Positions 1-64,000 of a stretch of 64,000 nucleotides of DNA are shown here, piece after piece. Under the pieces are notes generated by a model. The model ran no database searches. It had not been told where the DNA came from and saw only the letters and a list, made by a program, of their open reading frames with translations. The number at the start of each line of letters is the position of its first letter. The first letter of the stretch is position 1. A program made the position numbers and the translations under genes. This DNA is from Loktanella sp. PT4BL (GTDB lineage: Bacteria > Pseudomonadota > Alphaproteobacteria > Rhodobacterales > Rhodobacteraceae). The DNA is taken from the NCBI RefSeq assembly GCF_003201935.1, contig NZ_QJJL01000001.1, forward strand, positions 744,001 to 808,000. Reading direction: 5' to 3'.

Positions 1-1149
1 ATAGCGGACGTTCAGCAGATGCACGAGCGTATCCTCGTCCAGTGGCATCTTGCGCTTGCGTGCGACCATCGCAAAAATCTTGAGGAAGTCTTCCTGATTT
101 GGGCCGTCAATCTTGATCTTGTAGAAAATACGGCGGAGGGCCGCTTTATCGAAGATCGCGTTGGGGTGGAAGTTGGTCGAGAACACAACGAGCGTATCGA
201 AGGGCACTTCGAACTTTTCACCTGATTGCAGCGCAAGAATGTCCTTGTTTTCTTCCAGCGGAACAATCCAGCGGTTCACGAGCGTCTGCGGTGGTTCGGC
301 CTGACGGCCAAGGTCGTCCACGATAAAGATGCCGCCGGTTGATTTCAGCTGCAAAGGCGCCTGATAGGTCCGCGCGGTCGGGTTATAGACAAGGTCGAGC
401 ATCGACAGCGACAATTCACCACCGGTAATCACGGTGGGGCGTTCGCAACGCACATAGCGGGTGTCAAAGCGGCCAGACGTGCGGCGCAGGCTGTTGGGAT
501 CATCCACGTCGTCTTCAGCCGCGCTGTGGACGATCGGGTCATAAACGGTGATGACCTGACCGGAATATTCGATCGCGCGAGGCACATAGATTTTATCGCC
601 CAATGCGTCACGGATACCGTTCGAGATCGAGGACTTACCGTTACCGGGTGGCCCGTACATCAGGATCGAACGACCGGCACTGACTGCCGGACCGAGGTTG
701 GACAACAGGTCTTCCGGCAGAACAAGGTGCCCCATAGCCGTCTGCAACTGGTCGCGGGTCAACTGGATGTTGCGGATTGACTGGCGTTGGATCTGCTGGC
801 GATAGATATCAAGGGGCACAGGCATCGCGCCGTAGTACTCTGACTGGCCAAGCGCATCGAGTGCGCGCGCACGGCCTGCGTCGGTCAGTTGATAGCCCAT
901 TTCGTTGCCGCTATTGGCGTTCAGTGTACCAGTCGCTTCCAGCAGCAACTGGCCCCGTGCCATGTCAACCAGTTCCTGCGTAACAGGAATCGGCAGGCAA
1001 ATGGCGCGGCTGATCGTCGATACCAGATCGAGGTTCATGCGGAACATCGTCTTGATCAAGATGTCGCGCATCATGGCCATTGGCAAAAGCATGGCTTCGA
1101 GGCTGCGCGGCGCCGGAGGCGCCATTACACCGTTTGTTTGCACATTCAT
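1..1149 (-). CDS. AAA+ ATPase of the Tad locus, C-terminus missing
   Basis: A P-loop ATPase, 383 residues visible; the 3' end lies beyond the left edge. Walker A is GPPGNGKS at residues 166-173 (Lys172), and Walker B is the IFIVDD stretch at about 274-279. About 160 N-terminal residues precede the ATPase core. The core resembles the MoxR/CbbQ-like group of AAA+ proteins, which remodel protein partners using ATP. It follows the prepilin peptidase by 124 bp on the same strand, so I infer a role linked to pilus assembly, but no partner can be read from the sequence. The start is the ATG at 1149, just before the N-terminal MNVQTNG. Family placement is confident; function is not. Confidence 0.8.
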   Translation of the reverse strand, partial: MNVQTNGVMAPPAPRSLEAMLLPMAMMRDILIKTMFRMNLDLVSTISRAICLPIPVTQELVDMARGQLLLEATGTLNANSGNEMGYQLTDAGRARALDALGQSEYYGAMPVPLDIYRQQIQRQSIRNIQLTRDQLQTAMGHLVLPEDLLSNLGPAVSAGRSILMYGPPGNGKSSISNGIRDALGDKIYVPRAIEYSGQVITVYDPIVHSAAEDDVDDPNSLRRTSGRFDTRYVRCERPTVITGGELSLSMLDLVYNPTARTYQAPLQLKSTGGIFIVDDLGRQAEPPQTLVNRWIVPLEENKDILALQSGEKFEVPFDTLVVFSTNFHPNAIFDKAALRRIFYKIKIDGPNQEDFLKIFAMVARKRKMPLDEDTLVHLLNVRY

Positions 1150-1273
1150 GTCAGGTCCCGCCCATCAAAATCACATCCTGGCCGCAGACTCAGCGGCAGT
1201 TGCCGTCGAGTGTAGTGGAAACTATGGCAAAATAGTGGATAAACATGTGCCTGTCCAAGGCATTGACCGAGTT

Positions 1274-1759
1274 TCAGAGATAAACTGCGGCGAGCACAAG
1301 ATATAGTACAAGCGTCATGCTTAACGGGAAGCCCTTCGGGAAATACCGACCGGCATTCCAGCTCTTCCACCCAGCCACAGGCCGTTTGAGCGGTGTCAGG
1401 CGAAACAATGTGTGCACGACCAATGCCCCCAGGAGGCTGGCTGCGAAAACACGTAAGATCACGTCGATATCGGACATGACAAAGAAGGGGGCCATTGCTG
1501 CGATCAGTTTGGCGTCCCCGCCGCCCATAACACGCAAGGCCCAAAGCGCCATACAGACCACCAGTGCGACTGGAAAGTGTAGCCATTGCCACAGATACAT
1601 TTCCCATCCAAAGGCAAAAGGCCCGAGCACCGCGTAGACGACAAGCATGACAGCCACCGTTCTATTGGTGATCTTCATGTCACGCATGTCGTTCCATGAA
1701 ATGAACAATGCCAGCGGAATGACGGCCGGAAGGAACCAGTAGGCGGCGTAGGCAGTCAT
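1274..1759 (-). CDS. cpaA: Prepilin peptidase, A24 family (CpaA/TadV)
   Basis: A 161-residue polytopic membrane protein with several hydrophobic segments. It carries the two aspartates expected for A24 aspartic prepilin peptidases: Asp24 in the first cytoplasmic loop (WNDMRDMK) and Asp82 in the GGGD motif. The family cleaves the leader of Flp-type pilins on the cytoplasmic face of the inner membrane. The length fits the short CpaA/TadV type, which lacks the N-methylation domain of PilD. It lies 12 bp downstream of the TPR lipoprotein gene in the Tad gene run. The likely substrates are the two Flp pilins encoded near 12 kb. Confidence 0.9.
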   Translation of the reverse strand: MTAYAAYWFLPAVIPLALFISWNDMRDMKITNRTVAVMLVVYAVLGPFAFGWEMYLWQWLHFPVALVVCMALWALRVMGGGDAKLIAAMAPFFVMSDIDVILRVFAASLLGALVVHTLFRLTPLKRPVAGWKSWNAGRYFPKGFPLSMTLVLYLVLAAVYL

Positions 1760-1771
1760 TCCTGATTGTGC

Positions 1772-2626
1772 CTAGTTGCCAGTATTGTTTTCAAGAGCTT
1801 CCAGTGCGCGGACAGCTTCCTCGAAATATTGGGGATGCGTATTGATCGCGTCATTCAACAGCGATTTGCCGATTGTGATGTCGTTTTGCTTGATCGCGGC
1901 AAGTGCCATTGTGTGCATCAACTGGGCGCGCTCGATCTGGGTCATCGGAATGACAGGGATCGCGTAGTTCCGCTGTGCACCACGGGCCAACACGAGGTTG
2001 TTCTTGGCGGTGAACATATTGCTGTTGAAACGCAATGCATCACCAAAAAGACGCTCGGCGGCGGCATAATCGCCCCGTGTCAGCTTGGAGAAACCCCAGT
2101 TGTTGTAAACTGTCGCAGGGCGTGTCGTTAGCCCCACTGCTGTCTCATAAAAACTGTCTGCCTTCTCCCATTGCTGGCGGCTATCTGCGACCATTGCCTC
2201 AAGCCGGTAACGCTGGAATGTCTCATAAGTCGGGGGCACGGTATTGAGCGTCGCCGCCGCTTCGTCCCACTGATTTGCACGGATGAATGCATCGGCCAGT
2301 TCAACGCGGTCGGTGTTCGTCGCATCTTCGTTTGCGACAACAGCCTGCCATGCTGTGATGGCCTCTGTCGGTCGCTTGGCGCGGATCAGTGACTTTGCCA
2401 AGCCGCGCTGCAGGTCGATCCGCCCGGGGTCATTGGCGTTGGCGTTGGCAAAATAGCGCACGGCCTCATCGGGGTCACCGACTGTCAGCATTACATCGTT
2501 GAGGTTGGTTTCGTCGACAACGTTAATATCTTGCATGGCACGCTCGACTTGTGCCTCGCCGGATTGATCACAAGCGGACAACCCGACGGTTGCCGCAAAA
2601 AGCGTCAGTATAATTGGGTGGCGCAT
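1772..2626 (-). CDS. TPR lipoprotein of the Tad locus (TadD-like)
   Basis: A 284-residue protein. Its N-terminus is a lipoprotein signal ending in the lipobox LSAC, with Cys19 as the expected lipidated residue. The rest is alpha-helical with tetratricopeptide-like units (for example VYNNWGFSKLTRGDYAAAERLFGDAL at about 170-195, a classic TPR helix pair). TadD-type TPR lipoproteins help pilotage or assembly of the Tad secretion machine. Two such genes lie in tandem here, this one and the one at 2654-3217, so which is the strict TadD orthologue is uncertain. It is 27 bp downstream of the other TPR gene. Confidence 0.8.
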   Translation of the reverse strand: MRHPIILTLFAATVGLSACDQSGEAQVERAMQDINVVDETNLNDVMLTVGDPDEAVRYFANANANDPGRIDLQRGLAKSLIRAKRPTEAITAWQAVVANEDATNTDRVELADAFIRANQWDEAAATLNTVPPTYETFQRYRLEAMVADSRQQWEKADSFYETAVGLTTRPATVYNNWGFSKLTRGDYAAAERLFGDALRFNSNMFTAKNNLVLARGAQRNYAIPVIPMTQIERAQLMHTMALAAIKQNDITIGKSLLNDAINTHPQYFEEAVRALEALENNTGN

Positions 2627-2653
2627 TTTTCTGCGTCCTCTTGCTGCTCTTGC

Positions 2654-3217
2654 CTATAGTGGTTCCGACATCAATACAAAATCACCTGCACCGCGCCGGA
2701 TCAGATTAAAGTTCTGATATTCTTGTTCCTCAGTATTGATCGGATTTTCCAATTTTGCGAGTGCTAAGCGCAAATTGTCGCGGATTTCGTCCGAATTTCC
2801 GTTATCCGCGGCAAATGCGCGACGGAAAACCTCGCTTGCCTCACTGACATTCCCCCTTTCCATCAAGATGACGCCAAGATTGTTCCAGGCGGGGGGGAAT
2901 GTCGGATCTTCTTCAACAGCACGGCGCAACCATCGTTCGGCCTGTCCCAAGCGCCCCAGATTAAGGTTGGCCGAACCGATGGCGGACATCGTATCGACAT
3001 TGAGACCCTGCTGTGCGGCGGCGCGGTTATAGGCTTTGAGGGCCAATTCATATTCACCTGCCGCCATCAGGCGGTGGCCAACGATCAGGCCGTCTGCACT
3101 TTCACCACGGGCCACACCGGGCGCAAATACGCCATCCGGAGAACGATTAAGGCCGCCTGTCGCGCAGGCGGCCAAAGATAGCATGACGAGGCCAATACCA
3201 AGCGGCCGTAGCTTCAT
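2654..3217 (-). CDS. tadD: TPR lipoprotein, TadD
   Basis: A 187-residue lipoprotein with lipobox LAAC (Cys18) followed by TPR units, including one with AWNNLGVILMERGNVSEAS. Directly downstream of tadC with a 6-bp gap, the usual position of tadD, so I assign that name here rather than to the longer TPR gene that follows. TadD proteins are thought to act at the periplasmic or outer-membrane face as assembly or pilotin-like factors for the Tad secretin and pilus. The pair of TPR lipoproteins may be a duplication that has diverged in length. Confidence 0.8.
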   Translation of the reverse strand: MKLRPLGIGLVMLSLAACATGGLNRSPDGVFAPGVARGESADGLIVGHRLMAAGEYELALKAYNRAAAQQGLNVDTMSAIGSANLNLGRLGQAERWLRRAVEEDPTFPPAWNNLGVILMERGNVSEASEVFRRAFAADNGNSDEIRDNLRLALAKLENPINTEEQEYQNFNLIRRGAGDFVLMSEPL

Positions 3218-3223
3218 GGCGGG

Positions 3224-4195
3224 CTAGCCTCCCAGGTTTACGGCGATCGCATAGATTGACGGGCCAATCAGCATTGCCATCAGTGGCGGCACGGTCAGCA
3301 TCATGGTTGCCAAGGTCATTTTCGTTGGCAGCTTGTTCGCTTTCTCCTCAGCGCGCATCACGCGTTTGTCGCGCATCTCTGCGGAATAGACCCGCAGCGC
3401 GTCAGCGATGGAGGTACCAAATTGCGAGGATTGCACGAGCACAGTGACAAAGCTGGCAATATCCGGAACACCACAGCGATCGGACATGTCCTTGAGAACA
3501 GTGTTCTTGTCCTTACCGGCTTTGGATTCTTGGCTTACGATCTCGAACTCATCAGCGAGATCAGGAAAGCCGGACTTCAGTTCGCGTGCAACGCGGATGA
3601 TGGACTGGTCCAAGGATTGGCCTGCTTCAACGCAGACGAGCATCATGTCAAGACTGTCAGGGAAAGCGTTCGTGATTGCCTCCTGACGCATTTGTTGGCG
3701 ACGTGTCACCCAGTATTTTGGCAAGACGTAACCAAAACCGCCTGGGATCAAGATCCACATCGCAAGTTGCTGTGTCGTGGCCTCGACACCTGTTGTCATC
3801 TGGAAGAGCGTATAGGCGCCACCGCACAGAAGGCCAAAGATACCCAAGGCGAATTGCAGAAAGTTGTAAATCCGCACCGAGTTTTTACTGCGATAACCGG
3901 CCTGCAGCAACTTCAGCTTAACTGCGGAGTATTCATCAGCGTTCTGCGGCTCGAGGAAGTTGGCATATTTCTCGAGTTTGTCTTTACCAGAGGCCGAGCG
4001 TAACTGCTTGCCCTTACCCTTTTTCCCAGCTTCGGGTGACGTACTTGCCGCCTTGATCCGGTCAAGCGGGTCAACTTCGCGCTTCAGCAAGACGGGCAGT
4101 GTCACCAGAATAAGAAACACGCCCAGCAAGCCGACAATCATCAATGGACCATATGGCCCCAGCATGTCGGTGATCAGTGTTTGGATATCTTCCAT
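3224..4195 (-). CDS. tadC: Tad pilus inner-membrane platform protein TadC (T2SSF family)
   Basis: A 323-residue membrane protein with an N-terminal transmembrane helix (about 18-36), two central helices (about 108-160) and a C-terminal helix. The cytoplasmic T2SSF domain lies between (about 175-295), including the AFPDSLDMMLVCVEAGQSLDQS stretch typical of TadC. With TadB it forms the inner-membrane platform on which the TadA ATPase acts. The gap to the upstream tadB is 10 bp, so the two are in one operon. Length is normal for the family. Confidence 0.9.
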   Translation of the reverse strand: MEDIQTLITDMLGPYGPLMIVGLLGVFLILVTLPVLLKREVDPLDRIKAASTSPEAGKKGKGKQLRSASGKDKLEKYANFLEPQNADEYSAVKLKLLQAGYRSKNSVRIYNFLQFALGIFGLLCGGAYTLFQMTTGVEATTQQLAMWILIPGGFGYVLPKYWVTRRQQMRQEAITNAFPDSLDMMLVCVEAGQSLDQSIIRVARELKSGFPDLADEFEIVSQESKAGKDKNTVLKDMSDRCGVPDIASFVTVLVQSSQFGTSIADALRVYSAEMRDKRVMRAEEKANKLPTKMTLATMMLTVPPLMAMLIGPSIYAIAVNLGG

Positions 4196-4205
4196 CTGCA
4201 GCCCC

Positions 4206-5171
4206 TTAGACCTTAATGTTGACCAAGGCCCGCATCACAATGAGGTTCACCACGAGGAATGCAACCACTATCAGAACAGCGGGAATGAAAAGCGGACTTG
4301 TCATGACTTCATCATAATAGTCGGGTTTGACAAGATTGATACCGAGCAGTGCCACAACCGGAAAAGCGGAAAGCAAATTACCAGACCATTTCGCCTCAGC
4401 AGTGATCGCAGCAACGCGGCGGAAAAGACGGAAGCGTGCCCGGATCACCTTGGCCAGACCATCCAAAATCTCGGCAAGGTTACCGCCGGACGTCTGCTGG
4501 ATTGTTACAGCAACCGCAAGAAAGCGCATGTCCTGATTGTCGAGCCGTTCTGCCATTGCCTTGAGCGTTTCGCCCATATCACGACCATATGCGGCCTCGT
4601 CTGAAATCATGCCCATTTCAGTGCCCAGGGGGTCTGGTACTTCGCGTGCAACGATTGCGACGGCGGATGAGAACGGGTGCCCCACACGCAGCGAACGCAC
4701 CATCAGTTCCACAGCTTCCGGCAGCTGCTCTGCAAGCATGTTCATACGCTTGTTAGCCTTGCTGTTCACCCATACGTACACGCTACCGATCCCCATCAGG
4801 ACCGCAACCAGTGCACGGATCGGGACGCCAACGTCTGTCATGACAGTTAAAAGGGCAAAGGAAACGCCGCTCAGCACAACCATCATCAGCATCAACTGAA
4901 CCGGTGTGAATGCGATATTGGCTTTTTGTGCGCGATCAGCCAGCAAAGAGTATACGGGAATACTCTGCGACTTCATGTGCTGAGTCATTTCCTTGCGGAG
5001 TTGATCCAGAACCTGTTCGCGGCTTCCACCTTTGTCGAGCATATCCAGACGACGGTTGACCTTGCCGTCCATACTTATCGACTTGCCAAAAATGACAAGG
5101 TAGGCACCCTGAACAAGCGCCAGAACGGCGACAAAAATCAGAACATAGATAAGTGGTTCGACTGAAATCAT
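4206..5171 (-). CDS. tadB: Tad pilus inner-membrane platform protein TadB (T2SSF family)
   Basis: A 321-residue paralogue of TadC. It has an N-terminal helix (about 7-28), two helices near 90-135, the T2SSF domain with QLPEAVELMVRSLRVGHPFSSA, and a C-terminal helix. It pairs with TadC as the membrane platform for Flp pilin polymerisation. The gene starts 5 bp after the stop of the TadA ATPase gene, so translation is probably coupled. Nothing is missing relative to the usual length. Confidence 0.9.
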   Translation of the reverse strand: MISVEPLIYVLIFVAVLALVQGAYLVIFGKSISMDGKVNRRLDMLDKGGSREQVLDQLRKEMTQHMKSQSIPVYSLLADRAQKANIAFTPVQLMLMMVVLSGVSFALLTVMTDVGVPIRALVAVLMGIGSVYVWVNSKANKRMNMLAEQLPEAVELMVRSLRVGHPFSSAVAIVAREVPDPLGTEMGMISDEAAYGRDMGETLKAMAERLDNQDMRFLAVAVTIQQTSGGNLAEILDGLAKVIRARFRLFRRVAAITAEAKWSGNLLSAFPVVALLGINLVKPDYYDEVMTSPLFIPAVLIVVAFLVVNLIVMRALVNIKV

Positions 5172-5176
5172 GTCGT

Positions 5177-6637
5177 TTACTCCGCGACCATCGGTTCAAA
5201 GATGGCAGGTGGAAGATCATAACCCCAAAGCTTGAAGCGCTCGGAGAAGTGGCTGCGGACACCGGTCGCTGTGAAGTGACCGATAATTTTGTTGTCTGGT
5301 GTCAGACCAACGCGCTGATACCGGAAGATTTCCTGCATCGAGATAACATCGCCTTCCATACCGGTGATTTCGGTGATGGACGTCATCCGCCGTGAACCAT
5401 CCTGCAAGCGGGATGCCTGCACGATCAAGTTCACAGCCGAAGAAATCTGGCTGCGCATCGCTTTGATCGGCATCTCGATACCGGCCATCGCGATCATGTT
5501 TTCCAGACGCGATACACCATCGCGCGCGCTGTTGGCGTGGATCGTGGTCATGGATCCGTCGTGGCCGGTGTTCATGGCCTGCAACATGTCGATAACTTCT
5601 TCACCACGCGTCTCACCTACGATGATGCGGTCAGGACGCATCCGCAGGGCGTTTTTGAGACAGTCACGCTGGGAAACGCCGCCTTTTCCTTCAACGTTCG
5701 GTGGGCGGCTTTCCATCCGGCCAACGTGGGTCTGTTGCAGCTGAAGTTCCGCTGTATCCTCGATTGTCAGGATGCGTTCGGCGTCGTCGATAAAGCCGGA
5801 AAGCGCGTTCAGCGTTGTGGTTTTACCCGAACCTGTACCACCGGAAACGATAATATTGAGGCGGGTGGACACCGCGGCCTGAAGGTAGGCTGCCATCTCC
5901 TCGGTAAAAGCGCCGAATTTGACAAGCTCTTCGATGCCAAGCTTGTCTTTCTTGAACTTACGAATGGAAACAAGCGATCCGTCCACTGCAATAGGTGGAA
6001 CCATCGCGTTGAAACGCGAACCGTCGGCGAGACGGGCGTCAACATATGGGTTGGATTCATCGACGCGCCGGCCAACAGCAGACACGATCTTGTCGATAAT
6101 CCGCAACAGGTGTCGTTCGTCCTTGAAGGTAATGTCCGTTAGTTCCAGACGTCCGTCACGTTCCACAAAGATCTGTTGCGGGCCGTTGACCAGAATATCG
6201 TTCACCGTCTCGTCTTTGAGCAGCGTTTCCAGCGGACCAAGGCCGGTCACCTCGAAGAAGAGATCCTGGCTCAAGGTCTGGCGCTCTTCGCGGTTCAGGA
6301 CGATCCCCATATCCTCGAGGGTCTCGTTGGCGATCGCGTTGATTTCTGTGCGCAACTCCTGCTCGGAGGCAGTTTCAAGCGCGGCAAGGTTCAGGTTGTC
6401 CAGCAGGGCCTTGTGAAGCTCCAGTTTGATTTCACCCAAACGCTCCTTTCGGCGTTTTTCCTTGTCCATTGGTGCCACTTCACCCGGACGCCGTGCCTGG
6501 GTCGTCTTGTGAAGGGGCTTACGTCCGTCATCGGCCTTCGCTACAGGCACAGCTGCAACGTCAACTTTGGAAGGGGCGGTCGGTGTGACCGTGGCAGCAT
6601 CTTTTGGTAGGGTTGGCTTTTTATATTTTGAAAACAT
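5177..6637 (-). CDS. cpaF: Tad pilus assembly ATPase CpaF/TadA
   Basis: A secretion ATPase of the VirB11/GspE superfamily, 486 residues, energising Flp pilus assembly from the cytoplasm. Walker A GGTGSGKT lies at about 266-273. The Asp/His boxes follow ([10 protein letters not shown], then [13 protein letters not shown]), as in CpaF proteins. The N-terminal 60 residues are Lys/Ala/Pro-rich and probably flexible. I choose the ATG at 6637, because GAGAGG sits at Shine-Dalgarno distance from it. A TTG at 6652 would overlap the cpaE stop and add only MRGNA. The neighbours cpaE upstream and tadB downstream make this an operon. Confidence 0.93.
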
Positions 6638-6648
6638 AGCGTTACCTC

Positions 6649-7893
6649 TCAAGCATTCGCTTCGGCTGTATCTGCTTGGTTGACATCATGGATCGATTTC
6701 GCGAGCTTCATAATCTCTTTGCGCAGGGCATTCTTTGGGACGGTTTCTGCCATCGGCGCGCCGTGGTCTGCCGCTTGCATGACCGGTTTGCCGCCATCAG
6801 GCAGTTGGACCTCGATAGAAATGCCAAGATTGTCGGAAAGGCGCTTCACGCGGCTTTTACCGTTCATATCGGCAAATCCGGGCGCGCGGTTCAGCAAAAA
6901 TCGGATCTTTTCGAACGGCAAATCTTCAGACTGCAACGCACGCTTGAGACGTAGCGTATTTTGCGCCGAACGCATGTCAAGCTCAATCATCGCGAAATAC
7001 ACATGAGCCAATTCGAGAACGGTCTGGGACCATTCAACCATCGTCGAAGGCATATCAATGATGACATAGTCGAAGTTGCTGGCGGCCATCTGGATCACGC
7101 GTTTGATGTCGTCCGGCGTGATCATGTCGAGCGGAATCATGTCCATCGGCGCTGTCAGTACATGCAGCTTATCGCCATAGGTCAGCGTGGCCTGCATGAA
7201 GGTTTCCGCATCCATTGTTGCTGTGTCGGTCAGCAGTTCAAGGACAGTTTCGCGACGGGGCAGGTCAAGATATGTGGAAGCAGAGCCGAACTGAAAGTCG
7301 AGGTCGAGAAGGCAGACTTTTGGCGGGTCCTTCTTGTCAATGTTCGACAGTTCCCAGGCGAGATTTACAGCCAGCATAGTGGCACCGGTCCCGCCTGCGA
7401 GACCATGGATGGGGATGATAACCCCCGATCGGTCACCACTTACCTGGAACCCTTTTTCACCGCTTTGCGGTGCGGGTGTTTCCTGCTTGGTCAGTACACG
7501 TTCGATTGCGCGCGCCAATTCATTTTCAGGAAGAGGGTAGGGGACAAATTCGTCACCGCCTTCGCGCAAAAGCTGGTGCAGCGCGGTCGGGCTGACATCT
7601 TCTGCGATAAGGATCACTTTGACAGATGCGGCTTTAGCGGATGCTATGACCTCGGAGATGGTTGAAAGGTTGTCTTCGTCCTCGGCATCCATCGCGAGTG
7701 TGACAAACTGAAGACCGCGTGCCTCCGGCTGGCCTAGAAATGCGATGGCATCCTCAAAACTGAGGTCACCCCATGCATCGCCCAATGCCGCTTCCATATC
7801 TTCGATCAGGAGATCAAAATTCTGCACGTCACGACTGATCGTGCACGCCACGATTTGTGGCGGATCACTCTGGACAACCGGGCTTGTACTCAT
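6649..7893 (-). CDS. cpaE: Tad pilus localisation ATPase CpaE/TadZ
   Basis: A 414-residue protein with an N-terminal receiver-like domain (about 12-135) and a C-terminal MinD/ParA-type domain. The P-loop region reads GLAGGTGATM at 164-173: the signature lysines of ParA/MinD are absent, as in several CpaE/TadZ proteins. The aspartates of the following LLDLDFQ segment (about 195-201) are present. The family recruits the pilus machine to a cell pole, and TadZ members need not hydrolyse ATP. The gene is followed by cpaF with at most 11 bp between them and is preceded by a 256-bp gap that probably holds a promoter or RNA processing site. Confidence 0.88.
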   Translation of the reverse strand: MSTSPVVQSDPPQIVACTISRDVQNFDLLIEDMEAALGDAWGDLSFEDAIAFLGQPEARGLQFVTLAMDAEDEDNLSTISEVIASAKAASVKVILIAEDVSPTALHQLLREGGDEFVPYPLPENELARAIERVLTKQETPAPQSGEKGFQVSGDRSGVIIPIHGLAGGTGATMLAVNLAWELSNIDKKDPPKVCLLDLDFQFGSASTYLDLPRRETVLELLTDTATMDAETFMQATLTYGDKLHVLTAPMDMIPLDMITPDDIKRVIQMAASNFDYVIIDMPSTMVEWSQTVLELAHVYFAMIELDMRSAQNTLRLKRALQSEDLPFEKIRFLLNRAPGFADMNGKSRVKRLSDNLGISIEVQLPDGGKPVMQAADHGAPMAETVPKNALRKEIMKLAKSIHDVNQADTAEANA

Positions 7894-8098
7894 CTTCTTG
7901 ATGTCCCCATCACTTTAATTTCACTCAAAATCACCAGCCAGTAGTAAGACTCACCTACCATACCGGCCAGGTTTGCCTAAACCATGGCTATAAAACCAAC
8001 TTCTGGTCCAATCATTACTGGGAAATTTGTCGATAATAGGACCAAATCAGCTCGACTGTGCAGATATTTGCGACGATTTGCAATTCTTTGGTCAAATG

Positions 8099-8149
8099 TT
8101 GACGCCGGATCAAGAATCCGGCGTCAACGAAGCGCGAAAGCGCATATTT
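8099..8149 (-). terminator. Double hairpin after the OmpA-like gene
   Basis: Just past the stop of the OmpA-like gene (minus strand) lie two hairpins. The first is GCGC-GAAA-GCGC at about 8132-8143, with a stable tetraloop. The second has perfect 12-bp arms, TTGACGCCGGAT (8099-8110) and ATCCGGCGTCAA (8116-8127), with a 5-base loop. On the minus strand no long U-run follows, so it may be a Rho-linked terminator or a 3'-end stabiliser. Read on the plus strand, the second-placed hairpin is followed by ATATTTTT, which also resembles a terminator. Confidence 0.6.
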
Positions 8150-8794
8150 TTAGAGGCCGTCTGTCGCAGTCTCGGTTGCCGGAACAGCACTTGCAACATA
8201 TTCGCGGAAAATAACGGCAGCGTATTTGCCGTTCAGAAGCATTGGATCGTTTTCAACGAATCCTGTCACCTCTGTGACCGTGCGACGGTTACGACGCTCG
8301 CGGCCCTCGGTCACAACAAGCGGCTGTGTTTCACCGAAGGATACGACGGCTTCCAGCCGACTGCGGTCAATCCCTTGCGTCGCCAGGAACGACACGACGG
8401 TTTGTGCGCGGCGCAAGCCAAGCGAGCGGTTATAGCTCTGGCTGCCAACAAGGTCAGTGTGGCCGTAGACTTTGAAGCGGACCTCAGGGAACTGGCGGAT
8501 CCAGTCTGCCTGTCTCATCAGTGTTGCACGCGCATCGGCGTCCAGAACTGTCGAGTTGAAGGCAAAGTTTACCGTTGTGTTCACATCGGCTGCAAAACGA
8601 CGCGCAAGATTGATCGTGTAATCCTGTGCACCTGTCTGAACCAGACGGTTGTTCATTGTGGCTTCGCCAAAATCACCAGAGTCGATCGTTGACCCTGCCT
8701 CAGTAAAGAACGAAGCAGCTGCGATTTGCCTGTCAGCGGAAGAGCAGGCGCCCAGTGTTGCGGCCGCGATGGCTGCTGTAATCATATATTTCAT
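8150..8794 (-). CDS. OmpA-family lipoprotein of the Tad locus
   Basis: A 214-residue lipoprotein with lipobox LGAC (Cys17). The C-terminal half is an OmpA-like peptidoglycan-binding domain, including VNFAFNSTVLDADARATL and YGHTDLVGSQSYNRSLGLRRAQ. It sits directly after the secretin gene, the slot where other Tad loci encode RcpB or another outer-membrane helper. I infer that it anchors the secretin to the cell wall. The ATG at 8794 has GGAG 10 bases upstream. A TTG at 8809 would add five residues and abut the cpaC stop, and is less likely. Confidence 0.85.
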   Translation of the reverse strand: MKYMITAAIAAATLGACSSADRQIAAASFFTEAGSTIDSGDFGEATMNNRLVQTGAQDYTINLARRFAADVNTTVNFAFNSTVLDADARATLMRQADWIRQFPEVRFKVYGHTDLVGSQSYNRSLGLRRAQTVVSFLATQGIDRSRLEAVVSFGETQPLVVTEGRERRNRRTVTEVTGFVENDPMLLNGKYAAVIFREYVASAVPATETATDGL

Positions 8795-8809
8795 CGACTT
8801 ACGCTCCAA

Positions 8810-10240
8810 TCATTCGTCAAGGACATAGCCGTAGGACCCGCTAAAGTCCTGGCGTGCCACTTCGCCTGCGCCACCTGATGATGGACCACCCGTCCGGGCC
8901 ACCTGGCCGAAGAGGAAGAGCCCTTGCTCGGTGGGTGGGCGCACACGATCCGTTGGCAAGGCCAACGCTTCGCCCCGTGTCGGTGACACAAGGTGTGGCG
9001 TCACAATAATCACCAGCTCTGTCTGGCGACGCGAGAATTCAGCGCTTCTGAACAGCGCACCAAGGACAGGGATATCCCCGACCCATGGAACCTGACCGTT
9101 CAAGTCGTTGAAGTCATCCGAGAGCAGCCCGGCGATTGCAAAGCTTTCGCCATCACGCATCTCAACTGTGGTCGATGTTTCACGACGGCTAAAAGCATCG
9201 ACAGAGAAGCCGTTTGCCTGGAAGCCGCTGGAAGGGTCAATCGCCGATACTGCGGCGCTGAGTTCCAGATTGATGATGTCGCCATCAATCACGCGTGGAA
9301 TAAAGCTTAGCTCGACACCGAACGGCTTATATTCAACCGAGATTGTTCCACCGTCATTCGAAGATGGTACAGGGTATTCGCCACCGGCGAGGAACGTCGC
9401 CTCCTGACCGCTGAGCGCCGTCAGGTTTGGCTCTGCCAAAGACCGCACAACACCCCGTGTTTCCAGAGCTTCAAGCAAGATACCCACTTCGAGGCTACCC
9501 GCACCGAAGCCAAAGACAAACGCGCCGTTGTTGGAGTTTGACGCTGGGACGGTGTTTGCGAGAGCACCGTTAATCGCGGCTTGGCCAACTGTGCGGTTTG
9601 TACCACCAGTGATGCTGACATCGTCACCGAATCCAAGACCGGACAGTGAAAGTGAAGAAGACAGCGCTTTGCTGACAGATCGCTGCATTTCTGCAAAACG
9701 CACCTTCAACATCACTTGCTGTGTGCCGCCGACGGTCATCAGGTTTGACACACGCTCGGGTGCGTAGCGCTCTGCAAGATCCAGTGCGCGATCAAGTCGT
9801 GCGATCGAGCTTACTGTACCGGACAGAACGATCCCGTCATTTGCTGTGCGGACCTCGATGTTTTCGCCCGGCAAAATTTGCGTCAAACGCTCTTTGAACT
9901 CTGCCATGTCAGGTGAAACATGCACTTCGACGTTCGTAATCAGACGCCCGTTCTCACCCAGAAGGGTTAGGGTCGTGCGGCCGGGCTCTTTGCCCAGAAC
10001 GTAGATTGTGCGGTCCGACAATGACGAGATATCCGCAATGCCCGGGTTCGCAATCGAAAGTTCGGTGAAGGGCACATCGCTCTCCACAACAACGGCCCGA
10101 CTCATCGGAACGCTCAGTGCGCTGGACGCCGCGCCGCGCAGAACGCGCAACGTTTCGGCCGGTGCAATAGTTGGTGCTGCCGCAGTTAGCGACAACGTCA
10201 AGCCAGCAATAGCTGCCTTTAAGAATTTGTCATATTTCAT
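8810..10240 (-). CDS. cpaC: Tad pilus secretin CpaC/RcpA
   Basis: A 476-residue outer-membrane secretin that forms the channel for the Flp pilus. A Sec signal peptide covers about residues 1-28 (ending PAE). An N-terminal pilus-type domain follows, then a BON-like segment (around PGENIEVRTANDGIVLSGTVSS), then the conserved C-terminal secretin domain with the TELVIIVTPHLVSP end motif. The start is the ATG at 10240, preceded by a GGAGAGG ribosome-binding site; longer in-frame readings lack one. It is separated from cpaB by 224 bp that hold a stem-loop. Confidence 0.92.
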   Translation of the reverse strand: MKYDKFLKAAIAGLTLSLTAAAPTIAPAETLRVLRGAASSALSVPMSRAVVVESDVPFTELSIANPGIADISSLSDRTIYVLGKEPGRTTLTLLGENGRLITNVEVHVSPDMAEFKERLTQILPGENIEVRTANDGIVLSGTVSSIARLDRALDLAERYAPERVSNLMTVGGTQQVMLKVRFAEMQRSVSKALSSSLSLSGLGFGDDVSITGGTNRTVGQAAINGALANTVPASNSNNGAFVFGFGAGSLEVGILLEALETRGVVRSLAEPNLTALSGQEATFLAGGEYPVPSSNDGGTISVEYKPFGVELSFIPRVIDGDIINLELSAAVSAIDPSSGFQANGFSVDAFSRRETSTTVEMRDGESFAIAGLLSDDFNDLNGQVPWVGDIPVLGALFRSAEFSRRQTELVIIVTPHLVSPTRGEALALPTDRVRPPTEQGLFLFGQVARTGGPSSGGAGEVARQDFSGSYGYVLDE

Positions 10241-10400
10241 AAGTGACCTGCCTCTCCGATCACGCCTCGTTATAACGGGTCTTCCCGCCCATGATGCGCT
10301 GACCATGAGCCACAACCATATTTATTGCAATAATCAAGGTGTTGGAGGGCGGAGCGAATGTGGGTTAAACGCAACACTTGCTAGGCCGTGTGTATGTTCT

Positions 10401-10430
10401 TGCGCCCCACACAAGATTTAGCGGGGCGTA
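10401..10430. other. Stem-loop between cpaB and cpaC
   Basis: An inverted repeat, TGCGCCCC (10401-10408) and GGGGCGTA (10423-10430), forms an 8-bp stem with one G-U pair and a 14-base loop. It lies 34 bp past the cpaB stop in the 224-bp spacer before cpaC. No U-run follows on the minus strand. It may be an RNA processing or stability element that lets cpaB and cpaC be expressed at different levels. Confidence 0.4.
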
Positions 10431-10464
10431 AGAAAGATATCGTCAATTCAGTGAAGTGGCCAGT

Positions 10465-11301
10465 TCAGTTGGCGCATTCGACCTCAACCTGAATACGTTC
10501 GGTCCCGTTGCGCTGGGTGACAAAGCAGCGTTCTTCCTCGACAATCTCAGGCTCCGGTTCACGCACCTCTTCCACAATGCCCAGAACATCGCGGATGTTG
10601 GTTTCAATCGTTGTGTCACCGGGCGCAAGGTCGTTACGCCCCACTGGGGTCAGTGAAAGCGTTCCTGCTGCCTGCAACACTTGCAGATCTGCAAAGTCTT
10701 CTTGCGATACCTGAAGAATAACGCCGGTGCCTCTGCCGCGAGCATCCGTCTCACCCATTGCAATAATTTCAAGTCTGCTTTTCACCAAGCGCGATATTCT
10801 TTGTCCGCGATCCACGCTACCAACCCAATACAGGTCAATTCGATCAGATGTTCTGAGATCGCCTGCAAATGCTTGAGTCATGTTATTGGGCAATGGAAAG
10901 GCCCGCATGCCAGGATCTAGTAGTGCGGTAATGCCTTGCGGCGCCCCGGCCTCTGTGACTTTGGCGTTTAAAATTGGTTCGTTCGCCTGCATCGGAATAC
11001 GGACAACGCGCGGCACTGTCGGACCCTCTGGGAAAAGCTCTTCCTCAGTTTCAAACACGCCATCGGGCAAATAATCGCGCGCATACTTTATGATCTGGAC
11101 ATCATCTATAGTCAGCAAATCACCATAAGTGAGCGACCGGGAGGGTGCGTAGATATCTACAGTCCGAATCGCAGTTGCAGACCGCTGGCGTTCTCGCTCC
11201 AATTGGGATGCTTGCGTTTCCATATACTGGTTCACCATATATACAGCGAAACCGGCAAGCCCCATCCCAATCAACAGAACTAATCCAAAAACAGCACGCA
11301 T
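10465..11301 (-). CDS. cpaB: Flp pilus assembly protein CpaB/RcpC
   Basis: A 278-residue protein with one N-terminal membrane anchor (about 4-23), an SAF-type domain near residues 45-115 (YAPSRSLTYGDLLTIDDVQ and the following arm) and a C-terminal RcpC-type region. The family sits in the periplasm and links the secretin to the inner-membrane machine. The ATG at 11301 is preceded by AGAGGTGAAG. Oddity: the C-terminus is acidic and ends with two cysteines (EERCFVTQRNG and VECAN), which could form a disulfide. Confidence 0.87.
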   Translation of the reverse strand: MRAVFGLVLLIGMGLAGFAVYMVNQYMETQASQLERERQRSATAIRTVDIYAPSRSLTYGDLLTIDDVQIIKYARDYLPDGVFETEEELFPEGPTVPRVVRIPMQANEPILNAKVTEAGAPQGITALLDPGMRAFPLPNNMTQAFAGDLRTSDRIDLYWVGSVDRGQRISRLVKSRLEIIAMGETDARGRGTGVILQVSQEDFADLQVLQAAGTLSLTPVGRNDLAPGDTTIETNIRDVLGIVEEVREPEPEIVEEERCFVTQRNGTERIQVEVECAN

Positions 11302-11667
11302 ATCTTCACCTCTAGTTTCCGGGCCATCATCATGGATGGCGCACCCAATCTCGTTTTGCCGCCGCAGATTACGCTTTTGAAGTAACCTAAGAGCATGTTC
11401 ATATTATGTCGCCAGGCTGTTACCGTAGCAGACATTGCATGGCCGGAAAATACAAGAGAGTGAGGTTACCACAATGTGCGTTTGTGATGCATGAGCGAAA
11501 CTCATGCGTGCTATGGTCTGCCTGACGTGTGATTGATCGGACTTGTTTCCGCAGGTCAATCAGTCTAGGAAAGCATACCACGCTGCTGGTTAAAATTACT
11601 TCTATTATTATGCTGCATTAATTTGCGGAAGGTGGTCATCGAAAAACCGACCAGTGGCCGCCTGACG
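11302..11667. other. Gene-free 366-bp spacer between flp pilin and cpaB
   Basis: No credible ORF. The stretch is AT-richer than the genes around it. It contains two inverted repeats: GCATGAG/CTCATGC with a CGAAA loop (11489-11507), and TGATTGA/TCAATCA around 11530-11562. On the minus strand it separates the short pilin genes from the assembly genes, so transcript-end or processing elements would be expected here, plus a promoter for cpaB. I cannot assign either precisely. Confidence 0.4.
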
Positions 11668-11856
11668 TTAATCGCAGGCAAGATTGACGCATTGTTCTCG
11701 CATGAACGACGCCGAGTCATTGGCAAGATCTTCAGCGCTGCCGCTGAATGCTGTTACAACGGTAAGGCCCATCAAGCAAATAGCGGCCGTAAGCACAACA
11801 AAATCTACGGTGACCGCGCCATCTTCGTCGCTCAGAAAGTCTAGGTACATTTGCAT
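11668..11856 (-). CDS. Flp-type IVb pilin, divergent paralogue
   Basis: A 62-residue Flp-family protein: a short charged leader ending DEDG, then the hydrophobic pilin helix AVTVDFVVLTAAICLMGLTVV, then a short polar tail. Cleavage by the CpaA prepilin peptidase is expected after Gly, giving mature residues A-V-T-V-D-F. The usual Glu at position +5 is Asp here. Compared with the pilin at 12042-12227, the helix has a Cys and the C-terminus ends MREQCVNLACD, with two cysteines. It may be a minor pilin or adhesive tip subunit. I take the ATG at 11856 (GGAG upstream), not a TTG further upstream. Confidence 0.8.
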   Translation of the reverse strand: MQMYLDFLSDEDGAVTVDFVVLTAAICLMGLTVVTAFSGSAEDLANDSASFMREQCVNLACD

Positions 11857-11894
11857 AATTATTGGAAACTCCGGCTTCAAATCTGACGTAAGGC

Positions 11895-11915
11895 GAAGGT
11901 TGAAAACGAACCTTC
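11895..11915. other. Small stem-loop upstream of the second pilin gene
   Basis: Perfect 7-bp arms GAAGGTT (11895-11901) and AACCTTC (11909-11915) with a 7-base loop, in the 185-bp spacer between the two flp genes. It lies about 40 bp before the start of the pilin at 11668-11856, in its 5' leader. It could act in mRNA stability or translation control; no sequence tells which. Confidence 0.35.
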
Positions 11916-11986
11916 TATACTAAGATTGCGATGCCATCTAATCTCAGAGCGCGGGCATTGCTAAACGTACACTACAGCTCTGGAGT

Positions 11987-12019
11987 GAAGTTGCGCCAAA
12001 GCGGCGCAGGCGCAACTTC
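11987..12019 (-). terminator. Strong hairpin after the main flp pilin gene
   Basis: Perfect 11-bp arms GAAGTTGCGCC (11987-11997) and GGCGCAACTTC (12009-12019) with an 11-base loop, beginning 22 bp beyond the pilin stop codon at 12042. No U-tract follows on the minus strand. This placement is typical of a 3' hairpin that protects an abundant short pilin mRNA, or partly terminates it, before the downstream assembly genes. Confidence 0.6.
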
Positions 12020-12041
12020 CTTAATTCAACGAAGACCGGAA

Positions 12042-12227
12042 TTATCCGCCGTTGCGCTGTTGGCCGTCCAACGTTTCTTCGATATCGTTTGCGAGGTCCT
12101 GAGCGCCAGAGCTGATTGCCGCGCCGACTGCCAGGCCCAGAACAACGATTGCAGCTGTCAGAACAACGAAGTCAACTGTTACAGCGCCGTCTTCGTCGCT
12201 GCGGAAGTTTTTGATAAAGTTAAGCAT
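12042..12227 (-). CDS. flp: Flp-type IVb pilin, probable major subunit
   Basis: A 61-residue Flp pilin. The leader MLNFIKNFRSDEDG precedes the hydrophobic helix AVTVDFVVLTAAIVVLGLAV, with cleavage expected after Gly14. Mature position +5 is Asp, not the canonical Glu, followed by Phe rather than Tyr. The ribosome-binding site GAGGAGGG is very strong, as expected for an abundant structural protein. It is the first gene of the Tad run on the minus strand, with a 353-bp upstream spacer that must contain the promoter, and a large hairpin just downstream. Confidence 0.88.
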   Translation of the reverse strand: MLNFIKNFRSDEDGAVTVDFVVLTAAIVVLGLAVGAAISSGAQDLANDIEETLDGQQRNGG

Positions 12228-12580
12228 AGTGATCCCTCCTCAGGGTATTTGCAGATTAAGTTTCGTTCCGCGTCGGCATCTGGTTTACTGGTAAAGCTAA
12301 CGCGAGCACCGGTTTGGATGAGTAGATATAGCCATTTGAATGGGGCAGCACTTTGGCATCAATCAGTTTTTTTCGCCACAGACCGGAAAATTTGCCGGGG
12401 AATTTGTAAGTGACTGTTTTTAAATGAAAGAAAAATTCATCTTTCGTTCATCTTCGCAGAAGTCCGTTGCTACAAAGCCGCCAATTCTGTTTGAATCCAG
12501 TTTATTGTTCCCAAAGCTCTAGCTTTTTGGCTGCTTTCTGCCATCTTTATATGAACAAAAAGCCTCGAGCAGGTTCAAAA
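12228..12580. other. Divergent promoter region between flp and the lytic transglycosylase
   Basis: A 353-bp AT-rich stretch without a credible gene, lying between divergent transcription units. It must carry the flp promoter (minus) and probably the transglycosylase promoter (plus). A short dyad, TTTAC-TG-GTAAA, at 12284-12295 is about 57 bp upstream of the flp start and could be an operator. I do not see a convincing pair of -35/-10 boxes or a sigma-54 site. Confidence 0.45.
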
Positions 12581-13417
12581 ATGAGTCGTAAATTAACGAG
12601 CGTAGCACTTATCAGTGCGATTCTCGCATCAACCCCTGTGGTCGCCGAGGTCGAGCGCCTGTTGCCGGACTTCACCTTCAAGCGTGTGCCGGTTCCCAGC
12701 GCGGGTTCTACAAACCGGATCACCGTTCAGATTGATCCAAACGCGCCACGTCTGGGCCCGGTTTATGCTGACCCCGCGCCAGAGCCTGTTGCGGCTGCCG
12801 GTGCGGTTGCGTTGCCGCAGCCATCGGGGCTTGAATGGTTCTGGACCACGGTTCCTACGGACATTGCTGCGCAGGGAGCGGTGCGGTTCCAAAAGGCAAT
12901 CGCGCAACTTAACAATCCTCCAGCGGGGCAGGGTGTGCCCTCGCCGCGACTGCAATCACTGCAGAATATCGCCTCGGCGCATGGACGTAGTATCCTGACC
13001 GAGACTGTCGGCACCTCTGTGTCGCCTGCATTGGTCCTTGCGGTCATCTCGGTCGAAAGTGCGGGACGCACTGACGCTGTGAGTTCAGCCGGCGCAACCG
13101 GTCTGATGCAGCTTATGCCAGATACAGCAACGCGGTTTGGTGTGGATGACAGTACGGATGCCGCACAAAACATCAAAGGTGGCGTGGCTTATCTTGAGTG
13201 GTTGCTCGACCACTTTGAGAATGACGCTTTGCTGGCACTTTCGGGTTATAACGCCGGGGAAGGCAACGTGCGCCGGTATGATGGTGTGCCTCCATTCTCG
13301 GAAACGCGGGCCTATGTGCCCAAGGTGCTGGCGGCCTGGCAGGTTGCCAAGGGCCTTTGCCAAACGCCCCCCGAACTCATCACCGATGCCTGCGTGTTCA
13401 ATGTGAACGGTATCTAG
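12581..13417 (+). CDS. Periplasmic lytic transglycosylase (SLT domain)
   Basis: A 278-residue exported protein: signal peptide about 1-22 (ending VVAE), a Pro/Ala-rich linker, and a C-terminal SLT goose-lysozyme-like domain. The catalytic Glu lies in VISVESAGR. The motifs GATGLMQLMPDTA and ALSGYNAGEGNVRRY are both present. These enzymes cleave the glycan strand of peptidoglycan, giving 1,6-anhydro ends. Its position divergent from the pilus locus suggests, but does not prove, that it opens the wall for the secretin. I chose the ATG at 12581, which directly precedes the signal peptide; an ATG at 12551 would add ten residues. It shares its stop bases with the convergent gene. Confidence 0.85.
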   Translation: MSRKLTSVALISAILASTPVVAEVERLLPDFTFKRVPVPSAGSTNRITVQIDPNAPRLGPVYADPAPEPVAAAGAVALPQPSGLEWFWTTVPTDIAAQGAVRFQKAIAQLNNPPAGQGVPSPRLQSLQNIASAHGRSILTETVGTSVSPALVLAVISVESAGRTDAVSSAGATGLMQLMPDTATRFGVDDSTDAAQNIKGGVAYLEWLLDHFENDALLALSGYNAGEGNVRRYDGVPPFSETRAYVPKVLAAWQVAKGLCQTPPELITDACVFNVNGI

Positions 13418-13704
13418 ACCGAAAACACATCTGACCATTCCGGGTGCTTGCGGCGCTCTGCATTTACAAAAGGACAAAGCGGCAGGATCTGGAAGCCTTT
13501 GCCGCGCGCATCTGCAATCATCTCGCGCAGCATCATAAGGCCAACACCTTCCCCTTCGTGACCACTCGCCACCTGCGTGTGATCGGCAGAGACCTTTTGG
13601 GGCGACACCACAGAATAGGTCAGTTCACTTTCTCCCGATCGGTGCACAATAGAATAGCGGCCTTTGCGACCATTCTCTTCGTGCATGACAGAGAGATCAG
13701 ACAA
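13414..13704 (-). CDS. Small GNAT-fold N-acetyltransferase (COG2388-like)
   Basis: A 96-residue protein. It shows the compact acetyltransferase pattern: [49 protein letters not shown], then a tail with [11 protein letters not shown]. This matches the YidJ/GtnA-like mini-GNAT family, where the His of DHT and the acetyl-CoA loop are conserved. The substrate is unknown. It overlaps the 3' end of the CoA-transferase B gene by 8 bp if the TTG at 13704 is used (GAGG just upstream). An ATG at 13686 is the alternative start. Its TAG stop overlaps the TAG of the convergent transglycosylase gene within CTAG. Confidence 0.75.
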
Positions 13705-14320
13705 TCGCCGCCTCGGTTGCGGCGCGCAGTTCTTCTTCTGTTACACCATCGGCAGTTTCGACAATGCGCAAACCACCCTCGACTACATCCAGCACGCCGA
13801 GGTTGGTGATGATGCGGTCGACAACACCTTTACCGGTCAATGGCAGGGTGCATTCCTTGAGGACTTTGCTTTCGCCATGCTTGTTTGTGTGATCCATCAC
13901 CACAACGACACGCCCAACGCCCGCGACCAGATCCATTGCCCCGCCCATGCCCTTCACCAGCTTGCCGGGGATCATCCAGTTTGCCAGATCACCGTTCTCG
14001 GCAACTTCCATCGCACCTAGGATCGCCATCGCGATCTTGCCGCCACGGATCATGCCAAAGGATTGCGCACTGTCAAAATAGGCCGTCTGTGGGAGTTCGG
14101 TGATCGTTTGCTTGCCCGCATTGATCAGGTCTGCGTCCTCGGTGCCTTCGATCGGGAAAGGCCCCATGCCCAGCATCCCGTTTTCGGACTGCAAGGTCAC
14201 TTCGATCCCTTCAGGGATGTAGTTAGAAACCAGCGTCGGGATGCCAATCCCGAGGTTCACATACCAGCCGTCCTGCAGTTCCTGTGCGGCGCGCGCGGCC
14301 ATCTGATTACGGTCCCACAT
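13697..14320 (-). CDS. scoB: 3-oxoacid CoA-transferase subunit B
   Basis: A 207-residue beta subunit of a family I CoA-transferase. The catalytic glutamate is Glu46 in the SENG motif, which forms the enzyme-CoA thioester. Also present are the glycine-rich [10 protein letters not shown] and [12 protein letters not shown] segments. With the A subunit it moves CoA between succinyl-CoA and a 3-oxoacid such as acetoacetate, in ketone body or polyhydroxyalkanoate breakdown. Subunit sequences alone do not separate acetoacetate from 3-oxoadipate enzymes, so the gene name is provisional. Only one base separates it from scoA. Confidence 0.88.
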
Positions 14321-14321
14321 G

Positions 14322-15017
14322 TTATGCGCTCCTCACTGTGCGTTGCTCGATCCGCTTTTCGTGATCCCCTTGGATCAAACGGTGTACATAGATGCCGGGC
14401 AAATGGATGCTATCGGGATCAAGGCTCCCTGTCGGGACGATTTCTTCCACCTCGACCACACAGACCTTGCCGCACATCGCCGCGGGCGGGTTGAAATTGC
14501 GTGCTGTCTTGCGGAACACAAGGTTGCCGGTTGCATCGGCTTTCCATGCTTTGACAATCGCAAGATCGGCAAAGATGCCTTCTTCCAGGATATAGGTCTC
14601 GCCGTTGAAATCCTTATGTTCTTTTCCCTCGGCAATCACGGTGCCAACGCCGGTTTTGGTATAAAAGCCGGGGATGCCGCAGCCGCCTGCGCGCATGCGC
14701 TCGGCCAATGTGCCTTGGGGGTTGAACTCCAGTTCAAGCTCGCCCGACAGATACTGCCGCATGAATTCGGCGTTTTCACCGACATATGAGCTGATCATCT
14801 TTTTGACCTGACGGGTTTGGAGCAAAATGCCGATCCCGAAGTCATCAACGCCTGCATTGTTCGACGCGAAAGTCAGGTCCTTCGTGCCTGCATCGCGGAT
14901 TGCACTCAGCAAAAGTTCGGGGATGCCGCAAAGGCCAAAACCGCCGGCGGCGATAAACATGCCATCGTGCAAAAGCCCATCAAGAGCAGCGGCCGCGTTA
15001 GGGTAGATCTTTTTCAT
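14322..15017 (-). CDS. scoA: 3-oxoacid CoA-transferase subunit A
   Basis: A 231-residue alpha subunit of the family I CoA-transferase. It carries the glycine-rich [13 protein letters not shown] loop near the N-terminus and [13 protein letters not shown], a family signature, near residue 125. It works as a heterodimer with the following gene product. The start is the ATG at 15017 with GGAGAG ahead of it; upstream in-frame codons would add only MQITPESSS. The two genes are a translationally coupled pair, and no regulator lies beside them. Confidence 0.88.
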
Positions 15018-15101
15018 TGACGAACTCTCCGGCGTGATTTGCACAAGTAGTGCCGCCCAACACCGGGAGAGTCAATAAATTGCCGCGACGCAGAATTGCC
15101 C

Positions 15102-17702
15102 TCAGCCGGCTTTCTTGGCCGCCGGTTTCTTTTTGGTGGCAGCGGTCTTCTTGGCGGGGGCTTTCTTGCGGGCCGGTTTCTTTTTGCCGGCCTTCTCGGC
15201 GCGCTCGTCAATCAGATGCACCGCCTGCGCCAGCGTCAGTTCGGACGGCTCAATGGTGTCAGGGATCGTCGCGTTGATCTTTTCCCATTTCACGTAAGGC
15301 CCGTATTTGCCGTCATAAATATTGACGGGACCGCCAGCTTCGGGGTGTTCGCCCAATTCACGGATCGGCACAGCTGCTTTGCCACGTGCACCGCGTGACG
15401 CCACTTTCTCCGCCAAGAGCTGTACCGCGCGGTTCATCCCCACGGTCCAGACCTCATCAATGCTCTCAAGGTTGGCGTTGGTCCCACCGCGATGCGAAGT
15501 GCTTTCGGCATGTTTCAGGTATGGTCCGTAGCGTCCGATATTGGCCCAGACCGGAATGCCATCTTCGGGGTGCGGGCCAAGTTCACGTGGCAGCGACAGC
15601 AGCATCAGTGCCTGATCAAGTGTCACATCCTCTGGCTCCCACTCCGCAGGGATACCCTGACGGGGTGGTTTTTTGTTCTCTTCCGTCACTTCCCCGCGCT
15701 GGGCGTAGGGGCCAAAACGGCCTTTGAAGATGCGGATTTCGTCGCCATCATCAATGCCCAACAGCTTACCCTCTGGCGGGATGGCCGAGGCTTCGGCCTC
15801 TGGATTGGGTGGGCCGAAGGGCCTTGTATAGCGGCATTCAGGATAGTTCGAACACCCGATAAAGGCCCCGCCAGAGCGTGCCGTGCGCATTGACAGACGC
15901 CCTGCGCCACAGTTGGGGCACAGGCGTGGATCGCTGCCGTCCTCGGTGGGCGGGAAAAGATGGGGTTCCAGCACCTCGTTGATTTTTTCCAGCACCTCGG
16001 TGATGCGCAAATCGGCGGTTTCGGCGATCGCCGCCGAGAAATCGCGCCAGAACCGCGCCAGCACCTTTTTATAGTCAGCCGCGCCTGCGCTGACCTCATC
16101 AAGCTGGTTTTCGAGATCAGCGGTGAAGTCGTAACCGATGTATTTGCGGAAATAATTGGTCAAAAAGGCCGTTACCAAGCGCCCTTTATCCTGCGGGATC
16201 AGACGGTTCTTGTCCTTCTCGACATAACCGCGATCCTGAATCGTGGTCACGATGGATGCATAGGTCGACGGGCGGCCGATCCCCAATTCTTCCATGCGCT
16301 TGACGAGCGTCGCTTCTGTATAGCGGGGCGGTGGCTGTGTGAAATGCTGTTCGGGATCAACCGACTTTTTCTCGGCCTTTTCGCCTGCGGTCAGTTGCGG
16401 CAGGCGCTTGTCATCATCATCGACAACCGTGTCGTCCTTGCCTTCCTCGTAGATCGCGATGAAGCCGTCAAAGACCATCACTTGCCCGTTCGCGCGCAGT
16501 ACGACCTGTTCATCGGCGCTGGTGATATCAACGACAGTGCGTTCCAGCTGCGCGGCGGCCATTTGGCTGGCTATCGTGCGTTTGTAGATCAGGTCATAGA
16601 GCTTACGCTGATCAGCGTCGGCGATTTTGGCATCTTCGGTACTAACCGACATTTCGGTCGGGCGGATGCACTCGTGTGCTTCCTGCGCGTTCTTGGCTTT
16701 GTTCTTGTAGAGACGCGGCTGGTCGGGCAGATATTTTTCGCCGAATTTTGCCTTGATCGCATCGCGGGCGCCTGTGACAGCCTCGGGCGCCATGTCGATA
16801 CCGTCGGTCCGCATGTATGTAATCAGGCCCGCCTCATAAAGACGCTGGGCGACACTCATCGTTTGTTTCGCGCCCATGCCGAATTTGCGGCTGGCCTCTT
16901 GCTGCAAGGTTGAGGTCATGAAAGGCGGCGAAGGGTTGCGGGTGGCCGGTTTCGCCTCGACTGACTGGATGACCAGATCGCGCGAATTGATGGCCTGCAC
17001 AGCCATTTCGGCCTGTGTCGCGTTGCCTAAATCAAACTTGTCGAGCTTTTTGCCAGCAAGTGTGGTCAGGCGTGCCTCAAACGTCTGGCCGCGCGGAGAC
17101 TGCAAAAGCGCCTTGACTGTCCAGTACTCCTGACTGCGGAACGCTTCGATTTCCATCTCGCGCTCGACGATGATGCGCAGACAGACCGATTGGACGCGGC
17201 CGGCGGATTTCGCACCGGGCAGTTTGCGCCACAAGACAGGTGAAAGGTTGAACCCCACCAGATAATCCAGCGCGCGGCGTGCGAGATAGGCATCGACCAA
17301 AGGTTCATCAACCTGACGGGGATTCTTCATTGCCTCTGTGACGGCGGATTTCGTGATGGCGTTGAACACCACACGGCTGACGGGCGTGTCTTTCTTGATC
17401 GCTTTCTTGGCAATCAGCGCCTCTGTCAGGTGCCATGAGATCGCTTCGCCTTCGCGGTCGGGGTCGGTTGCGAGTATCAGCTCATTGTCGTTTTTCAGCG
17501 CGTCAACGATTGCTTTGATGTGCTTTTTGCTGTCCGCCGCAATTTCCCATTTCATGTCGAAATCTTCATCAGGCAGGACGGATCCATCCTTTGGCGGTAG
17601 GTCGCGGACGTGTCCGTAGGACGCGAGAACAGTATAGTTGCTGCCCAGATAGCCGTTTATTTTCTTGGCCTTCGCAGGGGATTCGACAACGACAACGGGC
17701 AT
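15102..17702 (-). CDS. topA: DNA topoisomerase I
   Basis: A full-length type IA topoisomerase of 866 residues that relaxes negative supercoils. The TOPRIM domain is at the N-terminus, with Glu7 and the acidic DPDRE triad (Asp80, Asp82, Glu84). The active-site tyrosine is Tyr296 in LITYMRTDG. One C-terminal zinc-ribbon of the type C-x2-C...C-x-...C follows (CPNCGAGRL...GCSNYPEC), then repeated topo C-terminal modules and a 26-residue Lys/Ala tail that probably binds DNA. It is downstream of dprA on the same strand, with a 105-bp gap; dprA-topA adjacency is common in alphaproteobacteria. Confidence 0.95.
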   Translation of the reverse strand: MPVVVVESPAKAKKINGYLGSNYTVLASYGHVRDLPPKDGSVLPDEDFDMKWEIAADSKKHIKAIVDALKNDNELILATDPDREGEAISWHLTEALIAKKAIKKDTPVSRVVFNAITKSAVTEAMKNPRQVDEPLVDAYLARRALDYLVGFNLSPVLWRKLPGAKSAGRVQSVCLRIIVEREMEIEAFRSQEYWTVKALLQSPRGQTFEARLTTLAGKKLDKFDLGNATQAEMAVQAINSRDLVIQSVEAKPATRNPSPPFMTSTLQQEASRKFGMGAKQTMSVAQRLYEAGLITYMRTDGIDMAPEAVTGARDAIKAKFGEKYLPDQPRLYKNKAKNAQEAHECIRPTEMSVSTEDAKIADADQRKLYDLIYKRTIASQMAAAQLERTVVDITSADEQVVLRANGQVMVFDGFIAIYEEGKDDTVVDDDDKRLPQLTAGEKAEKKSVDPEQHFTQPPPRYTEATLVKRMEELGIGRPSTYASIVTTIQDRGYVEKDKNRLIPQDKGRLVTAFLTNYFRKYIGYDFTADLENQLDEVSAGAADYKKVLARFWRDFSAAIAETADLRITEVLEKINEVLEPHLFPPTEDGSDPRLCPNCGAGRLSMRTARSGGAFIGCSNYPECRYTRPFGPPNPEAEASAIPPEGKLLGIDDGDEIRIFKGRFGPYAQRGEVTEENKKPPRQGIPAEWEPEDVTLDQALMLLSLPRELGPHPEDGIPVWANIGRYGPYLKHAESTSHRGGTNANLESIDEVWTVGMNRAVQLLAEKVASRGARGKAAVPIRELGEHPEAGGPVNIYDGKYGPYVKWEKINATIPDTIEPSELTLAQAVHLIDERAEKAGKKKPARKKAPAKKTAATKKKPAAKKAG

Positions 17703-17807
17703 GAGAATCCTTTACAGACAATACGGTTCCTTAAGTCGCGCAAGATGTGGCGTCTGCCTGCCGAATGTCAATGAGGGTAAAAATCTTTGCGCGTGACTGC
17801 CGTATTC

Positions 17808-18938
17808 TCAGAGAACGCGGGCCAGTAAACCACCCGCATGCCGCGTGATTTTGCCATCGAGTTCCAAATCGATCAGGACGGGTGCGACGTCTGTCGCTGT
17901 CACTTTGATGTCACGCATCAGCTGGTCTTCGGCGATCGGTGCGGCGCTGAGGCGGGACAGAATTTCCGAATGCAGGGCCGCGATATCGCGCAGCGTTCTT
18001 TCCTGTGGCGCAGCTTCAGGTAGATCAGGTGCGGGCGCCTCTACGACCGGTGTCAATGCATCGATGACATCTTCAGCGCAGCGGACAAGCGTTGCACCAT
18101 CGCGGATCAACAGGTTGCACCCCCAAGCACGGGCATCAAGCGGGTGCCCCGGCACAGCCAGAACATCACGCCCCTGATCCAGCGCATTGCGGGCGGTGAT
18201 CAGGCTACCGGATTTTCCTGCGGCCTCGACCACAACGACGGCGCGGGCAAGACCGGAAATGATTCTGTTGCGCATGGGAAAATGCCGCGCCTGCGGCTGA
18301 AGCCCCATCGGCATTTCTGACAGACGCACGCCGCGTTTTGCGATGTCTTGCGCCAGTTGCGTGTTTTCTGCGGGATATATTGTGTCGACACCGCCGGCCA
18401 TGACAGCAATAGTACCGCCGGCAAGCGCGCCGTGGTGGGCCGCCGCATCAATGCCGCGCGCAAGGCCCGAAACCACCGCAAAGCCAGATTTTGTCAAATC
18501 CTCGGCCAGTCGTTTCGCCATGCGTGTCCCGAGGGACGATGCATTCCGCGCGCCAACAAGTGCGATCATCGGCCTTTGTAAAAGCGCCGTCTGTCCCAGC
18601 ACCCACATCAGTGGTGGCGCATCGGCAATGTCGTAAAGGGCCGAAGGATAGGCCGGTGATCCGTGCATCACCAATTGCGCCCCTGCGGCCTTACCTGCTT
18701 TGAGTTCCGCCCTGACCACGCCTTCTGGACAGATTTCGTAGCCGCTGACACCAGCGGCTTTCGCGACATCTGGCAAGGCGCGCAATGCATCAGCCGCGCT
18801 GCCGTGTTCTGCCAGCAGACGGTGATATGTCGCAACGCCAACCCGACGTGATCGCAATAGGCGGAGCCGGTTGAACAGATCCTCTTCCGTGGTGGGTAGG
18901 AGTGGGGGGTGAGTGGAAGAAACTTGTGTTCCGGTCAT
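17808..18938 (-). CDS. dprA: DNA-processing protein DprA
   Basis: A 376-residue DprA/Smf protein that loads RecA on incoming single-stranded DNA during natural transformation. The central Rossmann-like domain carries VGARNASSLG (about 128-137) and SGLARGIDAAAH (about 157-168). The C-terminal winged-helix DpcA-like domain is present (about 310-376). The ATG at 18938 has GGAG nine bases upstream; a TTG at 18962 would add eight residues without better signals. No other competence gene lies beside it in this window, so transformability cannot be judged from here. Confidence 0.9.
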   Translation of the reverse strand: MTGTQVSSTHPPLLPTTEEDLFNRLRLLRSRRVGVATYHRLLAEHGSAADALRALPDVAKAAGVSGYEICPEGVVRAELKAGKAAGAQLVMHGSPAYPSALYDIADAPPLMWVLGQTALLQRPMIALVGARNASSLGTRMAKRLAEDLTKSGFAVVSGLARGIDAAAHHGALAGGTIAVMAGGVDTIYPAENTQLAQDIAKRGVRLSEMPMGLQPQARHFPMRNRIISGLARAVVVVEAAGKSGSLITARNALDQGRDVLAVPGHPLDARAWGCNLLIRDGATLVRCAEDVIDALTPVVEAPAPDLPEAAPQERTLRDIAALHSEILSRLSAAPIAEDQLMRDIKVTATDVAPVLIDLELDGKITRHAGGLLARVL

Positions 18939-19105
18939 CCTGTAGGCTCCGCCATATTGCAAAGCTACTTTAGGATGAACGGGGTTAACGAGTTCTTACC
19001 GGATTTGCATTAAATTCGTCAAAAATGCAGGTTTCCCGAAGTCCTTGCGCGGCAATACCGAAAAATAGCTCCACTCTGCCGCGCCAAACCAATGGCGGCA
19101 CCCAA

Positions 19106-20527
19106 TTATGCAGCCGCGCCACCCACCGTTAGCCCGCCGATCAGTAAGCTTGGCTGCCCGACACCAACCGGCACCCACTGGCCCGCCTTTCCGCAGTTGC
19201 CAATCCCGGGGTCAAGCGCAAGGTCATTGCCGATCCCGCGTATATGTTTCAGCGCCGTCGCTCCGTCACCAATCAATGTGGCGCCTTTGACGGGGGCACC
19301 GACCACACCGTTCTTGACGCGGTAGGCCTCGGTGCAGCTGAAGACGAATTTGCCGTTGGTGATATCGACCTGACCGCCACCAAACCCCACAGCATAGATC
19401 CCGTCCTTGAGATCAGCGACAAGGCTTTCAGGTGCGGCGTCACCGGCCAGCATATAGGTATTGGTCATGCGCGGCATGGGCGCATGGGCGAAACTCTCGC
19501 GCCGTCCATTGCCAGTCGGTGCGACCCCCATCAGGCGGGCGTTCTGGCGGTCCTGCATATAGCCGACCAAAACACCGTCCTCGATCAATGTGTTTTTGGC
19601 GCTGGGCGTGCCTTCGTCATCTACCGTGATCGACCCGCGTCTGTCAGGGATTGTGCCATCATCCAGCACGGTCACACCTTTGGCGGCGATCTGCTGGCCC
19701 ATCAGGCCTGCAAAGGCGCTTGATCCCTTGCGATTGAAATCACCCTCAAGGCCGTGGCCGATTGCCTCGTGCAGCAGAATGCCGGGCCATCCCGGGCCGA
19801 GCACGACATCCATAACACCCGCAGGCGCAGGTTCGGCATCAAGATTGACCAAGGCAATACGCAGCGCTTCGCGTGCAACAGGTTCCCAATGGTCACGCCC
19901 GATCAGCCCGATCAGGCCCGCACGACCACCGCCGCCCATACCGCCACTTTCACGCTTGCCGTTTTCCTCGACGATCACGCTGATGTTGAGGCGCGACATC
20001 GGGCGGGTGTCGGTCACAAGCGTGCCTTCGGGGCGCAGAATCAGGACTTCCTGGTGAGACGCGGCGATGGTTGCTGATACCTGCACGACACGCGGATCAA
20101 GTGCACGGGCGAAGGCGTCTATTTCGCGCAGAAGGTCGATCTTCGCAGGAAAGGTGGCCTGCAGCATTGGGTCATCATCGGAATAGAGCTTACGATTTGT
20201 ACCGGCAGGGGCTGCGGACATGGTGCCGCCGCCGTCTCCGACGGCAAGCCGCGCGGTGGCAACGGCACGTTTCAGGGCATGTTCGTCAATGGTGGTGGAA
20301 TGGGCATATCCTGCGGTTTCTCCCCGCACGGCGCGCAGGCCGAACCCTTCGGATGCATCAAAACTGGCGGTTTTGATGCGCCCGTCGTCAAACGAGATCA
20401 CCTCGGACTTGCGCCGTTCCAGAAAGAGCTCACCATCATCGGCGCCAGCGGTCGCTTCACGCAACAGCAAAAGTGCCGTATCCTGATCTAGATTGGTTTC
20501 AAACGGGCGAAACGGGTCTGCGGACAT
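19106..20527 (-). CDS. tldD: Metalloprotease TldD
   Basis: A 473-residue zinc peptidase subunit. The zinc site HEAIGH is at 253-258, in the usual TldD context LLHEAIGHGLEGDFNRKGSS. TldD acts with TldE/PmbA to degrade unfolded or modified peptides. The partner is not in this window. The chosen ATG at 20527 follows AAGGAAAAACCC; a longer in-frame reading begins further upstream without a good ribosome-binding site. It is divergent from the cytochrome oxidase genes, with a 183-bp intergenic region between. Confidence 0.92.
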   Translation of the reverse strand: MSADPFRPFETNLDQDTALLLLREATAGADDGELFLERRKSEVISFDDGRIKTASFDASEGFGLRAVRGETAGYAHSTTIDEHALKRAVATARLAVGDGGGTMSAAPAGTNRKLYSDDDPMLQATFPAKIDLLREIDAFARALDPRVVQVSATIAASHQEVLILRPEGTLVTDTRPMSRLNISVIVEENGKRESGGMGGGGRAGLIGLIGRDHWEPVAREALRIALVNLDAEPAPAGVMDVVLGPGWPGILLHEAIGHGLEGDFNRKGSSAFAGLMGQQIAAKGVTVLDDGTIPDRRGSITVDDEGTPSAKNTLIEDGVLVGYMQDRQNARLMGVAPTGNGRRESFAHAPMPRMTNTYMLAGDAAPESLVADLKDGIYAVGFGGGQVDITNGKFVFSCTEAYRVKNGVVGAPVKGATLIGDGATALKHIRGIGNDLALDPGIGNCGKAGQWVPVGVGQPSLLIGGLTVGGAAA

Positions 20528-20710
20528 GGGTTTTTCCTTGTGCGGCGTGAATTTTGTCACGAAAGCGTCTGTTTGACGCAATAGCAGTTCTTGAGTTGTG
20601 CGTTAGGATATGGGACACGGTCTGTCGAATACAATGGGATTCCGTCCGTAGCCCGAATGGAATCGCCCGGGAGACGCACCATCGCAGGTGCAAATAAGAT
20701 AGGGTACGAT

Positions 20711-21535
20711 ATGCGTTTGAACACCTTTGCAACGTCGCTTTGGACCACCGCCGGTCTGCTGATGGCGGGAACATCAGCAACAGCACAGCAGGTAAACCAA
20801 GAGCTTGAGATTGTGGGCCGACCAGTTGATCGCGGCATGGGCTTTCAGCCGTCTGCAACCGAACTGGCGCGCGATGTGGTTTGGCTCGACAACATGCTTT
20901 TGGTGATTATCACCATTATCACATTGTTTGTAACCGCACTGCTGGCGTGGGTCGTGATCCGCTATAACCACAAGCGCAACCCTGAACCCGCGACATTCAC
21001 GCATAACTCGCCGCTCGAAGTCGCATGGACGGTAGTGCCGGTTGTGATCCTTGTCTTTATCGGTGCGTTTTCGCTGCCCGTGCTGTTCAAACAGCAGGAG
21101 ATCCCCGAGGCGGATATTACAATCAAGGTCACCGGCTATCAGTGGTACTGGGGTTATGAGTACGTCGATCATGACTTCGGTTTCGAAAGCTACATGCTGG
21201 CCCGCGAAGAACTCGAAGAATACGGCTACAGTCAGGAAGAGTATCTTTTGGCAACTGACACGGCGGTTGTTGTGCCTGTCGGTGCAACAGTTGTGATGCA
21301 GGTAACTGCGGCTGACGTGATCCACTCCTGGACGATCCCGGCCTTTGGCGTGAAGCAGGACGCGGTGCCCGGCCGTCTGGCCGAACTGTGGTTTGCTGCT
21401 GAGCGTGAAGGGATCTTCTTCGGCCAGTGTTCCGAGCTTTGCGGTAAAGACCACGCCTATATGCCGATTACCGTAAAAGTCGTCAGCCAAGAGACATATG
21501 ACGCTTGGCTCGCTGAGGCGACCGGCACATCCTAA
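20711..21535 (+). CDS. ctaC: Cytochrome c oxidase subunit II
   Basis: A 274-residue aa3-type oxidase subunit II. A signal peptide (about 1-26) precedes two transmembrane helices (about 62-85 and 107-126) and the periplasmic CuA domain. All CuA ligands are present: His205, Cys240, Glu242, Cys244, His248 and Met251. It accepts electrons from cytochrome c and passes them to subunit I. Subunit I (ctaD) is not in the cluster, which is usual in Rhodobacterales, where it sits elsewhere. It opens the operon and is followed by a stem-loop. The ATG at 20711 directly precedes the signal peptide. Confidence 0.95.
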   Translation: MRLNTFATSLWTTAGLLMAGTSATAQQVNQELEIVGRPVDRGMGFQPSATELARDVVWLDNMLLVIITIITLFVTALLAWVVIRYNHKRNPEPATFTHNSPLEVAWTVVPVVILVFIGAFSLPVLFKQQEIPEADITIKVTGYQWYWGYEYVDHDFGFESYMLAREELEEYGYSQEEYLLATDTAVVVPVGATVVMQVTAADVIHSWTIPAFGVKQDAVPGRLAELWFAAEREGIFFGQCSELCGKDHAYMPITVKVVSQETYDAWLAEATGTS

Positions 21536-21542
21536 GTGTGAG

Positions 21543-21560
21543 GGCGGGTTCAGACCCGCC
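21543..21560 (+). other. Stem-loop between ctaC and ctaB
   Basis: Perfect 7-bp arms GGCGGGT (21543-21549) and ACCCGCC (21554-21560) closed by a TCAG loop, 8 bp after the ctaC stop. No U-run follows, so it is more likely an attenuation or mRNA-protection element than a full terminator. Its placement would let structural subunit II be made in excess of the assembly enzyme encoded next. Confidence 0.5.
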
Positions 21561-21627
21561 TTGCATTCTTTGACAGGTCCAAAACATAAGGTGGGTGTTC
21601 ACCCACCGCCCTATGACAAGGTTTGGC

Positions 21628-22563
21628 ATGAGCGACATTAGCGCATCTGAAAGCACATATGAGGCGAACATGGGCGATTACTTTGCCCTGTTAAAGCCGC
21701 GTGTCATGTCACTCGTTGTGTTCACAGGGCTTGTCGGGTTGCTTGTCGCGCCCGTGCCGGTCCATCCTTTTATCGGTTTCGTGGCAATCCTGTGTATCGC
21801 CGTGGGCGCAGGGGCGTCGGGCGCGCTGAACATGTGGTGGGATGCTGACATCGACGCGCGCATGCGCCGCACTGCCGGACGGCCGATCCCTTCGGGGCGC
21901 GTGGCACCGGGTGAGGCACTGGGCATCGGTTTGGCACTCTCCGGGTTTGCGGTGGTGCTTTTGGCGCTGGCGACAAACTTCCTCGCGGCGTTCCTGCTGC
22001 TTTTCACGATCTTCTTTTATGCCGTCGTCTACTCGATGTGGCTGAAACGGGCGACCCCGCAGAACATCGTCATAGGTGGCGCGGCAGGTGCCTTCCCGCC
22101 GATGATCGGCTGGGCCGTGGCGACCGGCGGCGTCAGTATCGAAAGTGTGCTGATGTTCGCGTTGATTTTCATGTGGACACCACCGCATTTCTGGGCGCTC
22201 GCGCTGTTTGTAAAGTCGGACTACGGGAACGCCGGTATACCGATGCTGACCGAAACGCACGGGCGGGATTCAACGCGCCGGCATGTTTTGGTCTACACGC
22301 TGCTGCTGGTTCCTGTCGCAATCGGGCTTGGTTTCACGTCGATCGGTGGCCCGTTCTATCTAGCGATTGCGGTTTGGATGAATGTGTGGTTCCTCAAGGG
22401 GGCCTTTGATATCTGGCGGCGTGATGACGCGGCCTGCGAAGCCGACAAGCACAAGGTCGAAATCAAGGTCTTCAAGGTTTCTCTTTACTATCTGTTTGCG
22501 CATTTCGGTGCGCTCCTCGTCGAAGCGGCACTGCGGCTTTACGGGATTGGAGGCTGGTCATGA
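21628..22563 (+). CDS. ctaB: Protoheme IX farnesyltransferase (heme o synthase)
   Basis: A 311-residue UbiA-superfamily membrane enzyme that adds a farnesyl group to heme b, making heme o for the oxidase. The prenyl-diphosphate-binding motif is present: Asn68, Asp72 and Asp76 followed by RRT (80-82). A second aspartate-containing loop (KSDYGNAGIPML) follows. About nine hydrophobic helices are visible. The ATG at 21628 gives MSDISAS; an ATG at 21613 is possible but lacks a ribosome-binding site. Its stop overlaps the next start in ATGA, so translation is coupled. Confidence 0.93.
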   Translation: MSDISASESTYEANMGDYFALLKPRVMSLVVFTGLVGLLVAPVPVHPFIGFVAILCIAVGAGASGALNMWWDADIDARMRRTAGRPIPSGRVAPGEALGIGLALSGFAVVLLALATNFLAAFLLLFTIFFYAVVYSMWLKRATPQNIVIGGAAGAFPPMIGWAVATGGVSIESVLMFALIFMWTPPHFWALALFVKSDYGNAGIPMLTETHGRDSTRRHVLVYTLLLVPVAIGLGFTSIGGPFYLAIAVWMNVWFLKGAFDIWRRDDAACEADKHKVEIKVFKVSLYYLFAHFGALLVEAALRLYGIGGWS

Positions 22564-22763
22564 CTCTGCATGTCGAACACGAACTGCATACGCGGCGCAA
22601 AGGCCGCAACTATGGGCTTGGGCTTATCTTGGCGGGTTTTATCGCCGTGATCTTTGGTCTGACTGTGGTGAAAGTTCTTGAACTGGGAAACGCGAACCAG
22701 TTCGAACGTTTTGACCACGTGGCCCGACCACAGCTTATTCCAGAAGAAGGGGCAGGCGAATGA
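22560..22763 (+). CDS. Small membrane protein of the cta operon (CoxF-like)
   Basis: A 67-residue protein with a basic N-terminus (HTRRKGRN), one transmembrane helix (about 19-40) and a short polar C-terminus. It sits between ctaB and ctaG, overlapping both by 4 bases. The position and design match the short CoxF/CtaF-type proteins found at this spot in many alphaproteobacterial oxidase clusters; their role in assembly is poorly defined. The name is a positional inference, because so short a sequence gives little family signal. Confidence 0.75.
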   Translation: MTLHVEHELHTRRKGRNYGLGLILAGFIAVIFGLTVVKVLELGNANQFERFDHVARPQLIPEEGAGE

Positions 22764-23374
22764 AACTGTTTCCTAACCTGCAAGGGACAAACAGAACGCT
22801 GGTACAGACAGTCTCGGTCGTGATCCTCATGGGCGGCCTTGCTTGGGCATCGGTGCCTTTTTATGACTGGTTCTGCCGTGTCACAGGGTTTGGCGGCGCG
22901 ACCAATGTCGCCGAAACAGGCAGCGATGTGATCCTTGATGAAACCATCAAGGTCCGTTTTGACGCCTCTCTTGCCCGTGACATGCCGTGGACCTTCAAAC
23001 CTGAAGTCCGCGAAATGGAAATCCGTATCGGCGAAACGGGGCTCGCGTTTTACGAGGCGCACAACCCGCTGGATGTGCCGATTGCGGGGCAGGCGGCCTA
23101 CAACGTCACCCCTTACGAGGCGGGTGCGTTTTTCGACAAGATCGAATGCTTCTGTTTCACCGAGCAAGTCCTGATGCCAGGCGAGACCGTGATGATGCCG
23201 GTGAGCTTCTTTGTGGACCCCGCCATCGTGGATGACCGCGAAGGGCAGTACGTGCATACGATCACGCTGAGCTATACCTTCTACGAAATCGACCTGCCGG
23301 AAGAAGAAATCCAAGCCTCACTTGCACCGCAAGCTTTGACACCCGCGTCACAAGACGCCATACAAAACAACTAA
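22760..23374 (+). CDS. ctaG: Cytochrome c oxidase assembly protein CtaG (Cox11)
   Basis: A 204-residue copper chaperone that inserts CuB into subunit I. One N-terminal membrane anchor (about 13-32) is followed by a periplasmic beta-rich domain. The copper-binding motif CFCF is at 130-133 (IECFCFTEQ). Another conserved cysteine lies just after the anchor (YDWFCR). Its start overlaps the preceding small gene in ATGA, and subunit III follows after 26 bp. Length and motifs are normal for Cox11. Confidence 0.94.
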   Translation: MKLFPNLQGTNRTLVQTVSVVILMGGLAWASVPFYDWFCRVTGFGGATNVAETGSDVILDETIKVRFDASLARDMPWTFKPEVREMEIRIGETGLAFYEAHNPLDVPIAGQAAYNVTPYEAGAFFDKIECFCFTEQVLMPGETVMMPVSFFVDPAIVDDREGQYVHTITLSYTFYEIDLPEEEIQASLAPQALTPASQDAIQNN

Positions 23375-23400
23375 AGACCAGCCTATAGGGAACGCACCAC

Positions 23401-24204
23401 ATGGCGCATGCAAAGAACCACGACTACCATATTTTGCCACCATCAATCTGGCCGCTTATGTCCGGATTGGGCGCTTTCATCATGCTGTTTGGTGCCGTCA
23501 TCTGGATGCACGGATCAGGGCCATACATGTTCCTGATCGGCCTTGCGGCTGTTCTCTACGTCATGTTCGCATGGTGGTCAGAAGTTGTTGCTGAAAGCAA
23601 CGCAGGTGATCACACACCGGTTGTCCGGATCGGCCTGCGCTACGGTTTCATCATGTTCATCATGTCGGAAGTGATGTTCTTCGCCGCATGGTTCTGGTCG
23701 TTCTTCAAGCACACGCTTTATCCCATGAACGAATATGCGGGCACAACATACGTTGCCCCCGAGTTCTATCAGGTCGATGCGTTTCACCTTCCGCTGATCA
23801 ACACACTCGTTCTGCTGTGTTCCGGCATGGCAGTAACGTGGGCGCACCACGCACTGGTCCATGAAAACAACCGCAAAGACCTGCAGAACGGTCTGTTGCT
23901 GGCGGTTGTTCTGGGCATCCTGTTCACCGGCCTTCAGGCCTACGAATACTGGTATCTGCTGGTCGAGCAGGACTGGACATTCGGCGGCGACAAGTTCTTC
24001 TCCAACTTCTTTATGGCCACAGGTTTCCACGGCTTTCACGTGATCATCGGTACGATATTCCTTTTCGTTTGCTATCTGCGCGCACGGGCAGGGCACTTTA
24101 CACCGGAACGGCATGTCGGTTTTGAGGCAGCAGCCTGGTACTGGCACTTCGTTGATGTGGTCTGGCTGTTCCTGTTCTTCGCCGTCTACATCTGGGGCAT
24201 TTAA
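23401..24204 (+). CDS. ctaE: Cytochrome c oxidase subunit III
   Basis: A 267-residue protein with seven hydrophobic segments, including the strongly conserved [18 protein letters not shown] near residue 84 and the C-terminal [18 protein letters not shown]. Subunit III stabilises the catalytic core and the proton uptake path and has no metal. Length and end are typical. It is followed by a strong intrinsic-terminator-like hairpin (24251-24280), which probably ends most oxidase transcripts before SURF1. Confidence 0.95.
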
Positions 24205-24250
24205 GTGCGCCTTATGTAAGGTAGATCTTGATCCACGGTGCAAAATTCAC

Positions 24251-24280
24251 AAACGCGCGGGTTCAATCTCGCGCGTTTTT
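24251..24280 (+). terminator. Rho-independent terminator after ctaE
   Basis: Perfect 9-bp arms AAACGCGCG (24251-24259) and CGCGCGTTT (24270-24278), a 10-base loop, and a run of five T ending at 24280. It lies 46 bp after ctaE and only 17 bp before the SURF1 start codon. It is therefore an attenuator between the structural genes and SURF1/thrC rather than the end of a distant unit. No obvious promoter fits between it and SURF1. Confidence 0.8.
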
Positions 24281-24297
24281 ACAATCAAGGGCGCAAG

Positions 24298-24975
24298 ATG
24301 CTGCGTAAAATTCTGTTCCCCCTGATCCTTGGCATTGCCGGGTGTGGAGTCTTGGTCAGTCTCGGCCTTTGGCAGGTTGAGCGTTTGGCATGGAAAGAAG
24401 AAATTCTCGCCGAGATTGATCAGCGCTTGGCCGCAGCGCCCGTCCCTTTGACGCGGTTTGTGAATGAACAAAGTGATGAGTATTCGCGTGTTTCCGTCAC
24501 CGGTCGCCCGACCGGAGAAGAGCTTCACGTGTTGGTGTCGGGCACCGAGGCGGGGACCGGATACCGTGTGATTTCACGGTTCGAAACCGATATCGGACCG
24601 ATCCTCTTGGATCAGGGTCTTTTACCGCTCGAGGACAAGGACGCAGCCCCTCTGCTTGTGCAAATGCGGATGGTTGGGACACTCTTGTGGCCCGATGACC
24701 AGAACGACAGCACGCCTGAACCGGATCTCGCCAGCAATATCTGGTTTGCCCGTAACGTCGAAACCATGGCCGAGGCGCTCGATACCCAGCCACTGATGGT
24801 TGTGGTCAGCCAGACGTCACCCGCCGATCCGCGGCTGACGCCACTGCCTGTGAACACGGCAACCATCAAGAATGACCATTTTGAATATGCTGTCACATGG
24901 TTCTTGCTGGCCGCAGTCTGGGCGATTATGACCCTGTTCCTGATATTCCGGACGACACGCCAAAAGGACGCCTGA
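24298..24975 (+). CDS. SURF1 family cytochrome oxidase assembly protein
   Basis: A 225-residue protein with the SURF1 layout: an N-terminal helix (about 6-24) with GLWQVERLAWKEE, a periplasmic loop containing GYRVISRFETDIGPILLDQGLLP, and a C-terminal helix (about 197-216) preceded by DHFEYAVTWF. SURF1 helps heme a insertion into subunit I. The ATG at 24298 follows AAGGGCG; a GTG at 24238 would read through the terminator hairpin and is rejected. It ends 5 bp before thrC, so thrC is probably co-transcribed. Confidence 0.9.
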   Translation: MLRKILFPLILGIAGCGVLVSLGLWQVERLAWKEEILAEIDQRLAAAPVPLTRFVNEQSDEYSRVSVTGRPTGEELHVLVSGTEAGTGYRVISRFETDIGPILLDQGLLPLEDKDAAPLLVQMRMVGTLLWPDDQNDSTPEPDLASNIWFARNVETMAEALDTQPLMVVVSQTSPADPRLTPLPVNTATIKNDHFEYAVTWFLLAAVWAIMTLFLIFRTTRQKDA

Positions 24976-24980
24976 CAGTT

Positions 24981-26366
24981 ATGCGCTACATCTCGACCCG
25001 CGGGACAGCACCCTCGTTAAGCTTTGAAGAAGCGATGTTGACCGGTTTGGCGCGCGACGGCGGGCTATATGTACCGGAAGAAGTGCCAACGCTGAGCCAT
25101 GCGCAGATCGCGACCATGGCAGGCAAATCCTATGAAGATGTGGCCTTTGACGTGATGCGCCCCTTCATCGGTGACACGTTTACCGATGCCGAATTCCGCA
25201 AGCTGATTGCCCAGGCCTATGCCGGTTTCGGCCATGCAGCGCGCGCGCCTTTGGTGCAGCTCGATAGCAACCATTTCCTGCTGGAACTGTTTCACGGTCC
25301 CACGCTTGCGTTCAAAGACTTCGCGATGCAGCTGATCGGCCAGATGTTTCAGGCTGCGCTGACACGGTCGGGGGATCGCGTGACAATCGTGGGCGCGACC
25401 TCGGGTGATACGGGCTCTGCCGCGATCGAGGCGTTCCGCGGTCTGAAGGCCGTCGATGTCTTTATCATGTACCCCCACGGTCGCGTGTCCGAGGTGCAGC
25501 GCCGCCAGATGACCACGCCAAACGAAAGCAACGTGCATGCGCTGGCCGTGGATGGTGATTTTGATGATTGCCAAGCCGCCGTCAAAGATATGTTCAACGA
25601 TTTCGCTTTCCGAGAAGAGGTGAAGCTGGCCGGCGTGAACTCGATCAATTGGGGCCGAGTTCTGGCGCAGGTGGTTTATTACTTCACAGCCGCTGTATCG
25701 CTTGGTGCACCGCACCGCGAAGTCAGCTTTACAGTACCGACAGGAAACTTCGGTGATATTTTCGCAGGCTACATTGCCAAGAAAATGGGTCTGCCGATTG
25801 CTGATCTGGTGGTTGCAACCAACCGCAACGATATTCTGCACCGCACGCTGCAAACCGGTGCCTACACCAAAGAAGGCGTGGAACCTACCATCAGCCCCTC
25901 GATGGATATTCAAGTCAGCTCGAACTTCGAGCGCGCTTTGTTTGATGCCTACGGGCGTGATGGTGCCGCTGTTGCCAGCCAGATGGAAGATCTGAAAAAG
26001 GGTGGTTTCGAGATCAGCCAAGGCGCCTATCAGATGTTGAAGGATACCTTCAAATCAGGCCGCGCCTCTGAGGAAGAAACACAGGCTGCGATCAAGACCT
26101 ATCTGGCAAACCATGGCGAACTCTTGTGCCCGCATACCGCCGTCGGTGTGCATGTGGCCGAAGCATATCTAGGCGCTACACCGATGGTCACGCTCGCCAC
26201 GGCACACCCCGCGAAATTCCCCGATGCGGTGAAAGCGGCCTCTGGTGTTGCGGCCCCTCTTCCACCGCGCATGGCGGACCTGTATGACCGACCCGAGCGC
26301 GTTACACGCGTCGGCAATGATCTGGCTGCCATTCAGGCGGTCATCAAGGAACGGATCCAGAATTGA
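24981..26366 (+). CDS. thrC: Threonine synthase
   Basis: A 461-residue PLP enzyme converting O-phosphohomoserine to threonine. The PLP lysine is Lys112 in GPTLAFKDF. The glycine-serine-threonine loop (ATSGDTGSAA) that holds the cofactor phosphate is present. Length fits the long, fungal-like class of bacterial ThrC with an N-terminal extension (DGGLYVPEEVP). The start is the ATG at 24981, five bases after SURF1. Its TGA overlaps the TTG start of the next gene. Confidence 0.94.
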   Translation: MRYISTRGTAPSLSFEEAMLTGLARDGGLYVPEEVPTLSHAQIATMAGKSYEDVAFDVMRPFIGDTFTDAEFRKLIAQAYAGFGHAARAPLVQLDSNHFLLELFHGPTLAFKDFAMQLIGQMFQAALTRSGDRVTIVGATSGDTGSAAIEAFRGLKAVDVFIMYPHGRVSEVQRRQMTTPNESNVHALAVDGDFDDCQAAVKDMFNDFAFREEVKLAGVNSINWGRVLAQVVYYFTAAVSLGAPHREVSFTVPTGNFGDIFAGYIAKKMGLPIADLVVATNRNDILHRTLQTGAYTKEGVEPTISPSMDIQVSSNFERALFDAYGRDGAAVASQMEDLKKGGFEISQGAYQMLKDTFKSGRASEEETQAAIKTYLANHGELLCPHTAVGVHVAEAYLGATPMVTLATAHPAKFPDAVKAASGVAAPLPPRMADLYDRPERVTRVGNDLAAIQAVIKERIQN

Positions 26367-27631
26367 CCATTCAACTGCACACGCTGTCCAACGGCTTTCA
26401 AATCGTGACCGAACATATGCCTGGACTGAAATCAGCCAGCATTGGCATCTGGGTCCAAGCAGGCGGGCGGCACGAACGGGTTGAGCAGAACGGAATTGCC
26501 CATTTTCTTGAACATATGGCGTTCAAGGGCACCAAGACCCGCAGCGCGCTGCAAATTGCCGAAGCCATCGAGGATGTGGGCGGTTATATGAACGCCTACA
26601 CCAGCCGTGAAATGACCGCTTATTATGCGCGTGTCCTTGAGGACGATGTTGCCCTCGGGCTGGATGTGATTTCGGATATCTTGTTGAATCCCGTCTTTGA
26701 TCCGGCCGAGATCGAAGTGGAGCGCGGCGTGATCCTGCAAGAGATCGGGCAGGCACTTGATACGCCCGACGATATCATTTTCGACTGGTTGCAAGAAGTG
26801 GCCTATCCTGATCAGGCGCTTGGCCGCACGATCCTTGGTCCAACCGAACGCGTCAGCAGCTTTAACCGCGAAGATCTGAAAGGGTTTGTTGCCGAACACT
26901 ATGGCCCCAACCAGATGATCCTGTCTGCTGCCGGTGCGATAGACCATGATGCGATTGTTGCACAGGCAGAGGCGCTCTTCGGCCATTTGGCCGCCGTGCC
27001 GCGTGCGCCCGAACTGATGCAGCCTGCCAAATTTGGCGGCGGTGAGCGGCGCGAGATCAAGGACCTCGAACAGGTGCATTTTGCGCTGGCGCTGGAAGGG
27101 CCAACCTATCTGGACCCCGCGATCTATACCGCGCAAATCTATGCCAGCGTCATGGGCGGAGGCATGTCGTCGCGCCTTTTCCAGGAAGTGCGTGAAAAAC
27201 GCGGGCTGTGCTACACGATCTTTGCGCAGGCGGGGGCCTATGAGGACACGGGCCTGACCACGATCTATGCAGGCACGAGCGCCGAACAAATCGCAGAGCT
27301 TGCGAATGTCACCATGGACGAGATGAAGCGCGCCGCCGATGATATGAGTGCTGCGGAAGTCGCCCGTGCGCGCGCGCAGATGAAAGCAGGGCTTTTGATG
27401 GGGCTGGAAAGCCCCTCGAACCGTGCCGAACGGCTGGCACGGCTCTTGTCGATCTGGGGGCGCATTCCCAGTATCAGCGAAACGGTTGCGCATATTGATG
27501 ACGTCACAACCGGTGATGTGAAGGAATTTGCAGGGCAGATGGCGGGACAGGCCGGTACGGCGCTTGCATTTTATGGCCCCGCCGCGGCGGCCCCGTCACT
27601 TGAAGCGCTGAAAGCGCGACTGGCGGCCTAA
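26363..27631 (+). CDS. M16 family zinc peptidase (mitochondrial processing peptidase-like)
   Basis: A 422-residue inverzincin. The inverted zinc motif HFLEH is at 47-51 (GIAHFLEHMAFKGT), with the downstream glutamate in the VERGVILQEI helix. Members resemble the beta subunit of the mitochondrial processing peptidase. The bacterial substrate is not clear. It starts with TTG inside the thrC stop (TTGA overlap); no ATG nearby gives a better start, and the reading from TTG is full length. thrC, this gene and the next acetyltransferase form a coupled operon. Confidence 0.88.
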   Translation: MTIQLHTLSNGFQIVTEHMPGLKSASIGIWVQAGGRHERVEQNGIAHFLEHMAFKGTKTRSALQIAEAIEDVGGYMNAYTSREMTAYYARVLEDDVALGLDVISDILLNPVFDPAEIEVERGVILQEIGQALDTPDDIIFDWLQEVAYPDQALGRTILGPTERVSSFNREDLKGFVAEHYGPNQMILSAAGAIDHDAIVAQAEALFGHLAAVPRAPELMQPAKFGGGERREIKDLEQVHFALALEGPTYLDPAIYTAQIYASVMGGGMSSRLFQEVREKRGLCYTIFAQAGAYEDTGLTTIYAGTSAEQIAELANVTMDEMKRAADDMSAAEVARARAQMKAGLLMGLESPSNRAERLARLLSIWGRIPSISETVAHIDDVTTGDVKEFAGQMAGQAGTALAFYGPAAAAPSLEALKARLAA

Positions 27632-28215
27632 TGCTCGGGGCCAAGAAGAAGGTCCGGATCGAAACCGAGCGGCTGACATTGCGCCCGCCGATACATAGTG
27701 ATTTTCGTGCATGGGCGGCCCTGCGGCGCGACAGCGAAGCCTTTCTGAAACCCTGGGAGCCGACCTGGGCACCTGACCACTTGTCGCGCAAAGCCTTCAC
27801 CAATCGTGTCTATTGGGCGCAGCGCTCGATTGCGAACGGCACGGCGATGCCGCTTTTTCTGGTGCGGCGCGAAGACAACGGGTTACTCGGCGCAATCACG
27901 CTTGATCACATCCGCCGAGGTCCGGCGCAATCGGGCATCACAGGCTATTGGATTGGTGAGCCGTTTGCCCGCCAAGGTTATATGCGTGAGGCCATTCAGG
28001 CGGTTGTGCATCATGCGTTCACGGTGATGGATCTCAGCCGGATCGAGGCGGGGTGCCTGCCTGAGAATACAGCTTCGCGCCGTTTGCTCGAGCTGTGTGG
28101 CTATAAATACGAAGGTGTGGCGCAAAGCTATCTGCAGATAAACGGACGCTGGCGCAATCATGTGCTTTACGCCAACCTGCGCAGTGACCGGCGCGGCAAG
28201 ACCGATGTTGGGTAG
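27631..28215 (+). CDS. GNAT family N-acetyltransferase (RimJ-like)
   Basis: A 194-residue protein of the RimJ/RimL acetyltransferase type: ETERLTLRPP at the N-terminus, the acetyl-CoA loop around GEPFARQGYMREAI, and SRIEAGCLPENTASRRLLELCGYKYEG near the end. Such enzymes acetylate N-termini of ribosomal or other proteins; the substrate here is unknown. Its ATG shares one base with the stop of the peptidase gene (TAATG). The tight coupling with an M16 peptidase hints that the two may act on related protein N-termini, which is inference only. Confidence 0.82.
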   Translation: MLGAKKKVRIETERLTLRPPIHSDFRAWAALRRDSEAFLKPWEPTWAPDHLSRKAFTNRVYWAQRSIANGTAMPLFLVRREDNGLLGAITLDHIRRGPAQSGITGYWIGEPFARQGYMREAIQAVVHHAFTVMDLSRIEAGCLPENTASRRLLELCGYKYEGVAQSYLQINGRWRNHVLYANLRSDRRGKTDVG

Positions 28216-28244
28216 GGCGCGCGCCTGATAAGGACAAAACGGCC

Positions 28245-29009
28245 ATGACACTTCCGCAAACACCGTCGTTCCGGCTTGACGGCAAACGGGCCTTGGTTGT
28301 CGGCGGCTCGTCCGGCATCGGGCTCGGCTGTGCGGTGGCGCTGGCTGATGCAGGGGCCGAGGTGACGGTGGCCGCGCGGAACGCGGCCCGCGTCAGCCAA
28401 GTGGTGGCGGAGATGACGGATGCTGGGATGCTGGCGCGGGCGATGGTGATGGATGTTGCTGATGTTGCCGCGACCGAGGCGGCGGTGCTGGCAGAAGGCC
28501 CCTTTGATGTGCTGGTGAACGCGGCAGGCTTTGCGATCCACGCGCCTGCTGTCGAGACGAAGGAGGCCGATTTCGATGTTGTCTCGGACATCAATTTCAA
28601 AGGGGCCTATTTCCTGACACGTGCCGTGGCTAAGGGCCTGATCGCTGCTAGCAAGCCCGGTAGTCTCATCAACATTTCCAGCCAGATGGCCCATGTGGGC
28701 GGAAACGACCGCGCTGTTTATTGCGCCACGAAGTTTGCGGTTGAGGGCTTTACCAAGGCGATGGCGATCGAGTGGGGCAAGCAGGGTATCCGCGTGAATA
28801 CGATTTGCCCCACGTTTATCCGCACGCCGCTGACCGAAGTGACGTTTTCTGACCCTGACAAAGTGACTTGGCTGTTGAGCAAGATCAAACTGGGCCGTGC
28901 AGGCGAGGTCAGTGACATTATGGGTCCTGTGGTCTATCTGGCCTCTGATGCCGCGGCGATGATGACCGGCACCCACATGCTGATCGACGGGGGCTGGACG
29001 GCGGATTAA
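28245..29009 (+). CDS. Short-chain dehydrogenase/reductase
   Basis: A 254-residue classical SDR. The cofactor loop VVGGSSGIG is at 18-26, the NAAG motif is at about 92-95, and the catalytic Ser146, Tyr159 and Lys163 (YCATK) are in place. An arginine after the second strand (AARNAAR) suggests NADP(H) use, but this is not decisive. The C-terminus (GTHMLIDGGWTAD) is typical of FabG-like and sugar or polyol dehydrogenases. The substrate cannot be read from the sequence. It stands 29 bp after the acetyltransferase and 59 bp before the oxidase gene, and may be part of the same transcript. Confidence 0.85.
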   Translation: MTLPQTPSFRLDGKRALVVGGSSGIGLGCAVALADAGAEVTVAARNAARVSQVVAEMTDAGMLARAMVMDVADVAATEAAVLAEGPFDVLVNAAGFAIHAPAVETKEADFDVVSDINFKGAYFLTRAVAKGLIAASKPGSLINISSQMAHVGGNDRAVYCATKFAVEGFTKAMAIEWGKQGIRVNTICPTFIRTPLTEVTFSDPDKVTWLLSKIKLGRAGEVSDIMGPVVYLASDAAAMMTGTHMLIDGGWTAD

Positions 29010-29068
29010 TCGTGTTGGACAGTCGCCAAATCCGGTCCATGTAATGGGCTGTTCTGAGGGAATATCAT

Positions 29069-30502
29069 ATGCTTAACCCCGTGACGCCGGAATTAGAAGC
29101 TAGCCTGCGCGCCTTGCTGCCTGCGGCCACGTTCAAGAATGACACCACACCCTACCTCTCCGAGCCGCGTGGCCGCTGGGCAGGGCAGGGGTTTGTCGTG
29201 GCGCCCGCCAGCACCGAAGAGGTCGCAAGCATCGTAAAAGCCTGCGCCGCAGCCCGTATCGGGATCGTCCCCTATAGCGGTGGCACCGGTTTGGTAGGTG
29301 GGCAGTTGTTGCAGGAAGGTGCGCGGCCGGTGGTGCTGTCTCTGGAGCGGATGAACCGCATCCGCGAGGTCTACGCATCCGAAAACGTTCTCGTTTGTGA
29401 TGCAGGTGTCATTCTGGCCGATGTCCAGAAAGCGGCAGAAGACGTGGGGCGTTTGTTCCCGCTGTCACTGGCCTCGGAAGGGTCGGCGCGGGTTGGCGGG
29501 TTGCTGGGCACCAACGCGGGCGGCGTGAATGTGCTGCGCTATGGCAATGCGCGCGCTCTCTGTCTGGGGCTTGAGGTGGTGCGTGCGGATGGCAGCATCT
29601 GGCACGGGCTGACGCGGCTACGCAAAGACAATACGGGCTATGATCTGCGTGACCTGATGATCGGCGCAGAGGGGACATTGGGGGTCATCACCGGTGCCGC
29701 ACTCAAGCTGGTGCCGCGCCCAGTTGGCGTGGGAGCGGCGATGATGGCGGTGCCCTCACCTGCGGCAGCTTTGGAGCTTCTGGCGCTTGCGGGTGCGTTG
29801 ATCGGCGAGGGTGTATCCGCCTTTGAGATCATGCACCGTCAGGGCATGGATTTCCTGACTGAGGTCGGGCCGGAGTATAAACAACCCTTCGCTGAAGTGC
29901 CGGAATGGTGTGTGTTGATCGATGTCGGGCTTTCAGCAGGGATCAGCCCCGAAGCGGCGCTTGAGGGGGTGTTTGAAAAAGCGTTCGAGGCAGGGTTGGT
30001 GACCGACGGGGTGATCGCACAAAGCCATGCGCAGCGAGATGCTTTTTGGCATATCCGCGAAAGCATTCCAGAAGCGAACCGGCGGATCGGGTCCGTCAGT
30101 TCGCATGATATCTCACTCCCGCTGAGCGCGATCCCCGCGTTCATCGCGCAGGGCGAGAAGGCTTTGGCAGAAGTTGGCGCGTTCCGGATCAACTGCTTTG
30201 GGCATCTGGGCGATGGTAACCTGCACTATAACGTCTTTCCAATGCCGGGGCGGAGCCGTGCGGACTATGAGGCCGAGCGACCCCAAGTGAAGCGCGTTGT
30301 GCATGATCTGGTACATGCCATGGCAGGGTCTGTCAGCGCGGAACACGGAATCGGGCGTCTCAAGGTCAAAGACCTTGAGACTTATGGCGATCCGGTGAAG
30401 CTCGACATGCTGCGTGCGATCAAAGATGCGCTGGACCCGCTGGGGATCATGAACCCCGGTGCCGTTTTGCGGCAAAGGCAGATGCCTCCGGCGGAAGTTT
30501 GA
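29069..30502 (+). CDS. FAD-linked oxidase (D-2-hydroxyacid dehydrogenase type)
   Basis: A 477-residue flavoprotein of the VAO/PCMH fold. The N-terminal FAD-binding domain carries PYSGGTGLVGG (about 74-84) and GGLLGTNAGGVNVLRYGNAR (about 146-165). The C-terminal cap holds the HLGDGNLHYNV motif (His residues of the FAD-oxidase C-terminal family) and a closing SVSAEHGIG segment. Relatives are D-lactate, D-2-hydroxyglutarate and glycolate dehydrogenases, so the substrate is probably a D-2-hydroxyacid. Oddity: its last codons and stop lie inside a dispersed repeat also found at 61985. Confidence 0.85.
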   Translation: MLNPVTPELEASLRALLPAATFKNDTTPYLSEPRGRWAGQGFVVAPASTEEVASIVKACAAARIGIVPYSGGTGLVGGQLLQEGARPVVLSLERMNRIREVYASENVLVCDAGVILADVQKAAEDVGRLFPLSLASEGSARVGGLLGTNAGGVNVLRYGNARALCLGLEVVRADGSIWHGLTRLRKDNTGYDLRDLMIGAEGTLGVITGAALKLVPRPVGVGAAMMAVPSPAAALELLALAGALIGEGVSAFEIMHRQGMDFLTEVGPEYKQPFAEVPEWCVLIDVGLSAGISPEAALEGVFEKAFEAGLVTDGVIAQSHAQRDAFWHIRESIPEANRRIGSVSSHDISLPLSAIPAFIAQGEKALAEVGAFRINCFGHLGDGNLHYNVFPMPGRSRADYEAERPQVKRVVHDLVHAMAGSVSAEHGIGRLKVKDLETYGDPVKLDMLRAIKDALDPLGIMNPGAVLRQRQMPPAEV

Positions 30503-30515
30503 AGGGACATGGAAA
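30483..30515. repeat. Dispersed 3'-end repeat, copy 1
   Basis: A 33-bp stretch beginning TGCCTCCGGCGGAAGTTT that recurs at 61985-62017 with two mismatches (GG against AA at its 22nd and 23rd bases). Here it overlaps the last codons and stop of the FAD-linked oxidase and runs into the gap before the convergent apt gene. Both copies lie at convergent gene ends. I recall similar CCTCCGGCGG-type intergenic elements from Rhodobacterales genomes, so it is probably one member of a larger family. Confidence 0.7.
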
Positions 30516-30522
30516 TTGGGGG

Positions 30523-31053
30523 CTATGCGCCTTCGAACTGGCAGAGCGCGTGGACGTTCATGCCGAGGCTTTCCAGTTTTTTGCGCCCGCCCAGATCGGG
30601 TAGGTCGATAATGAAGGCGCAACCGATGACTTCGGCCCCCATGCGTTCGATCAGTTTTATGCCTGCCTCTGCGGTGCCGCCTGTTGCAAGAAGGTCGTCG
30701 ACGAGCAGGACTTTCTCACCCGCTTGCAGGGCGTCGTCGTGCACTTCCATCGTGGCCTGGCCGTATTCAAGCGTATAGTCCTGTTCAATTGTCTTGCCGG
30801 GGAGTTTGCCTTTCTTGCGGATCGGCACGAAACCAACCGACAGTTGGTGCGCGATTGCGCCGCCAAGGATGAACCCGCGCGCTTCCAGTCCCACGACCTT
30901 GTTGATGGGTTGGCCTGCATAGGGGTGCAGCAACTGGTCAATCGCGATGCGGAAACCGCGCGCGTCGCTGAACAGCGTGGTCACATCGCGGAACATGATC
31001 CCTTCATGCGGGAAGTCTGGGATGGTGCGGATATAGTCTTGGACGGTTTTCAT
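30523..31053 (-). CDS. apt: Adenine phosphoribosyltransferase
   Basis: A 176-residue type I phosphoribosyltransferase that converts adenine and PRPP to AMP. The PRPP-binding motif [17 protein letters not shown] (about 118-134) is intact. The hood segment FRDVTTLF is typical of bacterial APRT. The gene lies 9 bp after mtnP on the same strand. Because MtnP releases adenine from methylthioadenosine, the two genes form a direct salvage route. Length is normal. Confidence 0.94.
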
Positions 31054-31062
31054 TATCTCTTC

Positions 31063-31929
31063 CTAAAGGACGCGGCCAGCGATGGCGTCGAGTTTCGCAA
31101 CCAGCGCGGGATCACGTTCATCGGGGGCGGTCATCACCGCGTATTCGAGCGCGCGGTCACAGCCGTAGGGGCAGGGGGCGCGGTCTGCGCCGAGCAGGGC
31201 GGGCAAGCGGCTGATCAGGTCTTGGGCCTTGGTGCCATTGCCTTGCAGCGTCTTGATCACGTCGCTGACATCGACCGCGCCATGATCCGGGTGCCAGCTG
31301 TCATAATCGGTGACCATCGCGACGGAGGCATAACAAATCTCGGCTTCGCGGGCGAGTTTGGCTTCGGGCATATTGGTCATGCCGATCACGTCGCAGCCCC
31401 ATGCGCGGTAGAGTTTGCTTTCAGCCATGGAAGAGAATTGTGGCCCTTCCATCGCAAGATAGATTCCGCCGGTGTGGATCGTGATACCCGCAGCGTGGCC
31501 GGCAGTTGCGCAGGCCTCTGACAGGCGTACGCAGGTCGGGTGCGCCACGCTGACGTGGGCCACACAGCCGGTGCCGAAAAAGGACTTCTCGCGGGCAAAG
31601 GTACGGTCAATGAATTGATCGACAATCACAAAATCACCGGGCGCCATGTCTTCACGAAAAGACCCGCAGGCGCTTACGCTGATGATATCCGTTACACCCA
31701 GCCGTTTGAGCGCGTCGATGTTTGCGCGGTAAGGCACAGTGGTGGGTGAATGCACGTGGCCGCGTCCATGACGCGGCAAGAAGACCATCTCGACGCCGTT
31801 CAATTGCCCCGTCAACACATCGTCAGAAGGGGTGCCCCATGCGCTTGGGGCTGTGACCCAAGCGGCATTTTCCAGCCCGTCCATATTGTAAATGCCCGAA
31901 CCACCGATGATTCCGATTCTTGTCTGCAT
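31063..31929 (-). CDS. mtnP: S-methyl-5'-thioadenosine phosphorylase
   Basis: A 288-residue purine nucleoside phosphorylase family 2 protein. It splits methylthioadenosine, the by-product of polyamine and homoserine-lactone synthesis, to adenine and methylthioribose-1-phosphate. IGIIGGSGIYN opens the protein. The phosphate loop FLPRHGRGH and the base-site region EGPQFSS..E with GMTNMPEAKLAREAE are present. The ATG at 31929 directly precedes this conserved N-terminus; longer in-frame readings upstream overlap the divergent transporter region and are not conserved-looking. It is co-transcribed with apt. Confidence 0.93.
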   Translation of the reverse strand: MQTRIGIIGGSGIYNMDGLENAAWVTAPSAWGTPSDDVLTGQLNGVEMVFLPRHGRGHVHSPTTVPYRANIDALKRLGVTDIISVSACGSFREDMAPGDFVIVDQFIDRTFAREKSFFGTGCVAHVSVAHPTCVRLSEACATAGHAAGITIHTGGIYLAMEGPQFSSMAESKLYRAWGCDVIGMTNMPEAKLAREAEICYASVAMVTDYDSWHPDHGAVDVSDVIKTLQGNGTKAQDLISRLPALLGADRAPCPYGCDRALEYAVMTAPDERDPALVAKLDAIAGRVL

Positions 31930-32098
31930 GACCTGCCCTGCTGTCGCTTCATCGCTACATTGAAGCGGATCAACCCCAAATGGAAGCCTGTGCGCCGTGC
32001 CAATGCTGCAACACCGCATGATCGGTCGGGGTTGAGGGGTGACATCCACGGGGCGCTGCTTTAGGCCACCCGTAAATTCCCCATGCACAGGATTTCAC

Positions 32099-33721
32099 AT
32101 GGCCCGCGCCCTTTTGGCGACTTTCGCTGACAGTCTCAAACTCACCGACCCGGATGCCCCGCTGACGGCTGGTCAATGGCGGGTGGAAATTCTGTCCGGT
32201 CTAACAGTTGCTCTGGCGCTGGTGCCAGAGGCGGTCGCCTTTGCTTTTGTTGCAGGCGTTGAGCCTTTGGTCGGGCTTTATGCTGCGTTCATCGTCGGCC
32301 TGATTACTGCGGTCTTTGGCGGGCGTCCGGGGATGATTTCAGGCGCGACGGGTGCTTTGGCCGTTGTGATGGTCAGCCTTGTTGCCGTGCATGGTGTCGA
32401 ATACCTCTTTGCGACGGTTGTCTTGATGGGGTTGATCCAGCTCTTTGTCGGGATCATGCGATGGGGCAAATTCATCCGCCTTGTGCCACATCCGGTGATG
32501 CTGGGCTTTGTGAATGGTCTGGCGATTGTGATCTTCCTTGCGCAATTGGGCCAGTTTCAGGTGCCCGGCACCGCCGAAAGCGCGGGCCACGGCATGGCCA
32601 ACGGGCAATGGTTGTCAGGTGCACCGCTTTATCTGATGCTGGCGTTCGTGGCGCTGACGATGGTGATCATCTGGGTCATGCCCAAGATTACGAATGCGAT
32701 TCCTGCACCGCTGGCAGGGATCGGGATTGTGGCTGCGATTGTGATCGGTTTCGGGATTGATGTGCCGCTTGTCGGTGATCTTGCAGACATTGAAGGCGGC
32801 TTGCCTGCGTTCCATGTGCCGATGGTGCCGCTCACATGGGAAACGCTTGAAATCATCCTGCCCTATGCACTGATTCTCGCTGCGATCGGTCTTATCGAAA
32901 GCCTGCTGACCCTGAACCTTGTCGGTGAGATGACCGGCAAGCGCGGCGGGGCAAGCCAGGAATGTCTGGCCCAGGGCGCAGCCAATACAGTGACCGGTTT
33001 CTTTGGCGGCATGGGCGGTTGCGCGATGATCGGACAGTCAATGATCAACGTGAAATCTGGCGGGCGGACACGGGTTGCCGGAATCGCGGCGTCTCTGTTC
33101 CTTTTGGCATTTATCTTGTTCGCCAGTGGTCTGATCGCGCGTATCCCGCTGGCTGCACTTGTCGGCGTGATGTTTATGGTCGTCATCGGGACCTTTGCGT
33201 GGAACTCGCTGCGTATCCTGCGCAAGGTACCCCGCACGGATGCTTTCGTAACGATCCTTGTGACGGTGGTGACTGTGGCAACGGACCTTGCAACGGCAGT
33301 CGTAGTGGGTGTGATCGTTTCCGCGCTGGCCTATGCATGGAGCAACGCAACCCGCATTCACGCCATCAAGCGCGAAAGCCGTACTTCGGCTGGCGCGCAG
33401 GTCTATGAAATCCAGGGACCGCTGTTTTTCGGTTCATCTGACGGATTCATGGAAATTTTTGACGTCGAATCCGACCCTGATGTGGTCATCGTCGATTTTG
33501 CCAATAGCCGCGTGGCCGATCAATCCGCGTTGCAGGCTATCGAGGCACTGGCCCAGAAGTATGAGGATGCCGGCAAGATCATCCAGTTGCGGCACCTCAG
33601 CCGCGACTGTCACAAGCTTTTGTCAAAAGCGGGCCACCTCATGGTCGATAGCGACGATGATCCCGACTATGCCCTCGCCGTGGACTACGGCGTGAAGACC
33701 GGCATCATCGGCGGGCACTAG
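32099..33721 (+). CDS. SulP family anion transporter
   Basis: A 540-residue membrane transporter of the SLC26/SulP type. The N-terminus carries the signature LTVALALVPEAVAFAFVAGVEPLVGLYAAF. About ten to twelve helices are followed by a C-terminal cytoplasmic STAS domain (about 430-530, including VVIVDFANSRVADQSALQAIEAL). Substrates of bacterial SulP proteins include sulfate, bicarbonate and dicarboxylates, and the sequence does not decide between them. No carbonic anhydrase or sulfate assimilation gene lies beside it. The ATG at 32099 begins MARALLATFAD; longer readings are unsupported. Confidence 0.9.
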   Translation: MARALLATFADSLKLTDPDAPLTAGQWRVEILSGLTVALALVPEAVAFAFVAGVEPLVGLYAAFIVGLITAVFGGRPGMISGATGALAVVMVSLVAVHGVEYLFATVVLMGLIQLFVGIMRWGKFIRLVPHPVMLGFVNGLAIVIFLAQLGQFQVPGTAESAGHGMANGQWLSGAPLYLMLAFVALTMVIIWVMPKITNAIPAPLAGIGIVAAIVIGFGIDVPLVGDLADIEGGLPAFHVPMVPLTWETLEIILPYALILAAIGLIESLLTLNLVGEMTGKRGGASQECLAQGAANTVTGFFGGMGGCAMIGQSMINVKSGGRTRVAGIAASLFLLAFILFASGLIARIPLAALVGVMFMVVIGTFAWNSLRILRKVPRTDAFVTILVTVVTVATDLATAVVVGVIVSALAYAWSNATRIHAIKRESRTSAGAQVYEIQGPLFFGSSDGFMEIFDVESDPDVVIVDFANSRVADQSALQAIEALAQKYEDAGKIIQLRHLSRDCHKLLSKAGHLMVDSDDDPDYALAVDYGVKTGIIGGH

Positions 33722-33724
33722 TCG

Positions 33725-34330
33725 TTATTCACCGGGGCGTTGCAGGCTAAAGACCTCGCGGATGGTGGAATAATCGCGATAGCCAAGCCGTGTGAGCGGG
33801 TTGAACGTGGTCACATCAAACATGCCATCCACAAGGCAATTGTCGCGGATATGCACGCCTGTGACCTCGCCGAAGACGGCGAAATTCGCTTCTCCGGGCA
33901 GTTGCACGATCTGGGTCAGTTTGCATTCGAGCGTCGCGGGGGCGTTGAGGACGCGCGGGCAATTGATCGTTTCACATTCCCCTTTTTCGATACCGGCAAG
34001 GGTGAATTCATCCGTGTCGCGGTCCCATGCACCGGACGTCTGGTTCATCACGTCACGCGCGGCGTATTCGACAACATTCACGGCAAAGACGCCGGTATCG
34101 CGGATGTTGGCGACGGAATCCTTGGTGCCCTCGCGGTCGGGTTTGCTGCTGGTTGAGGCGAACATGACCTGAGGCGGCACGTAGGCCACGGCGTTGAAGA
34201 AGGAATAGGGCGCAAGGTTATCCTTGCCGTCTGCACCACGCGTTGCAATCCAGCCAATCGGGCGGGGCGATACAATGGCGTTGAACGGGTTATGTGGCAG
34301 GTCGTGGCCATTTTTAGGTTCGTAGAACAT
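33725..34330 (-). CDS. Flavin reductase-like FMN-binding protein
   Basis: A 201-residue protein of the flavin reductase-like (split-barrel) family: PHNPFNAIVSPRPIGWIATRG at the N-terminus, APYSFFNAVAYVPPQVMFAS following, and the DYSTIREVF end. Such proteins bind FMN and reduce flavin or act in oxidoreductase pairs; the partner is unknown. The ATG at 34330 has AAGG upstream and gives a standard N-terminus (MFYEPKNGHD). It is convergent with the SulP gene, with only three bases between the stop codons. Confidence 0.82.
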   Translation of the reverse strand: MFYEPKNGHDLPHNPFNAIVSPRPIGWIATRGADGKDNLAPYSFFNAVAYVPPQVMFASTSSKPDREGTKDSVANIRDTGVFAVNVVEYAARDVMNQTSGAWDRDTDEFTLAGIEKGECETINCPRVLNAPATLECKLTQIVQLPGEANFAVFGEVTGVHIRDNCLVDGMFDVTTFNPLTRLGYRDYSTIREVFSLQRPGE

Positions 34331-34397
34331 GCAATGCCTTTTCGTTTTGTTGCCCAACAGGTAGCGTCTGACTATCGCGTGGCCAGATGAAAGACAA

Positions 34398-34898
34398 ATG
34401 CAACAAACGGCAATTACATTGGCCCAGGAAACAGCGGATGACTGGTGGGAAATCGAAGCGCTCTATGATCTCTGCTTTGCACCCGGGCGGTCTGCCTTGT
34501 CTTCTTATCGTCTGCGCGAGGGTGTTGAACCGATCCGCCCGTTGTGTCTGACCGCCCGTGACGCAGACGGTATTCTGGCAGGTGCGGTGCGCAACTGGCC
34601 TGTTCTGGTGGGGGGGCAACAGGCGGTCCTGCTTGGCCCAATCGCCGTTCACCCGACGCGACAGGGCGAGGGTGTAGCTGCAATGCTCATGCAGCGCTGC
34701 TTGGCAGATGCGCGCACCCTCGGATGGTCGCGGCTTATGCTCGTCGGTGACGCGCCTTACTATCAACGTTTCGGGTTTGAACGGCTCGACGGTGTTACCA
34801 TGCCACCGCCGACGAACCCTGATCGTGTGCTGGGGATCGCTCTTTCTGACGATGCTTGGGATGGTGTGACGGGCGTGGTCACATCTCTGCGCGATTGA
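34398..34898 (+). CDS. GNAT family N-acetyltransferase (YhbS-like)
   Basis: A 166-residue acetyltransferase with the LGPIAVHPTRQGEGVAAMLMQRCL acetyl-CoA loop (about 73-97) and the YhbS-type C-terminal VGDAPYYQRFGFERLDGVTMPPP segment. The substrate is unknown. It is divergent from the flavin reductase gene, with a 67-bp gap, and is followed after 31 bp by the EcsC-family gene on the same strand. No catalytic residue is clearly lost. Confidence 0.83.
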   Translation: MQQTAITLAQETADDWWEIEALYDLCFAPGRSALSSYRLREGVEPIRPLCLTARDADGILAGAVRNWPVLVGGQQAVLLGPIAVHPTRQGEGVAAMLMQRCLADARTLGWSRLMLVGDAPYYQRFGFERLDGVTMPPPTNPDRVLGIALSDDAWDGVTGVVTSLRD

Positions 34899-34929
34899 AA
34901 TTGGCTTCCCCTGTTCCCATTTCAAAGGG

Positions 34930-35733
34930 ATGGATGACAAAAGCGCCGTGATGAAAGAGATCAATCCACCGAACCCGCCCCCACCGCTCAGCGATGCGGC
35001 AAAGGCCGAGATTGCTGCTTTGGCCGCGCGTCAACGCAAGGCAAATGGCATGTTGATGACCGCAATCAACTATGTCGGCGGGCAGGTCGAAGACGGGCTC
35101 AAAATGTTGCCCGCAGGTGTCCGTGGCCAGATGGACGATCTGGCACGCACGGCATTGCGCCATAGTTTTGACATCGCAAGCCAGTCGCGCAAGGGGCGCG
35201 GGCAGACGATTGGCTCCGACCGTATCCACAAGATTTTGGGAACGATTTCAGGTGCCTTTGGTGGTGTTGGCGGTCTGCCAACTGCACTTGCCGAATTGCC
35301 CGTGGCGACCACTGTGATCTTCCGTGCAGTCCATCATGTGGCGGTGACCTACGGGGAAGATCCGGATGCGGAAGAAACCAAGGTCGAATGCCTTGCCGTA
35401 TTTGGTGCGGGCGGACCGGGGAGTGGCGATGACGGGATCGACACGGCCTTTATCGGTGCGCGGCTCAGTATCTCGGGTGCTGCTGTGAACGGGCTGATCA
35501 GCAAAGTGGCCCCTAAGTTCGCCGCTGTCCTTTCGCAAAAGCTGGCGACGCAGGCGGTGCCGATCCTCGGAGCAGCGGCCGGGGCAGGGACCAACTACGC
35601 TTTCGTCGATTACTACGTCTCGATGGCCCATGTGCATTTCGGGCTGCGCCGCTTGGCCCGCATCTATGGCGAGCAGGCAGTCACGGATCACTTCCATGCG
35701 GTTCTGGCCGCAGGCAAGCTGCCTCAGACCTGA
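34930..35733 (+). CDS. EcsC family protein
   Basis: A 267-residue protein with the EcsC-type arrangement: a proline-rich N-terminus (NPPNPPPPL), a helix-rich body, the IHKILGTISGAFGGVGGLPTALAELPVATTVIFRAV segment, and small-residue-rich helices to the end (GAAAGAGTNYAFVDYYVSMAHVHF). The founding member in Bacillus is linked to an ABC transporter, but the biochemical role is unknown. The ATG at 34930 is used; the ATG at 34951 is an alternative. Its last 10 bases overlap the end of ptsP on the other strand. Confidence 0.8.
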   Translation: MDDKSAVMKEINPPNPPPPLSDAAKAEIAALAARQRKANGMLMTAINYVGGQVEDGLKMLPAGVRGQMDDLARTALRHSFDIASQSRKGRGQTIGSDRIHKILGTISGAFGGVGGLPTALAELPVATTVIFRAVHHVAVTYGEDPDAEETKVECLAVFGAGGPGSGDDGIDTAFIGARLSISGAAVNGLISKVAPKFAAVLSQKLATQAVPILGAAAGAGTNYAFVDYYVSMAHVHFGLRRLARIYGEQAVTDHFHAVLAAGKLPQT

Positions 35734-37967
35734 TAGACGAGCCAGTCGGCTACTGCACGCCGCACGGACTGGTCGCCATTGGCGATCGCTTCATCCATCA
35801 CCGCCTTCACCTCATCCAGATTAACGCGGCGCAAGAGATGCTTGACCGGACCGACCGAGGCAGGGCGCATTGACAGGGTGCGCAGACCAAGTGCGGCAAA
35901 GCAAAGCGCCTCGACAGGGCGCCCCGCATCTTCGCCGCAGAAGGACAGCGGTGTTCCGCTTTTCTCGCAGCGTTTGATGACATGGCTCAGGAAGGCCAGA
36001 AAGCTGGTGTCCAGCGTATCGTAGCGTTTGCGCACGCGCTCATTCTCGCGGTCGGCAGCGAAGAAGAACTGTTTGAGATCGTTACCGCCGATGGAAATGA
36101 AATCGACTTCTTCGAAAAACGCATCCGGCGCATAGGCGAGCGAGGGTGTCTCCAGCATTGCGCCCACGTCGAGTTTGGAGGGCAAGGCATGGCCCAATTT
36201 GGTTTCGCGCGCCATCGCCTTGTCCATTTCGGCGCGTGCCGCGCGAAATTCATTCATCTGGGTGATGAAAGGGAACATTACCGTCAGGGGCTGACCGTTT
36301 GCTGCGCGCAGAAGTGCCTGCAACTGCATCCGCAACACGCCCGGTTTATCAAGTCCCACACGGATCGCGCGCCAACCCATTGCGGGGTTCGGTTCATCGT
36401 TGGGCTTCATGTAGGTCAGCACTTTGTCCGACCCGATATCAAGTGTGCGAAACGCCACCCGCTTACCGTCTGCGGCTTTCAGCACACGCGCATAAAGCGC
36501 TGAAAGCTCGGCACGGCGCGGCATCTGGGTGCGGATCAGGAACTGCAATTCAGTCCGGAAGAGCCCGACGCCTTCAGCGCCCGAGCCCGCCAGCGATGGC
36601 AGGTCCGCAATAAGGCCTGCGTTCATCTGCAAAGAGATACGCGTGCCACATTTTGTTTCCGCAGGCAGGTCGCGGATTGAGGCATAGCGTTCCTGCGCGC
36701 GCGTTTGCATCGCGATTTTGTCGCGGAATGCGGCTTGTACGGTCTCGTCAGGGCGTAGATGCGCGATACCCTGGTCGCCATCCACAAGGATCGGATCGCC
36801 ATTCAAGGCCTCACGGGTGACGCCTTTGGCGTTGATGATGAGCGGGATCGCCCATGCCCGCGCCACAATTGCTGCGTGACTGCCGACCGAGCCTTCTTCA
36901 AGCACAATGCCCCGGATTTTCTTGCCATACTCCAGTAGTTCACCGGGCCCGATATTGCGGGCCACAAGAATCGGATTGTCCGGCATGTCTGCACGGGCTT
37001 CAGCCCCTTGGCCGGTCAGAATGCGTAGCAAGCGGTTCGAGAGATCATCAAGATCATGCAGCCGTTCGCGCAAGTAGGGGTCTGCCGCACGCGACAGACG
37101 GGAGCGGGCGTGGGATTGTTCTTTTTCCACCGCGGCTTCCGCGGAGAGACCACTTTTGACGTCCTCTTCCATCCGCTTGAGCCAACTGGTTGAATTGGCA
37201 AACATGCGGTAGGCCTCAAGCACCTGCACCTGATCGGTATCAACCGAGCGTGCCCCCATCAGCATATTGTCAACGCCCTTGCGCAGATCCTCAATTGCGT
37301 CGCGCAGGCGCGCGGCCTCGGTTTCGGGGTCTTCCGAAATCGGATTCGTGACCACAACGCGGGGTTCGTGCAGGTAGACGACACCCTCGCTGGCCCCTTC
37401 CTGCGCAATCGAGCCGCGCAGCATGACAGGCTGTTGGTGGCGGGCGGAAAGTGCTGCCCCTTCACCGACAAAGGCGCCTAACTCGGTCATCTCTGCGATG
37501 ACCATCGCCACGATTTCAAGCGCGTAGACCTCATCCGGGGTATATTCGCGGGCCGCTTTGGATTGGACGACCAGAACGCCCAGCACATCGCCAAGACGCT
37601 GGATCGGGACGCCGCAGAAAGACGAATAACGCTCTTCCCCTGTCTCGGGCATATAGCGAAAGCCCTTGGCGGCTGGTGCATCGGCTGTGTTGATGACTGT
37701 GCGGCTTTTGGCGGTGCGTCCGACAAGACCTTCGCCCAGGCGCATCCGCGTCTGGTGCACTGCCTCGGCCTGGAGACCTTTGGTCGCGCAAAGTTCAAGC
37801 GTTTCGGCATCACGGAACAGATAGATCGAGCAGACCTCGGTCATCATCGAATCTGCAATAAGGTTCACAACCGCATCGAGCCGCGCCTGACCTTCATTGT
37901 CAGCTGCGAGCGCCTCGCGCAGCCGTCCAAGCAGCTTGCGGCTTTCGCTTTCTAGCCGATGTGGCAT
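35724..37967 (-). CDS. ptsP: PTS-Ntr enzyme I, PEP-protein phosphotransferase
   Basis: A 747-residue EI-Ntr: N-terminal GAF domain (about 20-160), then the PEP-utilising domain with active-site His364 (GSVGSHAAIVARA), then the PEP-binding barrel with GVGLFRTE and catalytic-Cys segment LSFCGEDAGRP. It phosphorylates NPr, which passes phosphate to EIIA-Ntr, linking nitrogen state (sensed through GAF) to potassium and carbon regulation. The ribosome-binding site AGGAGGGG is strong at the ATG 37967. It follows lysC by 36 bp, an order seen in many alphaproteobacteria. Confidence 0.93.
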   Translation of the reverse strand: MPHRLESESRKLLGRLREALAADNEGQARLDAVVNLIADSMMTEVCSIYLFRDAETLELCATKGLQAEAVHQTRMRLGEGLVGRTAKSRTVINTADAPAAKGFRYMPETGEERYSSFCGVPIQRLGDVLGVLVVQSKAAREYTPDEVYALEIVAMVIAEMTELGAFVGEGAALSARHQQPVMLRGSIAQEGASEGVVYLHEPRVVVTNPISEDPETEAARLRDAIEDLRKGVDNMLMGARSVDTDQVQVLEAYRMFANSTSWLKRMEEDVKSGLSAEAAVEKEQSHARSRLSRAADPYLRERLHDLDDLSNRLLRILTGQGAEARADMPDNPILVARNIGPGELLEYGKKIRGIVLEEGSVGSHAAIVARAWAIPLIINAKGVTREALNGDPILVDGDQGIAHLRPDETVQAAFRDKIAMQTRAQERYASIRDLPAETKCGTRISLQMNAGLIADLPSLAGSGAEGVGLFRTELQFLIRTQMPRRAELSALYARVLKAADGKRVAFRTLDIGSDKVLTYMKPNDEPNPAMGWRAIRVGLDKPGVLRMQLQALLRAANGQPLTVMFPFITQMNEFRAARAEMDKAMARETKLGHALPSKLDVGAMLETPSLAYAPDAFFEEVDFISIGGNDLKQFFFAADRENERVRKRYDTLDTSFLAFLSHVIKRCEKSGTPLSFCGEDAGRPVEALCFAALGLRTLSMRPASVGPVKHLLRRVNLDEVKAVMDEAIANGDQSVRRAVADWLVYQV

Positions 37968-38003
37968 AGCCCCTCCTGTGGAACGGGCTGGCACACAAAT
38001 GCG

Positions 38004-39242
38004 TCAGCCTGCTTTTTCCAATTCGAAAGCATCATGCAGGGCTTGCACGGCAAGTTCCATGTATTTTCTGTCGATCAATACGGAAATCTTGATCTCTGAG
38101 GTTGTAATGACCTTAATGTTCACACCTTCAGCAGAAAGCACACGGAACATCTTGGCGGCAACACCAGTGTGGCTGCGCATGCCGATCCCCACGACGCTGA
38201 CTTTGGCCACGCCTTCATCAGCAACGAGGTCGTGAAAGTTGATCGCGCCGCTGGCCTTGGCATCCTGCATCGCCTTCTCGGCGCGTTTCACCTGATCGGT
38301 CGGGCAAGAGAAGGTCATATCCGTGCGCCCCTCTTCCGAGATGTTCTGCACGATCATGTCGACGTTCACGCCGGCCTCGGACAATGGCCCAAAGATCGCG
38401 GCGGCGATACCGGGACGGTCGGCCACCGAGATCAGGGTCATTTTCGCTTCGTCGCGGGAATAGGCGACACCGGCCACAACATTGGATTCCATGATTTCCT
38501 CCTCATCGCAGACCAGCGTTCCGGCGCTGTCCGATGGTTCCTCAAAAGATGACAGCACCCGCAGGCGCACTTTATAGCGCATGGCCAGTTCGACCGAGCG
38601 GGTTTGCAAAACCTTTGCACCCAATGAGGCCAGTTCCAGCATTTCCTCGAAGGCGATCTTGTCGAGCTTGCGCGCCTTGCTCGTGATACGCGGATCGGTC
38701 GTGTAGACGCCGTCAACATCAGTGTAGATATCGCAACGCTCGGCCCCGAAGGCGGCAGCAAAGGCCACGGCCGTTGTATCGGAGCCACCGCGCCCCAATG
38801 TGGTGATGCGGCCTTCGGGGCTGATGCCCTGAAAGCCCGCGACGACTGCGACTTTCATGCCTTCGCCGAACTTGGCGTTGATCCGTTCGGTGGGTATCTC
38901 TTCGATGCGCGCGTTCGAATGGGCCGAGGTGGTTTTGACCGGCACCTGCCAGCCCTGCCAGCTGCGCGCGGGGATATCCATTTCCTGCAACCGCAGTGCC
39001 ATCAGGCCCGCGGTCACGTTTTCGCCCGATGACACGATCGCATCATATTCGCGGGCATCATAAAGCGGGGATGTTTCATTGACCCAGCCGACCAGCTCAT
39101 TGGTCTTGCCTGACATCGCCGAGACAATAACGATCACATCATAGCCATTGGCGACCTCGACAGCCACGCGCTTTGCAGCGCGTGCGATACGGTCAAGGTT
39201 GGCCACCGAAGTGCCGCCGAATTTCATCACGAGCGTTGGCAT
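38004..39242 (-). CDS. lysC: Aspartate kinase
   Basis: A 412-residue aspartokinase that starts the lysine, threonine and methionine pathway. The N-terminal motif is KFGGTSV (7-13), and the kinase core includes VSAMSGKTNEL and GRGGSDTTAVAFAAA. Two C-terminal ACT domains follow (about 265-410), the site of lysine or threonine feedback control; the motif DRPGIAAAIFGPLSEAGVNVDMIVQN is clear. The ATG at 39242 gives the standard N-terminus; a longer reading to 39308 is rejected. thrC in this window belongs to the same pathway but is 12 kb away. Confidence 0.94.
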   Translation of the reverse strand: MPTLVMKFGGTSVANLDRIARAAKRVAVEVANGYDVIVIVSAMSGKTNELVGWVNETSPLYDAREYDAIVSSGENVTAGLMALRLQEMDIPARSWQGWQVPVKTTSAHSNARIEEIPTERINAKFGEGMKVAVVAGFQGISPEGRITTLGRGGSDTTAVAFAAAFGAERCDIYTDVDGVYTTDPRITSKARKLDKIAFEEMLELASLGAKVLQTRSVELAMRYKVRLRVLSSFEEPSDSAGTLVCDEEEIMESNVVAGVAYSRDEAKMTLISVADRPGIAAAIFGPLSEAGVNVDMIVQNISEEGRTDMTFSCPTDQVKRAEKAMQDAKASGAINFHDLVADEGVAKVSVVGIGMRSHTGVAAKMFRVLSAEGVNIKVITTSEIKISVLIDRKYMELAVQALHDAFELEKAG

Positions 39243-39312
39243 GGGCTGTCTTTCGATAACGTCTGAATAATCAGCGCTCCCTTTAAAGCGCGTGGCTGCA
39301 AAGGGCAAATAG

Positions 39313-39963
39313 TTAGTAGGGGTGTTCCTGCCCGTCCCACGTCAGAAAACAGCCTGACGTTTCCAGGCTCAGTTCGGCAAATCTTGCGGCCAGTCCTGCG
39401 GCGCTTTCTTCCATCGAGATGTCGGCACTGTCGCCGCCCATGTCCGTCCGTACCCAGCCGGGGTGATAGATGCCGACAGCGATACCTTCGGGTGCCAGAT
39501 CAGTGGCCAGATTGCGCCCAAGGTTGAGCGCTGCAGCTTTGCTGGCCCGATAGATGTAACTGCCACCGGGGGCACGCGTATGTGACGCCATCTGCGACGA
39601 GATGATCGCGATTTTGCCTGCATTGGCGCGCTGCAAATGAGGGAGCAGGTGTTGGATCGTGAGGAAAACGCCGGTGACGTTTGCAGCAAACATCTGTTCC
39701 CACATGTCTGCGGGGTAGCCACCGGCCAGTGTTTGCCCTTTGTCGAGAAAGACACCTGCGTTGCAAACCAGAAGATCAATCGGCCTATCCCCGAGACGCG
39801 CCGCCAAGGCGGCATGTGATGCGGGGTCTGTGACATCAAGTTCATACATAGTCCCCGCATCAGCCGCGCGATGCGTGCCGATGACAGGTTCACCTGCGTC
39901 AGCATAAAGGCCCATGAGTGCCTGACCAATTCCGCGATTGGCCCCTGTGATCAGTGTCGTCAT
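39313..39963 (-). CDS. Short-chain dehydrogenase/reductase
   Basis: A 216-residue SDR with cofactor loop TGANRGIG (6-13), CNAG (67-70), a Ser pair at 122-123 and Tyr138-x3-Lys142 (YRASK). It resembles the small C-factor or sniffer-like dehydrogenases rather than the FabG group. The substrate is unknown. The ATG at 39963 lies 22 bp after the DUF1178 gene. The in-frame upstream extension to 40026 has no ribosome-binding site and is not used. It sits in a minus-strand run from the NUDIX gene to ptsP. Confidence 0.83.
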   Translation of the reverse strand: MTTLITGANRGIGQALMGLYADAGEPVIGTHRAADAGTMYELDVTDPASHAALAARLGDRPIDLLVCNAGVFLDKGQTLAGGYPADMWEQMFAANVTGVFLTIQHLLPHLQRANAGKIAIISSQMASHTRAPGGSYIYRASKAAALNLGRNLATDLAPEGIAVGIYHPGWVRTDMGGDSADISMEESAAGLAARFAELSLETSGCFLTWDGQEHPY

Positions 39964-39985
39964 AGGAGGTCCTGTCTTTGTGGAA

Positions 39986-40390
39986 TCAGTTCGTCTTCTT
40001 GCGTGGCATGAAAGGCAGCGGCACAACGGGAATCCCGTCTTCGACCAGTTTTCGGGCTTCTTTCAGGTTCGCCTCGCCGTAGATCGGGCGTTCGGGGACA
40101 AGGCCGTCATGCATGTCGCGGGCCTCTTTTGCGAAACCCTTACCGACATAGTCGGAATGCGCCTCGACTTTCTCACGCAACGCGGCGAGGTCTGCCTCGG
40201 ACGGTTTCGGAGCCGTGATCCGCGATGAGGTGCTCACAGCTGGTGCCATGATCGTCTTGCGGACCTTGGTGGTGCCGCAAGCGGTGCAATTCACCATATT
40301 GGCCGCGACAAGCTTGTCGAATGCCTCGCCCGACTGGAACCAGCTTTCGAATTCGTGGTCTTCTTCACATTTGAGGTGGAAACGGATCAT
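39986..40390 (-). CDS. DUF1178 family protein
   Basis: A 134-residue protein. The N-terminus MIRFHLKCEEDHEFESWFQSGEAFD is the hallmark of DUF1178, with two cysteine sites (Cys8, and the NCTACG pair) that probably bind zinc. The central part is Lys/Glu-rich and probably disordered. Function is unknown; the family is common in alphaproteobacteria. I use the ATG at 40390 rather than a GTG one codon upstream. It is 62 bp downstream of the NUDIX hydrolase gene. Confidence 0.85.
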   Translation of the reverse strand: MIRFHLKCEEDHEFESWFQSGEAFDKLVAANMVNCTACGTTKVRKTIMAPAVSTSSRITAPKPSEADLAALREKVEAHSDYVGKGFAKEARDMHDGLVPERPIYGEANLKEARKLVEDGIPVVPLPFMPRKKTN

Positions 40391-40452
40391 CACAACCTAT
40401 TGCTTACGTCATACTGATAAATAGGCCTTTTATACAGCGCTGCAAGCGGCTG

Positions 40453-40926
40453 CTAGCGCAGGATCTTATGTGGCTTGAACCCCGCGACAATGCGCTTCAG
40501 TTCAGGCTCTTTGATTTTCTTGGCGGCTTTGGCGGGCGACATCCATTTGCGCCGCCGCTGCTCTTTTTCCGGCCAGTCCGCATGCACGTGGGTGACATGA
40601 AGCGGATAAACCATCGTGACGATGGGGGCGTTATCTACTTTCTGCGGCTTGCTGTAGCTGAACACCCCAAGACAGAAATCAATGGCCTCACCACTTAGCC
40701 CCGCCTCTTCAAAGGCCTCCGTAGCGGCAGCGCTGGCGGGCGTTTGTTTGTGCATGGGCCAGCCCTTGGGGATGATCCAGCGTTTGCGCGTGCGGCTGGT
40801 AATCAGGCAAATCTGGACCTTGTCGTTTTTCACACGCCAGCAGAGGGCCGCAAACTGGGCCCGTACGTCTGTCTTGTGTCCGGTCCGCAGCTTCAAGGGG
40901 AGCTGTTTTGCGACTGGTTTTGCCAT
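40453..40926 (-). CDS. NUDIX hydrolase
   Basis: A 157-residue NUDIX protein. The box runs from GWPMHKQTPA to TEAFEEAGL; the two metal-binding Glu of the EE pair are kept. The first Glu of the box is Gln and the usual Arg is Thr, a pattern I associate with alphaproteobacterial and diphosphoinositol-phosphatase-like members. RKRWIIPKGWP precedes the box. The substrate is probably a nucleoside diphosphate derivative, not identifiable here. The ATG at 40926 has GGAG upstream. It is divergent from the histone-deacetylase-like gene, with only 34 bp between starts. Confidence 0.85.
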   Translation of the reverse strand: MAKPVAKQLPLKLRTGHKTDVRAQFAALCWRVKNDKVQICLITSRTRKRWIIPKGWPMHKQTPASAAATEAFEEAGLSGEAIDFCLGVFSYSKPQKVDNAPIVTMVYPLHVTHVHADWPEKEQRRRKWMSPAKAAKKIKEPELKRIVAGFKPHKILR

Positions 40927-40960
40927 GTTCTCCGCCGCAAATCGCATTACATCAGATTGT

Positions 40961-42118
40961 ATGTCAGACGTTATGCAAGCATCCATTCCACACGCAACCC
41001 CACATGCGCGTTTTATCGGTTCCGAGATCTATCGGCACTCCAGCTATGGGGCGTGGCATCCGTTGCGCGTGCCGCGTGTCTCGACAGTGATGGATCTTCC
41101 GCGCAGCCTGGGCTGGCTGCCGCCTGCGCAGTTTATCACCAGTCCCCGCGCCAAGGCGGCGGCGCTTATGGGGTATCACACGCCGACCTATCTGGCCGCG
41201 TTGCAGGCGGCCGAGGCGGCGCAGAGCGTGAGTGAGCAGATACGCCGCAAACACAATCTGGGCACCCCGTCCAACCCCATCTTCAAGGAAATGTTCCGCA
41301 GGCCTGCCACGTCTGCGGGTGCGTCGCTTTTGGCGGGCGAGTTGCTGCGCGGGGGCGGTGTGATCTATTCCCCCGCAGGCGGCACGCACCACGGGTTGCC
41401 GGACCGCGCGAACGGCTTTTGTTATCTCAACGATCCGGTGCTGGCGATCCAGTCCCTGCGGCGCAACGGTGCCAAGAGGATTGCCTATATTGATATCGAC
41501 GCCCACCATCCCGACGGGGTCGAGCACGCTTTTGCCACTGACGAGGACACGCTACAAATCTCGGTGCATGAGATAAACCGCTGGCCGCGGACAGGCGCTT
41601 TAACGGACAAGGGGGTGGGGCAGGTCTATAACCTCCCCGTGCCAGCAGGTTTGAACGATACCGAAATGGCGCTGATCCGCGATGCGCTGATCTTGCCTTT
41701 GGTCGCTGATTTCGGCCCTGATGCGATTGTCCTGCAATGCGGTGCTGACGCGGTGGCAGAAGACCGCCAATCGCGGCTGGCCCTGTCAAACAACGCCCAT
41801 TGGGCGATTGTCGCAGCCCTGCGCCCGCTGTCGCCCCGTTATCTGGTCCTCGGGGGAGGGGGATATAACCCGTGGTCGGTGGGTCGGCTTTGGACAGGGG
41901 TTTGGGCGACGCTGAATGGCCACGACATTCCAGATGTCTTGCCGCCCGCGTCCCAAGCGATCCTCGGTGCTTTGACGTGGAGCAGTCCGCTGCGCAAGCA
42001 TCACCCCGAGCCGCATTGGATCACCACGCTGCGTGACATCCCGCGTGAGGGACCGATCAGCGATGCTGTGCGCACCGGTGTGCAGATATTGGCGACGCGT
42101 CGCCCGCGCTGGGCCTGA
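40961..42118 (+). CDS. Histone deacetylase-family amidohydrolase
   Basis: A 385-residue arginase/deacetylase-fold protein. The zinc site is evident: GGTHHGLPDRANGFCYLND supplies the paired active-site histidines, and YIDIDAHHPDGVEHAF supplies the Asp/His zinc ligands. Later GGGGYNP closes the pocket. Bacterial relatives deacetylate acetylpolyamines or other acetylamides; AcuC-like members control acetyl-CoA synthetase. The substrate is not decided by sequence. I start at the ATG 40961 (MSDVMQAS), with 40973 as an alternative; a much longer in-frame reading overlaps the NUDIX gene and is rejected. Confidence 0.85.
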   Translation: MSDVMQASIPHATPHARFIGSEIYRHSSYGAWHPLRVPRVSTVMDLPRSLGWLPPAQFITSPRAKAAALMGYHTPTYLAALQAAEAAQSVSEQIRRKHNLGTPSNPIFKEMFRRPATSAGASLLAGELLRGGGVIYSPAGGTHHGLPDRANGFCYLNDPVLAIQSLRRNGAKRIAYIDIDAHHPDGVEHAFATDEDTLQISVHEINRWPRTGALTDKGVGQVYNLPVPAGLNDTEMALIRDALILPLVADFGPDAIVLQCGADAVAEDRQSRLALSNNAHWAIVAALRPLSPRYLVLGGGGYNPWSVGRLWTGVWATLNGHDIPDVLPPASQAILGALTWSSPLRKHHPEPHWITTLRDIPREGPISDAVRTGVQILATRRPRWA

Positions 42119-42127
42119 CACTTGCAA

Positions 42128-42144
42128 GGGGCCGTAAACGCCCC
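42128..42144 (+). other. Short GC hairpin before modA
   Basis: Perfect arms GGGGC (42128-42132) and GCCCC (42140-42144) with a 7-base loop in the 38-bp gap between the deacetylase-like gene and modA. No U-run follows, so termination is unlikely to be complete. I see no clear ModE-type operator here. Confidence 0.35.
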
Positions 42145-42156
42145 GATAGTCGCGCC

Positions 42157-42900
42157 ATGAGATTACGTACACTTCTGATCAGCCTTGCTCTGACACTTTC
42201 AGCCGCCGCCGCGCGGGCCGAGGTTCTGATCTTTGCCGCAGCCAGCTTGAAAGAACCCGTCGACCTGATTGCGGCGCAGTTTGATGATGTTGTTGTCTCT
42301 TATGGCGGCAGTGGCACCATGGCGCGGCAGGTCAGTTTTGGTGCGCCTGCGGACATTGTGCTTCTGGCGAATACCGATTGGATGGATGTCCTGGTCGCGG
42401 GCGATCATGTGCAAGCCGAGAGCGTGTTTGATTTTGCCAGCAACCGCTTGGTGATGATCGGGCCTGAAGGTGCCGGCCCCGTGCCGCTGACATCAGAGGC
42501 GATCTTGGACGCATTGGAGGCAGGGCGCATGGCCGTCGGGCTTACGCAGGCAGTTCCGGCAGGCATATACGCCAAGGCTGCGTTGCAGTCGCTGGGCTTG
42601 TGGGAGGACTTGGAGGACAAGCTGGCCGAAGTGGACAATGTGCGTGCCGCACTGGCGTTGGTGGCGCGCGGGCAGGCGCCTTTGGGGATCGTTTATCAAA
42701 GCGACACGCGGATCACGCGGGATGTTGCCCAGGTTGCTCTGTTTCCGGCCGACAGCCACCCGCCGATACGCTATGTTGGAGCGTTGACCAATGACGCTGA
42801 CACCGCCGCGCAAGACGTGCTGACCTATCTGCGCGGACCGGAGGGCCAGGCCATTTTGGCAGAGGCCGGTTTGCTGCCGCCTGTGGATGATCCGTCATGA
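42157..42900 (+). CDS. modA: Molybdate ABC transporter, substrate-binding protein
   Basis: A 247-residue periplasmic protein. The signal peptide (about 1-22, ending ARAEV) is followed by FAAASLKEPVDLIAAQF, the characteristic ModA start in which the Ser and Ala backbone bind oxyanion. VSYGGSGTMARQ and FASNRLVMIGP continue the pattern. It delivers molybdate (or tungstate) to ModBC. Its stop overlaps modB in ATGA, so the three mod genes are a coupled operon. No ModE gene lies beside it. Confidence 0.92.
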   Translation: MRLRTLLISLALTLSAAAARAEVLIFAAASLKEPVDLIAAQFDDVVVSYGGSGTMARQVSFGAPADIVLLANTDWMDVLVAGDHVQAESVFDFASNRLVMIGPEGAGPVPLTSEAILDALEAGRMAVGLTQAVPAGIYAKAALQSLGLWEDLEDKLAEVDNVRAALALVARGQAPLGIVYQSDTRITRDVAQVALFPADSHPPIRYVGALTNDADTAAQDVLTYLRGPEGQAILAEAGLLPPVDDPS

Positions 42901-43595
42901 TCAACGCGCTCGGACCCGCGGAATGGACCGCGATCTGGTTGTCATTGCGTGTGGCGCTTGTGGCGACCTTGGCGGCACTCCCGGTGGCTATTTGGGTGGC
43001 GTATATCCTGGCGCGGAAATCCTTTCCGGGTCGCCAGCTGCTGAACGGGCTGGTGCATTTGCCGTTGGTCTTGCCGCCTGTGGTCACGGGGTATCTTTTG
43101 TTGGTGCTTTTCGGCCAACAAGGGCCGGTGGGTAGTCTGCTGTACCAGACCTTTGGCATCAGTTTTGCCTTTCGCTGGACAGGGGCGGCGCTGGCGGCCG
43201 CAATCATGGCGTTTCCCCTGATGGTGCGCGCGATCCGGCTGGGATTCGAAGCGGTTGATCCGGGCTTGGAGGCAGCCGCATCTACCCTTGGTGCGTCGCG
43301 TATGCGGGTTTGGCGCACGGTGACACTGCCCTTGGTGGTGCCGGGTATACTCGCGGGCGCGATCCTGGGCTTTGCCAAGGCGCTGGGCGAGTTTGGCGCG
43401 ACCATCACCTTTGTCGCCGCGATCCCCGGCGAGACCCAGACCATCCCCACAGCGATCTACGGTCTGTTGCAGGTCCCCGGGAGCGAGCCTGCGGTGCTGT
43501 CACTGGTAATCGTGTCGGTCATCCTTGCGATGGGCGCGCTCATCCTGTCCGAGTGGCTGGCACGCCGCATGGCCAAGCGGGTGACAGGCAGATGA
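42897..43595 (+). CDS. modB: Molybdate ABC transporter, permease
   Basis: A 232-residue inner-membrane permease with about five helices and the coupling EAA-loop EAAASTLGASRMRVWRTVTLPLV (about 124-146), which contacts the ATPase. LVLPPVVTGYLLLVLFGQQGPVG is typical of ModB. It overlaps modA and modC by 4 bp on each side (ATGA). Length is normal. Confidence 0.93.
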   Translation: MINALGPAEWTAIWLSLRVALVATLAALPVAIWVAYILARKSFPGRQLLNGLVHLPLVLPPVVTGYLLLVLFGQQGPVGSLLYQTFGISFAFRWTGAALAAAIMAFPLMVRAIRLGFEAVDPGLEAAASTLGASRMRVWRTVTLPLVVPGILAGAILGFAKALGEFGATITFVAAIPGETQTIPTAIYGLLQVPGSEPAVLSLVIVSVILAMGALILSEWLARRMAKRVTGR

Positions 43596-44653
43596 TCACG
43601 GTCGATATACAAAAGGGGCTGGGCACGTTTGACCTCGATGTGCAATTCGAGGCACCTAAAGGCGTGACGGCGATTTTCGGGCGTTCGGGGTCGGGTAAAA
43701 CGTCACTGGTCAATGCTGTCGCAGGGCTTTTGCGCCCTGATACGGGGCGGATAACTGTCGGTGATGCCGTCCTCTTTGATGGGGCGACGCGCCAGCACCT
43801 GCCGCCGCACAAACGGCGCATCGGCTATGTGTTCCAGGATGCGCGTCTGTTTCCGCATATGACTGTTCAGCGCAATCTGACCTATGGTGGGGCCCATGAT
43901 GCGGCCCGCGTGATTGATGTGCTGGGACTTTCGCATTTGCTCGAGCGGATGCCAGCAGGTCTGTCAGGGGGCGAGCGCCAGCGCGTGGCTCTGGGCCGTG
44001 CGCTGATGTGTGATCCACAGCTTTTACTGATGGATGAACCGCTTGCTGCCCTTGATGCCCCGCGTAAGGCTGAAATCCTGCCGTTTATCGAACGGCTGCG
44101 CGATGAGGTCGAAACACCCATGCTATACGTGAGCCACGATGTGTCCGAGGTCGCCCGCTTGGCTACGACACTTGTGGTGCTTGAAGCAGGCCATGTTGTG
44201 GCCTCTGGACCGGTAGGTCAGGTATTGTCCCAGCCCGAAACGATGCCGTTGGTCGGCGTCCGCGCAGCGGGTGCGGTGATCACCACCAAAGTTGCGGGAC
44301 GGTTGCTGGACGATGGTCTGACCGAGCTTGCCTTTTCGGGCGGGCGTTTGATCTTGCCGGGGATTTTGGGTGTATTGGGCCAAACAATCCGTGTGCGTAT
44401 TCCGGCGCAGGATGTGATCCTCGCAACGGTCGCCCCTGAGGGATTAAGCGCGCTGAATGTCCTGCCCGTTGAAATCACCCGCGTTGAACAAGGGCGCGGC
44501 CCCGGTGTCGCGGTCGGGCTGCGTGCGGGGAACGATCACCTCTTGGCGCGGGTGACACGGCGCAGCGCATTGCGGATGAATCTGGCGGTGGGTCAGAAAG
44601 TCTATGCCATCATCAAGGCGACTGCTGTGGGGCCAGAAGATATCGGGCAATAG
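43592..44653 (+). CDS. modC: Molybdate ABC transporter, ATP-binding protein
   Basis: A 353-residue ABC ATPase. Walker A is GRSGSGKT (30-37), the signature is LSGGERQRVALGRAL, and Walker B is LLLMDEPLAALD. A C-terminal molybdate-binding TOBE/Mop-like domain (about 280-353) follows, so both regulation and transport use the metal. The ATG at 43592 is inside the modB stop (ATGA); a reading from 43310 is out of frame with the modB product and is rejected. The stop TAG abuts the stop of the convergent kdtA gene. Confidence 0.93.
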   Translation: MITVDIQKGLGTFDLDVQFEAPKGVTAIFGRSGSGKTSLVNAVAGLLRPDTGRITVGDAVLFDGATRQHLPPHKRRIGYVFQDARLFPHMTVQRNLTYGGAHDAARVIDVLGLSHLLERMPAGLSGGERQRVALGRALMCDPQLLLMDEPLAALDAPRKAEILPFIERLRDEVETPMLYVSHDVSEVARLATTLVVLEAGHVVASGPVGQVLSQPETMPLVGVRAAGAVITTKVAGRLLDDGLTELAFSGGRLILPGILGVLGQTIRVRIPAQDVILATVAPEGLSALNVLPVEITRVEQGRGPGVAVGLRAGNDHLLARVTRRSALRMNLAVGQKVYAIIKATAVGPEDIGQ

Positions 44654-45913
44654 CTAGGTTGCTGTGGTGCGGTCGAAGAGATCAAGCACATCTGCGGCCA
44701 GCACATCGGTTTGTGCGCTTGCTGACTTGATCGCCTGCCCTGCGTTTTCTGCGATGCGCGACAAATCCGCTGACACCAGTGCAGCGGCAATATCATCGGC
44801 CGTTGCGACCGCTATTGCGCCGGAAACCGCCGCCAGTTGGGCATAATCGGTTTTGAAGTTTGCCACCCGCGGTCCGTGCAGGATTGCACAGCCCAAAGCG
44901 GCTGCTTCCCACGGGTTATGCCCCTCGACATCGCCGAAAGTCCCGCCGATCAACACGGTCTGCGCAAGGCGGTAGATCAGGCCCAGGTCACCGAAAGTAT
45001 CGCAGAGCCAGACGGCATCGCCCGCTGCGGGAACTTCACCCTTGGACCTGCGCGGGCCAAGCTCTTCAATGGCGTCCTGCGGCAGTCTGGGAGCAATTAT
45101 GAGAAGGGCAGTTGGGTCGGTCTCACGCAGTTTCTGATGGGCATCATACGCAAGAGCAATATCGTCGTGATGCGCGGGGGCAACGGCCCAGATGGTGCGC
45201 TGGCCGAGCGTTTTCTGCAGCCTCTCCAACTCCGCCCTATCACAGGCCAGCAATGGCGCGGCAGGTTTGAGCGACCCAGTGACCTTCACCTTCGCACCAA
45301 GTGAGGCGAGATGGGCTGCGGTCGCGTCATCCTGTGCCGTGATCATCGCCATCGCGCTGTAAAGGTCACGGTAAAGCCCCTCTGCCTTTTGGTGCGACCG
45401 GAATGATGCTGCATTCATGCGCGCGGCCACCATACATTGCGGCACCTGGCGTTTTGCCAGATCGCTGACCATGCCCGGCCAGAGGTCCTGTTCGACCCAG
45501 ACGCAGAGATCAGGGCGAAAATGATCGAGGAAACGGCGGCGAAAGGCGGGTGCATCAAGCGGTAAGAACTGATGCGTCGTCCGGGGGGGGGCGTTCTTGG
45601 CAAAGACTTCGGCCGAGATAGCCGTGGTCGATGTCACAAGGAATGACAGATCAGGCCGTTTCTGCCCCAGACGTGCGATCAGGCCGCGCAGAGAAAGGAC
45701 TTCGCCCAACCCGACCGCGTGGAGCCAGATCAGTGAACCCTCAGGGCGCGGGGCGAGGGTCTTGCCCATCTTTTCCTGCCAGCGCGTCGGGTGCTCTTTG
45801 CCGCGCTGCAATCGACGGCGCAGCACGGGCTTGGCTGCCAGCGCAATCAGATGGCTTGCCGCCAGATAGCCGCGCAACGCCAAACCCCGATGCATGTCAG
45901 CTTGGGATGTCAT
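44654..45913 (-). CDS. waaA: 3-deoxy-D-manno-octulosonic acid transferase
   Basis: A 419-residue GT30 enzyme that adds Kdo to lipid A precursor on the cytoplasmic side of the inner membrane. The N-terminal half has IWLHAVGLGEVLSLRGLI (canonical HAxSxGE, catalytic Glu71) and CVWVEQDLWPGMV. The C-terminal half has the GGTFGDVEGHNPWEAAALGCAILHGPR donor-site motif. The N-terminal anchor is weak. The ATG at 45913 overlaps the preceding gene by 17 bp; an ATG at 45895 is the alternative. It is coupled to the NeuC-like epimerase gene, unusual company for waaA. Confidence 0.88.
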   Translation of the reverse strand: MTSQADMHRGLALRGYLAASHLIALAAKPVLRRRLQRGKEHPTRWQEKMGKTLAPRPEGSLIWLHAVGLGEVLSLRGLIARLGQKRPDLSFLVTSTTAISAEVFAKNAPPRTTHQFLPLDAPAFRRRFLDHFRPDLCVWVEQDLWPGMVSDLAKRQVPQCMVAARMNAASFRSHQKAEGLYRDLYSAMAMITAQDDATAAHLASLGAKVKVTGSLKPAAPLLACDRAELERLQKTLGQRTIWAVAPAHHDDIALAYDAHQKLRETDPTALLIIAPRLPQDAIEELGPRRSKGEVPAAGDAVWLCDTFGDLGLIYRLAQTVLIGGTFGDVEGHNPWEAAALGCAILHGPRVANFKTDYAQLAAVSGAIAVATADDIAAALVSADLSRIAENAGQAIKSASAQTDVLAADVLDLFDRTTAT

Positions 45914-47021
45914 GAAAGGTCTTTTGCAAGGAACTCTGCCAGAAATCCTCGGATTTCAGGGCGTCCACAAACCGTTCGGACGCGCTGCCACCGCCAAAGG
46001 CATTGTGGCGCGGATACGCTTCACCCCATTTGTTTTGCAAAAAAGCATTGATCGCTGCGGTATCGGTCGCATCGGCGAAAAAGACGGACGGAGATTTGGC
46101 GCGATTGGTCTGGCGTGTGCCAATATCAAGGGATGGCAGACCAAGGAACGGGGCTTCGCGTACACCTGCCGATGAATTGCCGACCATCGCTTTGGCATTC
46201 TTCATCAGTTCCGAGAAGTGAGCGAAACGCATGGATGGCAGAACGCGGAACCGCTCGTTGGGCAAGCGGGCAATCGCATCAAAAATGGCAGCAGACCCGG
46301 GGTCATTGTTCGGGGCGATGACCACAAAATTTCGACCCGATTCATCAAGTGCGCCAAAAAGCGCATCGGCTTGTGCACCCATCGTGTCGGCTTCGGAGGT
46401 GACAGGGTGGAAAACACAAATGCCGTAATCATCGAAAGGTATGGCATAGCGCTCCCGGACTTGGGCAAGGGCGACGCCAGAGGGCCCTGCGTGAAAATCC
46501 AGCTCGGGCGATCCGATGGCGCGGATATTCGCTTCAGGCTCGCCCAGCGCCATCACGCGCCGTGCGGCATCCTGAGAAGATACAAAATGCTGGCTGGCCA
46601 GTTTGCTGTTACAATGGCGGTAAATCTCGTCAATCGTGCCCGATACTTCGCCCCCTTCGATATGCGCGCAACGAATGTAGTTGGTGGCGCAGACAAGCGC
46701 GCAAGCAAGCGCCTCTACCCTGTCGCCATGGATCACGACAAGATCCGGCGTGTGCTCTTTGACGAAATCCGAAAACCCGATGATCGTCTTGGCCAACACC
46801 ATGTCCTGCGGATCGCCGGGCCGCTGGTTGAGGAATTCATGAACCTGCACCCCTGCTGTGCGGTGCACCTCCAGCTTGGTCAGCCCGTAGCGTTCAAGCA
46901 TGTGCATTCCGGTTGTGAAGAACGAGACATCAAAGCCCGCATCTCGCGTGGCAACCGCCAAAGGCTCAAGCTTGCCGAAATCGGCCCGTGTTCCGGTGAC
47001 AAAGAGAACTGTGCGCGGCAT
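45897..47021 (-). CDS. UDP-N-acetylglucosamine 2-epimerase, NeuC-like
   Basis: A 374-residue GT-B-fold epimerase. TGTRADFGKLEPLAVA opens the protein; GDRVEALACALVCATNYIRCAHIEGGEVSGTIDE and NSSAGVREAPFLGLPSLDIGTRQTNR are hallmarks. It resembles the hydrolysing 2-epimerase NeuC, which releases ManNAc for sialic or related acids, more than the non-hydrolysing WecB. The true product in this host is unknown. The ATG at 47021 follows GGAAGTCGGG; TTG at 47033 is rejected. No sialate synthase gene is in the window, so the pathway is incomplete here. Confidence 0.82.
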   Translation of the reverse strand: MPRTVLFVTGTRADFGKLEPLAVATRDAGFDVSFFTTGMHMLERYGLTKLEVHRTAGVQVHEFLNQRPGDPQDMVLAKTIIGFSDFVKEHTPDLVVIHGDRVEALACALVCATNYIRCAHIEGGEVSGTIDEIYRHCNSKLASQHFVSSQDAARRVMALGEPEANIRAIGSPELDFHAGPSGVALAQVRERYAIPFDDYGICVFHPVTSEADTMGAQADALFGALDESGRNFVVIAPNNDPGSAAIFDAIARLPNERFRVLPSMRFAHFSELMKNAKAMVGNSSAGVREAPFLGLPSLDIGTRQTNRAKSPSVFFADATDTAAINAFLQNKWGEAYPRHNAFGGGSASERFVDALKSEDFWQSSLQKTFHDIPS

Positions 47022-47165
47022 CCCGACTTCCAAATCAATACGCTATCGGATGACCCGATCCTTGTTGCGACGAAGGTTACCGTGGTGTCGCCGGAAAGGA
47101 AACGGGCTTTGGCCCCGGTCGCGTTCAGTTCTTGCCCAAGTCGTAAGCTGCGTTTATCTAAGCGC

Positions 47166-47194
47166 TTGACCTTATCTGGCGTCATCCTTAGGTG
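47166..47194 (+). promoter_or_regulatory. Possible promoter of tRNA-Cys
   Basis: A -35-like TTGACC (47166-47171), a 17-base spacer and a weak -10-like TAGGTG (47189-47194), positioned about 12 bp before the mature 5' end. The -35 box is good and the -10 box is poor, so this is suggestive only. Confidence 0.3.
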
Positions 47195-47206
47195 ACGTGT
47201 CTACGA

Positions 47207-47280
47207 GGCGAGTGGGCAGGTAGGTTATGCAGCGGATTGCAAATCCGTGTAGACCGGTTCGATTCCGGTACTCGCCTCCA
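47207..47280 (+). tRNA. tRNA-Cys (GCA)
   Basis: A 74-base cloverleaf including encoded CCA. The acceptor stem pairs GGCGAGT (47207-47213) with ACTCGCC (47270-47276), with T as discriminator. The anticodon stem 47232-47236 pairs with 47244-47248 around loop TTGCAAA, and the anticodon GCA (47239-47241) reads UGC/UGU as cysteine. The T-arm CCGGTTCGATTCCGG is canonical. It sits alone between the divergent NeuC-like gene and the glycan-modification genes. Confidence 0.95.
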
Positions 47281-47684
47281 AAATGAATTTATGAACCTCA
47301 CCTGACAGGCTGTTCGGTGCGGGATTGTTACCTCCAACATGAAATGTCGTTTTCACTTGCGCGCGTTCAGAGTGTGATGCCACCTGGGCAATCCTTCTAG
47401 CTCACGCGTGCTGGCGCACCGGTTCATGGGCGGAAGTTTGCCTCTGGGCGCAGATATCCCGTTCAACAAGCGACATATGCGCCACGGATGGACCGTTGGC
47501 GCAGGCAACGTTGCCGTGATCTAGATTGACTTCTTTTGTGCCCTTCGCTAGCCGACAGTCACGTGTAAAGGCCCCTGTGTGACTTGTGGGGTTTGGGTCT
47601 GGCGCATCGACTTTGAGCATGTCTGCTCTTGCAAGGTGGGTTTATTCTACACTGGCAGTGGCAAAACGAGAGTTCGAGAGACAC
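47281..47684. other. Gene-free 404-bp stretch after tRNA-Cys
   Basis: No credible coding region: the only minus-strand reading long enough (47402-47620) has no motif and no ribosome-binding site. No copy of the tRNA 3' end is seen, so there is no sign of an integrated element. Its right part must carry the promoter for the glycosyltransferase operon, but I cannot place -35 and -10 boxes with confidence. Confidence 0.5.
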
Positions 47685-48440
47685 ATGCAAAACGTTTCAA
47701 TCGTGGTCCCCGTGCATAACGAGGCTGACAACATTGGCACATTGGTGGCTGAGATCTTGGAAACCGGCGCGGCCTATCCCCTGCATGAAATCATTTTTGT
47801 CGACGATGCCTCGACCGACCACACACAAGAGGTTTTGAGCGCCCTGCAAGCCGAAGAACCGCGTCTTGTTATTGTGACACACCCGCATGTGGGCGGGCAG
47901 AGTGCCGCGATCCATAGTGGGGTCTTGCGCGCAACGGGGACAATCATTGCCATGCTTGACGGGGATGGCCAGAACCCGCCGTTCGAACTGTCCAAGCTGG
48001 TTGCGCCTTTGCTGTCCGATACGTCCGGCAATCTGGCGTTGGTCGCAGGCCAGCGTGTGGGGCGGCGCGATACGCTTTCGAAACGGCTTGCATCACAATT
48101 TGCCAACAAGCTGCGCTCGGCGCTTTTGAAAGACGGCACCCGCGATACCGGCTGCGGGCTCAAGGCATTTCGCCGTGACGCATTTCTGGTGCTGCCGGTC
48201 TTTAACCACATGCACCGCTATTTGCCGGCTTTGTTCATCCGTGACGGATGGGACATTACACATGTCGACGTCAGTCACCGTGAACGCGGTGCAGGCCGTT
48301 CAAAATACAATAACTTCCAGCGCGGGCTCGTCGGGATCTTTGATCTGATCGGGGTCAGCTGGCTGATCCGTCGGCGCAAGCGCGTCAATAAGATGTCGGA
48401 AGTGCTGCGGCATAACACAGGAAATTTGCCCCATGTTTGA
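47685..48440 (+). CDS. Family 2 glycosyltransferase (polyprenyl-phosphate sugar synthase type)
   Basis: A 251-residue GT2 enzyme. SIVVPVHNEADNIG starts the GT-A fold; FVDDASTDHT and the DxD-type LDGDGQNPP bind the nucleotide sugar and metal. GCGLKAFRRDAFLVLP and SHRERGAGRSKYNNF are typical of dolichol-phosphate-mannose-synthase-like proteins. It lacks the two C-terminal helices of long DPMS. The likely product is a polyprenyl-phosphate sugar that feeds the ArnT-like transferase two genes on. The stop overlaps the next start by 8 bp (ATGTTTGA). The ATG at 47685 has GAGAG upstream; a longer reading from 47586 is unsupported. Confidence 0.85.
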   Translation: MQNVSIVVPVHNEADNIGTLVAEILETGAAYPLHEIIFVDDASTDHTQEVLSALQAEEPRLVIVTHPHVGGQSAAIHSGVLRATGTIIAMLDGDGQNPPFELSKLVAPLLSDTSGNLALVAGQRVGRRDTLSKRLASQFANKLRSALLKDGTRDTGCGLKAFRRDAFLVLPVFNHMHRYLPALFIRDGWDITHVDVSHRERGAGRSKYNNFQRGLVGIFDLIGVSWLIRRRKRVNKMSEVLRHNTGNLPHV

Positions 48441-48723
48441 GTTTCTGAATGTCGATAGTTGGGCTGAATTTACGTGGGTCATGATCGGCCTTGGCGGACA
48501 GATGGCTTTTACAGCGCGGTTTTTAGTGCAGTGGATCGCGTCCGAAAAGGCGGGGCGCTCAACTGTGCCTGTCGCCTTTTGGTATTTTTCGATCGTTGGG
48601 GGGACGGTATTGCTGTCTTACGCCATCTACCGAGGCGATCCGGTTTTTATTCTGGGGCAGTCCATGGGCGTGATTATTTATTCGCGCAATCTATGGCTGA
48701 TCCGTCGCGAACGTTTGGGATAA
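48433..48723 (+). CDS. LAB_N-domain membrane protein
   Basis: A 96-residue protein with three hydrophobic segments and the LAB_N pattern: QMAFTARFLVQWIASEKAGRSTVPVAFWYFSIVGGTVLLSYAIYRGDPVFILGQSMGVIIYSRNLWLI. The domain is named for the N-terminus of some lipid-A-disaccharide synthases, but here it stands alone. In other bacteria such proteins lie between a GT2 and an ArnT-like gene, as here, and may act as a flippase or partner of the sugar lipid. Function is inferred from context only. The next gene begins one base after its stop. Confidence 0.8.
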   Translation: MFEFLNVDSWAEFTWVMIGLGGQMAFTARFLVQWIASEKAGRSTVPVAFWYFSIVGGTVLLSYAIYRGDPVFILGQSMGVIIYSRNLWLIRRERLG

Positions 48724-48724
48724 A

Positions 48725-50332
48725 ATGATAAAACTATGGGATTTTGTGGTGCGTTTCCCGGTGATGATCGGGATCGCGTTGATTTTGACGCAAACGCTGC
48801 CTGTACTCGATGCACGGTGGTTGTGGTTTTCTGATGAAGTCCGCTATGCCGAAGTCTATTCAAACCTCGTGCGTGATGGTCACTGGATTGTCCTGAACCT
48901 CAATGGTGAAGCCTACCCGGACAAGCCGCCCATCTATTTTCTGCTCCTCGCAGCACTGGATCTGATCCCGGGCGTCGAGATGCCGGGGCTCATGTGGCTT
49001 GGCTCTGCCGTGTCGGCGATTTTCCTGCTTTTCGCGATGCGTGCGCTGGCAAATGCCGTTGGTATCGGCCGCGCGGGGTTTGCCGCCGGAATGCTCGTGC
49101 AACTCAGCCTCTTTGGCATGGTGCTCTTGCTGCATTACGTGCGCATGGATTTGCTTTTCGTGGCCCTGATGATGGGTGGACAGGCTTATCTGCACCGACA
49201 CTACTACAACGGGGAAGCGGCAAGACATGCCTACCTTGGCTTTGCGCTCTGCGGTCTTGCGGTGCTGGTCAAAGGCCCGCTGGGGCTTTTGTTGCCGCTG
49301 GTTGCTGTCTGGGGTGCCGCAGTTTGGGCAGGGCGCGGTGCGGCGATCTTGCGATTGACGACGCTTCTGGGGTTGCTGCTGTCCGTACTGGTCATGGCAA
49401 GCTGGGCCGTCGGTATCATCATGGTTGAGGGCTGGGCGTTTTTCAGCGAACAGATCATCGGCCAACAAGTTGTCGCGCGGGCCACAGATACGTTCCATCA
49501 TAGCGAACCGTTCATCTATTACTTTATCGTGCTACCCGTTTTGCTTTTGCCTTGGACAGGCTTTGCACTGGCACTGCCTTGGGCCCGCGTTTTGCAGTGG
49601 CCTGCTGCGATGTGGAGAACCCGCCGCCAGTTGAACCCTGTTGGCATTCTCGCAATCGGTGCTTTTGCGCATTTCATGACGCTGTCGCTGCTTGACGGCA
49701 AAGTCGGGGTCTATGTTCTGCCCATCCTGGTGCAGGTGTCATTGCTGATTGGTGCGCTCCTTGCCTCAGGCTTTGTGCCGCGCGCATGGGTGGGCGTCGC
49801 GGGGATGATGGCAATCTTCGGGGCGGCATTAATGGCGTTTTCGTTCAGCGAGGAAGCCGCGGCCTACCAACTTGGCGCGCTGCTATGCGGTGGGCTTTTG
49901 GTTGTCCTCGCGGGCCTCTTGGTCTGGTTGCGCAAATCAGGTCAGGCGGCCCTTCTCGTGCAATCGGCTGTGATGGTTGGGTGGAGTCTCCTGCTTGCGG
50001 CTGTCCTGCTGCCGGGGATGAATGAAAGCGCATCGACCCGCATCACAGCAGAGCATCTGGGCAGGCTTGCAGAGAACGGTTATACCCCTGTGGCCTATCG
50101 GACCTATCCTGGGATCTTTTCATATTACGCTGGTCGCGATGTTGTGCAGATTGATAGCCAGAATGAACTTGTGGCGCTGATTGCTTCGGACAGTGCGATT
50201 GTGATCGCAGGGCGCAAGCGCCATCTGGACGAACTTGATCTGACGGGTTTTGAGCTTCTCGATAGCCGTGAAATCAACGGGGCAGGTGGCCGCTACGAGG
50301 TTGTCAGCCGCAGCGCGCGGCCATCCAACTAA
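48725..50332 (+). CDS. ArnT-like glycosyltransferase (GT39/GT83 family)
   Basis: A 535-residue integral membrane protein with about a dozen helices. The first periplasmic loop holds SDEVRYAEVYSNLVRDGHW and YPDKPPIYFLLLAALD, the acidic and KPP motifs typical of ArnT and related transferases that move sugars from polyprenyl phosphate to lipid A. The C-terminal periplasmic domain (about 430-535) is present. The sugar cannot be named: aminoarabinose genes (arnA and others) are absent from the window. With the two upstream genes it makes a three-gene modification set. Confidence 0.85.
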   Translation: MIKLWDFVVRFPVMIGIALILTQTLPVLDARWLWFSDEVRYAEVYSNLVRDGHWIVLNLNGEAYPDKPPIYFLLLAALDLIPGVEMPGLMWLGSAVSAIFLLFAMRALANAVGIGRAGFAAGMLVQLSLFGMVLLLHYVRMDLLFVALMMGGQAYLHRHYYNGEAARHAYLGFALCGLAVLVKGPLGLLLPLVAVWGAAVWAGRGAAILRLTTLLGLLLSVLVMASWAVGIIMVEGWAFFSEQIIGQQVVARATDTFHHSEPFIYYFIVLPVLLLPWTGFALALPWARVLQWPAAMWRTRRQLNPVGILAIGAFAHFMTLSLLDGKVGVYVLPILVQVSLLIGALLASGFVPRAWVGVAGMMAIFGAALMAFSFSEEAAAYQLGALLCGGLLVVLAGLLVWLRKSGQAALLVQSAVMVGWSLLLAAVLLPGMNESASTRITAEHLGRLAENGYTPVAYRTYPGIFSYYAGRDVVQIDSQNELVALIASDSAIVIAGRKRHLDELDLTGFELLDSREINGAGGRYEVVSRSARPSN

Positions 50333-50501
50333 TGCTGCCCAGGCAGGCATCTGCGAGCGCAGGCGCGTAAAGAGATAACAAAGATGCAGCGCAGGCGGCG
50401 GGCTTTGTCTTGCTGTGCTGGTTTATGCGATGTTCAATGTTGCCGTGTCGTGCCATCTATGGCATGAGACATCAAACAAACTGAACGAAAGAGTTTAGAT
50501 C

Positions 50502-51155
50502 GTGACTGACTATACCTCCCGCCGCACAATGATGGTCGATACACAGGTGCGCCCTTCGGACGTGACAAAATTCCCAATCATTGATGCAATGTTGTCGGTA
50601 CCACGCGAAGCGTTTGTGCCGGACGGCAAACGCGAAGCGGCCTATGTTGGTGAAAACCTTGAAATTGGCGGTGGTCGCGTGCTGCTCGAACCGCGCACTT
50701 TGGCCAAAATGATTGACGCGCTGGATATCCAGCCAAGTCACGTTGTGCTCGATGTGGCCTGTGGACTTGGGTATTCGACGGCTGTTCTGGCTCACATGTG
50801 CGACTTTGTTGTGGCCATTGAAGATGACGAGGCACGCGCCGAAGAAGCGCAAACGCTTCTTTCGGGGCAGGGCGTTGACAATGCGGCGGTGATGTTTGGC
50901 CCGTTGGCAGACGGTGCGGCCAAGTCCGGACCCTATGACGTGATCATCCTGCAAGGTGGTGCAGAGCAGGTTCCTGCCGCGCTGTTGGAGCAGCTGCGCG
51001 AAGGTGGCCGGATTGGCGCTGTTTTTGCAGAAGGAACGCTCGGCGTCGTGCGCATCGGCCATAAGATTGACGGCGTCGTGAATTGGCGCTTTTCGTTCAA
51101 TGCCAGCGCACCTGTGCTGAAGGGTTTTGAAAAGGACCGCGCTTTTGCACTCTAA
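50502..51155 (+). CDS. pcm: Protein-L-isoaspartate O-methyltransferase family protein
   Basis: A 217-residue class I methyltransferase. RRTMMVDTQVRPSDVTKFPIIDAMLSVPREAFVP is the Pcm N-terminus. The SAM-binding motif VLDVACGLGYSTAVLA begins near residue 83, and the post-motif AIEDDEARAEEA follows. Members repair isoaspartate in aged proteins; the alphaproteobacterial form found upstream of tolC has not been proved to do so, to my knowledge. It begins with GTG at 50502, preceded by AAAGAG. It is 57 bp upstream of tolC. Confidence 0.85.
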   Translation: MTDYTSRRTMMVDTQVRPSDVTKFPIIDAMLSVPREAFVPDGKREAAYVGENLEIGGGRVLLEPRTLAKMIDALDIQPSHVVLDVACGLGYSTAVLAHMCDFVVAIEDDEARAEEAQTLLSGQGVDNAAVMFGPLADGAAKSGPYDVIILQGGAEQVPAALLEQLREGGRIGAVFAEGTLGVVRIGHKIDGVVNWRFSFNASAPVLKGFEKDRAFAL

Positions 51156-51212
51156 AGAGTGATCAATCGCCCGCGTCATCACGTAAATATTTTAAAAGCT
51201 TTGGAGTTTCGC

Positions 51213-52577
51213 ATGATGAGATCTAAGGGACTGGCCGTTGTCGCGATCGCGCTGACATTTATCGGCGCACCCGCATTGAAGGCGGATACTCTGGCTGATG
51301 CCTTAGCCGCCGCTTACAATAATTCCGGCCTGCTCGAGCAGAACCGCGCTCTGTTGCGCGCCGCTGACGAAGGTGTGGCCCAATCCGTTGCGGCAACCTT
51401 GCCTGTGATCAACTGGTCGATTTCGGCCACGAGAAGGCGCGTTGAAGTGCCTGTGGTGACGACAACGGACTCTGTTCTGGCACAGATTTCGGGTGATGTG
51501 ACATTGTTTGACTTTGGTGTCGGGCGGCTTGGAATCGAGGCCCAGAAAGAAGTGGTGCTTGGCACACGGCAGTCGCTGCGGGGCGTTGAGCAGGATGTGC
51601 TGCTGCGCGCGGTGCAGGCCTATATGAATGTCCTGAGTGCAGGCGAATTTGTCCAGTTGCGCCAGAACAACGTGCGCCTGATCACGCAGGAATTTCGCGC
51701 CGCACAGGACCGGTTCGAGGTCGGTGAAGTGACGCGGACAGATGTTGCTCTTGCCGAGGCGCGGCTTGCCGCTGCACGCAGCCTGTTGGCAGCAGCGCAG
51801 GGCGATTTGGCGCAAGCAGCCGAGGAATATCAGGCGGCGATCGGCCGCGCGCCAGCTGGTCCACGGACCGTCAGCCCCGCGCCGGTGTCGCGCACACTTG
51901 ATGATGCCAAGGCCTTTGCAGTGCGCAACCACCCCAGCGTACTTGAGGCACAGCATTCGGTTGCCGCTGCAGAAATCAACATCCGGCGCGCCGAATCTGC
52001 CACGCGACCTTCGGTTTCCTTGAACGGTTCGGTGAGCACGGACGACGAAGCAAACACCTCTGCCCAGGTTGGCCTGAGCATTGGCGGCCCGATCTATCGC
52101 GGTGGCCAGATCCTCAGCCAGTTCCGCCAAGTGCAGGCCAACCGTGATGCGGCCCGTTCTGGGTTGCACCTGCGTGTGATGGCTGTCGAACAAGAGGTGG
52201 GCAATGCTTTTGCCTCGCTGCAGGTGGCGCAGGCATCACGTCAGGCGTCCGAACAGCAGATCCGCGCGGCCAGCGTGGCATTTGAAGGTGTGCGCGAGGA
52301 AGCGACCCTTGGTTCGCGCACCACATTGGACGTGTTGAACGCGGAACAGGAACTGCTTGATGCGCGTGCGAACCGGATTGCTGCCCAGTCAAACGAAGTG
52401 ATTGCCTCTTATGCACTTTTGTCCGCCATGGGGCTTTTGACAGCTGATCATTTGAACCTGCCGGTGCAGCAATATGATCCATCGGCCTACTATAATCTGG
52501 TCAAAGATGCGCCATCTGCCCTCTCGTCTCAGGGCGCGGCGCTGGACCGTGTTTTGCAGGCGATTGGAAAAGATTAA
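51213..52577 (+). CDS. tolC: TolC family outer-membrane efflux channel
   Basis: A 454-residue outer-membrane protein: signal peptide about 1-30 (ending ALKADT), then two homologous halves rich in amphipathic helices with the TolC turn motifs (AYNNSGLLEQNRALLRAADEG and RNHPSVLEAQHSVAAAEINIRRAES). It forms a trimeric tunnel used by type I secretion and multidrug pumps. The likely start is the ATG at 51213 (GGAG seven bases upstream), with ATG 51216 immediately after. It is followed by the PopZ-like gene. Length is normal. Confidence 0.92.
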   Translation: MMRSKGLAVVAIALTFIGAPALKADTLADALAAAYNNSGLLEQNRALLRAADEGVAQSVAATLPVINWSISATRRRVEVPVVTTTDSVLAQISGDVTLFDFGVGRLGIEAQKEVVLGTRQSLRGVEQDVLLRAVQAYMNVLSAGEFVQLRQNNVRLITQEFRAAQDRFEVGEVTRTDVALAEARLAAARSLLAAAQGDLAQAAEEYQAAIGRAPAGPRTVSPAPVSRTLDDAKAFAVRNHPSVLEAQHSVAAAEINIRRAESATRPSVSLNGSVSTDDEANTSAQVGLSIGGPIYRGGQILSQFRQVQANRDAARSGLHLRVMAVEQEVGNAFASLQVAQASRQASEQQIRAASVAFEGVREEATLGSRTTLDVLNAEQELLDARANRIAAQSNEVIASYALLSAMGLLTADHLNLPVQQYDPSAYYNLVKDAPSALSSQGAALDRVLQAIGKD

Positions 52578-52656
52578 TCGCACAGTTGTTCGAGGCATCG
52601 GCCTTCGCTAAAATTCTGCAACTGGGTGCAAATTCGGGATGAGCAGGATGTCAAGA

Positions 52657-53325
52657 ATGGCGCATGATGAAGACATTGATGACCTTGTTTCGTCAGTGCG
52701 TGATTTCGTCTCGCATAAAGAACCGCAGCGTTCACGGTCGCGGATCCTGTTAGACCGTCTTATCCTGACGCCTGACCTGCGTATCGACGGAGGCAATCAA
52801 CCGGAAAGCCCAACAAATGCGGCCCAGAATGGTGGATCACCGCCAGTCGCGGTGAAGACGCTGCCACCGGTCAAGACCTATGACAAGGCAGGTCTGGAAG
52901 CCACGATTGCAGAGCTCGAGGCCGCAGTGACAGCGCAGTTTGATGACTGGGAGGCCGACGAGGGTGAGCGCTTTGCCAAGGCGGCATGGGCCGCCAGCGC
53001 GTTCCAGAAGCCGCAGACTGATTCGTCAGAAGCTGCTGAACCAGAGCCGCCTTTTGTGCACGCCGTGCAGAAAACTGATGCGGTCGAGCCACAGTCCTTG
53101 CAGCCGTCATTACCTAATCAATCCACCGTCGAAGCGACGAAAGATGCCGTTGTGGCCTCTGTGATGTCCGGCCTTGATGATAAGGCGCTGCGTCGCCTCG
53201 TGGCCGAGATTGTCCATGAGGAACTGGGCGGAGAGCTTGGTGAACGGATCACCCGCAATGTGCGCAAACTGGTCCGACGCGAGATCAACCGCGTTCTGAC
53301 CAGCCGTGAAATGGGCCAAGACTAA
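52657..53325 (+). CDS. Probable PopZ-like polar organising protein (DUF2497-like)
   Basis: A 222-residue protein with three parts, as in PopZ. A short N-terminal helical segment ([20 protein letters not shown], about 3-22) comes first. An acidic, Pro/Ala/Glu-rich linker (about 50-165) follows. A C-terminal helical region ([20 protein letters not shown] and [15 protein letters not shown]) ends it, where PopZ oligomerises. Its place directly after pcm and tolC is where popZ lies in Caulobacter-type synteny. Sequence identity is too loose to be certain without a profile search. GCAGGA precedes the ATG at 52657; ATG 52639 is the alternative start. Its stop shares CTAA with the convergent cobQ. 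Confidence 0.62.
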
Positions 53326-54767
53326 TGCGCCAAGCCAAGTAGCGCGTCGATATCCATGTGGGTTTCCAGATGGTCGGCCAGTGCGTCAAGCGTGTCTGTC
53401 ACGCTTTGCGCATAGTCATGATGCGTGACGGGTTTGCCGATATCCGCCAGAAACGCCGCGCGGAAAGCATCCGCGGCGAACAACCCGTGAAGATAGCACC
53501 CCATCACCCGCCTGTCAGGGGATGCCGCCCCTTCACCGCGCCCATCCAACGACAGCCACGCGCGTGTGCAGTCGGGGCCGTCCGTCTGGCCGATATGGAT
53601 CTCATAGCCGCTGACCTTGTCCCCGCTGGGCATATAAGAGGCGTTTGACAGGGCCAACCGCTTTTGCGGGGCCATGACTGTGCGAACGTCCAAAAGGCCC
53701 AAACCACTGACGCGTGAAGGGGGGCCTTCGATCCCGTCGTCGTCGATAATCTCTTTGCCCAGCATCTGGTAGCCGCCACAAATGCCCAAGACATGCCCGC
53801 CGCGCCGCACATGGGCCTGCAAGTCAATGTCCCATCCTTGCGTGCGGAAATGTGCCAGATCGGCAATCGTGGATTTGGACCCTGGAATGATGACAAGATC
53901 AGCATCACCGGGAAGGGGGCGGCCTGCCTCGATGATCTCGACTGTCACATCAGGTGTCGCAGTAAGCGGGTCGAGGTCATCAAAATTCGCGATACGGTTC
54001 AGGCGTGGTACAGCGATCTTGATGGCACCGCCTTTGCGGCTGGCGATGTCCATGACGTCTTCGGCAGGCAGTTTCCACGCATCCGCAAACCATGGCACAA
54101 TACCGAGGGGCGTCCACTCTGTGCGCGCGGCGATAATATCCATGCCCGCCGCAAAGAGGGTGGGATCACCGCGGAATTTATTGATGGCAAAGCCTTTGAT
54201 CAGGGCCAGGTCCTCAGGTGGCAGGATCGCATGAGTGCCGACCAGTTGTGCAATTACACCGCCACGGTCAATATCGCCTACAAGGACCACAGGCACATTG
54301 GCAGCCGAGGCAAAGCCCATATTGGCAATATCGCCTGCGCGCAGGTTCACTTCGGCGGGACTTCCGGCGCCCTCGACAATTACCAGATCACGGCCCAAGC
54401 CAATCCGCTGGAAACTCTCCAATACAGGCGGCAGCAGTTTCGCTTTCTGCTTGCCGTAGTCGCGCGCTTTCATCGTGGCAAAGCGTTTGCCCTGCACGAT
54501 CACCTGCGCGCCGATATCTGTTTCAGGTTTCAAAAGCACAGGGTTCATATCGACCATCGGTTCCAGCCCGCAGGCCAAGGCCTGCAACGCCTGCGCGCGC
54601 CCGATCTCGCCGCCATCAGCGGTGACGGCTGCGTTGTTGGACATGTTCTGCGGTTTGAACGGGGCGACAGACATGCCGCGTTTGACACAGGCCCGCGCGA
54701 TGCCCGCCACGAGCATGGATTTGCCCACGTTCGAGCCAGCCCCCTGGATCATGATCGCTCTGGTCAT
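53322..54767 (-). CDS. cobQ: Cobyric acid synthase
   Basis: A 481-residue glutamine-dependent amidotransferase that amidates side chains in cobalamin biosynthesis. The N-terminal BioD-like ATPase has [11 protein letters not shown] (P-loop, about 9-19). The C-terminal GATase domain has the nucleophile Cys330 in [13 protein letters not shown] and the His site in CYLHGLF. The ATG at 54767 has AAAGGAGC upstream; the longer reading to 54887 is rejected. No other cobalamin gene and no cobalamin riboswitch are visible nearby. Confidence 0.93.
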
Positions 54768-54819
54768 TGGTGCTCCTTTAGCTAACTTCATAGGGGCGCA
54801 GAGGGCGCGGGGAAAGAGC

Positions 54820-55398
54820 ATGAACACGCCAGCGCATCTGATTTTTGGGCTTACTGCCTTTGGGAAGGCGGAGCGTCCTGCAATCACTGGGGCCGCTTTT
54901 GCCGGTGCCTTGATCCCTGACCTGTCGCTCTATGTGCTGGCGGGTTGGCACCTGCTACTTTTGGGGACATCGCCCGATATCGTTTTTGGCCAGCTTTACT
55001 ATTCGGCCGCGTGGCAAAGCATCTTCCGGATCGACAATTCCTTTATCATATGGGGGATCGCACTTGCGCTTGCGGGGCTTTACCGCGCGCCTGTGATGAT
55101 CGCGCTCTGTGGCGCTGCGTTGCTGCATCTGGGGTTTGATTTTTTGCTGCACAACGATGACGCGCGTGCACATTTCTGGCCAATGAGTAATTGGGTCTTT
55201 CAGAGCCCCGTAAGCTATTGGGATCCACGGCACTACGGCAATATCGCGGGCGCGGTTGAGGTGGCATTGTCACTGTTGTGTTGCGGTATTCTTTGGCGAC
55301 GCTATCGGGGCCCTTGGATGCGCGGATTGATTGCACTGCTGGGTGTGAGTGAACTCGCACCCTTTGTTCTCTTCGCGATCATGTTTGCAGGACCGTAA
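54820..55398 (+). CDS. YdjM-like integral membrane protein
   Basis: A 192-residue protein with about five hydrophobic helices. His6 in [10 protein letters not shown], the PDLS turn (about 33-36) and [20 protein letters not shown] (about 106-125, rich in His/Asp) recall the YdjM/DUF457-type membrane-bound metal-dependent hydrolases. Such proteins sometimes carry a CobQ label by association only, and no cobalamin role is shown. It is divergent from cobQ, with 52 bp between starts. A reading from 54475 through the cobQ region is rejected. It is followed by a bidirectional terminator. Confidence 0.7.
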
Positions 55399-55405
55399 AC
55401 AAAAA

Positions 55406-55426
55406 ACGCGGCCCATTGGGCCGCGT
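55406..55426. terminator. Bidirectional Rho-independent terminator
   Basis: Perfect 9-bp arms ACGCGGCCC (55406-55414) and GGGCCGCGT (55418-55426) with an ATT loop. On the plus strand CTTT follows; on the minus strand the A-run before the stem becomes a run of T after it. It separates the convergent membrane-protein gene (stop 55398) from the gene ending at 55454, and serves both. Confidence 0.85.
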
Positions 55427-55453
55427 CTTTAACGCAAAACTGCTGCTCTAAAC

Positions 55454-55780
55454 CTAGGCAGCACGTGCCTCTTGCTCAGCTGCATTGCGACGTTCGCTTT
55501 CTTCGCGTGACAGTGCAACGGATGTCCGCACACCTTTACCCACGAATTCCATCAAACCGCTTACAACCCGCTCGTTCGGGTCGATACCTGCACATGACAA
55601 TACTTCACGTCCATCACGTGAACGCGCCCAACGCGCAATCTGCTCTGGACCATTTCCGTATTTCTTGTCATCTGCAATAGCATCGTCGAGAGCTGCCAGT
55701 ACCACGGCAGCAAAGAGTTTGCGGGCACGGTTGCCTTGTTCGTTGTTAAAGGCTGTACCGTCGACGAAATCTCTCATCAT
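55454..55780 (-). CDS. Small conserved hypothetical protein (DUF6280-like)
   Basis: A 108-residue soluble protein: MRDFVDGTAFNNEQGNRARKLFAAVVLAALDDAIADDKKYGNG, then GPEQIARWARSRDGREVLSCAGIDPNERVVSGLMEFV, with a charged C-terminal helix. I recognise the pattern as a roseobacter-type conserved protein of unknown function, labelled DUF6280 to my memory. The ribosome-binding site AGGAAAT precedes tandem ATG codons at 55780 and 55777; the longer reading to 55936 is not supported. It is divergent from efp with a 222-bp promoter region, and ends at a strong terminator. It probably forms its own unit. Confidence 0.7.
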   Translation of the reverse strand: MMRDFVDGTAFNNEQGNRARKLFAAVVLAALDDAIADDKKYGNGPEQIARWARSRDGREVLSCAGIDPNERVVSGLMEFVGKGVRTSVALSREESERRNAAEQEARAA

Positions 55781-55921
55781 ATTTCCTTTTTTTGCTCTTG
55801 TAGTTCCCGCGTAGGGGCCCTTATGCCCGTTTTGATCCGATTCGGGGGTTCTCTTTTGGAATGGCAGGTATGCGCTCAGTGCATGGCTTGTGCCGCAAAA
55901 AGAGACCACGATTGGTTGAAC

Positions 55922-55950
55922 TTGCCAGCTCCCCACCAGCTGGATATAGG
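55922..55950 (+). promoter_or_regulatory. Probable sigma-70 type promoter of efp
   Basis: A -35-like TTGCCA (55922-55927), 17-base spacer and -10-like TATAGG (55945-55950), giving a start of transcription near 55957 and a 5' leader of about 46 bases before the efp ATG at 56003. Both boxes are close to consensus, but no experimental start is known. Confidence 0.45.
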
Positions 55951-56002
55951 CTGCGACTGAAACCTTTCAACCTTTCTTAACAATCTAAAGAGCCTCAGAC
56001 CC

Positions 56003-56566
56003 ATGCCCAAAATCAACGGTAATGAAATTCGTCCCGGCAATGTCCTTGAACACGAAGGCGGTCTCTGGGGCGCTGTAAAAGTAGATCACGTCAAGCCCGG
56101 AAAAGGCGGCGCCTTTGCACAGGTGGAACTGAAAAACCTGCGCGACGGGCGCAAGTTGAACGAGCGTTTCCGGTCCGCCGACAAGGTTGAACGTGTGCGT
56201 CTGGACCAGAAGGACCAGCAGTTCCTGTTTGAAGAGGGCGACATGCTGACATTCATGGACAGCGACACCTATGAGCAAATTGCATTGCCGTCTGATATTC
56301 TGGGCGACCGCCGCCCGTTCTTGCAGGACGGTATGATGGTCAAGATCGAATACTATGGCGAAGAGGCGCTGAACGTCAGCCTGCCGCAGAAAGTTGTCTG
56401 CAAGGTTGTTGAGACCGAGCCGGTCGTGAAGGGCCAGACAGCCGCAAACAGCTTCAAGCCAGCCGTTCTCGACAATGGTGTGCGCGTCATGATCCCGCCC
56501 TTTGTCGGGCAGGACGAAGATATCGTGGTGAACACTGAAACGTTCGAATACGCCGAACGCGCCTAA
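56003..56566 (+). CDS. efp: Translation elongation factor P
   Basis: A 187-residue EF-P that relieves ribosome stalling at polyproline. The three KOW/OB domains are complete. The loop at the tip of domain I reads [10 protein letters not shown] with Lys34, the residue that bacteria modify (often by beta-lysylation). The modification genes (epmA, epmB) are not in this window, so the modification state cannot be inferred. Leader and promoter are discussed at 55922-55950. It is monocistronic and convergent with the next gene. Confidence 0.95.
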
Positions 56567-56568
56567 AC

Positions 56569-57303
56569 CTACTTCAGGCGGGTGAGGGTTGCCTCGCCTG
56601 CCTGCATCGGGCCTTCGGCCCGGTCAAAGCGCAGAAATGCGAGCGCCTTGTCGCCATCAATCGTATGCAAGGTGCCCACCGGTTTCCCGTCAGCGGTGAT
56701 CGGATCCCCTGGCACTGCTGTGCCTGTGACAGAAACAAGCGCCAATCCCTTCTTCAGCGTTGTTTTGTGTTGCATGCGGGCAACAATTTCCTGCCCGACG
56801 AAACAGCCTTTTTTGAAGTCCACGCCGTGCAGGCGCTCAAAGCCAGCTTCCAGGACATAGGTCTCATTGTCGAGTTCGATGCCTGTTTCAGGGATCAGGT
56901 TTGCGACGCGGAGCGCATCCCAATCGGTTTCGTCGCTGATATCTGTATCGCCATAAGCGCGCCAGCCAAGTGCGTCATGGCGTGGGTCTTGATAGGCGCC
57001 CTCGGGTGCGGTGCCCGTGCCGCGTGACACAACCAGATCGGTCTGCTCAATCGTCACCGCCGCGCGCAACCGGTACATCATAAGCCGCTGGCCAAGCTTC
57101 TGCGCATGGGATGTTGCGACATCAATCAGCAGGCGGTCCTGCTCGCCGATGACAAAAAAATCAGCAATGAATTTGCCCTGCGGCGTCAGCAGCGCCGTGT
57201 AGATGATCGCACCGTCTGCGCGCCGCACGTCGTTCGTCACCAAACCTTGCAAGAACGATACGCGGTCATCACCACCAACGGAAAGGACGGTCCGGTCAGA
57301 CAT
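56569..57303 (-). CDS. ygfZ: YgfZ/GcvT-domain folate-binding protein (IBA57-like)
   Basis: A 244-residue tetrahydrofolate-binding protein that helps iron-sulfur cluster enzymes. The family motif with its key cysteine is present: KKGCFVGQEIVARMQHK. DRVSFLQGLVTNDV opens the N-terminus and TPQGKFIADFFV follows. The ATG at 57303 has GAGGAGAGC upstream and overlaps the ABC-exporter stop by 8 bp, so it is translated after it. The two genes may have only expression coupling; no functional link is evident. It ends 2 bases from the efp stop. Confidence 0.9.
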   Translation of the reverse strand: MSDRTVLSVGGDDRVSFLQGLVTNDVRRADGAIIYTALLTPQGKFIADFFVIGEQDRLLIDVATSHAQKLGQRLMMYRLRAAVTIEQTDLVVSRGTGTAPEGAYQDPRHDALGWRAYGDTDISDETDWDALRVANLIPETGIELDNETYVLEAGFERLHGVDFKKGCFVGQEIVARMQHKTTLKKGLALVSVTGTAVPGDPITADGKPVGTLHTIDGDKALAFLRFDRAEGPMQAGEATLTRLK

Positions 57304-59086
57304 TCTCTGTGCTCTCCTCTTGCGAAAATTGAAGGCGGTGCAGGTCTGCATAAATACCGCCACGCGCCAGAAGCGTTTCATGGTCGCCCTGATCGACTAC
57401 GCGGCCGTGGTCCATCACCACGATCGAATCCGCGTTGCGGATCGTCGAAAGCCGATGCGCGATGACCAAGGTTGTTCGCCCTGTCGAAAGCTTTTCAAGC
57501 GCTTGCTGCACGATTGCTTCGGATTTTGTATCCAGCGCGCTTGTCGCCTCGTCCAGCAGCAGGATGGGCGTGTCACGCAAGAGCGCGCGGGCAATCGCCA
57601 CACGCTGCCGTTGACCACCCGAAAGATTTGATCCGCGTGGTCCGGCGGGGCTATCGAGCCCGTTGGGCAAGGACGGCAGGAAGTCACTGACGTGGGCTGC
57701 ATCAAGAACAGATTTCAAATGCGCCTCATCCACCCCTTCGCGGCCCAGCAGGATGTTATCGCGCAGCGTTTCGTCAAAAAGGGCGGCGTCCTGGGTGACG
57801 ACAGAAAACAGGCTGCGCAGGTCGGCCAGATCATAGTCTGTGATCGGAACGCCTGCGACCATCGCGGCCCCTTCGCGCGGCTCGACCAGACGGGTCAGCA
57901 CATTAAAGACCGTGCTTTTGCCCGCCCCGGATGCGCCGACGAGCGCGGTGGTTTTACCGGCTTCAGCGGTAAAGCTAGCCCCGCGCAAAACAGGCAGATC
58001 ACCGTAGTTCATGGACACATTTTCCAAAGCGACCGCCGGGGCACTGTGGGGGACCGTTTTGGCTTTGGTAGGTGACAGGATCGTCGGCTGCAGGTTCAGG
58101 ACATATTGCAGACGCTCTACGCTCGCTGCGGCCATCTGCCATTGCCCGCTCATCAGGCCAAGGCGACGCAGTGGATCGAAGGCAAGCGACATGGCCGTAA
58201 AGAACGCCATGAATTCACCGTTGGTCTTTTCGCCGGCGATAATCTCGGACCCGCCATAGAGCATGACTGCCAAAAAACCGATCCCTGTCATGATATCAAT
58301 CAATGCAGGCACCGCCGCTTGCCCCGCTGTCGTGCGCATACTTGCCGTAACACCCTGCTGGATCAGCGCGTCATACCGTTTTGCCTGATAGGTTTCGAGC
58401 GCATTGAGCTTGATCGGGTTGATGCCGTGAAACACCTCATCAAGTCGGGTCGAGACATTGCCTGCAATTTCACGCGCACTGCGTGAACGACGACGAATAT
58501 AGGCCTGCACAAGAATGGATGGCAGAATCAAGAGTGGAATGCCGATGATCGCAATCAAGGTCCATTTCCAATCAATCCAGATCGCGACGGCGAGCAGACC
58601 GATCAATGACACCAGATCGCGCGCGACAGCCGTCAGCAAACTGCTCCAGACCGAGTTGATGACATTCACGTCGCCTTGCACACGTTCGATCAACTGGCCT
58701 GGTGGGTGGATTTGAAAAAAGCCGCTGTCGAGTGACATCATATGCCGCAGCAAATGTTTGCGCATGGCAGCTGACGCGAGCTCTTTGATCCACTGCATCA
58801 AGATGCGCTGACAAGAGGATGTGAACGCGCGGACGAAAAAGATCGTCATGATCCCGAACCCGACAAAATAAAGGGCGTTCCGGTCGCCTTGGGCGAAAAC
58901 ATCATCAAACATTGGTTGGATCATGCGGCTGATCAACGCCAGCATTGACCCTTCGACCATCATCAGGACGACGGCTGCAGCGAGCAGCCACTTGTGCTCC
59001 CGCAAGTAATCTCGCCAGAGCCAACCAAAGAGTTTGGTGGCAGATTGCTGCTTTTTGGAGCCGGATTTCGGGGTAGGAGGGGGCAT
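57296..59086 (-). CDS. ABC exporter, fused permease and ATPase (MsbA-like)
   Basis: A 596-residue half transporter: six helices in the N-terminal ABC transmembrane domain (about 34-320), then the ATPase with Walker A GASGAGKST (384-392), signature LSGGQRQRVAIARALL and Walker B ILLLDEATSALD, and the H-loop VIAHRLST. It looks like the MsbA/lipid A or multidrug exporter group; the true substrate is open. The ATG at 59086 is used (GTG at 59089 directly precedes). Divergent from the aminotransferase gene, with a 130-bp promoter region. MsbA function would fit the envelope genes near 45-50 kb, but this is inference. Confidence 0.88.
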   Translation of the reverse strand: MPPPTPKSGSKKQQSATKLFGWLWRDYLREHKWLLAAAVVLMMVEGSMLALISRMIQPMFDDVFAQGDRNALYFVGFGIMTIFFVRAFTSSCQRILMQWIKELASAAMRKHLLRHMMSLDSGFFQIHPPGQLIERVQGDVNVINSVWSSLLTAVARDLVSLIGLLAVAIWIDWKWTLIAIIGIPLLILPSILVQAYIRRRSRSAREIAGNVSTRLDEVFHGINPIKLNALETYQAKRYDALIQQGVTASMRTTAGQAAVPALIDIMTGIGFLAVMLYGGSEIIAGEKTNGEFMAFFTAMSLAFDPLRRLGLMSGQWQMAAASVERLQYVLNLQPTILSPTKAKTVPHSAPAVALENVSMNYGDLPVLRGASFTAEAGKTTALVGASGAGKSTVFNVLTRLVEPREGAAMVAGVPITDYDLADLRSLFSVVTQDAALFDETLRDNILLGREGVDEAHLKSVLDAAHVSDFLPSLPNGLDSPAGPRGSNLSGGQRQRVAIARALLRDTPILLLDEATSALDTKSEAIVQQALEKLSTGRTTLVIAHRLSTIRNADSIVVMDHGRVVDQGDHETLLARGGIYADLHRLQFSQEESTENV

Positions 59087-59216
59087 CACTGGCCTTTTGC
59101 AAACTCTGCTCTCTCTCGTCTACGCGGAAATGGGGGCATAGAGCAAGCGAGGCAAGGTTGACGTTGCATGGCGCTTCATTAAGGTCCTGCCGAGTTATAA
59201 AGAAAGCCACCAAAAC

Positions 59217-60395
59217 ATGTCGCTGTCTCAAGGTCGTGCTTATTTGGCCATCCCTGGTCCGTCAGTCATTCCTGATGACGTTTTGCGCGCAATGCACCGC
59301 GCATCGCCCAACATTTACGAGGGTGAGCTGCATGACTTGACCGCCAGTCTCGTGCCGGATCTTAAAGAGATAGCGATGACAGACAGCAACGTGGCCATTT
59401 ACATTGGAAACGGACACGCCGCTTGGGAAGCGGCCCTTGCCAATACGATCTCGGCTGGCGACACCGTTCTGGTGCTGGCGACAGGGCGTTTTTGCATCGG
59501 TTGGGGGGAGATGGCCGCGGGGCTAGGCGCAAAGGTCGAGACCATCGACTATGGCGCGCAATCACCGATTGGCCTTGCACAGGTGGAAGAGGTTTTGGCC
59601 AACGACAAAGAAGGCCGGATCAAGGCGGTTCTCGCAGTGCATGTTGATACCTCAACCAGCGTCAAAAACGATATTGCGGCCTTGCGGGATGTCATGGATC
59701 GCGTTGGGCATCCGGCGCTGCTTATGGCAGATTGCATCGCGTCGTTAGGGTGTGACCGGTTTGAAATGGACGCTTGGGGCGTGGATGTCATGGTCGCGGG
59801 GTGCCAAAAAGGCCTGATGACGCCTGCGGGCATCAGCTTTGTCTGGTTCAACGACAAAGCCGATGCAGCCCGTGGTGACCGGGTGACAACCTATTGGGAC
59901 TGGCGGCCGCGCACCAACCCAGAGTTCTATTTTCAGTACTTTGACGGCACTGCCCCGACGCACCACCTCTACGGGTTGCGCACGGCGCTGGACCTCATCA
60001 AGGCGGAGGGTTTGGACAATGTTTTCGCGCGGCATGAAAAGCTAGCGCAGGTCATCTGGACGGCCTTTGACCATTGGTCGTCGGAAGGGCCAATGCACCT
60101 GAATATCGCTGATCCTGCGCATCGGTCCCATGCGGTGACGTCCGTCAGTATCGGTTCGCCCCATGGGGATGCACTGCGCCATTGGTGTGAACATAAATGC
60201 GGTCTGACGCTGGGAATCGGGCTGGGCCGGTCGCCGGCTGACGCCTATTTCCGGATTGGCCACATGGGGCATGTGAATGCCCATATGATCATGGGCGCGC
60301 TCGGCACAATCGAAGCGGGGTTGAATGCATTGAACATTCCACATGGGCAAGGTGCCTTGTCTGCTGCCGCAAAGGCCATTGCGGCCCGCGCCTAG
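59217..60395 (+). CDS. Class V aminotransferase (serine/alanine-glyoxylate type)
   Basis: A 392-residue PLP aminotransferase of COG0075. AIPGPSVIPDDVLRAMHRASPNIY opens the protein. The PLP lysine is Lys198 in VAGCQKGLMTPAGISFVW. YFDGTAPTHHLYGLRTALDLI is the family core. Relatives act on glyoxylate with serine or alanine as donor. It is not clearly the BhcA enzyme of the beta-hydroxyaspartate cycle, whose N-terminus differs. The ATG at 59217 is used; no strong ribosome-binding site is seen. The stop TAG shares CTAG with the convergent small gene. Confidence 0.85.
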   Translation: MSLSQGRAYLAIPGPSVIPDDVLRAMHRASPNIYEGELHDLTASLVPDLKEIAMTDSNVAIYIGNGHAAWEAALANTISAGDTVLVLATGRFCIGWGEMAAGLGAKVETIDYGAQSPIGLAQVEEVLANDKEGRIKAVLAVHVDTSTSVKNDIAALRDVMDRVGHPALLMADCIASLGCDRFEMDAWGVDVMVAGCQKGLMTPAGISFVWFNDKADAARGDRVTTYWDWRPRTNPEFYFQYFDGTAPTHHLYGLRTALDLIKAEGLDNVFARHEKLAQVIWTAFDHWSSEGPMHLNIADPAHRSHAVTSVSIGSPHGDALRHWCEHKCGLTLGIGLGRSPADAYFRIGHMGHVNAHMIMGALGTIEAGLNALNIPHGQGALSAAAKAIAARA

Positions 60396-60577
60396 CCGTT
60401 CTTGATACGGTCAATCCATTTGACGCACTGAAGAATGGCGTAGGCGGTGGCGGCGACCCAGAGGTACCCAACGGCAGCCGCGATCACCCAGAAGCCCATG
60501 AACAAGAAAACCCAAAGCGTTCCGAGAAACGCATCTGTATAGTCTTCTACGGCTTGCACAGGGCGACGATGCGACAT
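60392..60577 (-). CDS. Small hypothetical membrane protein
   Basis: A 61-residue protein with a charged N-terminus (MSHRRPVQAVEDYTDA), two overlapping hydrophobic stretches (about 20-50, FLGTLWVFLFMGFWVIAAAVGYLWVAATAYAILQ) and a basic end (KWIDRIKNG). It has a good AAGGA ribosome-binding site and shares its TAG with the convergent aminotransferase gene. I do not recognise a family. Topology is one or two helices. Real coding is supported by the hydrophobic composition and the Shine-Dalgarno, not by homology. Confidence 0.6.
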   Translation of the reverse strand: MSHRRPVQAVEDYTDAFLGTLWVFLFMGFWVIAAAVGYLWVAATAYAILQCVKWIDRIKNG

Positions 60578-60625
60578 GATTAATCCTTCTGCGGTTGCGG
60601 AAGGATAATCAGCCCAAAATAAAAA

Positions 60626-61741
60626 TCACCTTAATTTTTCGTGTGCTTGTGCCAGCGCCTTTGGGAGGGCCTGCGCAAAGGCGTCGAGCTGTGCTTCAGT
60701 ACCACAACTGACACGGATGCAGCGGTCCTGCGGGGGGACAAAGGGCATTCTCACAAAGATGCCCTCTGCAACAAGGGCGGCCAGAACGGCGCGGGCAAAA
60801 TCGCCGCCGCGTCCACAGTCAATCGTGACGAAATTGGTGGCTGAGGGCAGCGGATGCAAACCGTGCGCTTGCGCAATCGCACTAATCTGGTTGCGCGCTT
60901 GTGCAACTTCTTTCCGGACGTGGGAGAGCCAACCGGTATCTTGCAACGCGGCCAATGCGCCTTCCTGACTGATCCGGCACATGCCGAAATGGTTGCGGAC
61001 CTTGTTGAAACCGCTGATCACCTCTGACGATCCGATCGCATAGCCGACACGCGCACCGGCCATTCCATGCGCTTTCGAAAAAGTGCGCATGCGGATGACG
61101 TTTGTCGCGTTTGGGTCAATCGCAGGCGCGGTACCATCCGGAGCGAGGTCAATATAGGCTTCGTCCAGAACCAGCATACATCCGGACGGCAGGCGGTTGA
61201 TCATATGCTGGATCACCTCTGCTGTGTGCCAGCTGCCCATCGGATTGTCGGGATTGGCGATATAGACAAGTTTCGCCGCCACTTCGGTTGCTTTGGCAAT
61301 CAGCGCGTCTGGGTCTTCATGATCGCCACTGTAAGGCACAGTGTGGAGTGTCCCGCCGAAACCTGCCACATGATAATTGAAGGTGGGATAGGCCCCTGCC
61401 GAAGTGACGACGGCGTCGCCTGCGCCAACATAAAGGCGGACCAGAAGCCCCAGGAGCGCATCAATGCCTTCGCCGACCATGATGTTTTCAGGCGCAACCC
61501 CGTGATACGCGGCTAGCGCGTGGCGCAGGTCATGGCTTTCGGGATCGCCATACATCCATGCTTCGCCTGCGGCCTTTTGCATGGCTGCGATGGCCTTTGG
61601 CGAGGGGCCAAAGGCGCTCTCGTTTGCACCGAGGCGCGCTGTAAATGCGCGGCCCATCTGGCGTTCTTGCGCTTCGGGGCCGACGAACGGGACCGAGGCT
61701 GGCAGGCTTTCTGCGAGGGGGGTAAGGGCGGGTTTTGTCAT
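60626..61741 (-). CDS. Histidinol-phosphate aminotransferase-like PLP enzyme
   Basis: A 371-residue fold-type I aminotransferase. GANESAFGPSPKAI resembles the HisC N-terminus. NPDNPMGS, DEAYIDL and the PLP Lys223 in RTFSKAHGMAGARVGYAIG are all present. Standing outside any histidine operon, it may be a second HisC or act on phenylpyruvate or tyrosine, as related proteins do. I therefore leave the symbol blank. The ATG at 61741 begins MTKPALTPLAES. The upstream 77 bp separate it from the divergent 53-residue Tat ORF. Confidence 0.85.
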   Translation of the reverse strand: MTKPALTPLAESLPASVPFVGPEAQERQMGRAFTARLGANESAFGPSPKAIAAMQKAAGEAWMYGDPESHDLRHALAAYHGVAPENIMVGEGIDALLGLLVRLYVGAGDAVVTSAGAYPTFNYHVAGFGGTLHTVPYSGDHEDPDALIAKATEVAAKLVYIANPDNPMGSWHTAEVIQHMINRLPSGCMLVLDEAYIDLAPDGTAPAIDPNATNVIRMRTFSKAHGMAGARVGYAIGSSEVISGFNKVRNHFGMCRISQEGALAALQDTGWLSHVRKEVAQARNQISAIAQAHGLHPLPSATNFVTIDCGRGGDFARAVLAALVAEGIFVRMPFVPPQDRCIRVSCGTEAQLDAFAQALPKALAQAHEKLR

Positions 61742-61818
61742 GGGGTCAGATAAGCCTGTGCTTGAATTCTGTGCAACTGTTCTTATGTGCGAGCGGTTCT
61801 CATTAAGGGGGGTGTCGC

Positions 61819-61980
61819 ATGAAACTGAGTAGACGCGGATTTTTGGTCAGTTCGGGCGCGGCACTTGCGGTACGGTCTATGCCGCAGGTGGTGACCAAGA
61901 CGGGTGGGCGGCGCATTTTGACTCTTGTCTATGATAAAACCCTGGGGATGATGCGCGCGGTGGAGCGTGTGGTGCCCTGA
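61819..61980 (+). CDS. 53-residue Tat-signal peptide protein
   Basis: A short ORF: MKLSRRGFLVSSGAALA gives a textbook twin-arginine motif (SRRGFLV) and a hydrophobic core, followed by about 35 residues ending RAVERVVP. A very good ribosome-binding site (AAGGGGGG) lies at the right distance. Twin-arginine export normally carries folded, cofactor-bearing proteins, which this cannot be. It could be a tiny exported factor or the remnant of a larger Tat substrate gene. It is not a shadow of a known gene: nothing else occupies the plus strand here. It is divergent from the aminotransferase and ends just before repeat copy 2. Confidence 0.55.
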   Translation: MKLSRRGFLVSSGAALAVRSMPQVVTKTGGRRILTLVYDKTLGMMRAVERVVP

Positions 61981-61984
61981 GGAT

Positions 61985-62017
61985 TGCCTCCGGCGGAAGT
62001 TTGAAAAGACATGGAAA
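61985..62017. repeat. Dispersed 3'-end repeat, copy 2
   Basis: Shares 31 of 33 bases with the element at 30483-30515 (TGCCTCCGGCGGAAGTTT at its start). It begins 4 bp after the stop of the 53-residue ORF and lies just before a terminator hairpin (62020-62050). Again it sits between a plus-strand and a minus-strand gene that converge. See the finding on repeats. Confidence 0.7.
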
Positions 62018-62019
62018 GT

Positions 62020-62050
62020 CAGGGGGCAGTGACACGACCGCCCCCTGTTT
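62020..62050. terminator. Hairpin between the Tat ORF and valS
   Basis: Perfect 8-bp arms CAGGGGGC (62020-62027) and GCCCCCTG (62040-62047), 12-base loop, TTT following on the plus strand. It stands four bases beyond the valS stop and serves the convergent pair. It directly follows repeat copy 2. Confidence 0.65.
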
Positions 62051-62053
62051 AGT

Positions 62054-64000
62054 CTAGCCGATCTCAGCCAGGCGCGCGATGGCGGCCTTGAGTTGTGCTT
62101 CCTCGTTTTCGCGCAGGGCAAGGTTCGCCTTGGCCTCGGCCACAACCTCATCCGGGGCGGATTCGATGAATTTGGGGTTATTCAGACGCCCGCGCAGGCC
62201 GCCCAGTTCCTTGCCCAGTTTCTGCATCGTTTTTTCGAGCCGCGCGATTTCCTCGGCCACGTCAATCAGATCGGCCAGCGGAATACCAAAGGTGCCGCCT
62301 TCCATCGGGATGGTGACGCAGCCTTTGGGGAAGTCATCCACATGTGAAAGGCTTTCGATGCGGGCAAGGCGCTGGATCAGCACATGGTTGTTGTCCCATG
62401 CGGATTGCCCTTTGGCGTCCAGCCCTGACACCAGAAGGGGCACTTTGGCACCCGCCGGCACATGCACCTGCGCGCGCGCCGAGCGCACGTTGTCGATCAG
62501 ATCGATCACCCAGTTCATCTCGCGATCGGCGTCGGCATCCACGAGATCGGCCGCCGTATAGGTCGGCCAATCGGCGTGGACCAGCATCTTGGCGCGGCTG
62601 TCCGCCTGTTGCCACAGCTCTTCTGTGATGAACGGCATGATCGGGTGCAGCAGGATCAGGCATTGGTCCAGCACCCAGCGCAGGGTTTGTTCTGTCTCGG
62701 CCTTGGCCGCCGCATCGTCGCCTTGCAGGATCGGTTTGGAGAATTCCAGATACCAGTCGCAGACCTTGCCCCATGTGAAGGCATAAAGCGCGTCGGCGGC
62801 GTCGTTGAAGCGGTAGGCCTCCATCGCGGCATCGATGGTCTCGCGCACCTTGCCGGTTTCGCCGATGATCCATTTGTTCAGCGTTTGGGTCGCGTCAAGC
62901 CGTGCCGCATCGCCGGGGTAGGGGATGTCATAGTGTTCGGCAAAACTGAAGGCGTTCCACAGTTTCGTGCCGAAGTTGCGGTAGCCCTTGATCCGGTCTT
63001 CGCTGATTTTCAGCACACCACCCAAGGCTGCCATCTGCGCGTTGGAAAAGCGCAGGGCGTCGGCGCCGTAGGCGTCGATCATGTCGAGCGGGTCGATGAC
63101 GTTGCCCTTGGTCTTGGACATCTTCTCGCCCTTCGCGTCGCGGACGAGCTGGTGCAGATAGACGGTGTGGAAAGGTTCCTGGCCCAAGACCGCCTCGGAC
63201 ATCATCATCATGCGGGCGACCCAGAAGAACAGGATGTCCTGACCGGTGACGAGGACATCACCGGGGAAGTATTTCATCGCCTCATCGTCCGCTGGCCAGC
63301 CGAGGGTGCCGAAAGGCCAGAGACCGGAGGAGAACCATGTGTCGAGGACGTCGGGGTCGCGCGATAGACTAAGCTGTTTCTGAGCGTCCGCCTTCCCGAA
63401 AGCAAACATGCTGGGATTGTCAGACGGTGCTAGCTCATCAATTTTGTATTCTTCACCATAGTATTCAGCCGCTTTAGCCTTCGCCTCTGAGAAGCTTGCG
63501 CCACAAAAGTATTGCAGAGAGTTCTGGCGGTCTGGCACGCCTAGTGAGCCAGATGAGCGAATTGCCTCAAAGTCTTTGAGATAATCTCGGTCTGGCCCAT
63601 ACCAAACCGGAATCTGATGCCCCCACCAAAGCTGGCGCGAGATGCACCAAGGCTCGATGTTCTCCAGCCAGTGGTAATACACCTTTTCGCCGCTTTCCGG
63701 CATGATCTTGGTGCGGCCTTCCTTGACTGCATCCAGCGCGGGGCCGACGATTTTGGCGGTGTCGACGAACCATTGGTCGGTGAGCATCGGCTCGATGACG
63801 ACTTTGGAGCGGTCGCCGAAGGGCTGCATGATCTTTTTGGATTCGACGAAGGGGATCATGGCGGGCACGTCGGGTTGAGGTCCCGGATCAAGTCCGGGAC
63901 TGCGGTCTGCCGCGTCCTCTGACGCAGTCCCGGTCTCCGCGCCGGGACCTTTTGCCGCCGGATTGGGCACCATCACCGCGTTACCCTCTGCCGTGATATC
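62054..64000 (-). CDS. valS: Valyl-tRNA synthetase, N-terminus missing
   Basis: The C-terminal part of ValS, about 649 residues visible; the reading continues past the right edge. The second class I signature KMSKTKG is present (GEKMSKTKGNVIDPLD), with the catalytic-domain pieces QLWWGHQIPVWYG and DPDVLDTWFSSGLWPFGTLGW, the anticodon-binding helical domain, and the C-terminal coiled coil with EEIARLEKTMQKLGKELGGLRGRLNN. Oddity: near the start of the visible part, 63878-63950 is a nested palindrome translated in frame. It adds a Gly/Pro/Asp-rich stretch between VPN and the MIPFVESKKIMQPFGDRS core. In many alphaproteobacteria valS follows popZ; here it lies about 9 kb downstream and in opposite orientation. 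Confidence 0.92.
   Translation of the reverse strand, partial: DITAEGNAVMVPNPAAKGPGAETGTASEDAADRSPGLDPGPQPDVPAMIPFVESKKIMQPFGDRSKVVIEPMLTDQWFVDTAKIVGPALDAVKEGRTKIMPESGEKVYYHWLENIEPWCISRQLWWGHQIPVWYGPDRDYLKDFEAIRSSGSLGVPDRQNSLQYFCGASFSEAKAKAAEYYGEEYKIDELAPSDNPSMFAFGKADAQKQLSLSRDPDVLDTWFSSGLWPFGTLGWPADDEAMKYFPGDVLVTGQDILFFWVARMMMMSEAVLGQEPFHTVYLHQLVRDAKGEKMSKTKGNVIDPLDMIDAYGADALRFSNAQMAALGGVLKISEDRIKGYRNFGTKLWNAFSFAEHYDIPYPGDAARLDATQTLNKWIIGETGKVRETIDAAMEAYRFNDAADALYAFTWGKVCDWYLEFSKPILQGDDAAAKAETEQTLRWVLDQCLILLHPIMPFITEELWQQADSRAKMLVHADWPTYTAADLVDADADREMNWVIDLIDNVRSARAQVHVPAGAKVPLLVSGLDAKGQSAWDNNHVLIQRLARIESLSHVDDFPKGCVTIPMEGGTFGIPLADLIDVAEEIARLEKTMQKLGKELGGLRGRLNNPKFIESAPDEVVAEAKANLALRENEEAQLKAAIARLAEIG
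63878..63950. repeat. 73-bp nested palindrome inserted in valS
   Basis: Outer arms AGGTCCCGG (63878-63886) and CCGGGACCT (63942-63950) pair perfectly. Inner arms CCGGGACTGCG (63894-63904) and CGCAGTCCCGG (63923-63933) also pair perfectly. A local hairpin CCCGGA/TCCGGG (63882-63887, 63893-63898) lies within the left half. The GGATCAAGTCC centre is like the short palindromic repeats scattered in alphaproteobacterial genomes. It keeps the valS frame open and encodes part of GTASEDAADRSPGLDPGPQP. Confidence 0.8.

Follow-up and report, generated by a model that had tools for sequence, protein, structure and literature searches.

A REP-like palindromic doublet in frame in a variable valyl-tRNA synthetase loop that holds different palindrome classes in Rhodobacterales

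Introduction

Most known palindromic inserts lying in frame in coding genes come from Rickettsia or appear in compilations of intragenic REPs. The original papers on the Rickettsia palindromic elements (RPEs) are reportedly those of Ogata and Claverie, and the paper on GTAG- and CGTC-tagged repeats is said to be by Di Nocera and colleagues.

RPEs, in the excerpts of a review used here (PMC10969869), are palindromic DNA that is located in frame in metabolic genes and translated. REPINs consist of two inverted REPs with a less conserved spacer, are predicted to form hairpins and are dispersed within one genome, as described in the portion of PMC3116915 (2011) drawn on here. The GTAG/CGTC REPs are short palindromes, often inverted dimers, which are mostly intergenic and sometimes found in ORFs; the intragenic cases given in the parts of PMC3733652 (2013) cited here include tRNA synthetases in three species and DnaE. 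In the same parts, two Xanthomonas recB genes carry different REPs at about one site, and the CGTC repeats apparently have no dedicated transposase (PMC3733652).

Here we describe a palindromic doublet within valS of a Yoonia-type host. With a probability of roughly 80%, we consider that a REP-like inverted doublet entered a tolerant valS loop in frame, and that this loop was refilled by different palindrome families across Rhodobacterales.

Results

A palindromic doublet in the valS reading frame

All positions refer to the window, the whole 64,000-nucleotide stretch that was analysed. The region 63878-63950 carries two inverted palindromic units, in frame in valS. The features are as follows.

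62054-64000, minus strand: 3' part of valS; the gene extends past the window end (L037:1058-4168), with the Pfam domains tRNA-synt_1, Anticodon_1 and Val_tRNA-synt_C
63839-63982, minus strand: hypervariable ValS loop of 48 codons, NAVM...FVES, between the segment ending ADITAEG and KKIMQPFGDRS, delimited by flank alignment
63878-63950, minus strand: palindromic doublet, a nested inverted repeat whose in-frame translation is about GPGAETGTASEDAADRSPGLDPGP; from inverted repeats and RNA fold
63874-63904, plus strand: standard unit GTTGAGGTCCCGGATCAAGTCCGGGACTGCG (palindrome 63880-63900), identical over 31 of 31 nt to an intergenic host copy at G000:C3:423189-423219
63905-63922, no strand: 18-nt spacer separating the 11-bp arms, from the inverted-repeat search
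63927-63948, plus strand: second, inverted unit GTCCCGGTCTCCGCGCCGGGAC with an 8-nt centre; no match above 86% elsewhere in the host

The first-pass annotation had described nested perfect arms of 9 and 11 bp within 73 bp, and both pairs are present, the outer at 63878-63886/63942-63950 and the inner at 63894-63904/63923-63933, 18 nt apart; the inverted-repeat search scores the inner pair as a 14-nt arm at 93%. Each unit is also a palindrome in itself. The one at 63880-63900 (GTCCCGGATCAAGTCCGGGAC) has arms of 8 with 5 between, 7 nt separating CCCGG from CCGGG, and the one at 63927-63948 has arms of 7 with 8 between. The valS frame (minus strand, 62054 to beyond the window end) is continuous and stays open throughout the doublet, as had been proposed, and ValS comprises 1037 aa, counting from MEKTF. 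The suggested hairpin folding also holds at the level of RNA, in which 63870-63960 folds at -49.1 kcal/mol (z -3.86) and none of 200 shuffles folds as well. With up to 3 mismatches allowed, the pattern GTCCCGGA-N5-TCCGGGAC has a single window site, which carries 0 mismatches; this uniqueness is weak evidence alone, because 29 of 100 window shuffles also hold the pattern at 3 mismatches.

Copies elsewhere in the host genome

A search for further copies of the arms had been suggested, and many were found in the host genome, so the palindrome is not confined to valS. The sequence GTCCCGG-N7-CCGGGAC stands at 25 exact places in the 3.9-Mb genome, the valS copy included; its control was run only at two mismatches, where control equals signal (46 vs 47 per strand). 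The clean controls are those of the exact core CCCGGATCAAGTCCGGG, with 6 copies in the host against 0 for the reversed control, and of the core of class A, the host's class, with 27 matches against 0. A BLAST search with 111 nt located the first unit at many sites of the host genome, often as opposite-facing pairs. The shuffled windows might suggest a chance palindrome within GC-rich coding DNA, but the perfect valS site, the exact-core copies and the 31-nt identity with an intergenic copy leave that reading a negligible probability.

A map of host units, made with one regular expression over 24 fetched stretches of genome and a codon-usage gene map trained on 34 window ORFs, holds 33 units. 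Most of them, 29, are intergenic; one stands at the edge of a gene, and the other 3 are in ORFs, namely ValS, a PIN-domain ORF and one with a doubtful N-terminus (L046). ValS is the only clear conserved-gene case among them. The intergenic doublets of the host also show conserved units and variable spacers.

Several of these loci deserve mention in their own right. The PIN_3-domain ORF (L222:1-591) contains a perfect class A palindrome in frame, a candidate insert that may be due to chance. At L046 the palindrome lies at the open N-terminal end of the ORF, for which a later start is plausible. At L040:598-798 a weakly supported ORF of 67 aa ends within a class A unit, from which its final codons and TGA stop come. 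At L003 (G000:C3:423189 to about 423280) a class A singlet adjoins a class B hairpin (TAGGGTGGGTGAAACCCACG...), indicating that both classes can occupy one intergenic site.

No match to the Y1 transposase (PF01797) was detected in the host genome; within the genus, 11 of 55 genomes have any match and 8 of 55 one above the cut-off, and we rejected a RAYT as the evident mover. One genome without class A cores (G012) shows thirteen partial Y1_Tnp matches, many of them at contig starts.

The ValS loop in relatives

We read the loop in 194 genomes, 53 from the genus and 141 further ones from the family, leaving out 3 of 56 genus genomes without a match at 1e-30 and 27 of 170 family genomes without a match at 1e-50. 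Excision by flank alignment succeeded at 286 of 290 loci and gave no loop from G215. Loop lengths range from 7 to 68 residues. By our own, partly manual reading, palindrome-derived sequence is present in 33 of the 194 loops and lacking in 161, which rules out a segment universal in Rhodobacterales ValS; such universality, together with a lack of other genomic copies, was what the first-pass annotation had named as refuting its reading.

The inserts fall into more than one class. Class A accounts for 21 loops (14 genus and 7 family, read partly by hand), and class B, which is built on GTAGGGTGGG/CCCACCCTAC and unrelated to A, for 9 (6 genus and 3 family). A third type, E, is another GC-rich hairpin found in 3 loops (G074, G093, G171) and is the weakest assignment. 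Degenerate or missed cases were added by hand (G033 and G045 to A; G029 and G114 to B; the three E loops, weakly), four automatic assignments were dropped as false (G170, G189, G199, G214), and G036 was counted as A despite palindromes of mixed type. Of the three loosely assigned class A cases, G036 and G045 have no class A core in their genomes, and G033 has 15. The reading of the segment as a palindromic insert is supported, with the refinement that the site has served more than one palindrome family.

Among the 194 loops, 27 hold a perfect hairpin with arms of 8 or more; among 4782 flank windows of equal length, 42 do (p 4e-21, a value that ignores relatedness, related genomes not being independent). 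In a set of 80 genomes (the 53 of the genus and 27 hand-picked from the family, insert carriers first), the class A core is present in 43, with a control of 0 in all, and the class B core in 57, with a control of 1 match each in 6. The 53 genus genomes hold 556 class A cores. Given a loop of ~110 nt and a genome of ~3.7 Mb, ~0.02 cores are expected in the loop, and they were observed there in 11 genomes. Each of these 11 has at least 8 further cores, and 15 of the remaining 42 have any core.

In a protein search, 117 of the 120 matches listed gave 89 distinct loops, of which 42 hold class A, B or E motifs, a share biased to the insert because the query contained it. Among the matches listed with a host-type insert, P0004 (97%, covering 80% of the region) and P0003 (89%, covering 87%) come closest. 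One 65-residue ValS loop (L225, from G104) carries three palindromes, the third of which, ATCCCCGATCAAGTCGGGGATGAC, resembles CGTC repeats by eye.

Insertion and allele exchange

The distribution was followed on ValS trees, which rest on at most ~290 residues and have many weakly supported forks. The flank-sequence tree, whose bootstrap is not settled, contains 104 of the 194 genomes, taken by our own length and sampling rule (G039 was too short), and a FastTree has 192 tips (G039 and one unlabelled genome were too short). The comparison with orthologues had been suggested to see whether sisters lack the insert: Yoonia rosea (G008), the neighbour of the host in the ValS-flank tree (support 98/90), has an ordinary loop. 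In the 104-sequence tree, G035 is the sister of the insert-free G016 (100/96), and G053 (class A) and G023 (class B) are sisters (100/96). Counted over labelled rows only, the starred branches of this tree force a minimum of 6 changes in A, 5 in B and 2 in E, and label A clusters among the labelled rows at the level of shuffles (440 of 500 as low). On the 192-tip FastTree, the four states need at least 29 changes, and insert versus none 24.

One class A loop type is common to G053 and G026, and one class B type to G023 and G017. Loop types shared by non-sisters indicate that exchange of valS alleles also plays a part, and it explains part of the pattern; loop swapping among alleles can mimic independent insertion. 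An explanation that relies on this process throughout would have few insertions, with homologous recombination of valS alleles between species spreading the loops and producing the patchiness. It would fit the loop types that G053 and G023 share with G026 and G017, respectively, even though G053 and G023 are sisters, and likewise the PAPEPGP unit, which is identical across genera with diverged flanks and is the sole copy in several genomes, so that these hold no present same-genome source for it. However, allele spread still requires several founding insertions, with two unrelated classes and two orientations, and the loop backgrounds differ, being of the PNP type in Yoonia and of the DDPRLG type in some other genera. 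We therefore regard few insertions followed by recombination as a possible but rather doubtful account of the whole.

In the loops compared, we saw no insertion event, junction, target duplication or excision, and no clean empty site, because the loop around the insert differs from that of the neighbour; nor did any insert-free sequence share the loop background, against which junctions and a MITE-type target-site duplication would be defined. Of the earlier description as a mobile palindromic repeat, a REP-like repeat in many copies is accordingly retained and mobility is inferred, neither a junction nor a target duplication nor a dedicated transposase having been found.

Elsewhere in valS, window positions 63400-63599 form an AT-richer block (GC 0.46 and 0.52 vs 0.56-0.67 around), at which many genus-genome matches break off. 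This is perhaps a second variable valS segment that is exchanged between alleles.

Conserved units, variable spacers and reading frames

Both class A units are present in 19 genomes or records after removal of repeats. Seventeen of them pair a 7-centre with an 8-centre unit, and two (G078 and G128) pair two 7-centre units. Pairwise comparison of the 11 genomes with the PAPEPGP/VPDQVRD arrangement showed agreement at 17-19 of 19 positions in unit 1 and 20-24 of 24 in unit 2, against 33-82% in the spacers; the third codon positions of the right flank, compared ungapped, agree at 39-65 of 80. The conservation of the units could be attributable to recent copies, interspecies exchange, hairpin-symmetric repair or selection on the hairpin.

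The last of these leads to a single ancient insertion whose RNA or DNA hairpin was selected, for example as a translation pause at the end of the editing domain, and which was often lost. Besides the contrast between units and spacers, this idea draws on the three outer hairpin pairs: of 62 rows, 24 have TA-CG-CG and 15 have CG-CG-CG (rows preselected for at least 5 of 6 pairs, many of the remaining rows being unrelated sequence). On the other hand, G000, G046 and G054 have the opposite orientation and different centres, class B elements occupy the same site, and most relatives have no element at all. Conserved units with variable spacers are also typical of the intergenic doublets of the host and are expected for recent copies. 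An ancient, selected hairpin is thus unlikely, but more probable than the two readings that do without inserted DNA.

The first of those, the chance palindrome, was dealt with above; the second holds that Pro-rich loop peptides were selected and happen to have palindromic DNA. The loop is indeed long and hydrophilic, and natural Pro/Ala/Glu linkers gave some chance pattern matches. Against this, one DNA unit yields different peptides depending on frame and strand. Within ValS, both strands of the 7-centre units are translated, forward in one frame (17 rows of the VPDQVRD type) and reversed in another (4 rows of the PGLDPGP type; a count that includes the repeats L087 and L116, which duplicate genomes G053 and G128), and a third reading, GPGSSPGL, occurs in one protein match. 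Unit identity extends to synonymous sites, and matching units are intergenic. Selection of the peptide as the origin of the palindromes is consequently very improbable.

The 8-centre unit is read as PAPEPGP in ValS and PDH, as SRPPSRDL in PepN and DnaE and as PGPRAGAS in IleS. That such a related 8-centre unit occurs in genes besides valS and uses each of the three frames of one strand points to insertion at the DNA level. Typical 8-centre units have no stop codon in any of the six frames, and five frames are open in 7-centre and class B units.

In-frame units in other genes

The pattern CCGGCCYCCGAGCCGG has 12 occurrences in the 53 genus genomes: 8 in ValS (a share biased because the pattern was derived from ValS), and 3 in PDH-E1beta and 1 in PepN, these four being unbiased. 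The PDH-E1beta cases are located in the linker joining the lipoyl and catalytic domains. In the wider family, 50 of 395 genomes contain the pattern. In the loci fetched, the unit lies in frame in DnaE, NAD(P)H-hydrate dehydratase, IleS, a 2-oxoacid dehydrogenase acyltransferase and another two ValS genes (L404 and L414), together with chance matches and intergenic or unclear places; those in natural Pro/Ala/Glu repeats (e.g. L396, L407, L409, L418) were discarded by eye as chance. PDH-E1beta, PepN and IleS were named from Pfam domains and sequence, whereas L377 was taken as PDH from its resemblance to L373/L384, and L395 as PepN from its resemblance to L372. A PAPEPGP/PASEPGP unit stands at an apparently equal position in NAD(P)H-hydrate dehydratase ORFs of two genera (L369 and L406, the domain scan covering L406).

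Position and predicted structure of the loop

In the alignment with Thermus ValRS, the loop is preceded by a short, weak match (residues 305-329) and followed by one that begins at 349. An AlphaFold2 model of 348 residues, built with 76 sequences, reached a mean pLDDT of 77.6 and a pTM of 0.70. The insert corresponds to model residues 217-240, between strands at 209-211 and 247-249, and residues 216-246, which include it, form neither helix nor strand. The three blocks of 211-240 average 82, 48 and 63. The blocks preceding the insert range from 68 to 97 beyond the first 20 residues, and several later ones are as low as the insert or lower, residues 261-280 and the C-terminal part also being low (block means of 35-56 in places). 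The low confidence is therefore not peculiar to the insert. Foldseek matched the model to Thermus ValRS (1gax) and its editing domain (1wk9), which agrees with the earlier placement of the insert in or near the editing-domain junction, more precisely in a loop where the CP1 editing domain reaches its C-terminal end. Of the earlier description as a tolerated surface loop, the model is compatible with a tolerated, unstructured loop holding the insert; the position at the surface is a proposal, and confidence is low elsewhere too.

Discussion

We favour recurrent entry of palindromic elements into the valS loop. A REP-like inverted doublet whose kin lie mostly between genes would have entered valS in the loop with which the CP1 editing domain ends. 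Inserts would persist at this place because the length of the loop can vary and because five or six of the six frames of a unit contain no stop, so that the cell would translate them as a Pro/Gly/Asp-rich loop. Different palindrome families would have occupied the loop on more than one occasion, in separate Rhodobacterales lineages, and some copies may then have spread by descent or by recombination among valS alleles. The repeats, their copies in the genome, the open frame, the patchy occurrence, the presence of more than one class at one site and the related in-frame units of other genes are observations, to which we add by inference the insertion step, the enzyme behind it and the harmlessness of the insert.

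A more specific proposal, which we offer tentatively and think somewhat less probable than not, is a coding-compatible doublet lineage made of two unlike units, with 7- and 8-nt centres, together with a ValS loop that is a safe harbour repeatedly entered by palindromic elements of several families. The PAPEPGP-type unit of this lineage has no stop in any of its six frames and is ORF-borne in 12 of 12 cases among 53 Yoonia-type genomes (8 in ValS, 3 in the PDH-E1beta linker and 1 in PepN). If it is true, selfish DNA keeps remodelling a loop of an essential enzyme. Close relatives with different palindromes or none in one loop, in a group that has cultured members, constitute a natural experiment, in which one can ask how repeats move if no transposase is evident, how frequently coding DNA is hit, and how the inserted peptides are tolerated or used.

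Comparison with known systems

The valS doublet works like an intragenic REP or an RPE. As in REPs and REPINs, a short palindromic repeat is present in many copies per genome (25 exact host copies), mainly outside genes (29 of 33 host units intergenic), and forms inverted doublets with a variable spacer, as in the opposite-facing host pairs and the valS pair. The REPINs of PMC3116915 are described in the portion used here as extragenic and tied to RAYTs, whereas the valS copy is translated and the RAYT (Y1) transposase of such systems has no PF01797 match in the host. As in RPEs, the element lies in a housekeeping ORF without breaking its frame; RPEs are, however, ~150 bp long and present in many genes per genome in the excerpts of PMC10969869, in comparison with 73 bp including the outer arms and one clear gene among 33 mapped units here. 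The tags beside the stem also differ from GTAG/CGTC. Class A has CGCAG-stem-CCTC (by eye), unlike the CGTC-AT of the CGTC repeats in the cited parts of PMC3733652, and class B, which in ValS loops is mostly GTAGGGTGGG (by eye), resembles the GTAG repeats of that source in that its units begin with GTAG. Because tag, length and transposase do not correspond, we do not assign the doublet to a named family.

The main-text parts of PMC3733652 drawn on here name neither valyl, ValS nor Rhodobacter, and its supplement lists intragenic cases that may include ValS. Among the matches listed from open-licence PubMed Central, no paper reports palindromic inserts in ValS or in Rhodobacterales ORFs. The addition made here is that more than one palindrome class recurs in a single ValS loop: compared with the cases in the cited parts of PMC3733652, at least two classes sit in the same loop of the same gene, in many genomes belonging to one family.
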